Origin: Nocardioidaceae bacterium
Lineage (GTDB): Bacteria > Actinomycetota > Actinomycetes > Propionibacteriales > Nocardioidaceae
Direction of reading: 5' to 3'
Assembly: GCA_029266455.1 (NCBI GenBank)
Contig: JAQSWV010000031.1
Location: 1-35,044 of the forward strand
DNA length: 35,044 bases
Shown: piece by piece, positions 1 to 35,044 of the stretch
How the letters are laid out: the number at the start of each line of letters is the position of its first letter
Numbering within the stretch: the first letter of the stretch is position 1
Position numbers and translations under genes: made by a program
Notes under the pieces: generated by a model
What the model saw: the letters and a program-made list of their open reading frames with translations, nothing else
What the model was told of the DNA's origin: nothing
Databases searched by the model: none

Positions 1-1043
1 CTGAACTCGGCCTGCGACGACTGGCCGGTGGATGAGCCGGACGACCCGGTGGTCGGGTCGGCGTCAGCAGAGGTCGAACCGTCGGAAGGCTCTGAACCGT
101 CGGTGGACCCCTGATCGTCCGGACTCGCGGAACCGCCGCTACCGGACCCGTTGCCGCCGCCTGACCCGTTGTCGCCGCCTGACCCGTTGTCGCCGCCCGA
201 CCCGTTGCCGCCGCCCGACCCGGACCCATCACCCGACCCCGAGCCATCACCCGACCCGGACCCGTCGCCGGTGCCACCGGGTGTGGCCGAAGACCCCGGT
301 GGGGTCTCACCGTCACCCGGGCCGTCGCCTCCGGAGCCGTTGGGACCACCGTCGGCTCCCGGTTGTACGTCGATCACCGCACTGGCCACGTCACCGGGAC
401 GGGGGTCGTGGCCGGCCCCGCTGACGGTGGGAGAGGCCACGACCTCCCCCGGCTCCGCTTCGGCCTCCACGGTGAGCGCGACGACCAGCTCCTCGCTGTC
501 TCCTGATGCAAGCTGACCGACGTCCCAGACGCCGGTGGTCGAGTTGAACCGCGCGTCGCTGCTCGCGCCGTCGAGGCCGGGTGGTATCCCGGCATCGACG
601 GTGACGGCCGGATCCGTGACGGGCCCGGTGTTCGTCACCGCGATCGTCAGGTTCGTGCTACCGCCTGGCTCGACGGTCGGCGCGGAGACGCTTGCGGCGA
701 TCGACAGTGAGGTCGCCTGGTCGGGAGTCTCCGTCTCCTCCGGCTGGCTGGTGGTGTCCCCCGCCGAGTCGCCGGGGCCGGGCGTTGCCGTCTGGTCGGG
801 CTCGGAGGTGCTCGCACCGCTCGAGCTGTCCTGGCCGGACCCGTCGTCGGTTCTGGGGGAGTCGTCGTCGGGGACAGCGGTATCAGAACTGGGAGGAGCG
901 GTCGTGCTGCTGCCGTCGGTGGTGCCGTCCACAGCCTCGGCGTGGCCGGCCCCGGGCATGGCAACGACCGCGGCCACCGCAAGGACGCTCGCAGCAGCGA
1001 CCCGGGCGAGCCACGGCGGTGCGTACAGACCGCGGGACATCAC
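1..1043 (-). CDS. Secreted DUF11-domain protein with Gly/Ser/Asp repeat region (C-terminus outside window)
   Basis: The open frame runs off the left edge, so the C-terminus is missing. From a GTG at 1043 (the next codon is ATG) the protein has a basic/hydrophobic signal peptide (about residues 2-35, ending near GHAEA). A Ser/Thr/Asp/Pro-rich disordered linker follows (about 36-111). One DUF11/CARDB-like Ig-type domain (about 112-228) carries the typical 'VTNTGP' and 'PPGLDG' strand signatures. Then comes a Gly-Ser-Asp-Asn repeat stretch encoded by tandem 18-bp units. These features indicate an exported, probably cell-wall-associated or adhesive surface protein. No anchor motif (LPXTG or terminal TM) can be judged because the end is missing. 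The GTG is preferred because TACCAT lies exactly 6 nt upstream (leaderless pattern) and no Shine-Dalgarno sequence is visible. The function is unknown. Confidence 0.75.
   Translation of the reverse strand, partial: MMSRGLYAPPWLARVAAASVLAVAAVVAMPGAGHAEAVDGTTDGSSTTAPPSSDTAVPDDDSPRTDDGSGQDSSSGASTSEPDQTATPGPGDSAGDTTSQPEETETPDQATSLSIAASVSAPTVEPGGSTNLTIAVTNTGPVTDPAVTVDAGIPPGLDGASSDARFNSTTGVWDVGQLASGDSEELVVALTVEAEAEPGEVVASPTVSGAGHDPRPGDVASAVIDVQPGADGGPNGSGGDGPGDGETPPGSSATPGGTGDGSGSGDGSGSGDGSGSGGGNGSGGDNGSGGDNGSGGGNGSGSGGSASPDDQGSTDGSEPSDGSTSADADPTTGSSGSSTGQSSQAEF
145..270. repeat. Tandem 18-bp repeat, seven units, inside the DUF11 gene
   Basis: Seven consecutive 18-bp units begin with GACCC on the plus strand (145, 163, 181, 199, 217, 235, 253). 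The first four are nearly identical (GACCCGTTGYCGCCGCCY) and the last three are diverged. On the minus strand they encode six-residue Gly/Ser/Asn/Asp blocks such as GGDNGS and GSGSGD. Such repeats commonly vary in copy number between strains. Confidence 0.85.
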
Positions 1044-1049
1044 GTGGGA

Positions 1050-1055
1050 ATGGTA
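1050..1055 (-). promoter_or_regulatory. -10 box of a leaderless promoter (DUF11 gene)
   Basis: TACCAT on the minus strand is followed by exactly 6 nt and then the GTG start. This matches the actinobacterial TANNNT leaderless layout. No convincing -35 is seen. Confidence 0.45.
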
Positions 1056-1212
1056 GGAGCGCTCACCCGGCCGCGTGGCCGTTCCAGGAAACTGGAGATG
1101 CTTCGTCATCCTTGTCCAGCGGGTGGCTCGCGAGGACAGCGACCGCTGTGGCAGTCGTCGGCAGCGGCAGGTAGCCTGACGCGTCGTCGCAGCGTCCAGG
1201 CGCACGCGGCCC

Positions 1213-1303
1213 GGAGGTGTCGCCTAGCCCGGTTTATGGCGCCCGCCTGCTAAGCGGGTTGAGGGTTCACCCCCTCTCGCGGGTTCAAATCCCGCCACCT
1301 CCG
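1213..1303 (+). tRNA. tRNA-Ser(GCU)
   Basis: A 7-bp acceptor stem (GGAGGTG / CACCTCC) encloses a D-arm, an anticodon stem CCCGC/GCGGG with loop CTGCTAA (anticodon GCT at 1249-1251), a long class-II variable arm and a T-arm with GGTTCAAAT. The discriminator base is G. The 3' CCA is not encoded (CCG follows), so CCA must be added enzymatically. It reads AGC/AGU serine codons. The next gene on the other strand ends only 14 bp downstream. Confidence 0.95.
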
Positions 1304-1317
1304 CCGTCCGACCGTCG

Positions 1318-1797
1318 TCAACTCAGCCGTCGCTGGCCGTGCGAGCGATCGAGCCGGGCGCGCAGGTCGGCCTCCAGCCGGTCCGCCGTGGCCGTCCCGC
1401 CGTCGAGCAGCCGCACCGGCACCACCGTGCGCTTCCCGCCGGGGAGCGACAGCACCAGGCAGGTGCCCGGCGGCAGCTGCTCCCTGCGCACCCTGGTGAC
1501 GTCGGACCAGCTGGCCGCGGAGACACCGGCACCGCGCAGCATCCGCAGCCGGTAGCCCGTGTCGGTGAGGACGAGCACCAGCGGGGGGCGGAGGACACGC
1601 AGGGCGGCGACGGCCGTGAGCCCAAGCGCGCCGGCCAACAGGACCACCCCGCAGGCGACCAGCCAGCCGGGCATGTCGTCCGTGCTGACGGCCACCACCA
1701 CCGACACCAGCACGAGGAGGCCGGTCCCCGCTGCGTAACGTCCGAGCACGCTCACTGTGTGGGCTCGTGCCAGCGGATAGCCGCTCGTCTCGGTCAC
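1318..1797 (-). CDS. Small membrane protein with a C-terminal PH-like region
   Basis: The 159-aa protein has a short cytoplasmic N-terminus, two adjacent hydrophobic helices (about residues 20-40 and 43-66) and a soluble C-terminal half (about 70-150). That half contains beta-rich text such as 'LVLVLTDTGYRLRML' and 'VPVRLL'. This layout (TM hairpin plus a PH-like beta domain) is common among uncharacterised actinobacterial membrane proteins, and assignment to the bacterial PH group is my inference. The GTG start has only a weak GGAG a few bases upstream. It lies alone between a tRNA gene and the beta-propeller gene, downstream of the latter on the same strand (55-bp gap), so the two could be co-transcribed. 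The function is unknown. Confidence 0.6.
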   Translation of the reverse strand: MTETSGYPLARAHTVSVLGRYAAGTGLLVLVSVVVAVSTDDMPGWLVACGVVLLAGALGLTAVAALRVLRPPLVLVLTDTGYRLRMLRGAGVSAASWSDVTRVRREQLPPGTCLVLSLPGGKRTVVPVRLLDGGTATADRLEADLRARLDRSHGQRRLS

Positions 1798-1852
1798 GAC
1801 TCCGCATCCTCCGACATCGGCGAGCCCGCGCGCGACTGCGCTCCCGCTACCT

Positions 1853-2956
1853 TCAGCTCCCGAACATCGTCAGGTACGGGTACTTGTTCGGCTTGGGGCC
1901 GGCTGCAGTGAAGTGGCCACCCACGTACATGCGCTGGCTGGTCGAGTCCATTGCCCAGATCCCGGGGAAGGAGCCGACGAACCTGCTGGAGAAGGCCTGC
2001 ACAGCGCCGGTTGCCGGGTTGAGCTGCGCCAGGATCTTGCGGTCCACGCCCTTGATGGTGGAGAAGTGGCCGCCGACGTAGAGCTGCCCGTCGACGAGGG
2101 TGACCGCCTGGGCGTCGCCATTCGCAGAGGTGCGCCACAGCCGCTTCCCCGTGCCGAGGTCCACCGCGGTCGCCGCACCATAGTTGCGGGAGACGGCGTA
2201 GACGGTGTTTCCGTTCGCGGTGAGATCCCAGTACAGGTTGCACCCGCTGCAGGCAGCCTCGGGCCTCCAGCCGTCGAGGGAGTTGCTCGACACGTTGAAC
2301 GAGCCAAGCTGGTTGCGGGGTGAGCCGCTGAGAGTGGTGAACTTCCCGCCGATCACCAGCCGCGACCCGCTCAGGTCGAGGGCGTACACGATGCCGTCGC
2401 TCGAGGCGTCGAACCCGGTCCGAGGGACAGCCTTCTGGCCGGGCGTCGTCGAGACCGCTCCCAGGTTCGACTGCACTGTCCCGTTGTGCCGCTTGAAGGA
2501 GCCTCCGAAGTAGGCGGTGTCGCCACTGACGACGATGTCCCGCACCATTCCACCCGCTGCCGCTCTCCACTTCGGGTCGACGACCCCGGTCGACGCCGAG
2601 AGCAGGGCCAGCTTGCGATGCGTCGCCCCGGCCACCGCGGTGAAGGCTCCCCCGGCAATGACCGAGCGGCCGTCGGCGGACACGGCAAGCGCACGGACGT
2701 CGCCGTTGGCGTTGCCCTTCCACGCCAGGGCGCCGGTGCTGGCATTCAGCGCGACGACGCCCCCGCTGAAGCTGCCCCCGACGAAGACCTGCCCGCCGGC
2801 CACGGCGATCGCGTGAACGGGCCCGTCCGGCGTCCACACCGGACCGACCGGCCCGGGGTCGAACGCAGCCGAGGCAGGTGACGCGAGCCCGAGGGTTCCG
2901 GAGACGGCCACGGCAAGGCTTGCCGCCGCGGCGGCAAAGCGGGCGATCGGCTTCAT
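1853..2956 (-). CDS. Secreted beta-propeller protein (PQQ/delta-60-type repeats)
   Basis: From ATG 2956 the 367-aa protein begins MKPIARF with a hydrophobic core and an ASA-A cleavage site near residue 30, so it is exported. The rest is a run of blades with recurring patterns 'VGGSF', 'AGGAFT', 'FGGSFK', 'IGGKFTT', 'VGGHFS' and 'LNxxTG', about 40-50 residues apart, as in actinobacterial delta-60/PQQ-like propellers. There are no catalytic motifs, so a binding or surface role is likely. Cys residues in 'ACSGC' could form a disulfide. The frame stays open to 3052, but I choose 2956 because AGGA sits about 6 nt upstream, the signal peptide starts there, and the upstream codons have a noticeably lower third-position GC. 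Confidence 0.8.
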   Translation of the reverse strand: MKPIARFAAAAASLAVAVSGTLGLASPASAAFDPGPVGPVWTPDGPVHAIAVAGGQVFVGGSFSGGVVALNASTGALAWKGNANGDVRALAVSADGRSVIAGGAFTAVAGATHRKLALLSASTGVVDPKWRAAAGGMVRDIVVSGDTAYFGGSFKRHNGTVQSNLGAVSTTPGQKAVPRTGFDASSDGIVYALDLSGSRLVIGGKFTTLSGSPRNQLGSFNVSSNSLDGWRPEAACSGCNLYWDLTANGNTVYAVSRNYGAATAVDLGTGKRLWRTSANGDAQAVTLVDGQLYVGGHFSTIKGVDRKILAQLNPATGAVQAFSSRFVGSFPGIWAMDSTSQRMYVGGHFTAAGPKPNKYPYLTMFGS

Positions 2957-3087
2957 GACGTCCTCAGCTCCAAGTCCCCCGATCACCGTGACCGAGCCCT
3001 CCGAACCGTAGGCGACGGCGTCAGCGGCACGCAGAGGTTTGCCGGTACTCACGCAGATGGCCGCGTCCGGTCACGACCAGTGACGTC

Positions 3088-3111
3088 CGGCTGCCGGCTG
3101 CCGGCTGCCGG
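3088..3111. repeat. Short tandem heptamer (CCGGCTG) array
   Basis: Just over three copies of CCGGCTG lie between the propeller gene leader and tRNA-Ser(UGA). This is a simple GC-rich microrepeat and no function is evident. Confidence 0.6.
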
Positions 3112-3118
3112 ACCTGTG

Positions 3119-3207
3119 CAGAGGGGGCGGGATTCGAACCCGCGGCTGACATCGCTGCCAGCGACCGCTTTCAAGGCGGTTCCGATAGGCCACTCCGGCA
3201 CCCCTCC
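3119..3207 (-). tRNA. tRNA-Ser(UGA)
   Basis: On the minus strand the gene opens GGAGGGG and closes CCCCTCT plus discriminator G (one G-U at the first pair). The anticodon stem is ACCGC/GCGGT around loop CTTGAAA, giving anticodon TGA. A long class-II variable arm and the T-loop TTCGAAT in a GCGGG/CCCGC stem are present. CCA is not encoded. It reads UCA (and other UCN) codons. It is the second serine tRNA within 2 kb of the first. Confidence 0.95.
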
Positions 3208-3228
3208 GAGCCTGCCGGACCCATCCTG

Positions 3229-3444
3229 TCAGGAGACAACGGCGAGCACGTCACCCTCCTGGACGACGTCGCCGACACTGACCCGCAGATCCACGAGCGT
3301 GCCCTTTGTCTCGGTCAGCACGGGGATCTCCATCTTCATCGACTCGAGAATGAGGATCGTGTCGCCCGCTTCGAGCACCGCGCCCTGCTCGGCGACCAGC
3401 GTGAGCACGTTGGCGACCATCTCGGCGGCGATCTCGTGGGACAC
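3229..3444 (-). CDS. Stand-alone biotin (lipoyl) carrier protein, 71 aa
   Basis: The whole 71-residue product is one biotinyl-domain fold. It carries the classic ESMKMEIP hairpin with the acceptor lysine at K37 and the conserved 'GDVVQEGDVLAVV' terminus. It would be biotinylated by BirA and carry carboxybiotin between a biotin carboxylase and a carboxyltransferase. Such minimal carriers in Actinobacteria are annotated as biotin/lipoyl-binding carrier proteins, and their partner is often unknown. No carboxylase gene adjoins it; the one in this window (26.8-30.3 kb) carries its own biotinyl domain. The GTG start at 3444 has GGAAGGAAG upstream. It lies 78 bp downstream of the nitrilase-family gene on the same strand, with a hairpin between. 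Confidence 0.85.
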   Translation of the reverse strand: MSHEIAAEMVANVLTLVAEQGAVLEAGDTILILESMKMEIPVLTETKGTLVDLRVSVGDVVQEGDVLAVVS

Positions 3445-3470
3445 CGGACGCTTCCTTCCGTCGGCCCCGT

Positions 3471-3486
3471 CGGGCCCCTCGGCCCG
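3471..3486 (-). terminator. Terminator-like GC hairpin
   Basis: A 6-bp perfect stem (CGGGCC/GGCCCG) with a 4-nt loop lies between the nitrilase-family gene and the biotin carrier gene. There is no T-run, so attenuation or partial termination is only possible, not shown. Confidence 0.3.
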
Positions 3487-3522
3487 TCGGGCCAGCGACG
3501 CGTTCGCGGGCGGAGAGTGACG

Positions 3523-4380
3523 CTACACCTGCAGTCGAGCACCGGATGAGATGCGGCGGTGCTGCAACGCGGGGTTGCGGGCCCGCGCGGTGCCCAGCCG
3601 GACCGGGTCCAGGACCGCCCGGACGATGGTCTCCTCGTCGCCGGCGGCAGCCAATACGACGCCCAGCGGGTCGATCGCGGAGGTGCGTCCCGCATAGGTC
3701 GGCCCCGTCTGCGCTGCGCCCAGCACCCAGCAGGTGTTCTCGATCGCCCGTGCGCGCAGGAGAGTCACCCAGTGGTCCTCCTTCATCGGGCCGCGCACCC
3801 AGGCCGCCGGTACGCACAGGGTGTCGGCCCCCGCATCGACCAGCAGCCGGGCGTACTCGGGGAAGCGCAGGTCATAGCACGTCATCACGCCGACGTTGAC
3901 GGCGCCGACCTCGAGGACCACCGGCTCGACCGGACCGGCCCGCAGGCGGTCGGACTCCCGGTAGCCGAACGAGTCGTACATGTGCACCTTGCGGGACACC
4001 CCCGCCAGCGAGCCGTCGGGCTGGACGGCGGCCAGCGTGTTGTACGGGCGGCCACCGTCGTCGGCCCGCTCGAACATCCCGGCCACGACGACGGCGCCCA
4101 GCCTGGCCGCCTGCTCGGCCAGCAGCGCAACGAACGGCCCGTCGAGGGGCTCCGCGACGGCAGCGACATCATGCTCAGCCGATCCGAAGTCGTGCATGAC
4201 AGCCTCGGGAAGCACCACCAGGTCGGCCGGCGGCCCCGGCTGCTCGAGGACACGACCGCACCAGCCACGCACGGACTCCCGCTGGGCGGCGGAGTCGGTA
4301 CCGGCCGCCGTCTGCACAAGTGCCACGTGGCAGACATCGACGCCGGGTGCGGGATCGCGGTTTCGAGCGGGGTCGGCCAT
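3523..4380 (-). CDS. Carbon-nitrogen hydrolase (nitrilase superfamily amidohydrolase)
   Basis: This 285-aa protein has the family's normal single-domain length. The Glu-Lys-Cys triad is readable: E59 in 'VVLPEAV', K131 in 'RKVHMYD', and nucleophile C168 in 'VMTCYDLRFPEY'. The last form is typical of the Nit/omega-amidase branch. It would hydrolyse the amide or nitrile bond of a small carbon-nitrogen compound in the cytosol; deaminated glutathione or alpha-ketoacid omega-amides are plausible substrates for this branch, but the substrate cannot be read from sequence. It is transcribed divergently from the MobA-like gene with only 35 bp between the starts. The start has CAGCAT 6 nt upstream and no Shine-Dalgarno, suggesting leaderless expression. 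Confidence 0.9.
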   Translation of the reverse strand: MADPARNRDPAPGVDVCHVALVQTAAGTDSAAQRESVRGWCGRVLEQPGPPADLVVLPEAVMHDFGSAEHDVAAVAEPLDGPFVALLAEQAARLGAVVVAGMFERADDGGRPYNTLAAVQPDGSLAGVSRKVHMYDSFGYRESDRLRAGPVEPVVLEVGAVNVGVMTCYDLRFPEYARLLVDAGADTLCVPAAWVRGPMKEDHWVTLLRARAIENTCWVLGAAQTGPTYAGRTSAIDPLGVVLAAAGDEETIVRAVLDPVRLGTARARNPALQHRRISSGARLQV

Positions 4381-4415
4381 ACCCCCATGCTGGCACCGCT
4401 GCCAGACTCACACCC

Positions 4416-5054
4416 ATGTCCACCCGACGGCCCCCCGGCGAGTTCGACGCACTGGTGCTCGCCGGAGGAAGCTCGACGCGCCTCGGCGCCGACAAGACGC
4501 GGCTGACGATCGGCGGCAGGTCCCTGCTCGATCGCGTGCTCGCCGCCGTCCGGGACGCGGAGCGGGTCATCGTCGTCGGGGACGAGCGACCGACCGCACG
4601 ACCGGTGCAGTGGCTGCGCGAGGACCCCCCGGGCAGCGGGCCGGCGGAAGCGGTCGTGACAGGGCTGGCCGAGGTGCGTGCCGATCTCGTCGTGGTGCTG
4701 GCCGGCGACCTGGCCATGGTCGACGCCGGGACCGTGCGTCGGCTGCTGGACGTTCTCGGCGGACCCGACGGCGCGGGCGGCGACACCCCGTGGAGCCAGG
4801 CCGCTCCCGACGGTGCCCTGCTCACCGACCAGGACGGCCGGCGCCAGTACCTGACCGGCGCGCATCGGACCGCTGCCCTCCGCCGTGCCGCCGCCGCCCG
4901 CGAGCACTGGACCGATGCCGCCATGCACGTGTTGCTCGCGCCGCTGTCCCTCAGCGCGGTCGTCCCGCACGGCAACGAGGCGCGCGATGTCGACACTCCC
5001 GGCGACCTCGCCGCCGCCGTGGAGTCCGCCCGAGGTCACGAGCTCCCGCGATGA
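4416..5054 (+). CDS. MobA-like nucleotidyltransferase (molybdenum cofactor guanylyltransferase family)
   Basis: The 212-aa protein is a Rossmann-type NTP transferase. The N-terminal signature 'LVLAGGSSTRLGADKTRL' (about residues 14-31) binds the nucleotide, 'VVLAGDLAMVD' is the metal-binding strand, and 'ARDVDTPGDLAAA' near the end is the typical MobA-like tail. Its expected reaction is transfer of GMP from GTP to molybdopterin. No other molybdenum cofactor genes are in the window, so a different nucleotidyl acceptor is possible. The ATG at 4416 fits because CAGACT lies 7 nt upstream. An earlier in-frame ATG at 4320 would overlap the divergent gene. It overlaps the following DUF6457 gene by 4 bp (ATGA). 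Confidence 0.8.
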   Translation: MSTRRPPGEFDALVLAGGSSTRLGADKTRLTIGGRSLLDRVLAAVRDAERVIVVGDERPTARPVQWLREDPPGSGPAEAVVTGLAEVRADLVVVLAGDLAMVDAGTVRRLLDVLGGPDGAGGDTPWSQAAPDGALLTDQDGRRQYLTGAHRTAALRRAAAAREHWTDAAMHVLLAPLSLSAVVPHGNEARDVDTPGDLAAAVESARGHELPR

Positions 5055-5374
5055 CGCTGCAGGAGTGGGTCGAGGCACTGTGCGCCGAGCTGGGCGTGCC
5101 GGCGGACGACGTGGACGTCCCGCTGCTGCTCGATGCCGCGCGCGACGCCGCACACTCGGTCGCGCGCCCGGCCGCGCCGCTGACCACCTTCCTCATCGGG
5201 TACGCAGCGGCCGCTCGCGGTGGTGGCTCCGGCGCGATCCGTACCGCCGCCGAGCAGGCCGTGCGGCTCGCCCTGGCCGGGGGCACCGGCTCCGGACAGG
5301 CCGACGATGCTGCAGCGACAGGTCCCGCCCGGGACACGTCGACCGACGAGAAGCCCGAGGAGAGGACCGACTGA
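5051..5374 (+). CDS. DUF6457-type small protein
   Basis: This is a 107-aa acidic protein. Residues 1-75 look like a compact helical domain ('LQEWVEALCAELGV', 'LLLDAARDAAHSVARPAAPLTTFLIGYAAA'). The tail is disordered and charged. This pattern matches the small DUF6457 family commonly found next to MobA-like genes in Actinobacteria; the name is from memory. The start overlaps the MobA-like stop as ATGA, so the two are probably translationally coupled and functionally linked. A role in molybdenum cofactor handling is only inferred from that neighbour. The stop is 1 bp before the next start. Confidence 0.7.
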   Translation: MTLQEWVEALCAELGVPADDVDVPLLLDAARDAAHSVARPAAPLTTFLIGYAAAARGGGSGAIRTAAEQAVRLALAGGTGSGQADDAAATGPARDTSTDEKPEERTD

Positions 5375-5375
5375 C

Positions 5376-6356
5376 ATGCGGGCTGTGGTGTGCACCGGTG
5401 CCGGTGGTCGCGAGGTGCTGGGGCTGGACGAGGTGCCCGACCCCGTGCCCGGTCCCGGCGAGATCCTGCTGCGAGTTCGGGCGACGGCGGTCAACCGCGC
5501 CGACATCATGCAGCGCCAGGGCAACTACCCCCCTCCTCCGGGCGCCTCGGACGTTCTCGGACTCGAGTGCGCCGGCCACGTGCTGGCCGTCGGTGCCGGC
5601 GTCGACGGCTGGGCGGTGGGCGACCCGGCGTGCGCGCTGCTGGCCGGCGGAGGCTACGCCGAGCAGGTGGTCGTTCCGGCGGGGCAGGTCGTGCCGGTCC
5701 CGGCCGGCATCGAGCTGGCTCCGGCAGGTGGCCTGGTCGAGGTCGCGGCCACCGTGTGGTCGAACGTCTTCATGCTCGCCGGCCTGCAGCGCGGCGAGAC
5801 GCTGCTCGTCCACGGCGGCGCGGGAGGCATCGGCACGATGGCGATCCAGCTCGCAGTGGCTCTCGGGGCCAGGGTGGCGGTCACCGCGGGGTCGCCCGCC
5901 CGGCTGGAGCGCTGCGCGGCCCTCGGCGCGGAGGTTCTGGTCGACTATCACGAGCAGGACTTCGTCGCCGAGGTGCTGGCGGCCACGGACGGGCGCGGGG
6001 CCGACGTGGTGCTCGACTCGCTGGGTGCGTCCTACCTGACCCGCAACCTCGAGACGCTCGCAACGTCGGGCCGGCTGGTGATCATCGGACTGCAGGGAGG
6101 CGCGAAGGCAGAGATCGACCTGTCGACGCTGCTGGTGAAGAGATGCGCGGTGCTGGCCACCACGCTGCGCGCACGGCCCCCGGCCGAGAAGGCCGCCATC
6201 ATGGCCGGTGTCGTCGAGCACGTCTGGCCGCTGGTCGCCGACGGCGTCGTGCAGCCGGTGGTGCACACCACACTTCCGCTGGAACAGGTGGCCGAGGCGC
6301 ACCGGATCGTCGAGGACGGCGAGGCGGTCGGGAAGGTCGTGCTGACCGTCGGGTGA
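5376..6356 (+). CDS. NAD(P)H-quinone oxidoreductase (zinc-independent MDR family, PIG3-like)
   Basis: The 326-aa protein is a full-length medium-chain dehydrogenase/reductase. The N-terminal GroES-like fold contains 'VNRADIMQRQGNYPPPPG' (about residues 40-56), the hallmark of the PIG3/QOR branch. The catalytic zinc ligands of alcohol dehydrogenases are absent. The nucleotide-binding motif GGAGGIG is at 147-153. It would reduce quinones or other activated carbonyls with NADPH in the cytosol. The ATG at 5376 starts one base after the previous stop codon, so it is the third cistron of a tightly packed operon with the MobA-like and DUF6457 genes, although no pathway link is obvious. A hairpin follows the stop. 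Confidence 0.9.
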   Translation: MRAVVCTGAGGREVLGLDEVPDPVPGPGEILLRVRATAVNRADIMQRQGNYPPPPGASDVLGLECAGHVLAVGAGVDGWAVGDPACALLAGGGYAEQVVVPAGQVVPVPAGIELAPAGGLVEVAATVWSNVFMLAGLQRGETLLVHGGAGGIGTMAIQLAVALGARVAVTAGSPARLERCAALGAEVLVDYHEQDFVAEVLAATDGRGADVVLDSLGASYLTRNLETLATSGRLVIIGLQGGAKAEIDLSTLLVKRCAVLATTLRARPPAEKAAIMAGVVEHVWPLVADGVVQPVVHTTLPLEQVAEAHRIVEDGEAVGKVVLTVG

Positions 6357-6399
6357 GCCGGTGCCCTCCGGATTGGTCTGGTGCATCGAGCGCACCGGC
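6357..6399 (+). terminator. Hairpin after the quinone oxidoreductase gene
   Basis: A perfect 8-bp inverted repeat (GCCGGTGC ... GCACCGGC) has a 27-nt loop. There is no T-tract. It may end or attenuate the operon before the bpa promoter. Confidence 0.3.
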
Positions 6400-6409
6400 C
6401 AGGGCTCCG

Positions 6410-6415
6410 TAGTCT
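6410..6415 (+). promoter_or_regulatory. -10 box of a leaderless promoter (bpa)
   Basis: TAGTCT is followed by 6 nt (GGGGGC) and the ATG of the proteasome activator gene. It indicates that bpa has its own promoter and a leaderless transcript. Confidence 0.45.
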
Positions 6416-6421
6416 GGGGGC

Positions 6422-6982
6422 ATGAGCGAGCAGAGCGCAGACCACGTCACCGTGATCGGTCCGGACGGGCAGAGGATGCCGGCCCCGGATCCGGACGACG
6501 CCTCTGAGGAGCAGTCCGAGCGCGCGCTCACCGACCTGGTGGAGCAGCCGGCCAAGGTGATGCGGATCGGCAGCATGATCCGCCAGCTGCTCGAGGAGGT
6601 GAAGGCTGCCCCTCTCGACGAGGCCAGCCGGGCTCGGCTCCGCGACATCCATGCATCGTCGATCGCGGAGCTGGAGCAGGGCCTTGCCCCCGAGCTGGTC
6701 GAGGAGCTCGAGCGGCTGAGCCTGCCCTTCGGGTCGCAGACACCGTCCGATTCGGAGCTCAGGATCGCCCAGGCCCAGCTCGTCGGGTGGCTCGAGGGAC
6801 TCTTCCACGGCATCCAGACCGCGATCTACGCCCAGCAGATGGCCGCCCGCGCGCAGCTGGAGCAGATGCGGCGCGCGCTCCCGCCAGGTGCCGCCGGCCC
6901 CGGCGGCCCCCCCGGTCCGGCCGGCCCGCCCCCGCCCAACGAGGAGCAAGGCCGTGGGCACGGCGGGGGGATGTACCTCTGA
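6422..6982 (+). CDS. bpa: Bacterial proteasome activator (Bpa/PafE)
   Basis: The 186-aa product matches the family in length and layout. It has an acidic disordered N-terminus (1-35), a helical core with 'PAKVMRIGSMIRQLLEEVK', 'LPFGSQTPSDSELRIAQAQLVGWLEGLFHGIQ' split over two helices (about 100-140), and a Gly/Pro-rich flexible tail. The family forms a dodecameric ATP-independent ring that docks on the 20S proteasome through a C-terminal GQYL motif and lets unfolded proteins enter. Here the terminus reads GGMYL: the essential penultimate Tyr and last Leu are kept, with Met in place of Gln. It is probably monocistronic with a leaderless promoter, and convergent with the GH65 gene 18 bp away. 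Its presence implies a proteasome elsewhere in this genome. Confidence 0.9.
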   Translation: MSEQSADHVTVIGPDGQRMPAPDPDDASEEQSERALTDLVEQPAKVMRIGSMIRQLLEEVKAAPLDEASRARLRDIHASSIAELEQGLAPELVEELERLSLPFGSQTPSDSELRIAQAQLVGWLEGLFHGIQTAIYAQQMAARAQLEQMRRALPPGAAGPGGPPGPAGPPPPNEEQGRGHGGGMYL

Positions 6983-7000
6983 CCCGCCAGGGATCTCGCG

Positions 7001-9535
7001 TCAGGGCGTCGGCACCGTCGCGGTCATGACGGTGCCGTCCTCGCGACGCTCGCCGCTGAGCGCCGGCGACTCGGGGGCACCGCTCTGGTCGCGGCCGTGG
7101 GTGTCCATCGCCATCCGGACGGGCTGACCGGCGGCGACCTCCACCGGCCGGCCCCGCACGGTCAGGGACACACTCGAGCCGTCCTCCACATCGAGCACCA
7201 GCGCACCGGGGGTCAGGTCCACCCGAAGCCGTGATCCGTGCCAGGTCAGCCGGAAGGTCAGGCCGTCCCAGGTGCGCGGGAGGCGGGGGTCGAGGCTCAG
7301 CTCGCCGTTGCAGTCACGGACGCCGCCGAAGCCGAAGACCGTCGCGTACCACGTACCGCCGTTGGAGGCCACGTGCACGCCGTCGGAGGTGTTGCCGTGC
7401 AGGTCGGCGAGGTCGACGAACAGCGCACGGTAGTAGTAGTCGAGGGCGGTGTCGGCATAGCCCACCTCGGCGGCGACGACCGCCTGCACGGGCGCCGACA
7501 GGGTGGAGTCGCCGGTGGTGATGGGGTCGTAGTAGTCGAAGTCGGCGCGCTTCTGTTCGAGCGTGAACTCGTCGCTGTGCAGGAACAGCGCCAGCACGAC
7601 GTCGGCCTGCTTGAGCACCTGGAACCGGTAGATGACCAACGGGTGGTAGTAGAGCAGCAGTGGCCGCCGCTCGGCCGGCGTGTTGGGCAGGTCCCACACC
7701 TCGCGCTCGAGGAAGTGAGCGTCCTGGGGGTGGATGCCAAGGTGCTCGTCGAACGGGATCACCATGGCCTCAGCGGCCCGTTCCCACTCGTCCAGCTCGC
7801 TGGGGTCCAGCCCCAGACGCACGGCCATCCGCCCGTACGCGGCAGGACACCGCTCCGCCAGGTCGCGCACATAGCTGGCGGCCCGCCGGAGGTTGAAGCG
7901 CGCCATCAGGTTGGTGAACAGGTTGTCGTTCACCACGGTCGTGTACTCGTCCGGCCCGGTGACCCCGTGCACGTGGAACGTGTCGTCACCGTTCTCGCGC
8001 CAGAAGCCCAGGTCGGTCCACATGCGAGCGGTCTCGACGATGAGGTCGATGCCCTCGCGGTCGAGGAACTCGATGTCACCGGTCGCCCGCACATACTGGT
8101 TCACGGCGTACACCACGTCAGCGTTGATGTGGTACTGCGCGGTGCCGGCCGCGTAGTAGGCGGATGCCTCCTGGCCGTTGATGGTGCGCCACGGGTAGAG
8201 CGCGCCCGGATGGTTCAGCTCGGCGGCGCGCGCTCGCGCAGCTCCGAGCATCGAGTAACGGAACCGCGCCAGGTTCCGGGCGATCGACGGCGTGGTGTAC
8301 GTCCAGAACGGCGCCACGAAGATCTCGGTGTCCCAGAAGTAGTGCCCGCTGTAGCCGGAGCCGGTGACGCCCTTCGCGGGGATGCCGGACCCGTCGACCC
8401 TGGCTCCGGCCTGGGCGAGATGGAACAGGTTCCACCGCAGCGCCTGCTGGATCGCCGGCTGGCCGCGGACCTGCACGTCCGAACGCTCCCAGAAGCTCTC
8501 GAGCCACTCGCGCTGCTCGGCCTCCACCGCGGCCCTGCCGCGCCGCTGGGCGCGATCGAGGGTGCGCCGGCAACGGTCGACCAGCTCGGCCGCCGGGACG
8601 CTGCGCGAGGTGTGGTACGAGACGAACTTCGTCACGAGGATCGGCTCGCCTGCTGTGGCCTCGACCTGGAACACGGTCTGGGCGACGTCGTCCTCGGCGT
8701 GCGTCTCAGCGGTGTAGGAGCATGCGGTGGCGATCTCGTGATAAGCGCCCACGCCGAGGGTCATCTGCGAGTTGGTACAGCGGTAACCCAGCATCAGCCG
8801 CCCGTCATCGCCGTGGACCACGTCGGGCTGGAGCACCCGCTCCTCGAAGCGGGCCGCCTTGCGCGGGTCGTCGCCCATCGCCTCGGAGGGAATGTGGTAC
8901 TCGTCCTCGCCGTCCTGGCGGTTCAGCACCTGGGAGCTGATCACCAGCGGCGCATCGGCGTCGAGCACCGTGACCTCGAGGGTGATCATCGCCAGGTGCC
9001 GGTCTGCCGGTGACACCTGGCGGGTGGAGCGGACACGCACGCGCTTGCCCGACGGGGTGCGCCAGATCAAGCAGCGTTCGAGGATGCCGGTCCGGAAGTC
9101 GAGCACCCGCTCGTACTCGGGAAGGTCAGCATTGGTCAGCAGCAGCGGCTCGTCGTCGACGTACAGCTTGATCAGCTTGGCGTCGGGAGCGTTGACCAGT
9201 GTCTGTCCCACCCGGGCGAACCCGTACGCCTCCTCGGCATGGCGGATGGACCACGTCTCGTGGAAGCCGTTGACGAAGGTGCCGTGGGCGAACGCGTCGC
9301 GGCCCTCCTCGAGGTTGCCGCGCAGACCCAGGTAGCCGTTGCCGACCGAGAACAGGGACTCCACCCGGCCGAGGTCGTCGGTCCGAAACTCCGTCTCCAC
9401 CAGTCGCCACGGGTCGAGGGGGTAGCGACCACGATCGAGCGGATCCTGGTCGGCGGGGCGGCCCACGGGGCGGCCGTCGAGCCTGCTGGGGCTCCCGCCG
9501 AACCCGTTGACAACGTTGTCATGCACAGTGCTCAC
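7001..9535 (-). CDS. Glycoside hydrolase family 65 enzyme (trehalose/maltose/kojibiose phosphorylase type)
   Basis: At 844 aa this has full family length. There is an N-terminal beta-sandwich (about 40-300, opening 'FSVGNGYLGLRGNLEEG'), then an (alpha/alpha)6 barrel with 'GYSGHYFWDTEIF' and the catalytic acid E530 in 'TGPDEY'. A phosphate-site region 'HGNTSDGVHV' and 'GTWYATVFGFGG' and a C-terminal beta domain follow. GH65 enzymes split an alpha-glucosidic disaccharide, usually with phosphate, giving beta-glucose-1-phosphate plus glucose. The gene starts with GTG overlapping the stop of the HAD mutase gene (GTGA), so the two form one pathway: phosphorolysis followed by isomerisation to glucose-6-phosphate. 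Trehalose is my best guess for the substrate, by analogy with the fused HAD-GH65 protein of mycobacteria. Confidence 0.88.
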   Translation of the reverse strand: MSTVHDNVVNGFGGSPSRLDGRPVGRPADQDPLDRGRYPLDPWRLVETEFRTDDLGRVESLFSVGNGYLGLRGNLEEGRDAFAHGTFVNGFHETWSIRHAEEAYGFARVGQTLVNAPDAKLIKLYVDDEPLLLTNADLPEYERVLDFRTGILERCLIWRTPSGKRVRVRSTRQVSPADRHLAMITLEVTVLDADAPLVISSQVLNRQDGEDEYHIPSEAMGDDPRKAARFEERVLQPDVVHGDDGRLMLGYRCTNSQMTLGVGAYHEIATACSYTAETHAEDDVAQTVFQVEATAGEPILVTKFVSYHTSRSVPAAELVDRCRRTLDRAQRRGRAAVEAEQREWLESFWERSDVQVRGQPAIQQALRWNLFHLAQAGARVDGSGIPAKGVTGSGYSGHYFWDTEIFVAPFWTYTTPSIARNLARFRYSMLGAARARAAELNHPGALYPWRTINGQEASAYYAAGTAQYHINADVVYAVNQYVRATGDIEFLDREGIDLIVETARMWTDLGFWRENGDDTFHVHGVTGPDEYTTVVNDNLFTNLMARFNLRRAASYVRDLAERCPAAYGRMAVRLGLDPSELDEWERAAEAMVIPFDEHLGIHPQDAHFLEREVWDLPNTPAERRPLLLYYHPLVIYRFQVLKQADVVLALFLHSDEFTLEQKRADFDYYDPITTGDSTLSAPVQAVVAAEVGYADTALDYYYRALFVDLADLHGNTSDGVHVASNGGTWYATVFGFGGVRDCNGELSLDPRLPRTWDGLTFRLTWHGSRLRVDLTPGALVLDVEDGSSVSLTVRGRPVEVAAGQPVRMAMDTHGRDQSGAPESPALSGERREDGTVMTATVPTP

Positions 9536-10251
9536 GGCGTGAGCTCCGCCAGATCGCTCACCACGACGTCGGCGCCGGCGTCGAGCAGCGCCCGTTCGCC
9601 GACGCCCCGGTCGACGCCGACCACGAGCCCGAAGCTGCCCGCGCGGCCGGCGGCGACGCCGGACACGGCGTCCTCCACGACGACGGCCTCCCCCGGGGCG
9701 ACGCCCAGCCGCTGGGCGGCGGCGACGAACGTGTCCGGCGCAGGCTTGCCCGCCAGGCCGTCGGCGGCCGCGACCGCTCCGTCCACGACCACGTCGAACC
9801 GCTCCTCGAGCCCGGCTGCGGCCAGCACCGCCGGCGCGTTCCGTGAGCTGGACACCACCGCCACGGGCACGCTCCGCTCGCGCAGCCGGTCGAGCGCGTG
9901 GACGGACCCGGGATAGGGCTGCACGCCGTCGGTCTCGAGAATGGCCGAGAAGAGGGCGTTCTTGCGGTTGCCGAGACCGCAGACCGTCTCGGCCTCCGGC
10001 GGATCGTCGGGCGTACCCTCGGGCAACGTGATGTCACGGGTGGCGAGCATGTCGCGGACGCCGTCGTAGCGGGGCTTGCCGTCGACGTGGGCGAAGTAGT
10101 CGGCGTCGGTGTAGGGCTGCTGGCCACCACGCTCAGCGAGGAACTGGTTGAACATCTCGTCCCAGGCCCGCATGTGCACCTCCGCCGTGGGCGTGAGTAC
10201 GCCGTCGAGGTCGAACAGCACGGCGGCATAGGTGTCCAGTGTCACAGGCAC
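9532..10251 (-). CDS. HAD-family beta-phosphoglucomutase
   Basis: The 239-aa protein is a HAD phosphatase/mutase with nucleophile and acid/base in 'LFDLDGVL' (D14, D16), a cap domain (about 20-110), 'VVSSSRNA' (motif II), 'GKPAPDTF' with the motif III lysine, and 'VVEDAVSGV' (motif IV). D-x-D with a helical cap beside a GH65 gene is the beta-phosphoglucomutase arrangement: beta-glucose-1-phosphate to glucose-6-phosphate. The frame is open to 10359, but GTG 10251 is chosen because TACGGT lies exactly 6 nt upstream (leaderless) and the HAD fold starts there. A second GTG at 10245 is the alternative. It is the first gene of the pair with GH65 (4-bp overlap). Confidence 0.85.
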   Translation of the reverse strand: MPVTLDTYAAVLFDLDGVLTPTAEVHMRAWDEMFNQFLAERGGQQPYTDADYFAHVDGKPRYDGVRDMLATRDITLPEGTPDDPPEAETVCGLGNRKNALFSAILETDGVQPYPGSVHALDRLRERSVPVAVVSSSRNAPAVLAAAGLEERFDVVVDGAVAAADGLAGKPAPDTFVAAAQRLGVAPGEAVVVEDAVSGVAAGRAGSFGLVVGVDRGVGERALLDAGADVVVSDLAELTP

Positions 10252-10257
10252 CAGAGA

Positions 10258-10263
10258 ACCGTA
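10258..10263 (-). promoter_or_regulatory. -10 box of a leaderless promoter (HAD mutase-GH65 operon)
   Basis: TACGGT on the minus strand is 6 nt before GTG 10251. The 147-bp gap to the upstream HAD gene also holds an AT-richer patch (about 10290-10325), unusual in this GC context, where an operator could sit. I see no clear -35 or palindrome. Confidence 0.45.
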
Positions 10264-10392
10264 GGGGCAAGCGCGCCGACGCGCGGCCGATCGACCTTTT
10301 TGGCCGGTTGTTGAATAGGTTTCTCTCCCGGATCGTCCGCTCTGATCCAGCGTCGGCACCCGATCCTCCCGCCCGGCCGGGTCGGATCCGGG

Positions 10393-11196
10393 TCAGAACC
10401 AGCGGGAGAGCTCCCGCACCACGCCGTCGGCCTCCACGGTCTCGGTGACGTCGTCTGCAGCCTCCTGCACCGAGATCGGCGCCTGCCCCATGGCCACCCC
10501 CCGGCCGGCCCACGCCAGCATCTCGACGTCGTTGTGCCCGTCGCCGACCGCCAGCACGTCGGCCTGCGCCACCCCCAGCCGCCGGGCGACCGTCTCCAGG
10601 CCGGTGGCCTTGGACACCCCCTCGGGTGCCAGGTCCAGCCAGGCGGTGTAGCCCACGTAGTAGTTGATCCCGTGCAGCCCGAGCCGTTCTGCCATCTCGG
10701 TGAAGTTCTGGACGGACTGATCGGGACTGCGGATGATCACCCGGGTCACGGGTTCGGCCACCAGCTGCTCGATGCTCTGGACCACCATCTGCCCGCCCAG
10801 CTCACCCTCGGGGAAGTGCTTGTTGATCCGGTACCCCCGGTTGATCTCCTCGACCGCGACATGCGCGTCGGGCACCTCCTGGAGCAGCTGCTCGACCGTC
10901 TTGGTGGCGTCGAACGTGAGAACCTCGACAAGCTCCACCGGGTGGTACGTGAACGTGACCGCCCCGTTGCTCCCCACGGCGATCCCGTCCTCGAGACCGA
11001 GCAGCTCGGCAGCGTCCAACACCCCCGCCACCGCCCTGCCGGTCGAGATCACCACGTGCACCCCGGAGTCGACGACCCCCCGGACCGCCTCGCGCACGGA
11101 CGCGGACATCGTCTGCACTCCGTCGACCCAGTCGACGAGCGTGCCGTCGACGTCGAGGGCGACCAGACCGGGCCGCCAGTCACTGGCCTTCCTCAC
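10393..11196 (-). CDS. HAD-IIB (Cof-type) sugar phosphatase-like hydrolase
   Basis: The 267-aa protein has the HAD nucleophile motif 'LDVDGTLVD' (D15, D17), motif II 'VVISTGRA', a large C2-type cap between the motifs (about 90-195), the motif III lysine in '[10 protein letters not shown]', and motif IV '[10 protein letters not shown]' (residues 218-223 onward). This is the Cof/YbiV-like class of phosphatases acting on sugar phosphates, nucleotides or flavins; the substrate is not readable. The start GTG 11196 overlaps the serS stop (GTGA), and an AUG further upstream would lie wholly inside serS, so the coupled GTG is far more likely. The serS-HAD pairing is a common actinobacterial arrangement. 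Confidence 0.85.
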
Positions 11197-12512
11197 CCGG
11201 CCGACCCGACCGGTTTCAGCACGTCCCGGCCCTGCAGGTACGGGCGCAGGGCCAGCGGCACGTAGACCGACCCGTCGGCCTGCTGATGGTTCTCCAGCAG
11301 GGCGACGATGGTGCGCGGGACGGCGCACAGCGTGCCGTTCAGGGTGGCGGCCGGCTCCGTGCGCCCCTCGTCGTCCCGGCAGCGGATGTCGAGGCGGCGG
11401 GCCTGGAACTGGGTGCAGTTCGAGGTCGACGTCACCTCGCGGTAGCGCCCCTGCGTGGGCACCCAGGCCTCACAGTCGAACTTGCGGGCCGCCGACAGGC
11501 CCAGGTCGCCGGCGGCCACGTCGATGACCCGGAAGGGCAGCTCCAGCTCCTGCAGCCACTGCCGCTCGCGTTCCAGCAGCTGCCGGTGCGCGTCGTACGA
11601 CTGCTCCAGGGTGGTGTAGATGAACATCTCCACCTTGTCGAACCAGTGCACCCGGAAGATGCCGCGGGTGTCCTTGCCATAGGAGCCTGCCTCGCGTCGG
11701 AAGCACGGGCTGAACGCCGCGTAACGTCGAGGCAGCGATGCGGCGCCGAGGATCTCGTCGGAATGGTAGGCGGCCAGCGGCACCTCCGAGGTGCCGACGA
11801 GGAACAGGTCGTCGGCCGGCAGGTGGTACACGTCGTCGGCCGCCTGACCGAGGAAGCCGGTGCCCTCCATGGCGCGCGGCTTGACCAGGGCTGGCGGCAC
11901 CATCGGGGTGAAGCCCCACTCCTGCGCCCGCTCCATCGCCATCTGCACCAGGGCGAGCTCGAGCATCGCGCCGACGCCGGTGAGGAAGTAGAACCTCGAC
12001 CCGCTGACCTTGGCGCCGCGCTCCACATCGATCGCCTTGAGCAGCGTGCCCAGCTCCACGTGATCGCGTGGCTCGAATCCCTCGGCCGCGAAGTCGCGGG
12101 GGCTGCCGTGCTCCTCGAGCACGACGTAGTCGTCCTCGCCACCGGCCGGCGCCTGCTCGTCGGCGAGGTTGGGCAGTGCCGCCATCAGTACGCGGAAGTC
12201 CTCGTCGGCGACGCTCTGTGCCGCTTCTGCCGCCTTCACGTCGACGCTGAGCTGCTTGGTGCGCTTCAGGAGCCGGGCATGCTCATCGTCCCCCTCGGCC
12301 GCGGCCCCGGTCCGGCCACCGCTTCGCGCCTGCGCCATCTGCCGGCCGAGCTGCTTCTGCTCCGCCCGCAACCGCTCGAAGGTGGCGATGGCACCACGAC
12401 GCCGCTCGTCGGCCGCCTGAAGCCGGTCGACGAGCTCCTCGGAGCCGCCCCGACGTCGCTGAGCGGCACGGATGCGGTCTGGGTCGTCACGCAGCAGCCG
12501 AGGGTCGATCAC
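11193..12512 (-). CDS. serS: Seryl-tRNA synthetase
   Basis: The 439-aa enzyme is a class II synthetase. It has an N-terminal tRNA-binding coiled-coil arm (about residues 25-105, rich in Glu/Arg/Lys heptads), motif 1 around '[15 protein letters not shown]', motif 2 '[28 protein letters not shown]' read over two segments, and motif 3 '[19 protein letters not shown]'. It charges both serine tRNAs found here. The start is GTG 12512 ('[18 protein letters not shown]', the usual SerRS N-terminus). TACCCT lies 6 nt upstream and no Shine-Dalgarno is seen, so translation is probably leaderless. It overlaps the HAD-IIB gene by 4 bp. Confidence 0.97.
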
Positions 12513-12518
12513 CCCGTC

Positions 12519-12524
12519 AGGGTA
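12519..12524 (-). promoter_or_regulatory. -10 box of a leaderless promoter (serS)
   Basis: TACCCT on the minus strand is 6 nt before the serS GTG. There is no T-box or long leader in front of serS. Confidence 0.45.
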
Positions 12525-12580
12525 GTCAACCTCGCGATCGGGGCGCCCCCAGGCATCACACGTTGGGCGGTGCCTGCAGG

Positions 12581-12994
12581 TCAGTCGCGAGAGGCGACCA
12601 ACACGTTGCCGTAGGAGGTGCGGTACTGCTTCGTCGCCGGGACCTTCACCCGGAAGAAGCGTCGGCCGTTGGCCGGCGCATCGACGGGGTAGACGACCAG
12701 CGCCCGGTTGTTCGTGCGCCGGCTCTGGGAGGGATGCCAGTTGCAGGACTTGCACCGCTTCGTCTGCAGCACGGTGCGGCGTCCGGAGTAGAGGGGCTGA
12801 CCCTTGACCCGGGTGCGGATCCGGAGGTTGTCCGTGCCGCTGCCCTCGCCCGTCGAGACGACGTCCCGGGTCGGCTTGGCGCCCTGGGCGAGCGACGACG
12901 AAGGTGGCGATGCGGGTGAGGCAGCACTACCCGGTGTGCTGACCAGCATGGACAGTGCAATGACGCCGGCGACCGCCAGCACACGAACGCTCAC
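12581..12994 (-). CDS. Small secreted protein of unknown function
   Basis: The 137-aa product starts at GTG 12994 with a strong AAAGGGGG ribosome site 7 nt upstream. It has a signal peptide (about 1-24, 'VSTPGSA-AS' cleavage), a Ser/Pro/Ala linker to about 40, and a basic beta-rich domain (about 55-137, many Arg/Lys). That domain holds one Cys pair 'CKSC' and recurring 'FRVKVPAT' and 'VVYPVD' strands. The layout suggests a small extracellular Ig-like or binding module; I do not recognise the family. The frame is open far upstream, but that part is antisense to the kinase fusion gene. It is transcribed divergently from that gene, with overlapping -10 candidates. Confidence 0.75.
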
Positions 12995-13046
12995 GGTATA
13001 TCCCCCTTTGACGAGATCTCCGGCCCGTCCCCGCGGGCCAAGGCCG

Positions 13047-13053
13047 TAGCCTA
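13047..13053. promoter_or_regulatory. Overlapping divergent -10 boxes (TAGCCTA)
   Basis: The 7-bp TAGCCTA contains TAGCCT for the plus strand (toward the PAP2-kinase gene) and TAGGCT for the minus strand (toward the small secreted protein gene). Both would give leaders of roughly 45-65 nt ending in good Shine-Dalgarno sites. -35 elements are not evident. Confidence 0.35.
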
Positions 13054-13120
13054 GGCGACTGCCCGGCAGCGCGGCTTCCAGACCCTGCGGCCTCCGATCG
13101 TGGACGACAAGAGGAGTGGC

Positions 13121-14710
13121 GTGGCCTTCTCCGTACGCGCCGAGCCTCGGCGCCGGCGGCGGGTGGCGTGGTGGGCCGGCGCCCTGGGCGCCACGTTCGG
13201 GCTGGTCTGGCTCACGGTCGCACTGGAGTGGTCGTGGCTGCTCGAGCTCGAGCGCGACCTGGGACGCCAGATCTCCGACGCGGTGCGTGGGAACGCCGCA
13301 GTGGTGGACGCGCTGCGGGTGGTGAGCCTGATCGGGGAGCCCACCGTGATCCGGCTGCTGCTGCTCCTCGTCGCGGGCTATGCCGCGATCCGCCGCCGCT
13401 TCGACGTGGCGTGGTGGCTGACACTGTCGGTGCTGCTGCAACTGCTGATCGCCCCCGGCCTCAAGCTGGTCGAGGGCCGGGCCCGTCCGACGTGGCCGGC
13501 CTCGAGCTATCTGCCTGACTCCTACGCGTTCCCGTCCGGCCACGCCGCCGGGGCGGGCCTGTTCGTCGCCGCGGCCGTGCTGCTGACGCACAGCGTGGTG
13601 TCCCGGCGGTCGACCAGGCTGGCGCTGGACGCCATCTGGTTCCTCGTCGGGCTGGTGATCGGGCTGGACCGGGTGCTGCTGGGCGTCCACTACCCGTCCG
13701 ACGTGCTGGCCGGCTGGGCGGTGGGGGCGGCGATCCCGCTGGCGCTGGCGGCTGTGCTCGTGCCCTGGGCCGTGTTCGAGACGGGACCCGCCCCCACGAC
13801 GACCGGCATCCGGCCGTCCCGGCTGGCGGTGGTGCTCAACCCCACCAAGGTCAACGACGTCGCCGCCTTCCAGATGCTGATGAACGCGGCGGTCGAGCGG
13901 CACGGCTGGGCCGTGCCCCGGTGGTACGAGACGACAGCCGAGGACGCGGGTATCGCGATGACGCACGCGGCGCTCGCCGACGGAGCCGAGATGGTGGTCG
14001 CGGCAGGCGGCGACGGGACGGTACGCGTGGTGTGCTCGGAGCTGGCGCGGACCGGGGTGCCGCTGGGCATCGTGCCGCTCGGCACCGGCAACCTGCTGGC
14101 CCGCAACCTCGACGTGCCGCTCCGTGTGCAGGACGCCATGACGGTGGCCCTCTCGGGCCAGGACCGGGCCATCGACGTGGTGGGGGTCAGCGGCGACGGG
14201 CTGCCGGAGTCGTGCTTCACGGTGATGGGCGGGCTCGGCTTCGACGCGGCCATCATGGCCGGCGCCTCCGACGCGCTGAAGGCACGCATGGGCTGGCGGG
14301 CGTACGTGGTGTCGGCGATCCGCAACCTGCGGTACCCCGCCAGCCGGGTGGAGATCTCGGTCGACGACGGTCCGTACCAGCGGCACCGGGCCCGGACGGT
14401 CGTGATCGGCAACGTCGGCCTGCTGCAGGCCGGCATCCCGCTGCTCCCCGACGCCCGCGTCGACGACGGACGCCTCGACGTGGTGGTGATCGCCCCGCAA
14501 CGGCTGATCGGCTGGGTCTTCGTCGTTGCTCGCGTGCTGCGGCGCGGTCGGCACACCGACGCCTCGCTGGCCCGCATGACCGGCCGGTCGGTGGTGGTCC
14601 GGGCGAATCAGCCCGTTGCCCGTCAGCTCGACGGCGACCCCATCGGCGAGGGCCGTGAGCTCCGCGCCACCGTGATGGCCGGCACGCTCCTGGTCCGGGT
14701 CCCCCGCTGA
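13121..14710 (+). CDS. PAP2 phosphatase fused to a diacylglycerol/lipid kinase domain
   Basis: The 529-aa protein joins two enzymes. Residues 1-220 are a membrane PAP2 phosphatase with about five to six hydrophobic helices and the three motifs K115-x6-RP, PSGH (138-141) and R184-x5-H190 of the phosphatidate phosphatase signature. Residues 234-529 are a DAGK-catalytic/LCB5-type kinase with 'VVLNPTK', the nucleotide-binding GGDGT (296-300) and 'PLGTGN' (319-324). One half would remove a lipid phosphate and the other add one, so it may remodel undecaprenyl- or phosphatidate-type lipids at the membrane; the direction is unknown. I chose GTG 13121 because AGAGGAG sits 6 nt upstream; GTG 13100 is the alternative. 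The gene is convergent with the DUF4446 gene. Confidence 0.88.
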   Translation: MAFSVRAEPRRRRRVAWWAGALGATFGLVWLTVALEWSWLLELERDLGRQISDAVRGNAAVVDALRVVSLIGEPTVIRLLLLLVAGYAAIRRRFDVAWWLTLSVLLQLLIAPGLKLVEGRARPTWPASSYLPDSYAFPSGHAAGAGLFVAAAVLLTHSVVSRRSTRLALDAIWFLVGLVIGLDRVLLGVHYPSDVLAGWAVGAAIPLALAAVLVPWAVFETGPAPTTTGIRPSRLAVVLNPTKVNDVAAFQMLMNAAVERHGWAVPRWYETTAEDAGIAMTHAALADGAEMVVAAGGDGTVRVVCSELARTGVPLGIVPLGTGNLLARNLDVPLRVQDAMTVALSGQDRAIDVVGVSGDGLPESCFTVMGGLGFDAAIMAGASDALKARMGWRAYVVSAIRNLRYPASRVEISVDDGPYQRHRARTVVIGNVGLLQAGIPLLPDARVDDGRLDVVVIAPQRLIGWVFVVARVLRRGRHTDASLARMTGRSVVVRANQPVARQLDGDPIGEGRELRATVMAGTLLVRVPR

Positions 14711-14727
14711 TCTCGGCCTCCCGCGCG

Positions 14728-14821
14728 GGAAGTTTCGCTGGGTGGGCTGTGAAAGTTTCGCTATCAGGGCGCTATAGCGCCCGGGAGGCGCTGTTTTCGC
14801 AGCCCACCCAGCGAAACTTCC
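14728..14821. repeat. Large palindromic element between convergent genes
   Basis: There are perfect 22-bp inverted arms at 14728-14749 and 14800-14821, extended inward by one G-T and four more pairs (GAAA/TTTC). A perfect 16-bp palindrome GGGCGCTATAGCGCCC is centred at 14767-14782. The motif AGTTTCGCT occurs twice on the plus strand and once inverted. It lies 17 bp after the kinase stop and 8 bp before the DUF4446 stop. It could act as a bidirectional terminator or be a dispersed REP/MITE-like element. Confidence 0.9.
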
Positions 14822-14829
14822 TCCGGGTC

Positions 14830-15234
14830 TCAGCCCCGCCGGGCAAGGGCGACTGCCTCGGACTCCTCGGGGGACAGCTGCTGGGCGCCGGTCCAGCCGG
14901 CCACGTTCTTGGCGTACGTGCGGGTGTCGGCGCGACCGTGGATCGCGGTCACCACCATGCCGTCCCCCTCGTCGTCGAGCAGTGCGAGCGACCAGGAGAG
15001 GTGTCCGCCCATGTCTCCGAAGGCGTCGTAGCGCACCACGGCGAGGTGCCGCAGCGCCCGCCCCATGTCGGCCCGGAGCTCGGTGGCGGCCCGGGCCAGG
15101 GACTCGAGGTCGGGCGGAACCTCTCGCCCGCGCCGGCGCTGGCCGACGGTGCGACGGAGCGCCAGCAGGGAGAAGCCCAGCGCCACGGCCGCGACGGCAA
15201 GGCCGGCGACGGCGACGGCGAGCGCGGTGTCCAC
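14830..15234 (-). CDS. DUF4446 family membrane-anchored protein
   Basis: The 134-aa protein has one N-terminal transmembrane helix (about 4-25), a basic linker, then a conserved soluble domain with 'VVRYDAFGDMGGHLSWSLALLDDEGDGMVVTAIHGR' (read in two parts) and 'TRTYAKNVAGW'. These are the signatures of DUF4446. The function is unknown. It starts at GTG 15234 only 9 bp after the pheA stop. A TAGGCT 6 nt upstream uses the pheA stop codon TAG as part of the box, so it may be both read through from pheA and transcribed on its own. Confidence 0.85.
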   Translation of the reverse strand: MDTALAVAVAGLAVAAVALGFSLLALRRTVGQRRRGREVPPDLESLARAATELRADMGRALRHLAVVRYDAFGDMGGHLSWSLALLDDEGDGMVVTAIHGRADTRTYAKNVAGWTGAQQLSPEESEAVALARRG

Positions 15235-15240
15235 GCGGCG

Positions 15241-15246
15241 AGCCTA
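15241..15246 (-). promoter_or_regulatory. -10 box of a leaderless promoter (DUF4446 gene), overlapping the pheA stop
   Basis: TAGGCT on the minus strand, 6 nt before GTG 15234. Its first three bases are the pheA TAG stop codon. Confidence 0.4.
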
Positions 15247-16203
15247 GGGCGCCGCCGTCCCACCCCCGCGCAGCCGCGCCAGCCAGGATCTGGCGTCCAG
15301 GAAGTCGGCGTCGGACGTGCCCAGCCGCAGGTCCGGCGCCGTCCCGTCGAGGCGCGGGTAGGAACCGAGGTAGCGCACCTCGGCGCAGATCCGGCGCAGC
15401 CCCATCAACGCCTCGCCCACCCGCTCGTCGTCGAGGTGCCCTTCGCAGTCGATGGAGAAGCAGTACCTCCCAAGAGCCCGCCCGGTGGGGCGTGACTCGA
15501 TCCGGGTCAGGTTGATGCCCCGCATCGTGAACTGGTCGAGCACCTCCATCAGCGCCCCGGCATGGTCGTCTCTGATGTAGGCGACCAGCGACGTCTTGTC
15601 CGCTCCCGTGCGCGCCGTCACGGGACCGGGCCGGGAGACCAGCACGAACCGCGTCACCGCGTCGGGGTTGGCACCGACGCTGTCGGCGAGAGCCACCAGC
15701 CCGTAGCGCTCGGCCGCTAGGGGGGCCGCGATCGCCGCGTCGTACTCGCCGGGGTGGCCCTCGACCCCGGCCACCATCGCCGCCGCCATCGCGGTGGAGC
15801 CGACGTGCACCACCTCCGCACCGGGGAGGTGCCGGGCCAGCCAGCCGCGCGCCTGCGCAGCCGCGTGCGGGTGCGAAGCCACCGTCCGCACCGACGTCAG
15901 GTCCCGCCCGGACGGAGCCAGCAGCGCCAGTTGCACCGGCACGGTCATCTCGCGCGTGATCATGAGCGGCTCCCCGGTAGCCAGCTCGTCGAGGGTCACC
16001 GAGACCGAGCCCTCCACGGAGTTCTCGAACGGGACGACAGCGCCGTCCACCTCGCCGCAGCGGACTGCGTCGAGCGCGAGCGCCACGCTGCTGTACGGCT
16101 CCGCCCGAGCGCCGCGGGCCGCGGGCAGGGAACGGAGGGCCTGCTCGGTGAAGGTGCCGGCCGGCCCGAGGTAGGCGTAGCGGGCAGGCGGCACTCCGGG
16201 CAC
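15244..16203 (-). CDS. pheA: Prephenate dehydratase
   Basis: The 319-aa stand-alone enzyme converts prephenate to phenylpyruvate in phenylalanine biosynthesis. The catalytic PDT domain (1-190) shows 'YLGPAGTFTEQA', 'VVPFENSVEGSV' and the essential T184-R185-F186. The regulatory ACT domain (about 204-285) includes 'DHAGALMEVLDQF' and the ESRP motif (236-239) linked to phenylalanine feedback. No chorismate mutase domain is fused, as is usual in Actinobacteria. GTG 16203 is preceded by TAGGCT and exactly 6 nt, which suggests a leaderless transcript. Confidence 0.96.
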   Translation of the reverse strand: MPGVPPARYAYLGPAGTFTEQALRSLPAARGARAEPYSSVALALDAVRCGEVDGAVVPFENSVEGSVSVTLDELATGEPLMITREMTVPVQLALLAPSGRDLTSVRTVASHPHAAAQARGWLARHLPGAEVVHVGSTAMAAAMVAGVEGHPGEYDAAIAAPLAAERYGLVALADSVGANPDAVTRFVLVSRPGPVTARTGADKTSLVAYIRDDHAGALMEVLDQFTMRGINLTRIESRPTGRALGRYCFSIDCEGHLDDERVGEALMGLRRICAEVRYLGSYPRLDGTAPDLRLGTSDADFLDARSWLARLRGGGTAAP

Positions 16204-16209
16204 CGGCCC

Positions 16210-16215
16210 AGCCTA
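16210..16215 (-). promoter_or_regulatory. -10 box of a leaderless promoter (pheA)
   Basis: TAGGCT on the minus strand, 6 nt before the pheA GTG. No attenuator-type leader peptide is possible with this arrangement. Confidence 0.5.
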
Positions 16216-16286
16216 GACATCCCAGGCGCGTAAGTAGTCAAGCGGCAATGGCGCGGTGGGACCACGCGGTGGTCTCGTCGGGTCGC

Positions 16287-16292
16287 TACGCT
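16287..16292 (+). promoter_or_regulatory. -10 box candidate (arcA)
   Basis: TACGCT lies 8 nt before ATG 16301, with no Shine-Dalgarno, consistent with a leaderless or near-leaderless transcript. Confidence 0.35.
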
Positions 16293-16300
16293 CCGCCGTC

Positions 16301-17530
16301 ATGACCCGCCCTGAGCCGTACGGCGCCGACAGCGAGGTCGGCCGCCTGCGCACCGTCCTCCTGCACCGGCCCGGCGCCGAGCTGCGCCGCCTCACTCCGC
16401 GCAACAACGACTCGCTGCTGTTCGACGACATCCCGTGGGTCGACCGAGCACAGGACGAGCACGACGCCTTCGCGCAGGCGCTGCGAGATCGCGGCATCGA
16501 GGTGCTGTACCTCGTGGAGCTCCTCGCCGAGACGCTGGCCGACCCGGCGGCCCGCGCATCGGCCATCGAGGCAGCAACCGACGACCTGCGGCTGGGCGAC
16601 GCCCTGCGCCAGTACCTGACCGGCCTGCTGCACGATCAGTCACCCGCCGACCTGGCCGTCACCCTCACCAGCGGGCTGCGCAACGACGAGGTCAGGCTGG
16701 GCCACAGCCTGGTCACCAGCCTGCTGGCGCACGACGACTTCCTCATCGATCCACTGCCGAACCTGCTGTTCACCCGCGACTCGTCGGTGTGGCTGGCCGA
16801 CCGGGTGGCGGTCACCAGCCTGACGATGCCGGCCCGTGAGCGTGAGACGCACCTGACCGAGCTGATCTATGCCCGCCACCCGCGCTTCGCCGGTGCTCCG
16901 CGGCTGCACGGCTGGGCCCTCGAGCACGTCGAGGGCGGTGACGTGCTCCTGCTCGGTCCGGGCGTCGTCGCCGTCGGTGTCGGTGAGCGCACGACGCCTG
17001 CCGGAGCAGAGCGCTTCGCCCGGCAGGTGTTCGGGGCCGGGATCGCGCACACGGTCCTGGCCGTCCCCATCGCCCAACAGCGCGCGACCATGCATCTCGA
17101 CACGGTCGTCACGATGGTCGACGTCGACAAGGTGGTCGTCTACCCCAACCTCGCCGACTCGTTGCAGGCGTACGCGGTCACCGGGGTGGGCGACGGGACC
17201 GAGCTGGCGGTGGCCGCCCCGAAGCCGTTTTTGGAGGCCGCTGCTGATGCCCTCGGCATCGGCCGCATGCACCACATCGACACCGGTCTGGACCCCGTGA
17301 CCGCAGAGCGCGAGCAGTGGGACGACGGCAACAACACCCTCGCGCTCGCGCCTCGCCTCGCGGTCGCCTACGAGCGCAACACCGAGACCAACGCCCGACT
17401 CGAGGACGCGGGCGTGGAGGTCATCGCGATCGCAGGCTCGGAGCTGGGATCGGGCCGCGGCGGACCCCGGTGCATGTCGTGTCCGGTCCTGCGGGACTCG
17501 TTGGCACCGGAAGGACCGGTCGAGGCATGA
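16301..17530 (+). CDS. arcA: Arginine deiminase
   Basis: The 409-aa cytosolic enzyme hydrolyses arginine to citrulline and ammonia. Guanidino-modifying signatures are all present: '[10 protein letters not shown]' (near 17-26), 'NNDSLLFDD', '[11 protein letters not shown]', '[11 protein letters not shown]', catalytic H265 in 'MHLDTV' and nucleophile C391 in 'GGPRCMSCP'. The second Cys at +3 is a variant position. ATG 16301 matches the usual 'M..YG..SEVGRLR' start; the ATG-like frame start at 16256 would only add a non-conserved leader. No ornithine carbamoyltransferase, carbamate kinase or antiporter gene adjoins it, so here it acts alone, possibly for arginine use or ammonia release against acid. 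Confidence 0.95.
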
Positions 17531-17534
17531 CAAA

Positions 17535-17574
17535 GCCCGGCCGTCGCTGACGGGGGAAACAACGACGACCGGGC
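17535..17574 (+). terminator. Terminator-like hairpin after arcA
   Basis: A 12-bp stem with one mismatch (17535-17546 with 17563-17574; GCCCGGCCGTCG against CGACGACCGGGC) lies 4 bp after the arcA stop. There is no T-run. Confidence 0.45.
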
Positions 17575-17642
17575 AGACCATCAGCCTAGAAGTGACCCGC
17601 CGGTCAAAGCAAGCCGTTCCGGGGTCGATTCGCACGAACACC

Positions 17643-17705
17643 ACGAGATCCGCAGCGTGCGGAGCTGTGCAGCACGGATTCCGCCGTGCCGACCGCGGAT
17701 CTCGT
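17643..17705. repeat. Structured inverted repeat with nested hairpins
   Basis: The outer arms ACGAGATCCGC (17643-17653) and GCGGATCTCGT (17695-17705) are perfectly complementary. Nested inside is GCACGG/CCGTGC (17672-17677 with 17684-17689), and CCGCA/TGCGG (17650-17654 with 17658-17662) competes with the end of the outer stem. It lies in the 268-bp gap between convergent arcA and the DUF5926 gene. It could be a terminator or a structured 3' UTR. Confidence 0.65.
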
Positions 17706-17730
17706 TATCGCCTGACCGGTGGGCAGGTGC

Positions 17731-17803
17731 GACGTCGCGTGGGCTAGCGACGTCGCGTGGGCTAGCGACGTCGGGTGGGCTAGCGACGTCAGGGTGGGCT
17801 AGC
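17731..17803. repeat. Tandem 18-bp repeat, four units, overlapping a stop codon
   Basis: Units start at 17731, 17749, 17767 and 17785. The first two are identical (GACGTCGCGTGGGCTAGC), the third differs by one base, and the fourth has a change plus one inserted base. The CTA of the last unit is the TAG stop of the DUF5926 gene on the minus strand. It is not a CRISPR because there are no spacers. Confidence 0.9.
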
Positions 17804-18758
17804 GAATGGTGACCTGGCGGTTGGCCAGTCCGCTGCGCGCCGAGCGCTCGGCGCTGGTCAGCGGCTCCGCGGACTCGAGTGCGGCAGCCAGCCGCTCGTC
17901 CAAGGCAGCGAACGGCGTCTCCAGCGGCTCGGCCCCGGTGCCGGCCGGGACCTCCCACACCGGCGCCAGCAACCCATGCGCCCGGAACATGCCGATCAGC
18001 CGGCCCTCACCCTCGGGGAGCAGCAGCCGGTCCTCGGCAGCGCTGTGTAGCCGGGCGAACGCGTCCAGCACGTCGCTCTCGTCGTGTGGCAGCACCCAGC
18101 GGACGTACTCGCGCCCGCCCATCCGGGTCCAGTAGGAGGCCTCGACCGCCTGCAGCCGCACGGTGGGCGCCGCGGCATCGTTGGCTGCCTCGAGGGAGGC
18201 GGCCAGAGTGCCGTCGGGGTCTTCGACGCCGGCCACCCAGTAGCCGAAGTTCTCGTGCACGGTCACCGGAAAGGCGTCGTCCGGGTCGATGAGGTCCTGC
18301 AGCCGCGGCCCGGCGGGCGGCGGGTCGACGACGTTGACCTGGCTGCCCGGCTCCGCCGCCAACGCCAGCTCGAGCGCGAACGCGAGGTCGCGGCTGACGT
18401 CGCCGTGGTTGTGGTGCACCTGCAGACCCAGCCAGATCTCGCCGTCCGCGCGGACCAGCGCCGGCAGTGCCCCCGGCAGCAAGGAGCAGGCGGTCACCGC
18501 ACGCCCGTCGGCGACTCCATCGGCCAGGGTCACGGATGCGCTGGCGGCCGGGACGATCTCGCGCAGCGCCACCCAGTCCGCCTCGCCGGGCAGACCCGCG
18601 AAGGTGCGTGCGACGTACGCGGCCGGCGCCCCGCCCGGGCGGCCGTGGCAGTTCTTGTACCGGCGGCCCGATCCGCACGGACACGGCTGGCGGGCCGCGG
18701 GTGCGCCTGGTGGAGCCGGAGACGCGGTGGCCTGGCGGGAGCGGGCCTTCTTGCTCAC
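17799..18758 (-). CDS. DUF5926 family protein with SEC-C zinc motif
   Basis: The 319-aa protein begins with a basic tail (1-24), then a SEC-C metal motif 'CPCGSGRRYKNCHG' (C26, C28, C37, H38), the same zinc-binding pattern found at the SecA C-terminus. The remaining roughly 270 residues form the DUF5926 domain, with 'GEIWLGLQVHHNHGDVSRDLAFALELAL' read in parts and a conserved 'SYWTRMGGREYVRWVLPHDE' region. The function is unknown; SEC-C motifs usually mediate protein or ribosome contact. The GTG start at 18758 has a perfect AGGAGG 7-8 nt upstream. The stop lies within an 18-bp tandem repeat. Confidence 0.85.
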   Translation of the reverse strand: MSKKARSRQATASPAPPGAPAARQPCPCGSGRRYKNCHGRPGGAPAAYVARTFAGLPGEADWVALREIVPAASASVTLADGVADGRAVTACSLLPGALPALVRADGEIWLGLQVHHNHGDVSRDLAFALELALAAEPGSQVNVVDPPPAGPRLQDLIDPDDAFPVTVHENFGYWVAGVEDPDGTLAASLEAANDAAAPTVRLQAVEASYWTRMGGREYVRWVLPHDESDVLDAFARLHSAAEDRLLLPEGEGRLIGMFRAHGLLAPVWEVPAGTGAEPLETPFAALDERLAAALESAEPLTSAERSARSGLANRQVTIR

Positions 18759-18880
18759 GGGCGTTCCTCCTCGACGGTGCACCGGCCGCCGACCCTAGTC
18801 CAGCGCGGTCCGGCGAGTGTCCTCGCGAAGGTGCCGCCGGACGGCAGGGGTCGATGCGGCAGGATTTCGTGCCGCCCCGG

Positions 18881-19696
18881 TCACGACCAGTCTCGGAGCA
18901 GGTCGACGGTCTCCGACGGGCGGTCGGTGATCACTGCGTCGACGTCGAGCTCGTAGCACAAGCGCAGGTCGGCCGGGTCGTTGACGACCCACACGTGCAC
19001 CGCGTGCCCCGCCTGATGCGCGCGGCGCACGTACGACGGATGGGCCCGGACGATGTCGATGGACGGCCCGGTGATACGGGAGCCGAAGGGCAGGCTGCCG
19101 CCGCGCAGCCAAGGGGGGACACGGTCCATCAAGAACACCGTGGGCACGTGCGGAGCCCACTGTCGCACCCGTCGGAGCGAGGTCCTGGCGAAGCTCATCA
19201 CCCTGACCCGCGGCTGCTCCAGCGGCCTCGGCCGCGTCCACCCGAACCTGTCCAGCAGCTCCACCAGCCGTCGCTCCACGAGCCCGGCGTACCGGGTCGG
19301 GTGCTTGGTCTCGACAGCCAGCTCGACGGGCCGCTCGTAGTCGGCGACCATGCCGCACAGCCGTTCGAGCGTCAGCACCACGCCCGGTGGGGCGTCAGCG
19401 TCGTCGCGCTCGTCGTCGAGATCGGCCCAGGGCTCCTTCCAGGTCTCGAAGTCCCAGCGCTCCAGCTCGGCGAGCGGGAGCGTGGACACCGCACCGCGGC
19501 CGTTGCTGGTGCGGTCGATGCGGCGGTCGTGGACACAGATCAGATGCCCGTCGGCGGACAGCCGCACATCGCATTCGAGCGCATCGGCACCGTCGGCCAA
19601 CGCCTTGGCGTACGCGCGCAGAGTGTGCTCGGCGAGCAGGTCGCTCGCCCCACGGTGGGCGACCACCTGAGGGAGCGGCCGCGCACCCGGACTCAT
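18881..19696 (-). CDS. Glycerophosphodiester phosphodiesterase
   Basis: The 271-aa protein is a TIM-barrel GDPD. The metal and catalytic residues are in place: H14-R15 in 'VVAHRGAS', E41 and D43 in 'LECDVRLSADG', H56-D57 in 'VHDRRIDRTSNG', and 'ELAVETKHPT' with E/K in the middle strands. The C-terminal 'VWVVNDPADLRLCYELDVDAVITDRP' is typical. The usual PENT box reads AEHT, which is common in Actinobacteria. It cleaves glycerophosphodiesters to glycerol-3-phosphate and an alcohol. There is no signal peptide, so it is cytosolic. ATG 19696 is preferred (AGGATCAGG upstream); GTG 19717 is the alternative. Confidence 0.92.
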   Translation of the reverse strand: MSPGARPLPQVVAHRGASDLLAEHTLRAYAKALADGADALECDVRLSADGHLICVHDRRIDRTSNGRGAVSTLPLAELERWDFETWKEPWADLDDERDDADAPPGVVLTLERLCGMVADYERPVELAVETKHPTRYAGLVERRLVELLDRFGWTRPRPLEQPRVRVMSFARTSLRRVRQWAPHVPTVFLMDRVPPWLRGGSLPFGSRITGPSIDIVRAHPSYVRRAHQAGHAVHVWVVNDPADLRLCYELDVDAVITDRPSETVDLLRDWS

Positions 19697-19736
19697 CGGC
19701 CTGATCCTGCCATGCACCGCGACCCCGGTGTGCTGG

Positions 19737-20156
19737 TCAGGACGGCAGGCGCGACACTCGCGACGCGGCCATCCGGCAGGCGAACGTGCAGTACCAGGCG
19801 TTGGGCCGGCTGGGCGAGAACCCGACTCCGCAGTGCTGGCAGGTCCGTGCGCCGGCCGGCGTGCTGCTCACCCGGCGGCGGCAGGCGTCCGAGCACCACA
19901 GGTCGTGGCCTCGACGCACCCGCCAGCGCCACCAGAGATACACCAGGCGCCTGCTGGGCTCGGCCCATCGGACTCGTCGGCCACACCCGGTGCAGGCGCC
20001 GATGACGGGAGTCTCGTCCCACCCGTCCGGTCGCATGCTGAGCACGCACGCGAGGTGGTACCGATGCCACCGGCTGCGCACCACGTCGGCCCTGGCAGCG
20101 ATGGCCGACCCGCAGCGAGCGCAGGCGATGTGGGGTTCGGTCGGGTGCTGATTCAC
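19737..20156 (-). CDS. Small multi-zinc-cluster protein of unknown function
   Basis: From GTG 20156 (AAGGA about 7 nt upstream) this is a 139-aa basic protein carrying three Cys/His clusters. C12-x2-C15 with H34-x2-C37 is LIM-like. C55-x2-C58 with C88-x3-C92, and C106-x2-C109 with C123-x3-C127, resemble treble-clef or MYND-like fingers ('TCQHCGVGFSPSRPNAWYC' in the last). Between clusters it is rich in Arg and Trp ('LVYLWWRWRVRRGHD'), which suggests nucleic-acid or protein binding. I do not recognise a named family. The frame continues open upstream but overlaps the divergent rhodanese gene. Confidence 0.65.
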   Translation of the reverse strand: MNQHPTEPHIACARCGSAIAARADVVRSRWHRYHLACVLSMRPDGWDETPVIGACTGCGRRVRWAEPSRRLVYLWWRWRVRRGHDLWCSDACRRRVSSTPAGARTCQHCGVGFSPSRPNAWYCTFACRMAASRVSRLPS

Positions 20157-20297
20157 CTGAGGTCCTTCGCGTCGGCAGTCCCACCTGCTGACGACCCGTG
20201 ATTCCACGGCCGCCATTTCGAAGACGCTTCGGCGGCACCTGCATGACGACTCCCCCGCGTCGGCGTCGCCACTGCCATCGGGTGTCAGGATGGCCCG

Positions 20298-20642
20298 ATG
20301 AGGTTCGCAGACCAGGTCCCGGCGATGCAGGTGCAGGAGATCCCCGATCCGATGCCTGCGGACGTGGCGGTGCTCGACGTACGTGAGATCTACGAGTGGG
20401 TGGCCGGCCACGCCCCCGGGGCGATCCACATCCCGTTGGGTGAGCTGCCGGGTCGGACGGACGAGGTCCCGCCGGGGCGGGTGCTGGTGGTCTGTCATGT
20501 GGGCGCCCGCTCCGCGCACGCCACCGTCTTCCTGCGCCGCCAGGGCGTGGACGCGGTGAACCTCACGGGCGGCATGGCGGCCTGGCAGGCGGCGCGGCGT
20601 CCACTGGTCAGCGAGGCCAGCGGCCCGGCCACCGTGGACTGA
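20298..20642 (+). CDS. Rhodanese-like domain protein
   Basis: The 114-aa single-domain rhodanese has 'VLDVREIYEWVAGHAPGAIHIPLGEL' (in two parts; conserved D-V-R-E and GHIPGA-like motif), catalytic C66 in the active loop 'CHVGARSA', and the C-terminal 'VDAVNLTGGMAAW'. It probably moves sulfane sulfur from thiosulfate or persulfide donors to an acceptor in the cytosol, and the acceptor is unknown. ATG 20298 has CAGGAT 6 nt upstream and no Shine-Dalgarno, suggesting a leaderless mRNA. It diverges from the zinc-cluster gene with 141 bp between. Confidence 0.9.
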   Translation: MRFADQVPAMQVQEIPDPMPADVAVLDVREIYEWVAGHAPGAIHIPLGELPGRTDEVPPGRVLVVCHVGARSAHATVFLRRQGVDAVNLTGGMAAWQAARRPLVSEASGPATVD

Positions 20643-20737
20643 TACACCACCGGGCGCTCGGCGTCCCATCAGGCCGGATCATTCGCGCCGGGCCTCTGCC
20701 CTACGGCAGGTCGGAGCGCCATCGCACCGCGCGAGGA

Positions 20738-20743
20738 TAGGCT
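20738..20743 (+). promoter_or_regulatory. -10 box of a leaderless promoter (CDP-alcohol transferase operon)
   Basis: TAGGCT lies 7 nt before GTG 20751, and no Shine-Dalgarno is present. Confidence 0.45.
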
Positions 20744-20750
20744 CGAAGCC

Positions 20751-21413
20751 GTGGCCACCACGGAGACCGATGGCGTCGGCCCCGTGACGGAGCAGCCGCA
20801 CGGCTGGGCGACGGGGCCTGACCGCAGTGTCCTGAACGGCGCCAACGCCATCACCGCGGTCCGCACCCTGGCGGCTGTCGCGTTCGGGCTCGCCGCGACG
20901 ACGGCCGAGAGCACCGACTCGGCGCTGCTACTGCTGGTCGTCTCCCTGGCGGTGTACTGGGCCGGTGACGTCCTGGACGGGGCCTGGGCACGCTGGTTCG
21001 ACGTCGAGACCCGCTTCGGTGGCGTGCTCGACGTGGTGTGTGACCGCGTCTGCGCGCTGGTGTTCTACCTGGGTGTCGTGTGGCACCTGCCCGGCCTCGC
21101 CGTGCCGGTGGGCGTCTACCTGCTCGAGTTCGCGGTCGTCGACATGGTGCTGTCGCTCGCGTTCGTCAGCTGGCCCCTGATCAGCCCCAACTACTTCTAC
21201 CTGGTCGACCGCACAATGTGGCGCTGGAACTGGTCGAAGCCGGCCAAGGCGGTGAACTCCGCCTTCTTCGCGGTGCTGCTCCTCGTCACCCAGAGCGTCT
21301 GGCTGTGCACGACGATCGCGGTGGCTCTGCTGGCTCTCAAGGTTGCCTCGCTGGTGCGACTGGTCCGCCTCGGCGTGCCCGTCCCCCCTCGGGCGCCGAC
21401 GCCGCCTGCATGA
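20751..21413 (+). CDS. CDP-alcohol phosphatidyltransferase
   Basis: The 220-aa membrane enzyme carries the complete family signature D-x2-DG-x2-AR-x8-G-x3-D-x3-D at D73, D76, G77, A80, R81, G90, D94 and D98. These residues bind Mg and the CDP-lipid. About five to six hydrophobic helices follow an N-terminal soluble segment (1-30). It transfers the phosphatidyl group from CDP-diacylglycerol, or another CDP-alcohol, to an alcohol acceptor such as glycerol-phosphate or inositol-phosphate; which one cannot be told. The GTG start is leaderless-type. The stop overlaps the start of the VTT-family gene (ATGA), so the two membrane proteins are co-translated. Confidence 0.9.
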   Translation: MATTETDGVGPVTEQPHGWATGPDRSVLNGANAITAVRTLAAVAFGLAATTAESTDSALLLLVVSLAVYWAGDVLDGAWARWFDVETRFGGVLDVVCDRVCALVFYLGVVWHLPGLAVPVGVYLLEFAVVDMVLSLAFVSWPLISPNYFYLVDRTMWRWNWSKPAKAVNSAFFAVLLLVTQSVWLCTTIAVALLALKVASLVRLVRLGVPVPPRAPTPPA

Positions 21414-21871
21414 CGGTCCTGGCCGCATGCTTCGGCGTCGCCCTGGCCTCGGCGTTCCTCCCGTTCATCCCGATCGAGGCGTACGTGGCCGCGGCTGTCG
21501 GCCAGTCGGGGCAGACCTGGTGGGCGCTCGCCGTCGCAGCGACCTTCGGCCAGATGCTCGGCAAGATCGCGATCTTCCTGCTCGGCAGGCAGTCGGTGCA
21601 ATGGGCGTGGCTGCAGCGCCGGATGGCCAGGCACAACGTGGACAAGTATCTCCTGCGGCTGCAGGAGGCGGCCGAGCGGCGCAAGCTCGCCGTCGACGGG
21701 ATCGTGTTCGCCTCGGCCTCGCTGGGGCTCCCGCCGTTCGCCGTGATCAGTCTGCTCGCCGGTCAGGTGGACATGTCCCTGCCGCGCTTCCTGGTGGTCG
21801 GCTCGGCGGGTCGGTACGTGCGCTTCGGAGCGGTCGCCCTGGGGGTCGACCAGGTGATCCACTTCCTCTGA
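21410..21871 (+). CDS. VTT/DedA-like small membrane protein (YqaA type)
   Basis: The 153-aa integral membrane protein has four hydrophobic segments. The VTT-domain hallmarks are the re-entrant 'FLPFIPIEAYVAAA' near the start, 'GQMLGKIAIFLLGR' in the middle, and 'LGLPPFAVISLLAGQVDMSLPRFLVVGSAGRYVRF' (read in two parts) near the end. Related DedA proteins act as lipid or lipid-phosphate carriers or scramblases. Co-translation with a CDP-alcohol phosphatidyltransferase (ATGA overlap) supports a lipid role, though this is inference. Alternative upstream starts lie inside the preceding gene. Confidence 0.82.
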   Translation: MTVLAACFGVALASAFLPFIPIEAYVAAAVGQSGQTWWALAVAATFGQMLGKIAIFLLGRQSVQWAWLQRRMARHNVDKYLLRLQEAAERRKLAVDGIVFASASLGLPPFAVISLLAGQVDMSLPRFLVVGSAGRYVRFGAVALGVDQVIHFL

Positions 21872-21900
21872 CCCGTCGCCGCCCGCCGCCGCGACGGGTC
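21870..21900. terminator. Bidirectional terminator hairpin overlapping a stop codon
   Basis: Perfect 10-bp arms GACCCGTCGC / GCGACGGGTC (21870-21879, 21891-21900) have an 11-nt loop. They begin inside the TGA of the VTT-family gene and end 16 bp from the convergent glycosylase stop. There is no T-run, as often in GC-rich genomes. Confidence 0.6.
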
Positions 21901-21915
21901 GGATGCCCGGGGACG

Positions 21916-22779
21916 CTATTTGAGCAGCCGGGACAGCCGGCGGTCGGCGAGCGGCTTGCCGCCGGTCTGGCAGGTCGGGCAGTACTGCAGTGACGAGTCG
22001 GCGAAGCTCACCTCCGCCACGGTGTCGCCGCACACGGGGCACGGGAGCCCGGCGCGGCCGTGGACGCGCAGCCCGGACCGCTTCTCCTTCTTCAGGTCGG
22101 CCGCGGCCACGCCATCCGACCGCGCCACCGCGTCCCGCAATGTGGTCTGCATGGACTCGTACAGGTGCCGCAGGTCGTCACCGGTGACCGACGACGCCGG
22201 CTTGAACGGCGACATGCGCGCCACGTGCAGAATCTCGTCGGAGTAGGCGTTCCCGATGCCGGCGATGGTCGACTGCGAGCGAAGGACCCCCTTGATCTGG
22301 GCCCGGCCGGCGGATCGCAGGATCTCGTCGAGCACATCGACGGTGAACGCGTCATCCAGCGGGTCGGGCCCGAGCTTCTCGATGCCCGGCACGGCCGACG
22401 GTTCGCTGACCACGTACACCGCCAGCCGCTTCTTGGTTCCCGCCTCCGTCAGGTCGAACCCACTGCCGTCGTCAAGCACCACGCGCAGCGCCAGTGGGCC
22501 CTTGCCCGGCCGGGGCGGAGCAGCCGGTTGCTCATCGCGCCAGCGCAGCCACCCGCCGCGAGCCAGATGGGTGACCAGATGCAGCCCGCCGGCGTCCACG
22601 TCCAGGAACTTCCCGTGCCGGTGCACCCCGTCCACCAGGAGCCCGGACAGGGCCGTCACGGGTGGGTCGAAAGTCTTGAGCACGTTGAAGGCGACGGTGT
22701 CGACACGGGCGATCGCGCGACCGACCAACCGGTGGCGAAGGTCGCTCGCCAGCGCTTCCACCTCGGGCAGCTCGGGCAC
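21916..22779 (-). CDS. Fpg/Nei family DNA glycosylase
   Basis: From GTG 22779 the protein is 287 aa and begins M-PELPEVE, which places the catalytic Pro2 and Glu3 correctly; this fixes the start against a longer open frame. The N-terminal beta-sandwich with 'HRHGKFLDVD', a helix-two-turn-helix core 'IAGIGNAYSDEILHVARMSPF' (in parts) and a C-terminal zinc finger C247-x2-C250-x16-C267-x2-C270 complete the family. It excises oxidised bases and nicks the abasic site. Whether it prefers 8-oxoguanine (Fpg) or oxidised pyrimidines (Nei) is uncertain. CAGACT lies 6 nt upstream, a possible leaderless -10. Confidence 0.93.
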   Translation of the reverse strand: MPELPEVEALASDLRHRLVGRAIARVDTVAFNVLKTFDPPVTALSGLLVDGVHRHGKFLDVDAGGLHLVTHLARGGWLRWRDEQPAAPPRPGKGPLALRVVLDDGSGFDLTEAGTKKRLAVYVVSEPSAVPGIEKLGPDPLDDAFTVDVLDEILRSAGRAQIKGVLRSQSTIAGIGNAYSDEILHVARMSPFKPASSVTGDDLRHLYESMQTTLRDAVARSDGVAAADLKKEKRSGLRVHGRAGLPCPVCGDTVAEVSFADSSLQYCPTCQTGGKPLADRRLSRLLK

Positions 22780-22864
22780 CACTCCAGTCTGCCGCACAGC
22801 TCGAACCCGTACCGGCGACGGCCGGGCCGGACGGCCACCTCGCCGGCCCCAGTGGGCGACGCCC

Positions 22865-23578
22865 TCAGCCGGCCGGTGCCGCCTGCCCCGCCTCCACGGA
22901 CGCGAACGCGCGCGGCAGCGGGGCATCGATCAACGCGGGCAGCATGGCCAGATAGGTGTCCCGGCTGATCTCCTCGACCCCGAGGCTCGCCAGGTGCGGG
23001 GTCTGCCACTGCACGTCGATGAGTCGTCGGGCGCCTGCGTCGCCGCCGGCTCCATCGCCGAGCAGCTCGACCAGCCGGACGAGGGCCACCTTGGAGGCGT
23101 CGCGGGCGGAGTGGAACATGGACTCACCGGCGAACAGCCCCCCCACCGCCACTCCGTACAGCCCTCCGACGAGCCGACCCTCCTGGTCCCACGTCTCCAC
23201 CGAGTGGGCCCAGCCGAGCGCGTGCAGTCGCTCGTACGCGCGCCGCACGTCCTCGGAGATCCATGCCCCGACCCGGCTCGGATCGGCGCAAGCCCGGAGC
23301 ACCTGGTCGAACGCCGTGTCGACCCGGGTCTCGTAACGGCGCACCGCCTGACGCAGCGACCGCGACACCGCCAGCCGCTCCGGCCGGAGCACGCCGCGCC
23401 GCATGGGCGACCACCACACCATCGGGGTGACGTCGTCGAGCGGCATCGGGAAGAGTCCGGTGCGATAGGCCGCCAGGAGTGTGGCCGGCTCCAGGTCGGC
23501 CCCGACCGCGACCGCGTCGTCGGGCGGCCAGCCCGTGGGATCGAAGCCCCAGCGCGGGGGTGGAAGCTGCACCGGCAC
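22865..23578 (-). CDS. aat: Leucyl/phenylalanyl-tRNA-protein transferase
   Basis: The 237-aa enzyme moves Leu or Phe from its tRNA to N-terminal Arg/Lys of proteins, making N-degrons for ClpS-ClpAP. Family signatures are clear: 'GLFPMP', 'VWWSPMRRGVL', 'TWDQEGRLVGGLYGVAVGGLFAGESMF' (in parts) and 'IDVQWQTPHLASLGVEEISRD' (in parts). The start is uncertain: GTG 23578 gives the usual 'P..LPPPRWGFDP' N-terminus and has CACCAT 6 nt upstream, while GTG 23602 would add eight residues. It links to the proteolysis theme shared with the Bpa gene. Confidence 0.93.
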   Translation of the reverse strand: MPVQLPPPRWGFDPTGWPPDDAVAVGADLEPATLLAAYRTGLFPMPLDDVTPMVWWSPMRRGVLRPERLAVSRSLRQAVRRYETRVDTAFDQVLRACADPSRVGAWISEDVRRAYERLHALGWAHSVETWDQEGRLVGGLYGVAVGGLFAGESMFHSARDASKVALVRLVELLGDGAGGDAGARRLIDVQWQTPHLASLGVEEISRDTYLAMLPALIDAPLPRAFASVEAGQAAPAG

Positions 23579-23754
23579 GACTTCATGGTGGCACCCGGGC
23601 ACATCGCCGAGGCCGGAGGATGCTGGTCACCGTTCGCCAGCCCCGTCGGACTCTCTCCCGGACCGGCACTCCTGACGGTCACCCGCGCGCACCGAACCGG
23701 CCGGCAGCCGGAGAGATGCCTACTCTGAACACCCGCTACTTCGAAGGAGATCGC

Positions 23755-24450
23755 ATGGGCATCGCGCGCAGCGCGGCCCGAGGGCTGGTGCCTCTCGGCC
23801 TGCGCCTGGCACCGCACGTCGGCTCGAGCCTCGTCCGCGAGCTGCTGGAGCGGGCGATCGACGGAGTCGGCCCGTTCCGCGGCGCGGCCGCCGCCGCGGA
23901 GGCCCAGCTGGTCGAGTCCGGTGGTGACCGGGTGGCCGCCGTCTCCGCGCTCATCGACCGGCACGTCCGGCTCGCCGGGGCCTCCGGCTTCGTCACCAAC
24001 CTCGGTGGACTGGTCACGATGGCCGTCGCCATCCCGGCGAACGTCTCCGGTCTCGCGCTCCTGCAGTGCCACCTGGTCGCGTCGATCGCCCACCTGCGCG
24101 GCTACGACCTGGCCGACCCGCGGGTGCGCAATGCCGTGCTGGCCTGTCTGCTCGGCCCCAGCACCGTGGAGGAGCTGGTCCGGTCCGGGTCCCTGCCTTC
24201 ATCGCCCATGGGACTGGCCACGTCGCCGGTGCATGACCCGGCGCTCGACACGTCGATCGCGCAGGACGTCACCACCGAGCTGTTCGGCCGGGTCGGTGGG
24301 CGCCGCGTGGCGATCACGGTCGCACGCCGCGTGCCGATGCTCGGCGGCGGCGTCGGCGCCGTGGGCGATGGGCTGTGGACGTACCGGGTCGGGCGTTACG
24401 CCGATCGCGAGCTGCGTGCCCGCGACCCGGGTGCCCGGAAGGCCACGTGA
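23755..24450 (+). CDS. EcsC family protein
   Basis: The 231-aa protein starts at ATG 23755 with an excellent AAGGAG 6 nt upstream. It has an N-terminal amphipathic region, a central hydrophobic segment 'GLVTMAVAIPANVSGLALLQCHLVASIAHLRGYD' (about 80-115, in parts), and the glycine-rich 'RRVPMLGGGVGAVGDGLWTYRVGRYAD' near the end. These are typical of the EcsC domain. Members are membrane-associated and their molecular role is poorly defined; some are linked to transport or lipid processes. It diverges from aat and is convergent with the sulfotransferase-like gene. Confidence 0.85.
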   Translation: MGIARSAARGLVPLGLRLAPHVGSSLVRELLERAIDGVGPFRGAAAAAEAQLVESGGDRVAAVSALIDRHVRLAGASGFVTNLGGLVTMAVAIPANVSGLALLQCHLVASIAHLRGYDLADPRVRNAVLACLLGPSTVEELVRSGSLPSSPMGLATSPVHDPALDTSIAQDVTTELFGRVGGRRVAITVARRVPMLGGGVGAVGDGLWTYRVGRYADRELRARDPGARKAT

Positions 24451-24458
24451 CCCTGGAC

Positions 24459-24485
24459 ATGACCTCGAGATGACCTCGAGATGAC
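24459..24485. repeat. Short direct repeat ATGACCTCGAG
   Basis: Two perfect 11-bp copies (24459-24469, 24470-24480) plus a partial third lie in the 43-bp gap between convergent genes. No function is evident. Confidence 0.7.
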
Positions 24486-24493
24486 CGCTCTGT

Positions 24494-25822
24494 CTAGGTC
24501 GATGCCCCCTTCGCCCCCGCCCTCTTCTTGCCCTTGCGCTTGGCCGGGTGCGCCTGCTGCTTGACGGCCTGCCTCGCCGCCCGGCGAGCGGCCTTGACGT
24601 TCGCACCGCTGGCGGCCTTGCCCGAGCCACCTCTCGACCCAGGGCCCGGGGGGTTCCCGGTCAGGCCGAGCTCCTCGGGGCGGGGCAGCGGGGCCTCGTG
24701 GCTGCGGGGGCCCTGGAACGGTCGCAGACCCTGCCGGCGGGCCATCTCGACGACCACCTCGGCCAGGGTCTCCTGGACCACGGGAAGCAGCTCGGCGTCG
24801 CTGACCTCGCCGGGTCGGCGCACCTCACCCGCCAGCGGCGTGGAGTCCAGCTCGCCGAGATCGCCGTACAGCTGGAAGCCCGACCCCCCGAGGAACGCGG
24901 CGGCCTGGACCGACCGCGCGCTCAGCCAGGTCCGCTCCTCGTCGGGGAGCACCAGCGGGTACGACTGGGGGTGGCGCCGCTCGAGCACCTCCCTGGCGAC
25001 GAATCGCTTCACCAGGTCGCCGTAGACGTCGCCGGGGATGCGACCCGCGGCGCCCATGTTCACCCCCCGCAGGACCTCGCACTCGACACCGCCCAGCGAG
25101 GCGTTCGACCGGGGCACCTCGGTGTCGTAGGCGCCCGGGTCCATCCCGACAACCGAGCAGAACCGCTCCCAGAGCTGGCCCGGCACCGCCGACGAAGGCG
25201 GCACCGTGACCACGTGGACGCGGTCGGCGGGCACGTGCTCGAGCCACGCCGGCAGCACCTGGCGTGGGTCCTGCTGTCGCCACAGCTTGCTGCCCCAGGT
25301 CTTGGCCCGGCCGAAGCCGACCGCCTGCAGAACACCCCCCGACGCCGCCGGCGCCTCCTGGGCGACGGTCCGCACAGACGCCAGCCACTCGTCCCACGAC
25401 GGCGCATGACCGGTCCGCAGCACCGTCTGCCAGGCCGACGGGATCACCTTCACGAGGTCGCGGGCGGTGTAGATGACGTGCACCTCGGCGGGGGCCAGGC
25501 TGCCGACCAGCCTGGCCACGGCCTCCGACGACGCAGTGCACAGGAACTCCATCGAGATCACGGCGGTGGAGGCGTCGGTCGCCGCCTGCACCTCCTCGAC
25601 CAGGACGTCCCATTCGCCGTCGCTCACCACCGGTGCCCGGAGCTTCGTCTGTCGGCGCAACAGGTCCACCACCGACCGGATGTGCTCGGGCCACGTCTCG
25701 CGAGGCAGCACGACACCGTTGGCGGCAAGGCGGTCCCGGTTGTTGTACAGCACCCCCTGGATGAACGTGGTCCCGCTCTTGAACGGACCCACATGCACGT
25801 ACACCTTCGACACCGACGTCAT
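24494..25822 (-). CDS. Sulfotransferase-like protein with a Lys/Ala-rich basic tail
   Basis: The 442-aa protein opens with a PAPS-binding P-loop 'HVGPFKSGTTFIQ' (K15-S16-G17-T18-T19). A 3'-phosphate strand near 'VHVIYTARDLVKVIPSAW' (Arg and Ser) follows, as in sulfotransferases. The acceptor is not readable; cell-wall glycan or lipid sulfation is conceivable. The last 35-40 residues are very basic and Ala-rich (AARRAARQAVKQQ, AKRKGKKRAG), like histone-H1-type tails. ATG 25822 is chosen because GGGAGGG lies about 9 nt upstream. It sits 32 bp after the HMG-CoA lyase gene on the same strand, probably co-transcribed but functionally unrelated. Confidence 0.78.
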   Translation of the reverse strand: MTSVSKVYVHVGPFKSGTTFIQGVLYNNRDRLAANGVVLPRETWPEHIRSVVDLLRRQTKLRAPVVSDGEWDVLVEEVQAATDASTAVISMEFLCTASSEAVARLVGSLAPAEVHVIYTARDLVKVIPSAWQTVLRTGHAPSWDEWLASVRTVAQEAPAASGGVLQAVGFGRAKTWGSKLWRQQDPRQVLPAWLEHVPADRVHVVTVPPSSAVPGQLWERFCSVVGMDPGAYDTEVPRSNASLGGVECEVLRGVNMGAAGRIPGDVYGDLVKRFVAREVLERRHPQSYPLVLPDEERTWLSARSVQAAAFLGGSGFQLYGDLGELDSTPLAGEVRRPGEVSDAELLPVVQETLAEVVVEMARRQGLRPFQGPRSHEAPLPRPEELGLTGNPPGPGSRGGSGKAASGANVKAARRAARQAVKQQAHPAKRKGKKRAGAKGAST

Positions 25823-25854
25823 CGAGGCGGACCCTCCCTTCTCGCGGGGACAGG

Positions 25855-26793
25855 CTAGCCCCGGATCAGTGCCTGCACCGTGCGGGCGGTACTGGGGCGA
25901 CCCAGGTGCCCGGCCATCCACGTGCTGGTGCCGACCAGCCGCCTCAGGTCGATGCCGGTCCGCACGCCGAGCCCGTCGAGCATCCACACCAGGTCCTCGG
26001 TGGCGAGGTTCCCGGTGGCGCTCCTGGCGTACGGGCATCCGCCCAGCCCTCCGGCCGAGGCGTCGAATGTCGTGACGCCGGACCGCAGCCCGGCGAGAAC
26101 GTTCGCCAGCGCCTGTCCGTACGTGTCGTGCAGGTGCAGGGCCACCCTGCTCACGCCGACTCCGGCCGCGCCGAACGCGTCCAGCAGAGCGGTGACATGC
26201 CCCGGCGTACCGACACCGATCGTGTCACCGAGCGAGAGCTGTCCGGCACCGAGGTCGAGCAGCCGCCGGCCCGCCCCCACCACCTGCGCCAGCCCGACCG
26301 GTCCCTCGTCCGGGTCGCCGAAGCACATGGACAGGTAGGCCCGCACCTCGAGGCCCGCGTCGCGGGCACGGCGCACCACCGGCTCGAACATCGCGTACTG
26401 CTCGTCCAGGCCACGGTTGAGGTTGCGCCGCGCGAAGGTCTCGGTGGCACTCGCGAAGATCGCGACGTGCCGCACCCCCGCCTCGAGGGCGCGGTCGAGA
26501 CCGCGCTCGTTGGGGACGAGCACCGGGTACGCCGGCCCGGGCGGCAGACCCGAGGCCGCGAGACTCGCCACGAGCTCGGCCGCGTCAGCCAGCTGAGGCA
26601 CCCACCGCGGGTGCACGAAGCTGGTGGTCTCGACGACGGGCAGACCGGCCGCGACCAGCTGCTGGACGAAGTCGGCCTTGACCTGCAGCGGCACGATCGC
26701 GGACTCGTTCTGCAGGCCGTCGCGCGGTCCCACCTCGTACACGGTCACCGCGTCCGGCAAGGAGGGGTCGGGCACCACCTGCGGCAGGCTCAC
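25855..26793 (-). CDS. Hydroxymethylglutaryl-CoA lyase
   Basis: The 312-aa TIM-barrel enzyme splits HMG-CoA into acetoacetate and acetyl-CoA, the last step of leucine degradation. Signatures are 'VYEVGPRDGLQNE' (catalytic R24, D25), 'LHLHDTYGQALANV' (metal His pair) and the catalytic C253 loop 'GGLGGCPYARSATGN..TEDL'. The GTG start at 26793 overlaps the stop of the alpha carboxylase gene by 4 bp (GTGA) and has GGGAGG upstream. A longer open frame upstream lies entirely in that gene. Its place behind both carboxylase subunits defines the pathway. Confidence 0.93.
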   Translation of the reverse strand: MSLPQVVPDPSLPDAVTVYEVGPRDGLQNESAIVPLQVKADFVQQLVAAGLPVVETTSFVHPRWVPQLADAAELVASLAASGLPPGPAYPVLVPNERGLDRALEAGVRHVAIFASATETFARRNLNRGLDEQYAMFEPVVRRARDAGLEVRAYLSMCFGDPDEGPVGLAQVVGAGRRLLDLGAGQLSLGDTIGVGTPGHVTALLDAFGAAGVGVSRVALHLHDTYGQALANVLAGLRSGVTTFDASAGGLGGCPYARSATGNLATEDLVWMLDGLGVRTGIDLRRLVGTSTWMAGHLGRPSTARTVQALIRG

Positions 26794-28769
26794 GGGGTGC
26801 CTCCCGCGTCCTGGCCGCTGGCCGGGTCTACGCGGAACAGCAGCTGCCCGATCGGCACCCGCGCGCCTGGTGCGACGTCGACCAGCGCGACGGTTCCCGC
26901 GAGTGGGGCCGGCAGCGGGATCTCCATCTTCATCGCCTCCAGCACGCCGAGCGAGTCGCCGGCCTCGACGGCATCGCCGACCACGACATGCACGGCCAGC
27001 ACCGTCCCCGGCATCGGGGAGACGACGTCGCTGTCCCCGACCGCTGCGGGCACGTCGGGCGCGAACGCGTCCGGCCGGTCCAGGACGAAGATGTGGCCGT
27101 GGTGGGCGACGCTCACCCGGTGCCCGTCGACCCAGCACGCCCCATCGCCTCCGTGGTCACCGGGCGAGGCACCACCAGGGGCAGCCGGGACGTGGACCAC
27201 CCGTCCCTCGCCGCGGAACGACAGAGCCACCTGCGCGGGCGCCGGGGGACCACCGACCCGCCAGCCGTCGCCGACGCCGAAGGGATCGTCCGGGTCGGCC
27301 TCCGCCCGGGCGGCCAGCACCGACCGGGCGGCACGCTGCCACACCAGCTCGGGCAGCTCAGGGGCCGTGGTCGCGGCGGCCGCGGCAGGGCCGTCGTCAA
27401 GCCAGCCCGTGTCGATCGCGGCGTCCGCGTACGCGTCCGAGGCCGCCAGGTCGCGCAGGAAGCCGACGTTCGTGGTCAGGCCGACGATCGCGGTCTCATC
27501 CAGGGCCGCCACCAGGCGCAGCCGAGCCGCCTCCCGGGTGGCTCCGTGGGTGATCACCTTGCCCAGCAGGGGGTCGTAGGCTGGTGACACCTCGTGACCG
27601 GCTTCGAGAGCAGCGTCGACCCGGGCTCGCCCGGCGCGGGGCCAGTGCACCGCGATCGCCCGGCCCGCCTGCGGCAGGAAGCCGGAGTAGGGGTCCTCGG
27701 CGTAGACCCGGGCCTCGATCGCGTGCCCCGCCAGGGCGACCTGCTCCTGGGTCAGGCCCAGCGGGCGTCCGGCCGCGACGTCGAGCTGCAGGCGCACCAG
27801 GTCGAGACCGGTGACCGCCTCGGTGACAGGGTGCTCCACCTGCAGCCGGGTGTTCATCTCCAGGAAGAAGAACTCGTCGCCGGCGACGAGGAACTCGACC
27901 GTGCCGGCGTTGACGTAACCGACCCGGCGTGCGATCGCCACCGCCGCGGCGCACAGCCGCGCCCTGAGGCCGTCGCTGACCGTGGGCGCGGGCGCCTCCT
28001 CGAGAACCTTCTGGTGCCGCCGTTGCACCGAGCAGTCCCGCTCGTACAGGTGCAGACAGGTGCCGTGCGCATCGGCCAGCACCTGGACCTCGATGTGCCG
28101 CCCGTGCTCCACGAAACGCTCGAGCAGGAGGGTGTCGTCACCGAAGGCCGCCGCTGCCTCGCGCCGCGCCGCCGCGACCGCGGCCGGCAGCGCATCCGAG
28201 TCCCGCACGACGCGCATCCCCTTGCCGCCGCCGCCGGCCGCTGCCTTGACGAGGATCGGGTAGGGGACGACCTGGTGCGCGGCGTCCGCCCCCGGCAGCA
28301 GTACGTCGGTCCCCTCCGGCGCTGTCGCTGTGGAGACGTCGAAGGAAGGGATGACCGGCACCCCGGCCGACACGGCGACGTCGCGGGCACGGTCCTTGCG
28401 GCCCATCACCTCCAGCACCGCCGGCGGCGGACCGACGAAGACCAGGCCCGCCTCGGTGACCGCCCGGGCGAACGCCGCCTGCTCGGACAGGAAGCCGTAG
28501 CCGGGGTGCACCGCCTCGGCTCCGGACTCGCGACAAGCGTCGAGCAGCGCCTCGACCGACAGGTATGACTCGGCGGCCGGAGTGGCACCCAGGCGCACAT
28601 CGTCGTCCGCCGCGCGCACGTGCGGGGCGTCCCGGTCGGCGTCGGACCAGACCGCCACCGTGCGGATCCCGGCGGCGGTCGCGGCACGGATGACGCGGCA
28701 CGCGATCTCGCCGCGGTTGGCGACCAGCAGCGACCCGAAGGGCCTCGTGGACGGCGAGGGGTGCGTCAT
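26790..28769 (-). CDS. accA1: Acyl-CoA (methylcrotonyl-CoA) carboxylase alpha subunit
   Basis: The 659-aa protein has a biotin carboxylase domain (about 10-455: 'LLVANRGEIACRVIRAA', the ATP-grasp Gly-rich loop 'KAAAGGGGKGM', 'FLEMNTRLQVEHPVTE'), a linker domain, and a C-terminal biotinyl domain with acceptor K614 in EAMKMEIP. It carboxylates biotin with ATP and bicarbonate. The domain order is that of methylcrotonyl-, propionyl- or acetyl-CoA carboxylase alpha chains. The substrate is set by the beta chain, and the adjacent HMG-CoA lyase points to 3-methylcrotonyl-CoA. It starts 13 bp after the beta gene stop. It overlaps the lyase gene by 4 bp. Confidence 0.92.
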   Translation of the reverse strand: MTHPSPSTRPFGSLLVANRGEIACRVIRAATAAGIRTVAVWSDADRDAPHVRAADDDVRLGATPAAESYLSVEALLDACRESGAEAVHPGYGFLSEQAAFARAVTEAGLVFVGPPPAVLEVMGRKDRARDVAVSAGVPVIPSFDVSTATAPEGTDVLLPGADAAHQVVPYPILVKAAAGGGGKGMRVVRDSDALPAAVAAARREAAAAFGDDTLLLERFVEHGRHIEVQVLADAHGTCLHLYERDCSVQRRHQKVLEEAPAPTVSDGLRARLCAAAVAIARRVGYVNAGTVEFLVAGDEFFFLEMNTRLQVEHPVTEAVTGLDLVRLQLDVAAGRPLGLTQEQVALAGHAIEARVYAEDPYSGFLPQAGRAIAVHWPRAGRARVDAALEAGHEVSPAYDPLLGKVITHGATREAARLRLVAALDETAIVGLTTNVGFLRDLAASDAYADAAIDTGWLDDGPAAAAATTAPELPELVWQRAARSVLAARAEADPDDPFGVGDGWRVGGPPAPAQVALSFRGEGRVVHVPAAPGGASPGDHGGDGACWVDGHRVSVAHHGHIFVLDRPDAFAPDVPAAVGDSDVVSPMPGTVLAVHVVVGDAVEAGDSLGVLEAMKMEIPLPAPLAGTVALVDVAPGARVPIGQLLFRVDPASGQDAGGTP

Positions 28770-28782
28770 CGCAGTGGCCGCC

Positions 28783-30336
28783 CTACATCCGGAAGACGCC
28801 GTAGGACGCCTCCGGCAGTGGCGCGGAGGCGGCTGCAGCGAGCCCCAGCCCGAGCACGCGGCGGGTGTCGGCCGGCTCGATGACCCCGTCGTCCCACAGC
28901 CGTGCGGTGGCGTACCACGGCGAGCCCTGGGTCTCGTACTGGTCCCGGATGGACGTCTTGAACTGCTCCTCGTCGTCGGCGGACCAGCGGTCGCCGCCGG
29001 CCGCGAGCGTGTCGCGCCGCACCGTGGCCAGCACGGAGGCGGCCTGCTCGCCCCCCATCACCGAGATCCGGGCGTTGGGCCAGGTCCACAGGAACCTCGG
29101 GTCGTACGCCCGACCGCACATGCCGTAGTTGCCGGCGCCGAAGGAACCCCCGATGACGACCGTGAACTTCGGCACCACCGAGCAGGCGACCGCGGTCACC
29201 AGCTTGGCGCCGTCCTTGGCGATGCCACCGTTCTCGTAGTCGCGGCCGACCATGAAGCCGGCGATGTTCTGGAGGAAGACCAGCGGCACGCCGCGCTGGT
29301 TGGCCAGCTCCACGAAGTGGGCGCCCTTGAGCGCCGACTCGCCGAACAGGATGCCGTTGTTGGCGACGACGGCCACGGGGTAGCCCCACACCCGGGCGAA
29401 ACCGCAGACCAGCGTCTGGGCGTACAACGCCTTGAACTCGTGCAGGCGCGAGCCGTCGACCACGCGCCTGATGACCTCGCGCACGTCGTACGGCGCCCGC
29501 GGGTCAGCAGGCACCACGTCGCAGAGGCCATCGGGGTCGTCGGCCGGCTCCTCGACCGGGTGGCGGCGCAGGGTGGCGGGCGCAGGTCGCTCGACGGTGC
29601 CGACGACCGAGCGCACGATCGCGAGTGCCTCGTCGTCGTCGGCGGCCAGATGGTCGACGACACCGGACCGGCGCGCGTGCACATCGCCGCCGCCGAGGTC
29701 CTCGGCGGTCACGACCTCGCCCGTGGCGGCCTTCACCAGCGGTGGACCGCCGAGGAAGATCGTGCCCTGGTTCTTGACGATCACCGTCTCGTCCGACATC
29801 GCCGGAACATAGGCACCGCCGGCGGTGCACGAGCCCATGACGGCGGCGACCTGCGGGACCCCGAGGCGAGACAGCCTTGCCTGGTTGAAGAAAATACGCC
29901 CGAAGTGCTCCCGGTCGGGGAACACCTCGTCCTGGAGAGGCAGATACGCCCCACCCGAGTCGACCAGGTAGATGCAGGGGAGCAGGTTGTCGAGGGCCAC
30001 TTGCTGGGCGCGCAGGTGCTTCTTCACCGTGATCGGGTAGTAGGTACCGCCCTTGACGGTGGCGTCGTTGGCGACGACGACGCACTCCCGTCCGCCCACC
30101 CGCCCGATGCCGGTGACGATGCCGGCCGACGGGACCGCGCCGTCGTACATGCCGGTGGCGGCGAGCGGGCTGAGCTCGAGGAACGGTGAGCCCGGGTCGA
30201 GCAGGCGGTCCACGCGGTCGCGGACCAGGAGCTTGCCCCGGGCCGTGTGCCGGTCACGTGCCTGCGCGGAGCCTCCGCGTCGCACGGTGGCCAGTCGCTC
30301 GCGCAGCTCGTCGACCAGCACGCGCAGATCAGTCAC
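28783..30336 (-). CDS. accD1: Acyl-CoA (methylcrotonyl-CoA) carboxylase beta subunit
   Basis: The 517-aa carboxyltransferase has both crotonase-like halves. The N-terminal half has '[13 protein letters not shown]' and '[17 protein letters not shown]'; the C-terminal half has '[23 protein letters not shown]' (in parts) and '[22 protein letters not shown]' (in parts), typical of the methylcrotonyl-CoA type. It moves CO2 from carboxybiotin to the acyl-CoA. It is first in a beta-alpha-lyase operon for leucine breakdown. No isovaleryl-CoA dehydrogenase gene is present in the window. GTG 30336 is preceded by TAGCAT and exactly 6 nt, suggesting leaderless initiation. Confidence 0.92.
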
Positions 30337-30342
30337 CCCGCG

Positions 30343-30348
30343 ATGCTA
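30343..30348 (-). promoter_or_regulatory. -10 box of a leaderless promoter (leucine-degradation operon)
   Basis: TAGCAT on the minus strand is 6 nt before GTG 30336. It would drive the beta, alpha, lyase and perhaps sulfotransferase-like genes. Confidence 0.5.
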
Positions 30349-30445
30349 ACGACCGCCACCTGTGGCGACGTGCCGCCGAGCGGTCGCAGTGGTCAGGAGT
30401 GGCCCCGCACCGGGTGTGGACGATACGGCGCCTGCAGCGCGTCGA

Positions 30446-31939
30446 TCATCCGGCCGCTGCTGTCGAGTCGGGTGGTTCGAGCGGAAGACGGACCTGGAAC
30501 CGAGTGTCGCCTGGCCGCGAGTCGACCCGCAGGTCGCCACCGTGGCGCTGGGCGACGATGCGGTAGGAGATGTCGAGGCCGAGCCCGGTTCCCGCACCGA
30601 CGGGCTTGGTGCTGAAGAACGGCTCGAAGATGCGACCGACGATGTCGTCGGGCACGCCCGGTCCGGTGTCGCCGATCTCGACCACGACGAAGTCGTCGTC
30701 GCGGCCGGTACGCACGGTCAGGGTCCCCGCACCGTCCACCCCGCCCATGGCGCTGATCGCGTTGTCCAGCAGGTTCGTCCAGACCTGGTTGAGCTCGGCA
30801 CCGTTGGCGTTGACCGCCGGCAGCGTGCGGTCGTAGTCCTTGACGAGGCGGATGCCCACGCCGAGCTTGGCGGCAAGCATGACCAGCGTCGAGTCCAGGC
30901 CCGCGTGGACGTCCGTGCTGGCGTAGGTGCCGCGGTCGAGCTGGGAGTACTGCTTGGCCGCGGCCACCAGCGCGGACACCCGGTCGACCGCGTCCTGGAT
31001 CTCGTTCATCAGCTGCTCGGTCTCGACCGTGCAAGTGATCCACCGCAGGGCGCCCTCCAGCTTGGCGCCGGTGGTGAGCGCCACCGAGGTGGCGACCCGC
31101 TCGAGGAAGTCGCGGTCGAGCCCGGCCGCGACCATGACCGGGGACAGGTCATACGCCCCGGGCACATCCCGGTCGTCGAGCCACTCGGCGATGCTCTCCT
31201 CGCGGTCGCTGGCCTCCAGCGGGGACAGGCTCGGTGCCTTGGCCACCCGTCCGACTGCGTCCTCCTGCAAGGTCGTGAGGCTCGCGAGCACCTCGGGGTC
31301 GAGCTCCCCGCTGGCCAGGCCGGCCAGCTGGTGCCGCATCGACGAGACCCGCTCGCGCAGGGACGAGGTGGCACGCGCCGCGGCCGCGGCCGGGTTGTTG
31401 AGCTCATGGGTGAGCCCCGCCGTCAGCTGGCCGAGAGCCAGCAACCGCTCGCGCTGGCCGACGATCGCCTCGTTCGCGCGCATCCCGACGAACAAGCCGT
31501 CCAGCAGATGCACGGCCATCGGGAACCAGGTGCGCACCATGTACGCGAAGTCCTCCGACGCGATCACGACGAACTCGCACGCGGTGATCGCGTAGACCGA
31601 GTGGGGGTAGTTCGCGGAGCCCTCGCCGACGAATGACTCGGTGGCGCCCGCGTAGGCACCCCGGCGGTCGGTACGGTTCAGCTCCACCTCGTCGCCCCGC
31701 ACCGTGCGACGCAGCGACACGGTGCCGCTCAGCAGCACGAACAGGCAGGTAGCCGTCTCGCCCTCGGAGTAGACCACACCCGCCGGCCGACTCTCGATCA
31801 GCGCGTGCTCGGAGATCCAGTCCAGCCGGTCGTCGTCCAGCGACTCGAACAGGAACAGCGAGCGGAGCAGGTCGCGCGACGGCCGGCGCGTCCCCTCCTG
31901 GCCGGCCGCCTGGTTCGCCGGGAGGTCGGGGGCGTTCAC
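30446..31939 (-). CDS. Histidine kinase with N-terminal cyclic-nucleotide-binding (Crp-like) domain
   Basis: The 497-aa soluble kinase has a Crp/Fnr-type cNMP-binding fold (about 25-145: 'LFLFESLDDDRLDWISEHA', 'LFVLLSGTVSLRR'). A dimerisation helix with phospho-acceptor H178 in 'LTHELNNP' follows, then a long middle region (200-340) and a catalytic ATPase: N393 box 'LLDNAISAM', 'DTGPGVP' (from D424), 'FEPFFSTK', 'GTGLGL' (450-455). The last steps sense a small molecule or redox state and phosphorylate the fused regulator encoded immediately upstream. There is no transmembrane segment. The start GTG overlaps the regulator stop (GTGA), so the pair is translationally coupled. Confidence 0.9.
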   Translation of the reverse strand: MNAPDLPANQAAGQEGTRRPSRDLLRSLFLFESLDDDRLDWISEHALIESRPAGVVYSEGETATCLFVLLSGTVSLRRTVRGDEVELNRTDRRGAYAGATESFVGEGSANYPHSVYAITACEFVVIASEDFAYMVRTWFPMAVHLLDGLFVGMRANEAIVGQRERLLALGQLTAGLTHELNNPAAAAARATSSLRERVSSMRHQLAGLASGELDPEVLASLTTLQEDAVGRVAKAPSLSPLEASDREESIAEWLDDRDVPGAYDLSPVMVAAGLDRDFLERVATSVALTTGAKLEGALRWITCTVETEQLMNEIQDAVDRVSALVAAAKQYSQLDRGTYASTDVHAGLDSTLVMLAAKLGVGIRLVKDYDRTLPAVNANGAELNQVWTNLLDNAISAMGGVDGAGTLTVRTGRDDDFVVVEIGDTGPGVPDDIVGRIFEPFFSTKPVGAGTGLGLDISYRIVAQRHGGDLRVDSRPGDTRFQVRLPLEPPDSTAAAG

Positions 31940-33621
31940 TGCTGCTCCAGATAGCGGTGCACGAGGGTCACCGCCAGCGCGCCCTCGCCGACGGCGGAGG
32001 CCACCCGCTTGACCGAGCTGGCGCGCACGTCCCCGGCCGCGAACACCCCGGGCACGCTGGCCTCGAGCAGGTACGGGTCGCGGGGCAGCGGCCAGCCGGC
32101 GGGCCGCCCGCCCCCCTCGGCCGTGTCCGGACCGGTGAGGACGAACCCGCCGCGGTCACGGTGGATGCGATCCGGCAGCCAGTCGGTGAACGGCTGGGCG
32201 CCGATGAACGCGTACAGGTAGCTGGCCTCGACGGTCTCGCTGGTGCCGTTCGTGACGTCGGTGAGGACGACGCGCTCCAGTCGGTCGGCGCCCTCGCAGG
32301 TGGACACCTCGGTGCAGGTGCGGACCTCGATGTTCGCGATCTTCCCGATCCGGTCGGTGAGGTAGCGCGACATCGAGAGCTCGATCGACGGCCCTCGGAC
32401 GGCAAGCGTCACCCGGGAGGCGGTCCGCGACAGGTGGACCGCGGCCTGGCCCGCCGAGTTGGCCCCACCGACGATCACGACGTGCTGGTCGTGGCAGTCG
32501 TCGCTCCCGGCGGCGGCCGAGCCGTAGTAGACCCCGCGACCGGTGAGCTCCTCGATCCCCGTCGCCGGGAGCCGCCGGTACTTCACCCCTGTCGCCAGCA
32601 CGACTGCGTGGCCGACGATCTGGCGGTCGGTCGTGTGCACCACGGAGCTCGAGCCACGGAACTCCAGGTGGCTCACCCGGGAGGCGCTCAGCATCTCGGC
32701 TCCGAATCGGGAGGCCTGGCGACGGGCACGCTCGGTGAGCTGGCCGCCCGATACCCCGTCGGGGAACCCGAGGTAGTTCTCGATCCGCGAGCTCTGCCCG
32801 GCCTGCCCTCCGACCACACCGCCCTCGAACAGCACGGTCTTGAGTCCCTCGGAGGCCGCGTACACGGCGGCCGACAGCCCGGCCGGCCCGCCGCCGATGA
32901 TGACGACGTCGTAGAGGTCGGACTGCGGCACGGTGTGCAGTCCGACCGTGGCCGCGACCTCGGTGAGGCTCGGTGCCCGCAGCGCAGCGCCGTCAGCAGT
33001 CAGCAGCAGCGGCACGGCGGAGTCGTCCGCGTCCGCGGCCGCCAGCAACCGGCGGCCCTCGGCCTCGTCGGCGGGCACCCACTGGTAGGGGACTCCACCT
33101 CGGGCCAGGAAGTCGCGCACGTCGTGCGAGGCGGCCGACCAACGGTGCCCGACGAGCCTGACCTCTGACTTCCTCGCGTCACCGCTGGACCGCCACGCGT
33201 CGATCATCTGGTCGAGGACGGGGTACAGCTTCTCCTCGGGCGGGTCCCACGGCTTCAGCAGGTAGTGGTCCACGTCGACGACGTTGATGGCGGCGATGGC
33301 CGCCTCGGTGTCGGCGTACGCGGTGAGCAGGGCGCGGCGGGCCTGAGGGAACAGGTCCATGGCGTGCTCGAGGAAGTCGATGCCGTTCATGTCCGGCATC
33401 CGGTAGTCGGCCAGCAGGGCCACTACCGGGTCGCCGCGCAACTTGATCTCCCGAAGCGCCGCCAGTGCGTCGTCCCCGGACTCGGCGCGCACGACGCGGT
33501 ACTGCTGGCCGTAGCGGCGACGCAGGTCGCGGGCCACCGACCGGGACACCGACGGGTCGTCGTCGACCGTGAGCAGCACCGGCCGGCCCGCCGGCGACGA
33601 CGCGGCGGGCGCCAGGCTCAC
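31936..33621 (-). CDS. Response regulator fused to a thioredoxin-reductase-like flavoprotein lacking the CxxC
   Basis: The 561-aa protein has three parts. (1) A receiver domain (14-140) with the acidic cluster D20-D22, phospho-acceptor D72 ('LLADYRMPDMNG'), T100 and K123. (2) A glutaredoxin-fold-like linker (about 152-234, 'GVPYQWV', 'PSLTEVAATVGL') with no cysteine. (3) A FAD/NAD(P) oxidoreductase of thioredoxin-reductase type (237-561), with 'VVIIGGGPAGLSAAVYAASEG', 'GGQAGQSSRIENYLGFP', second nucleotide fold 'VVIVGGANSAGQAA' and 'GVFAAGDVR'. Where thioredoxin reductase has CATC, this has 'YYGSAAAGSDDC' (one Cys, C376). It is a phospho-controlled flavoprotein, probably not a disulfide reductase. 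GTG 33621 overlaps the upstream zinc-finger stop (GTGA). Confidence 0.9.
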   Translation of the reverse strand: MSLAPAASSPAGRPVLLTVDDDPSVSRSVARDLRRRYGQQYRVVRAESGDDALAALREIKLRGDPVVALLADYRMPDMNGIDFLEHAMDLFPQARRALLTAYADTEAAIAAINVVDVDHYLLKPWDPPEEKLYPVLDQMIDAWRSSGDARKSEVRLVGHRWSAASHDVRDFLARGGVPYQWVPADEAEGRRLLAAADADDSAVPLLLTADGAALRAPSLTEVAATVGLHTVPQSDLYDVVIIGGGPAGLSAAVYAASEGLKTVLFEGGVVGGQAGQSSRIENYLGFPDGVSGGQLTERARRQASRFGAEMLSASRVSHLEFRGSSSVVHTTDRQIVGHAVVLATGVKYRRLPATGIEELTGRGVYYGSAAAGSDDCHDQHVVIVGGANSAGQAAVHLSRTASRVTLAVRGPSIELSMSRYLTDRIGKIANIEVRTCTEVSTCEGADRLERVVLTDVTNGTSETVEASYLYAFIGAQPFTDWLPDRIHRDRGGFVLTGPDTAEGGGRPAGWPLPRDPYLLEASVPGVFAAGDVRASSVKRVASAVGEGALAVTLVHRYLEQQ

Positions 33622-33881
33622 CCAGCCACCACGGCGTCGACGTAGCACCAGCGCCAGCTCTCGCCCGGCTCGAACGAGCGCACGACCGGGTGACCCGGAT
33701 CGCGCGCATGAGCACTGGCGTGCTGGTTGGGCGACGAGTCGCAGCATCCGACGTGTCCACACTCCATGCACAGGCGCAGGTGGACCCAGCGGTCGCCGGT
33801 GCGCAGGCAGTCCTCACAGCCCTGTGGTGTGCGGGGCTCCGGAGCGGTCGTCGCGGTGTCGAGGTGAGCGCAGCTCGGCAT
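33618..33881 (-). CDS. UBP-type zinc finger protein
   Basis: The 87-aa protein is a single ZnF-UBP domain. The ligand series C4-x-H6, C22-x2-C25, C38-x2-C41, C46, H54 and H64 is in the family order, and 'RWVHLRLCMECGHVGCCDSS' and 'ESWRWCY' match the conserved Arg/Trp positions. In eukaryotes this fold binds the free C-terminal Gly-Gly of ubiquitin, while bacterial members have no established ligand. ATG 33881 has a perfect AGGAGG upstream, with a possible -10 TAGACT further up (33922-33927). It is first in the operon with the fused regulator and kinase. Confidence 0.88.
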   Translation of the reverse strand: MPSCAHLDTATTAPEPRTPQGCEDCLRTGDRWVHLRLCMECGHVGCCDSSPNQHASAHARDPGHPVVRSFEPGESWRWCYVDAVVAG

Positions 33882-34001
33882 TCGTGCCTCCTCGGGACAG
33901 CCAGGGATGCCGGGATTGCCGAGTCTAGGCCGGACGTCATCGAACGCGCCGCTGGTACGCCTCCCGACGTATGACGCTGTCGGGGCATCGCGGGTCTGCG
34001 C

Positions 34002-34793
34002 CTAGGCCAGCGGCCGGAGCTCGACGCCGGCCTGCTCGAGGGCAGCGCGTACGGCCCGGGCGACCTCGACAGCGCCCGAGGAGTCGGAGTGCACGCACAG
34101 AGACGCGACGCGCATCCGGACCTCGGTGCCGTCGGCAGCTTCGACGGTGCCCTGCTGGACCATGCGGACGGCCCGCCGGCAGACCTCGTCCAGGTCGGTG
34201 ATGACGGCTCCTGGTTCGGTACGAGGCACCAGCAGCCCGTCGGCGGTGTAGCCGCGGTCGAGGAAGCCCTCGGCCACCACGGGGACGCCTGCCGTCTCGG
34301 CACGCTCCGCCAGCCGCGTGCCCGGCTGGCAGAGCAGCGCCAGCTCACCCTGACCGGCTGCCGAGTACTCGAGGATCGCCTCGACCACCGCGCCGGCGTA
34401 GTCGTCGTGCTGGGTCGTCGCGTGATAGAGCGCGCCATGCGGCTTCAGATACGAGACGCGGGTGCCGGCGACCGCCGCCAGGCCTGACAGCGCCCCGAGC
34501 TGGAACAGCACGTCGTTGACGAGGCTCTGCTTCGGCACCTGGATGAACCGGCGCCCGAAGCCACGGAGGTCGTCGAACCCCACCTGAGCACCCACCCCGA
34601 CGCCCCTGGCCGCAGCGGTCTCACAGGTGCGCCGCAGGATGTCGGGGTCTCCGGCGTGGAATCCGCAGGCGACGTTCGCGTCGGTGACCAGACCGAGCAG
34701 CGCCTCGTCGTCGGCGATCGACCAGGCGCCGTAGCCCTCGCCGATGTCGCTGTTCAGGGACACGCTGACGGGCGCCGTACCAGCCTCAGCCAT
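34002..34793 (-). CDS. pxpA: 5-oxoprolinase subunit A (LamB/YcsF family)
   Basis: The 263-aa protein has the LamB/YcsF fold with 'LNSDIGEGYG' (13-22), 'NVACGFHAGDP' (40-50), 'VSYLKPHGALYH' and 'CVHSDSSGAVE'. With PxpB and PxpC it forms ATP-dependent 5-oxoprolinase, opening pyroglutamate to glutamate. PxpB and PxpC genes are not next to it within this window; the gene beyond it is divergent. The start at 34793 is inferred from the conserved N-terminus. A 9-codon ORF (from 34815) with a good -10 overlaps it, and the in-frame extension upstream to 34931 is not conserved-looking. Confidence 0.9.
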   Translation of the reverse strand: MAEAGTAPVSVSLNSDIGEGYGAWSIADDEALLGLVTDANVACGFHAGDPDILRRTCETAAARGVGVGAQVGFDDLRGFGRRFIQVPKQSLVNDVLFQLGALSGLAAVAGTRVSYLKPHGALYHATTQHDDYAGAVVEAILEYSAAGQGELALLCQPGTRLAERAETAGVPVVAEGFLDRGYTADGLLVPRTEPGAVITDLDEVCRRAVRMVQQGTVEAADGTEVRMRVASLCVHSDSSGAVEVARAVRAALEQAGVELRPLA

Positions 34794-34815
34794 GCGTGGA
34801 ACCAGCCTCTGCCAT
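34786..34815 (-). CDS. Nine-residue upstream ORF overlapping pxpA start (MAEAGSTHG)
   Basis: An ATG at 34815 begins a 9-codon frame ending TGA at 34788-34786, inside pxpA. Its first five residues (MAEAG) are the same as those of PxpA because a 15-bp segment is nearly duplicated 22 bp apart. TAACTT lies 6 nt upstream, so a leaderless transcript would start on this ATG and pxpA would need re-initiation. It may instead be a duplication scar. Confidence 0.35.
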   Translation of the reverse strand: MAEAGSTHG

Positions 34816-34821
34816 GCGCAG

Positions 34822-34827
34822 AAGTTA
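34822..34827 (-). promoter_or_regulatory. -10 box of a putative leaderless promoter (pxpA leader)
   Basis: TAACTT on the minus strand is 6 nt before ATG 34815, the start of the nine-codon upstream ORF. Confidence 0.35.
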
Positions 34828-34885
34828 GCGCGTGAGGGGAAACGGACGGACGACCCGGTCCCCGTCGACACGAAAGGACACCGGC

Positions 34886-35044
34886 ATGGCCACGACTTCC
34901 CCCGGCAACCACTCCCAGAGCCCCGGGACACCAGCGGGCAGCACGTCGGGCAGCGCGTCGGGCAGCACCAGCACGAGCAGGCACCACGAGGACCAGGACC
35001 GCATCATCGCGGAGCGCGAGCAGCAGCGCCGCGACGAGTACGGC
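34886..35044 (+). CDS. N-terminus of an uncharacterised protein (truncated by window end)
   Basis: ATG 34886 has AAAGGA about 8 nt upstream and opens a frame that runs off the right edge after 53 codons. The visible part is a disordered Ser/Thr/Gly/Pro-rich segment (1-32), then a charged stretch (RHHEDQDRIIAEREQQRRDEYG). Such N-termini often precede a membrane domain in actinobacterial proteins, but that part is not visible and I make no functional call. The gene diverges from pxpA, with 70-92 bp between starts. Confidence 0.55.
   Translation, partial: MATTSPGNHSQSPGTPAGSTSGSASGSTSTSRHHEDQDRIIAEREQQRRDEYG

Follow-up and report, generated by a model that had tools for sequence, protein, structure and literature searches.

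The three overlapping genes on the minus strand of the window (the whole 35,044-nucleotide stretch of Nocardioidaceae DNA that was analysed) probably encode a cytoplasmic two-component redox-signalling cassette. A soluble histidine kinase would phosphorylate D72 in the receiver of a flavoprotein, this would gate NAD(P)H–FAD electron flow, and a UBP-type zinc finger (ZnF) would serve as adaptor.

The idea of such a system is not new. In an abstract of 2011, Burroughs, Iyer and Aravind reportedly assign bacterial ZF-UBP domains to a novel redox signaling system that depends on cyclic nucleotides (Mol BioSyst 7:2261, doi 10.1039/c1mb05061c). Their comparative-genomics prediction reportedly links a ZF-UBP domain, a cNMP-binding domain and a redox flavoenzyme in bacteria, and the cassette of the window is assigned to this kind of system. 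Set beside the prediction as the abstract gives it, the window has its Crp-like domain in a kinase and without the canonical phosphate-binding cassette, its enzyme under a receiver and its ZnF as the first gene. The earlier note had called the set an undescribed system, and this part of its interpretation did not hold. A thioredoxin-reductase reading of the enzyme is not supported either. What stood is that a system of kinase, regulator-flavoprotein and ZnF exists and that its families co-occur. PMC4506424 cites Burroughs, Iyer and Aravind 2011 as its reference 9. The literature searches turned up neither bench work nor a review that treats kinase, flavoprotein and ZnF together.

Gene layout and linkage

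The gene order on the minus strand is ZnF, flavoprotein, kinase (Table 1). A clear ribosome-binding site, gaggaggcacgaATG, lies 5' of the ZnF gene. The automatic open reading frame of the flavoprotein is 611 aa long and starts too far upstream; the 561-aa start at 33621 was preferred because of homology and the GTGA overlap. The earlier note had described three minus-strand genes joined by two such overlaps, and both junctions were read in the sequence. The domain content it had given (UBP ZnF, receiver with FAD/NAD(P) oxidoreductase, Crp-like kinase) was recovered by Pfam. A promoter scan upstream of the operon found nothing, and such a scan is uninformative for this host. The upstream neighbour encodes 5-oxoprolinase subunit PxpA (34002–34931), and the downstream neighbours are a biotin-dependent acyl-CoA carboxylase pair (26790–30336).

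Table 1. Coordinates of the cassette genes and their junctions in the window
Feature	Position	Strand	Description and evidence
UBP-type zinc finger (ZnF)	33618..33881	-	87 aa, first gene; Pfam zf-UBP (51 bits, E=1.7e-13); closest solved relative 2IDA; alignment and tree
Receiver-flavoprotein	31936..33621	-	561 aa, middle gene; Pfam, alignments, AlphaFold2 model, Foldseek
Soluble Crp-like histidine kinase	30446..31939	-	497 aa, last gene; Pfam, alignment, model
4-bp overlap GTGA, ZnF stop / flavoprotein start	33618..33621	-	sequence
4-bp overlap GTGA, flavoprotein stop / kinase start	31936..31939	-	sequence

A survey covered 80 named actinobacterial loci, and in 79 of them the kinase gene lay immediately downstream of the flavoprotein gene. 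The ZnF gene was linked in 36 of the 80 loci; in 35 it came directly after the kinase gene in the same orientation, and in 1 it was divergent upstream. Co-occurrence was surveyed in 296 genomes of the phylum, with a threshold of E<=1e-70 for the flavoprotein. Both were present in 48 genomes, out of 68 with the ZnF and 62 with the flavoprotein (odds ratio 37, P=1e-26 ignoring phylogeny; related paralogues within genomes and related sampled genomes make the counts partly non-independent). The two lay at most 2.5 kb apart in 18 of the 296 genomes. Co-occurrence of the three families had been set beforehand as the test of the system, and the kinase, ZnF and odds-ratio figures bear it out strongly. 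A chance neighbourhood was rejected, as dozens of genomes share the set according to both co-occurrence and linkage counts.

The order seen in the window recurs in another family (genome G217, locus L202). At locus L201, the order is flavoprotein, kinase, ZnF, and the ZnF gene overlaps the end of the kinase gene. At locus L206, a single protein of 555 aa comprises cNMP, HATPase and a C-terminal zf-UBP domain, which is a kinase–ZnF fusion, and its gene abuts the flavoprotein gene. The overlap in the window, the conserved linkage and the L206 fusion show that the ZnF gene shares an operon with components of the system or is fused to one of them. In the window's family-level relatives, the kinase–flavoprotein pair is present and no ZnF gene lies beside it; the ZnF is therefore called facultative. 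As it is absent beside more than half of the kinase–flavoprotein pairs, it is not obligatory in cis.

Kinase, receiver and flavoprotein

The kinase matched cNMP_binding (40 bits, E=4e-10) and HATPase_c (E=3e-24) in Pfam. In the structure model (pLDDT 84.4), a Crp-like beta-roll (~22–127) is followed by a long helix, H178 in the DHp domain, an all-alpha insertion (~215–286) and the ATPase domain. The H-box, N-box and G-boxes are present, and neither H178 nor the HATPase motifs vary in the kinase alignment. A pattern search for the canonical cyclic-nucleotide phosphate-binding cassette hit only 2 of 132 kinases (L201 and L206). The same search did not find it in the window's kinase clade, which conserves a different loop (RGxYxGAxxAYL...YxxS), and hence the input domain is best called just Crp-like. 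On the cassette pattern, cAMP binding is unsupported for this clade, and the domain may do without a cyclic nucleotide there. Among its nearest solved relatives is DNR, a Crp/FNR-type regulator of P. aeruginosa (2z69, E=2e-14). Unlike DNR, the Crp-like domain of the kinase has no DNA-binding domain and is fused to a kinase instead. In a paralogous pair of the same genome (L016), the kinase has a receiver-PAS-PAS arrangement in place of the Crp-like domain, and the input domain therefore appears to be exchangeable.

The receiver of the window has an intact phospho-acceptor set: the acidic pair D20 D21, D72, T100 and K123. The earlier note had singled out H178 and D72, and the alignments agree with both positions. 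We compared 137 distinct flavoproteins, 124 with an adjacent kinase and 13 without. All of the phospho-acceptor residues were kept in 124 of 124 kinase-linked flavoproteins, and the set was partly lost in 11 of the 13 kinase-less ones. The other two keep the set and are, on our reading, special cases: L084 is truncated close to the end of its contig, and L093, the one named locus with no kinase immediately downstream, has a kinase match 1.2 kb downstream. Residue retention tracks kinase linkage, a pattern which speaks for use of the receiver by the kinase. The sensor kinase most likely phosphorylates it.

Among the 11 degenerate kinase-less copies, a class III nucleotidyl cyclase was the next gene in five (L019, L021, L023, L024 and L025). 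The L019 cyclase is Guanylate_cyc by Pfam, and overlapping open reading frames were seen at L024. At four further loci (L197, L203, L204 and L205), a cNMP-binding domain replaces the receiver on the flavoenzyme, and ZnF genes lie nearby. The cyclase neighbours and the fusions argue that the flavoprotein family is tied to cyclic nucleotides in other branches.

Beyond the receiver (Response_reg, E=9.4e-13; ~12–145), the AlphaFold2 model of the flavoprotein (mean pLDDT 78.7) has a small middle domain (~155–226), whose strands and helices are ordered as in the thioredoxin/glutaredoxin fold, and a module like thioredoxin reductase (TrxR) (~234–560). The latter is an FAD/NAD(P) oxidoreductase of TrxR fold by Pfam (Pyr_redox_2, E=5.4e-33) and by Foldseek, in which the model matched TrxR and AhpF. 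The alignment shows conserved glycine motifs for FAD and NAD(P) (GGGPAG and GGANSAG) as well as a conserved GD motif. The redox-active CxxC of the NADPH domain was found in none of the 137 aligned flavoproteins. The window has GSAA at this site and its relatives have G-S/A-A/S-x. The glutaredoxin-like domain had neither CxxC nor CxxS in any of the 137, and a lone cysteine, C376, was conserved in 120 of them. The flavoprotein scored 211 bits against NCBIfam TRX_reduct, well under the cut-off of 343 bits. Because of these missing sites and the low score, the flavoprotein, as judged from sequence, is a TrxR-fold protein which cannot be a classical disulfide reductase.

The likeness to low-Mr thioredoxin reductase and AhpF lies in the fold of the FAD and NAD(P) domains (E down to 7e-44). 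AhpF, too, carries a thioredoxin-fold domain before its reductase part. Unlike these enzymes, the flavoprotein has no CxxC in either domain, and it has an added receiver. A TrxR-like fold with no disulfide site is known from ferredoxin/flavodoxin NADP+ reductases of the YumC type. These were also matched (e.g. 3ab1 and 5xhu), with weak similarity (E of 1e-13 to 1e-17), but in the flavoprotein family a glutaredoxin-like domain is fused on, together with either a receiver or a cNMP domain.

The main rival to gated electron flow is feedback on the kinase by the flavoprotein acting as a sensor. The FAD/NAD(P)H state would be read via the receiver and would set the balance of kinase and phosphatase activity, and the real output would lie elsewhere, in a target of the ZnF. 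The lack of a thiol catalytic site in every member, the retained FAD and NAD(P) motifs and the fusion of ZnFs to Na+/H+ antiporters elsewhere are all consistent with such a sensor. However, receivers as a rule take in a signal, and the kinase-less fusions of cNMP domain and enzyme suggest that the enzyme module is what gets regulated. We regard the sensor role as rather unlikely. An ordinary thioredoxin or disulfide reductase under two-component control is hardly tenable: TrxR and AhpF are the best matches in sequence and fold, but the cysteine sites that this activity needs are missing from all 137 flavoproteins, and thioredoxin reductase activity was rejected on this ground.

Zinc finger

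Alignment and a weakly resolved tree of 66 residues separated two ZnF subfamilies, one with the motifs GWW... and W[FY]W[ND]Y and a general one (subfamily B) with RWVHLRLC... and WCYVD. Members of the former are nearly always encoded right after the kinase. The general subfamily includes the ZnF of the window, antiporter fusions and upstream copies. In the window, a general-subfamily ZnF is paired with a flavoprotein whose clade usually has the other subfamily, so the association of ZnF and flavoprotein seems to have arisen more than once. Many ZnF genes sit elsewhere, for example fused to Na+/H+ antiporter genes or near KatG, and hence the ZnF is not specific to the cassette.

One alternative is that kinase and flavoprotein are a true pair and that the ZnF of the window is an unrelated neighbour which merely overlaps. 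Such a neighbour would fit its general subfamily, its upstream rather than downstream position and the family-level relatives with no adjacent ZnF. The translational overlap, the same order in the distant genome G217, the L206 fusion and the genome-wide co-occurrence all speak against it and make it quite improbable.

The zf-UBP position following the C-C pair is, in ubiquitin-binding domains, an arginine which contacts the free Gly-Gly tail of ubiquitin. In 85 bacterial ZnFs, this residue was Asp in 80, Glu in 3, Asn in 2 and Arg in none. The window's ZnF aligns with USP16 without gaps and has C-C-D here. The solved bacterial zf-UBP 2IDA (E=2.3e-27) shares both C-C-D and the WCYVD end. The zinc-binding fold is common to the human zf-UBPs of USP16, HDAC6 and USP20/33, but the bacterial ZnF has Asp where USP16 and HDAC6 have the ubiquitin-tail Arg, and its host has no ubiquitin. 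The zf-UBPs of human USP20 and USP33 have an acidic pocket (E55 and D59 in USP20) and bind a [KR]xxL[NED] peptide, not ubiquitin (PMC13376213). By analogy, we infer a basic-motif peptide as the ligand of the bacterial ZnF.

Recognition of Pup or another ubiquitin-like C-terminus, which would tie the system to protein tagging, could be expected from the ZnF-UBP fold. The host genome has Pup, and ZnF and Pup are correlated across genomes (odds ratio 4.5). However, Pup is absent from 20 of the 68 ZnF genomes, so it is not needed for the ZnF, and 14 of these 20 still have the flavoprotein. The Asp in place of Arg and the peptide binding of the acidic-pocket human domains (PMC13376213) point the same way. 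A ubiquitin-like link is supported neither by co-occurrence nor by the pocket residue, and we consider it very improbable.

Proposed mechanism and meaning

In the proposed redox-signalling cassette, the Crp-like domain of the kinase would sense a small intracellular cue, in the window's clade probably not cAMP via a classical pocket. The kinase would autophosphorylate at H178 and pass the phosphate to D72 of the receiver. Phosphorylation would then rearrange the flavoprotein dimer and gate either NAD(P)H-to-FAD electron flow or docking of the flavoprotein. As CxxC and the glutaredoxin cysteines are absent, electrons would not exit through a thioredoxin-type disulfide; the candidate exits are a quinone or oxygen, a protein electron carrier, or the conserved lone C376. 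The ZnF would act as an adaptor which binds a peptide and holds kinase, flavoprotein and a target together.

A wider picture is put forward tentatively. Phosphorylation-gated electron transfer by a thiol-less flavoprotein would be combined with a zf-UBP acting as an acidic-pocket peptide reader, which docks the kinase, the flavoprotein and ion antiporters. The kinase-less paralogues with pseudo-receivers might then form, together with the class III cyclases, a second, nucleotide-producing arm of this network within one cell.

Three features make the cassette readily testable: the pairing of D72 and H178, the cysteine-less site and the replacement of Arg by Asp in the ZnF. It is common in Streptomyces, Nocardia, Rhodococcus and their relatives, and the kinase–flavoprotein pair is also found in Mycolicibacterium, Micromonospora and Amycolatopsis. 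If the proposal is true, these bacteria would have a two-component system that acts through a redox flavoprotein in place of DNA binding. A fold familiar from ubiquitin biology would also have a role apart from ubiquitin, and cyclic-nucleotide signalling would be connected to flavin redox chemistry.

Conserved cysteine and flavoprotein paralogues

The flavoprotein has a lone cysteine, C376, which was kept in 120 of the 137 aligned relatives despite the loss of every catalytic cysteine.

The window's own genome (G000) encodes six receiver-flavoprotein paralogues: the window copy and those on contigs C98, C21, C55, C104 and C35 (loci L015–L019). Besides the window copy, two adjoin a kinase, which has a receiver-PAS-PAS input in L016. 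The other three have no kinase, and their receivers are all degenerate.

In five genomes (L019, L021, L023, L024 and L025), a class III nucleotidyl cyclase gene lies directly downstream of a kinase-less pseudo-receiver flavoprotein; the two ORFs overlap in L019 and L024.

Other settings of the zinc finger

A cluster of a DAC-domain (diadenylate cyclase-like) gene, an MFS transporter and the zinc finger recurred at L171, L175, L178, L180 and L209, often with a DUF924-like gene and sometimes with Na+/H+ antiporter-like genes. At L171 and L175, it adjoins flavoprotein-kinase genes. Two Na+/H+ exchanger-like transporters carry a zf-UBP domain fused at the C-terminus. A putative catalase-peroxidase gene (KatG, read by eye) is close to the zinc finger gene in three genomes (L173, L176 and L200).

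Coordinates of the features
Feature	Location	Remark
Flavoprotein residue C376	window, about 32494-32496	
Class III nucleotidyl cyclase downstream of flavoprotein	L019:7963-9357	
Class III nucleotidyl cyclase downstream of flavoprotein	L024:7741-9105	
zf-UBP-transporter fusion	L002:680-2392	own genome, contig C41
zf-UBP-transporter fusion	L182:3252-5123
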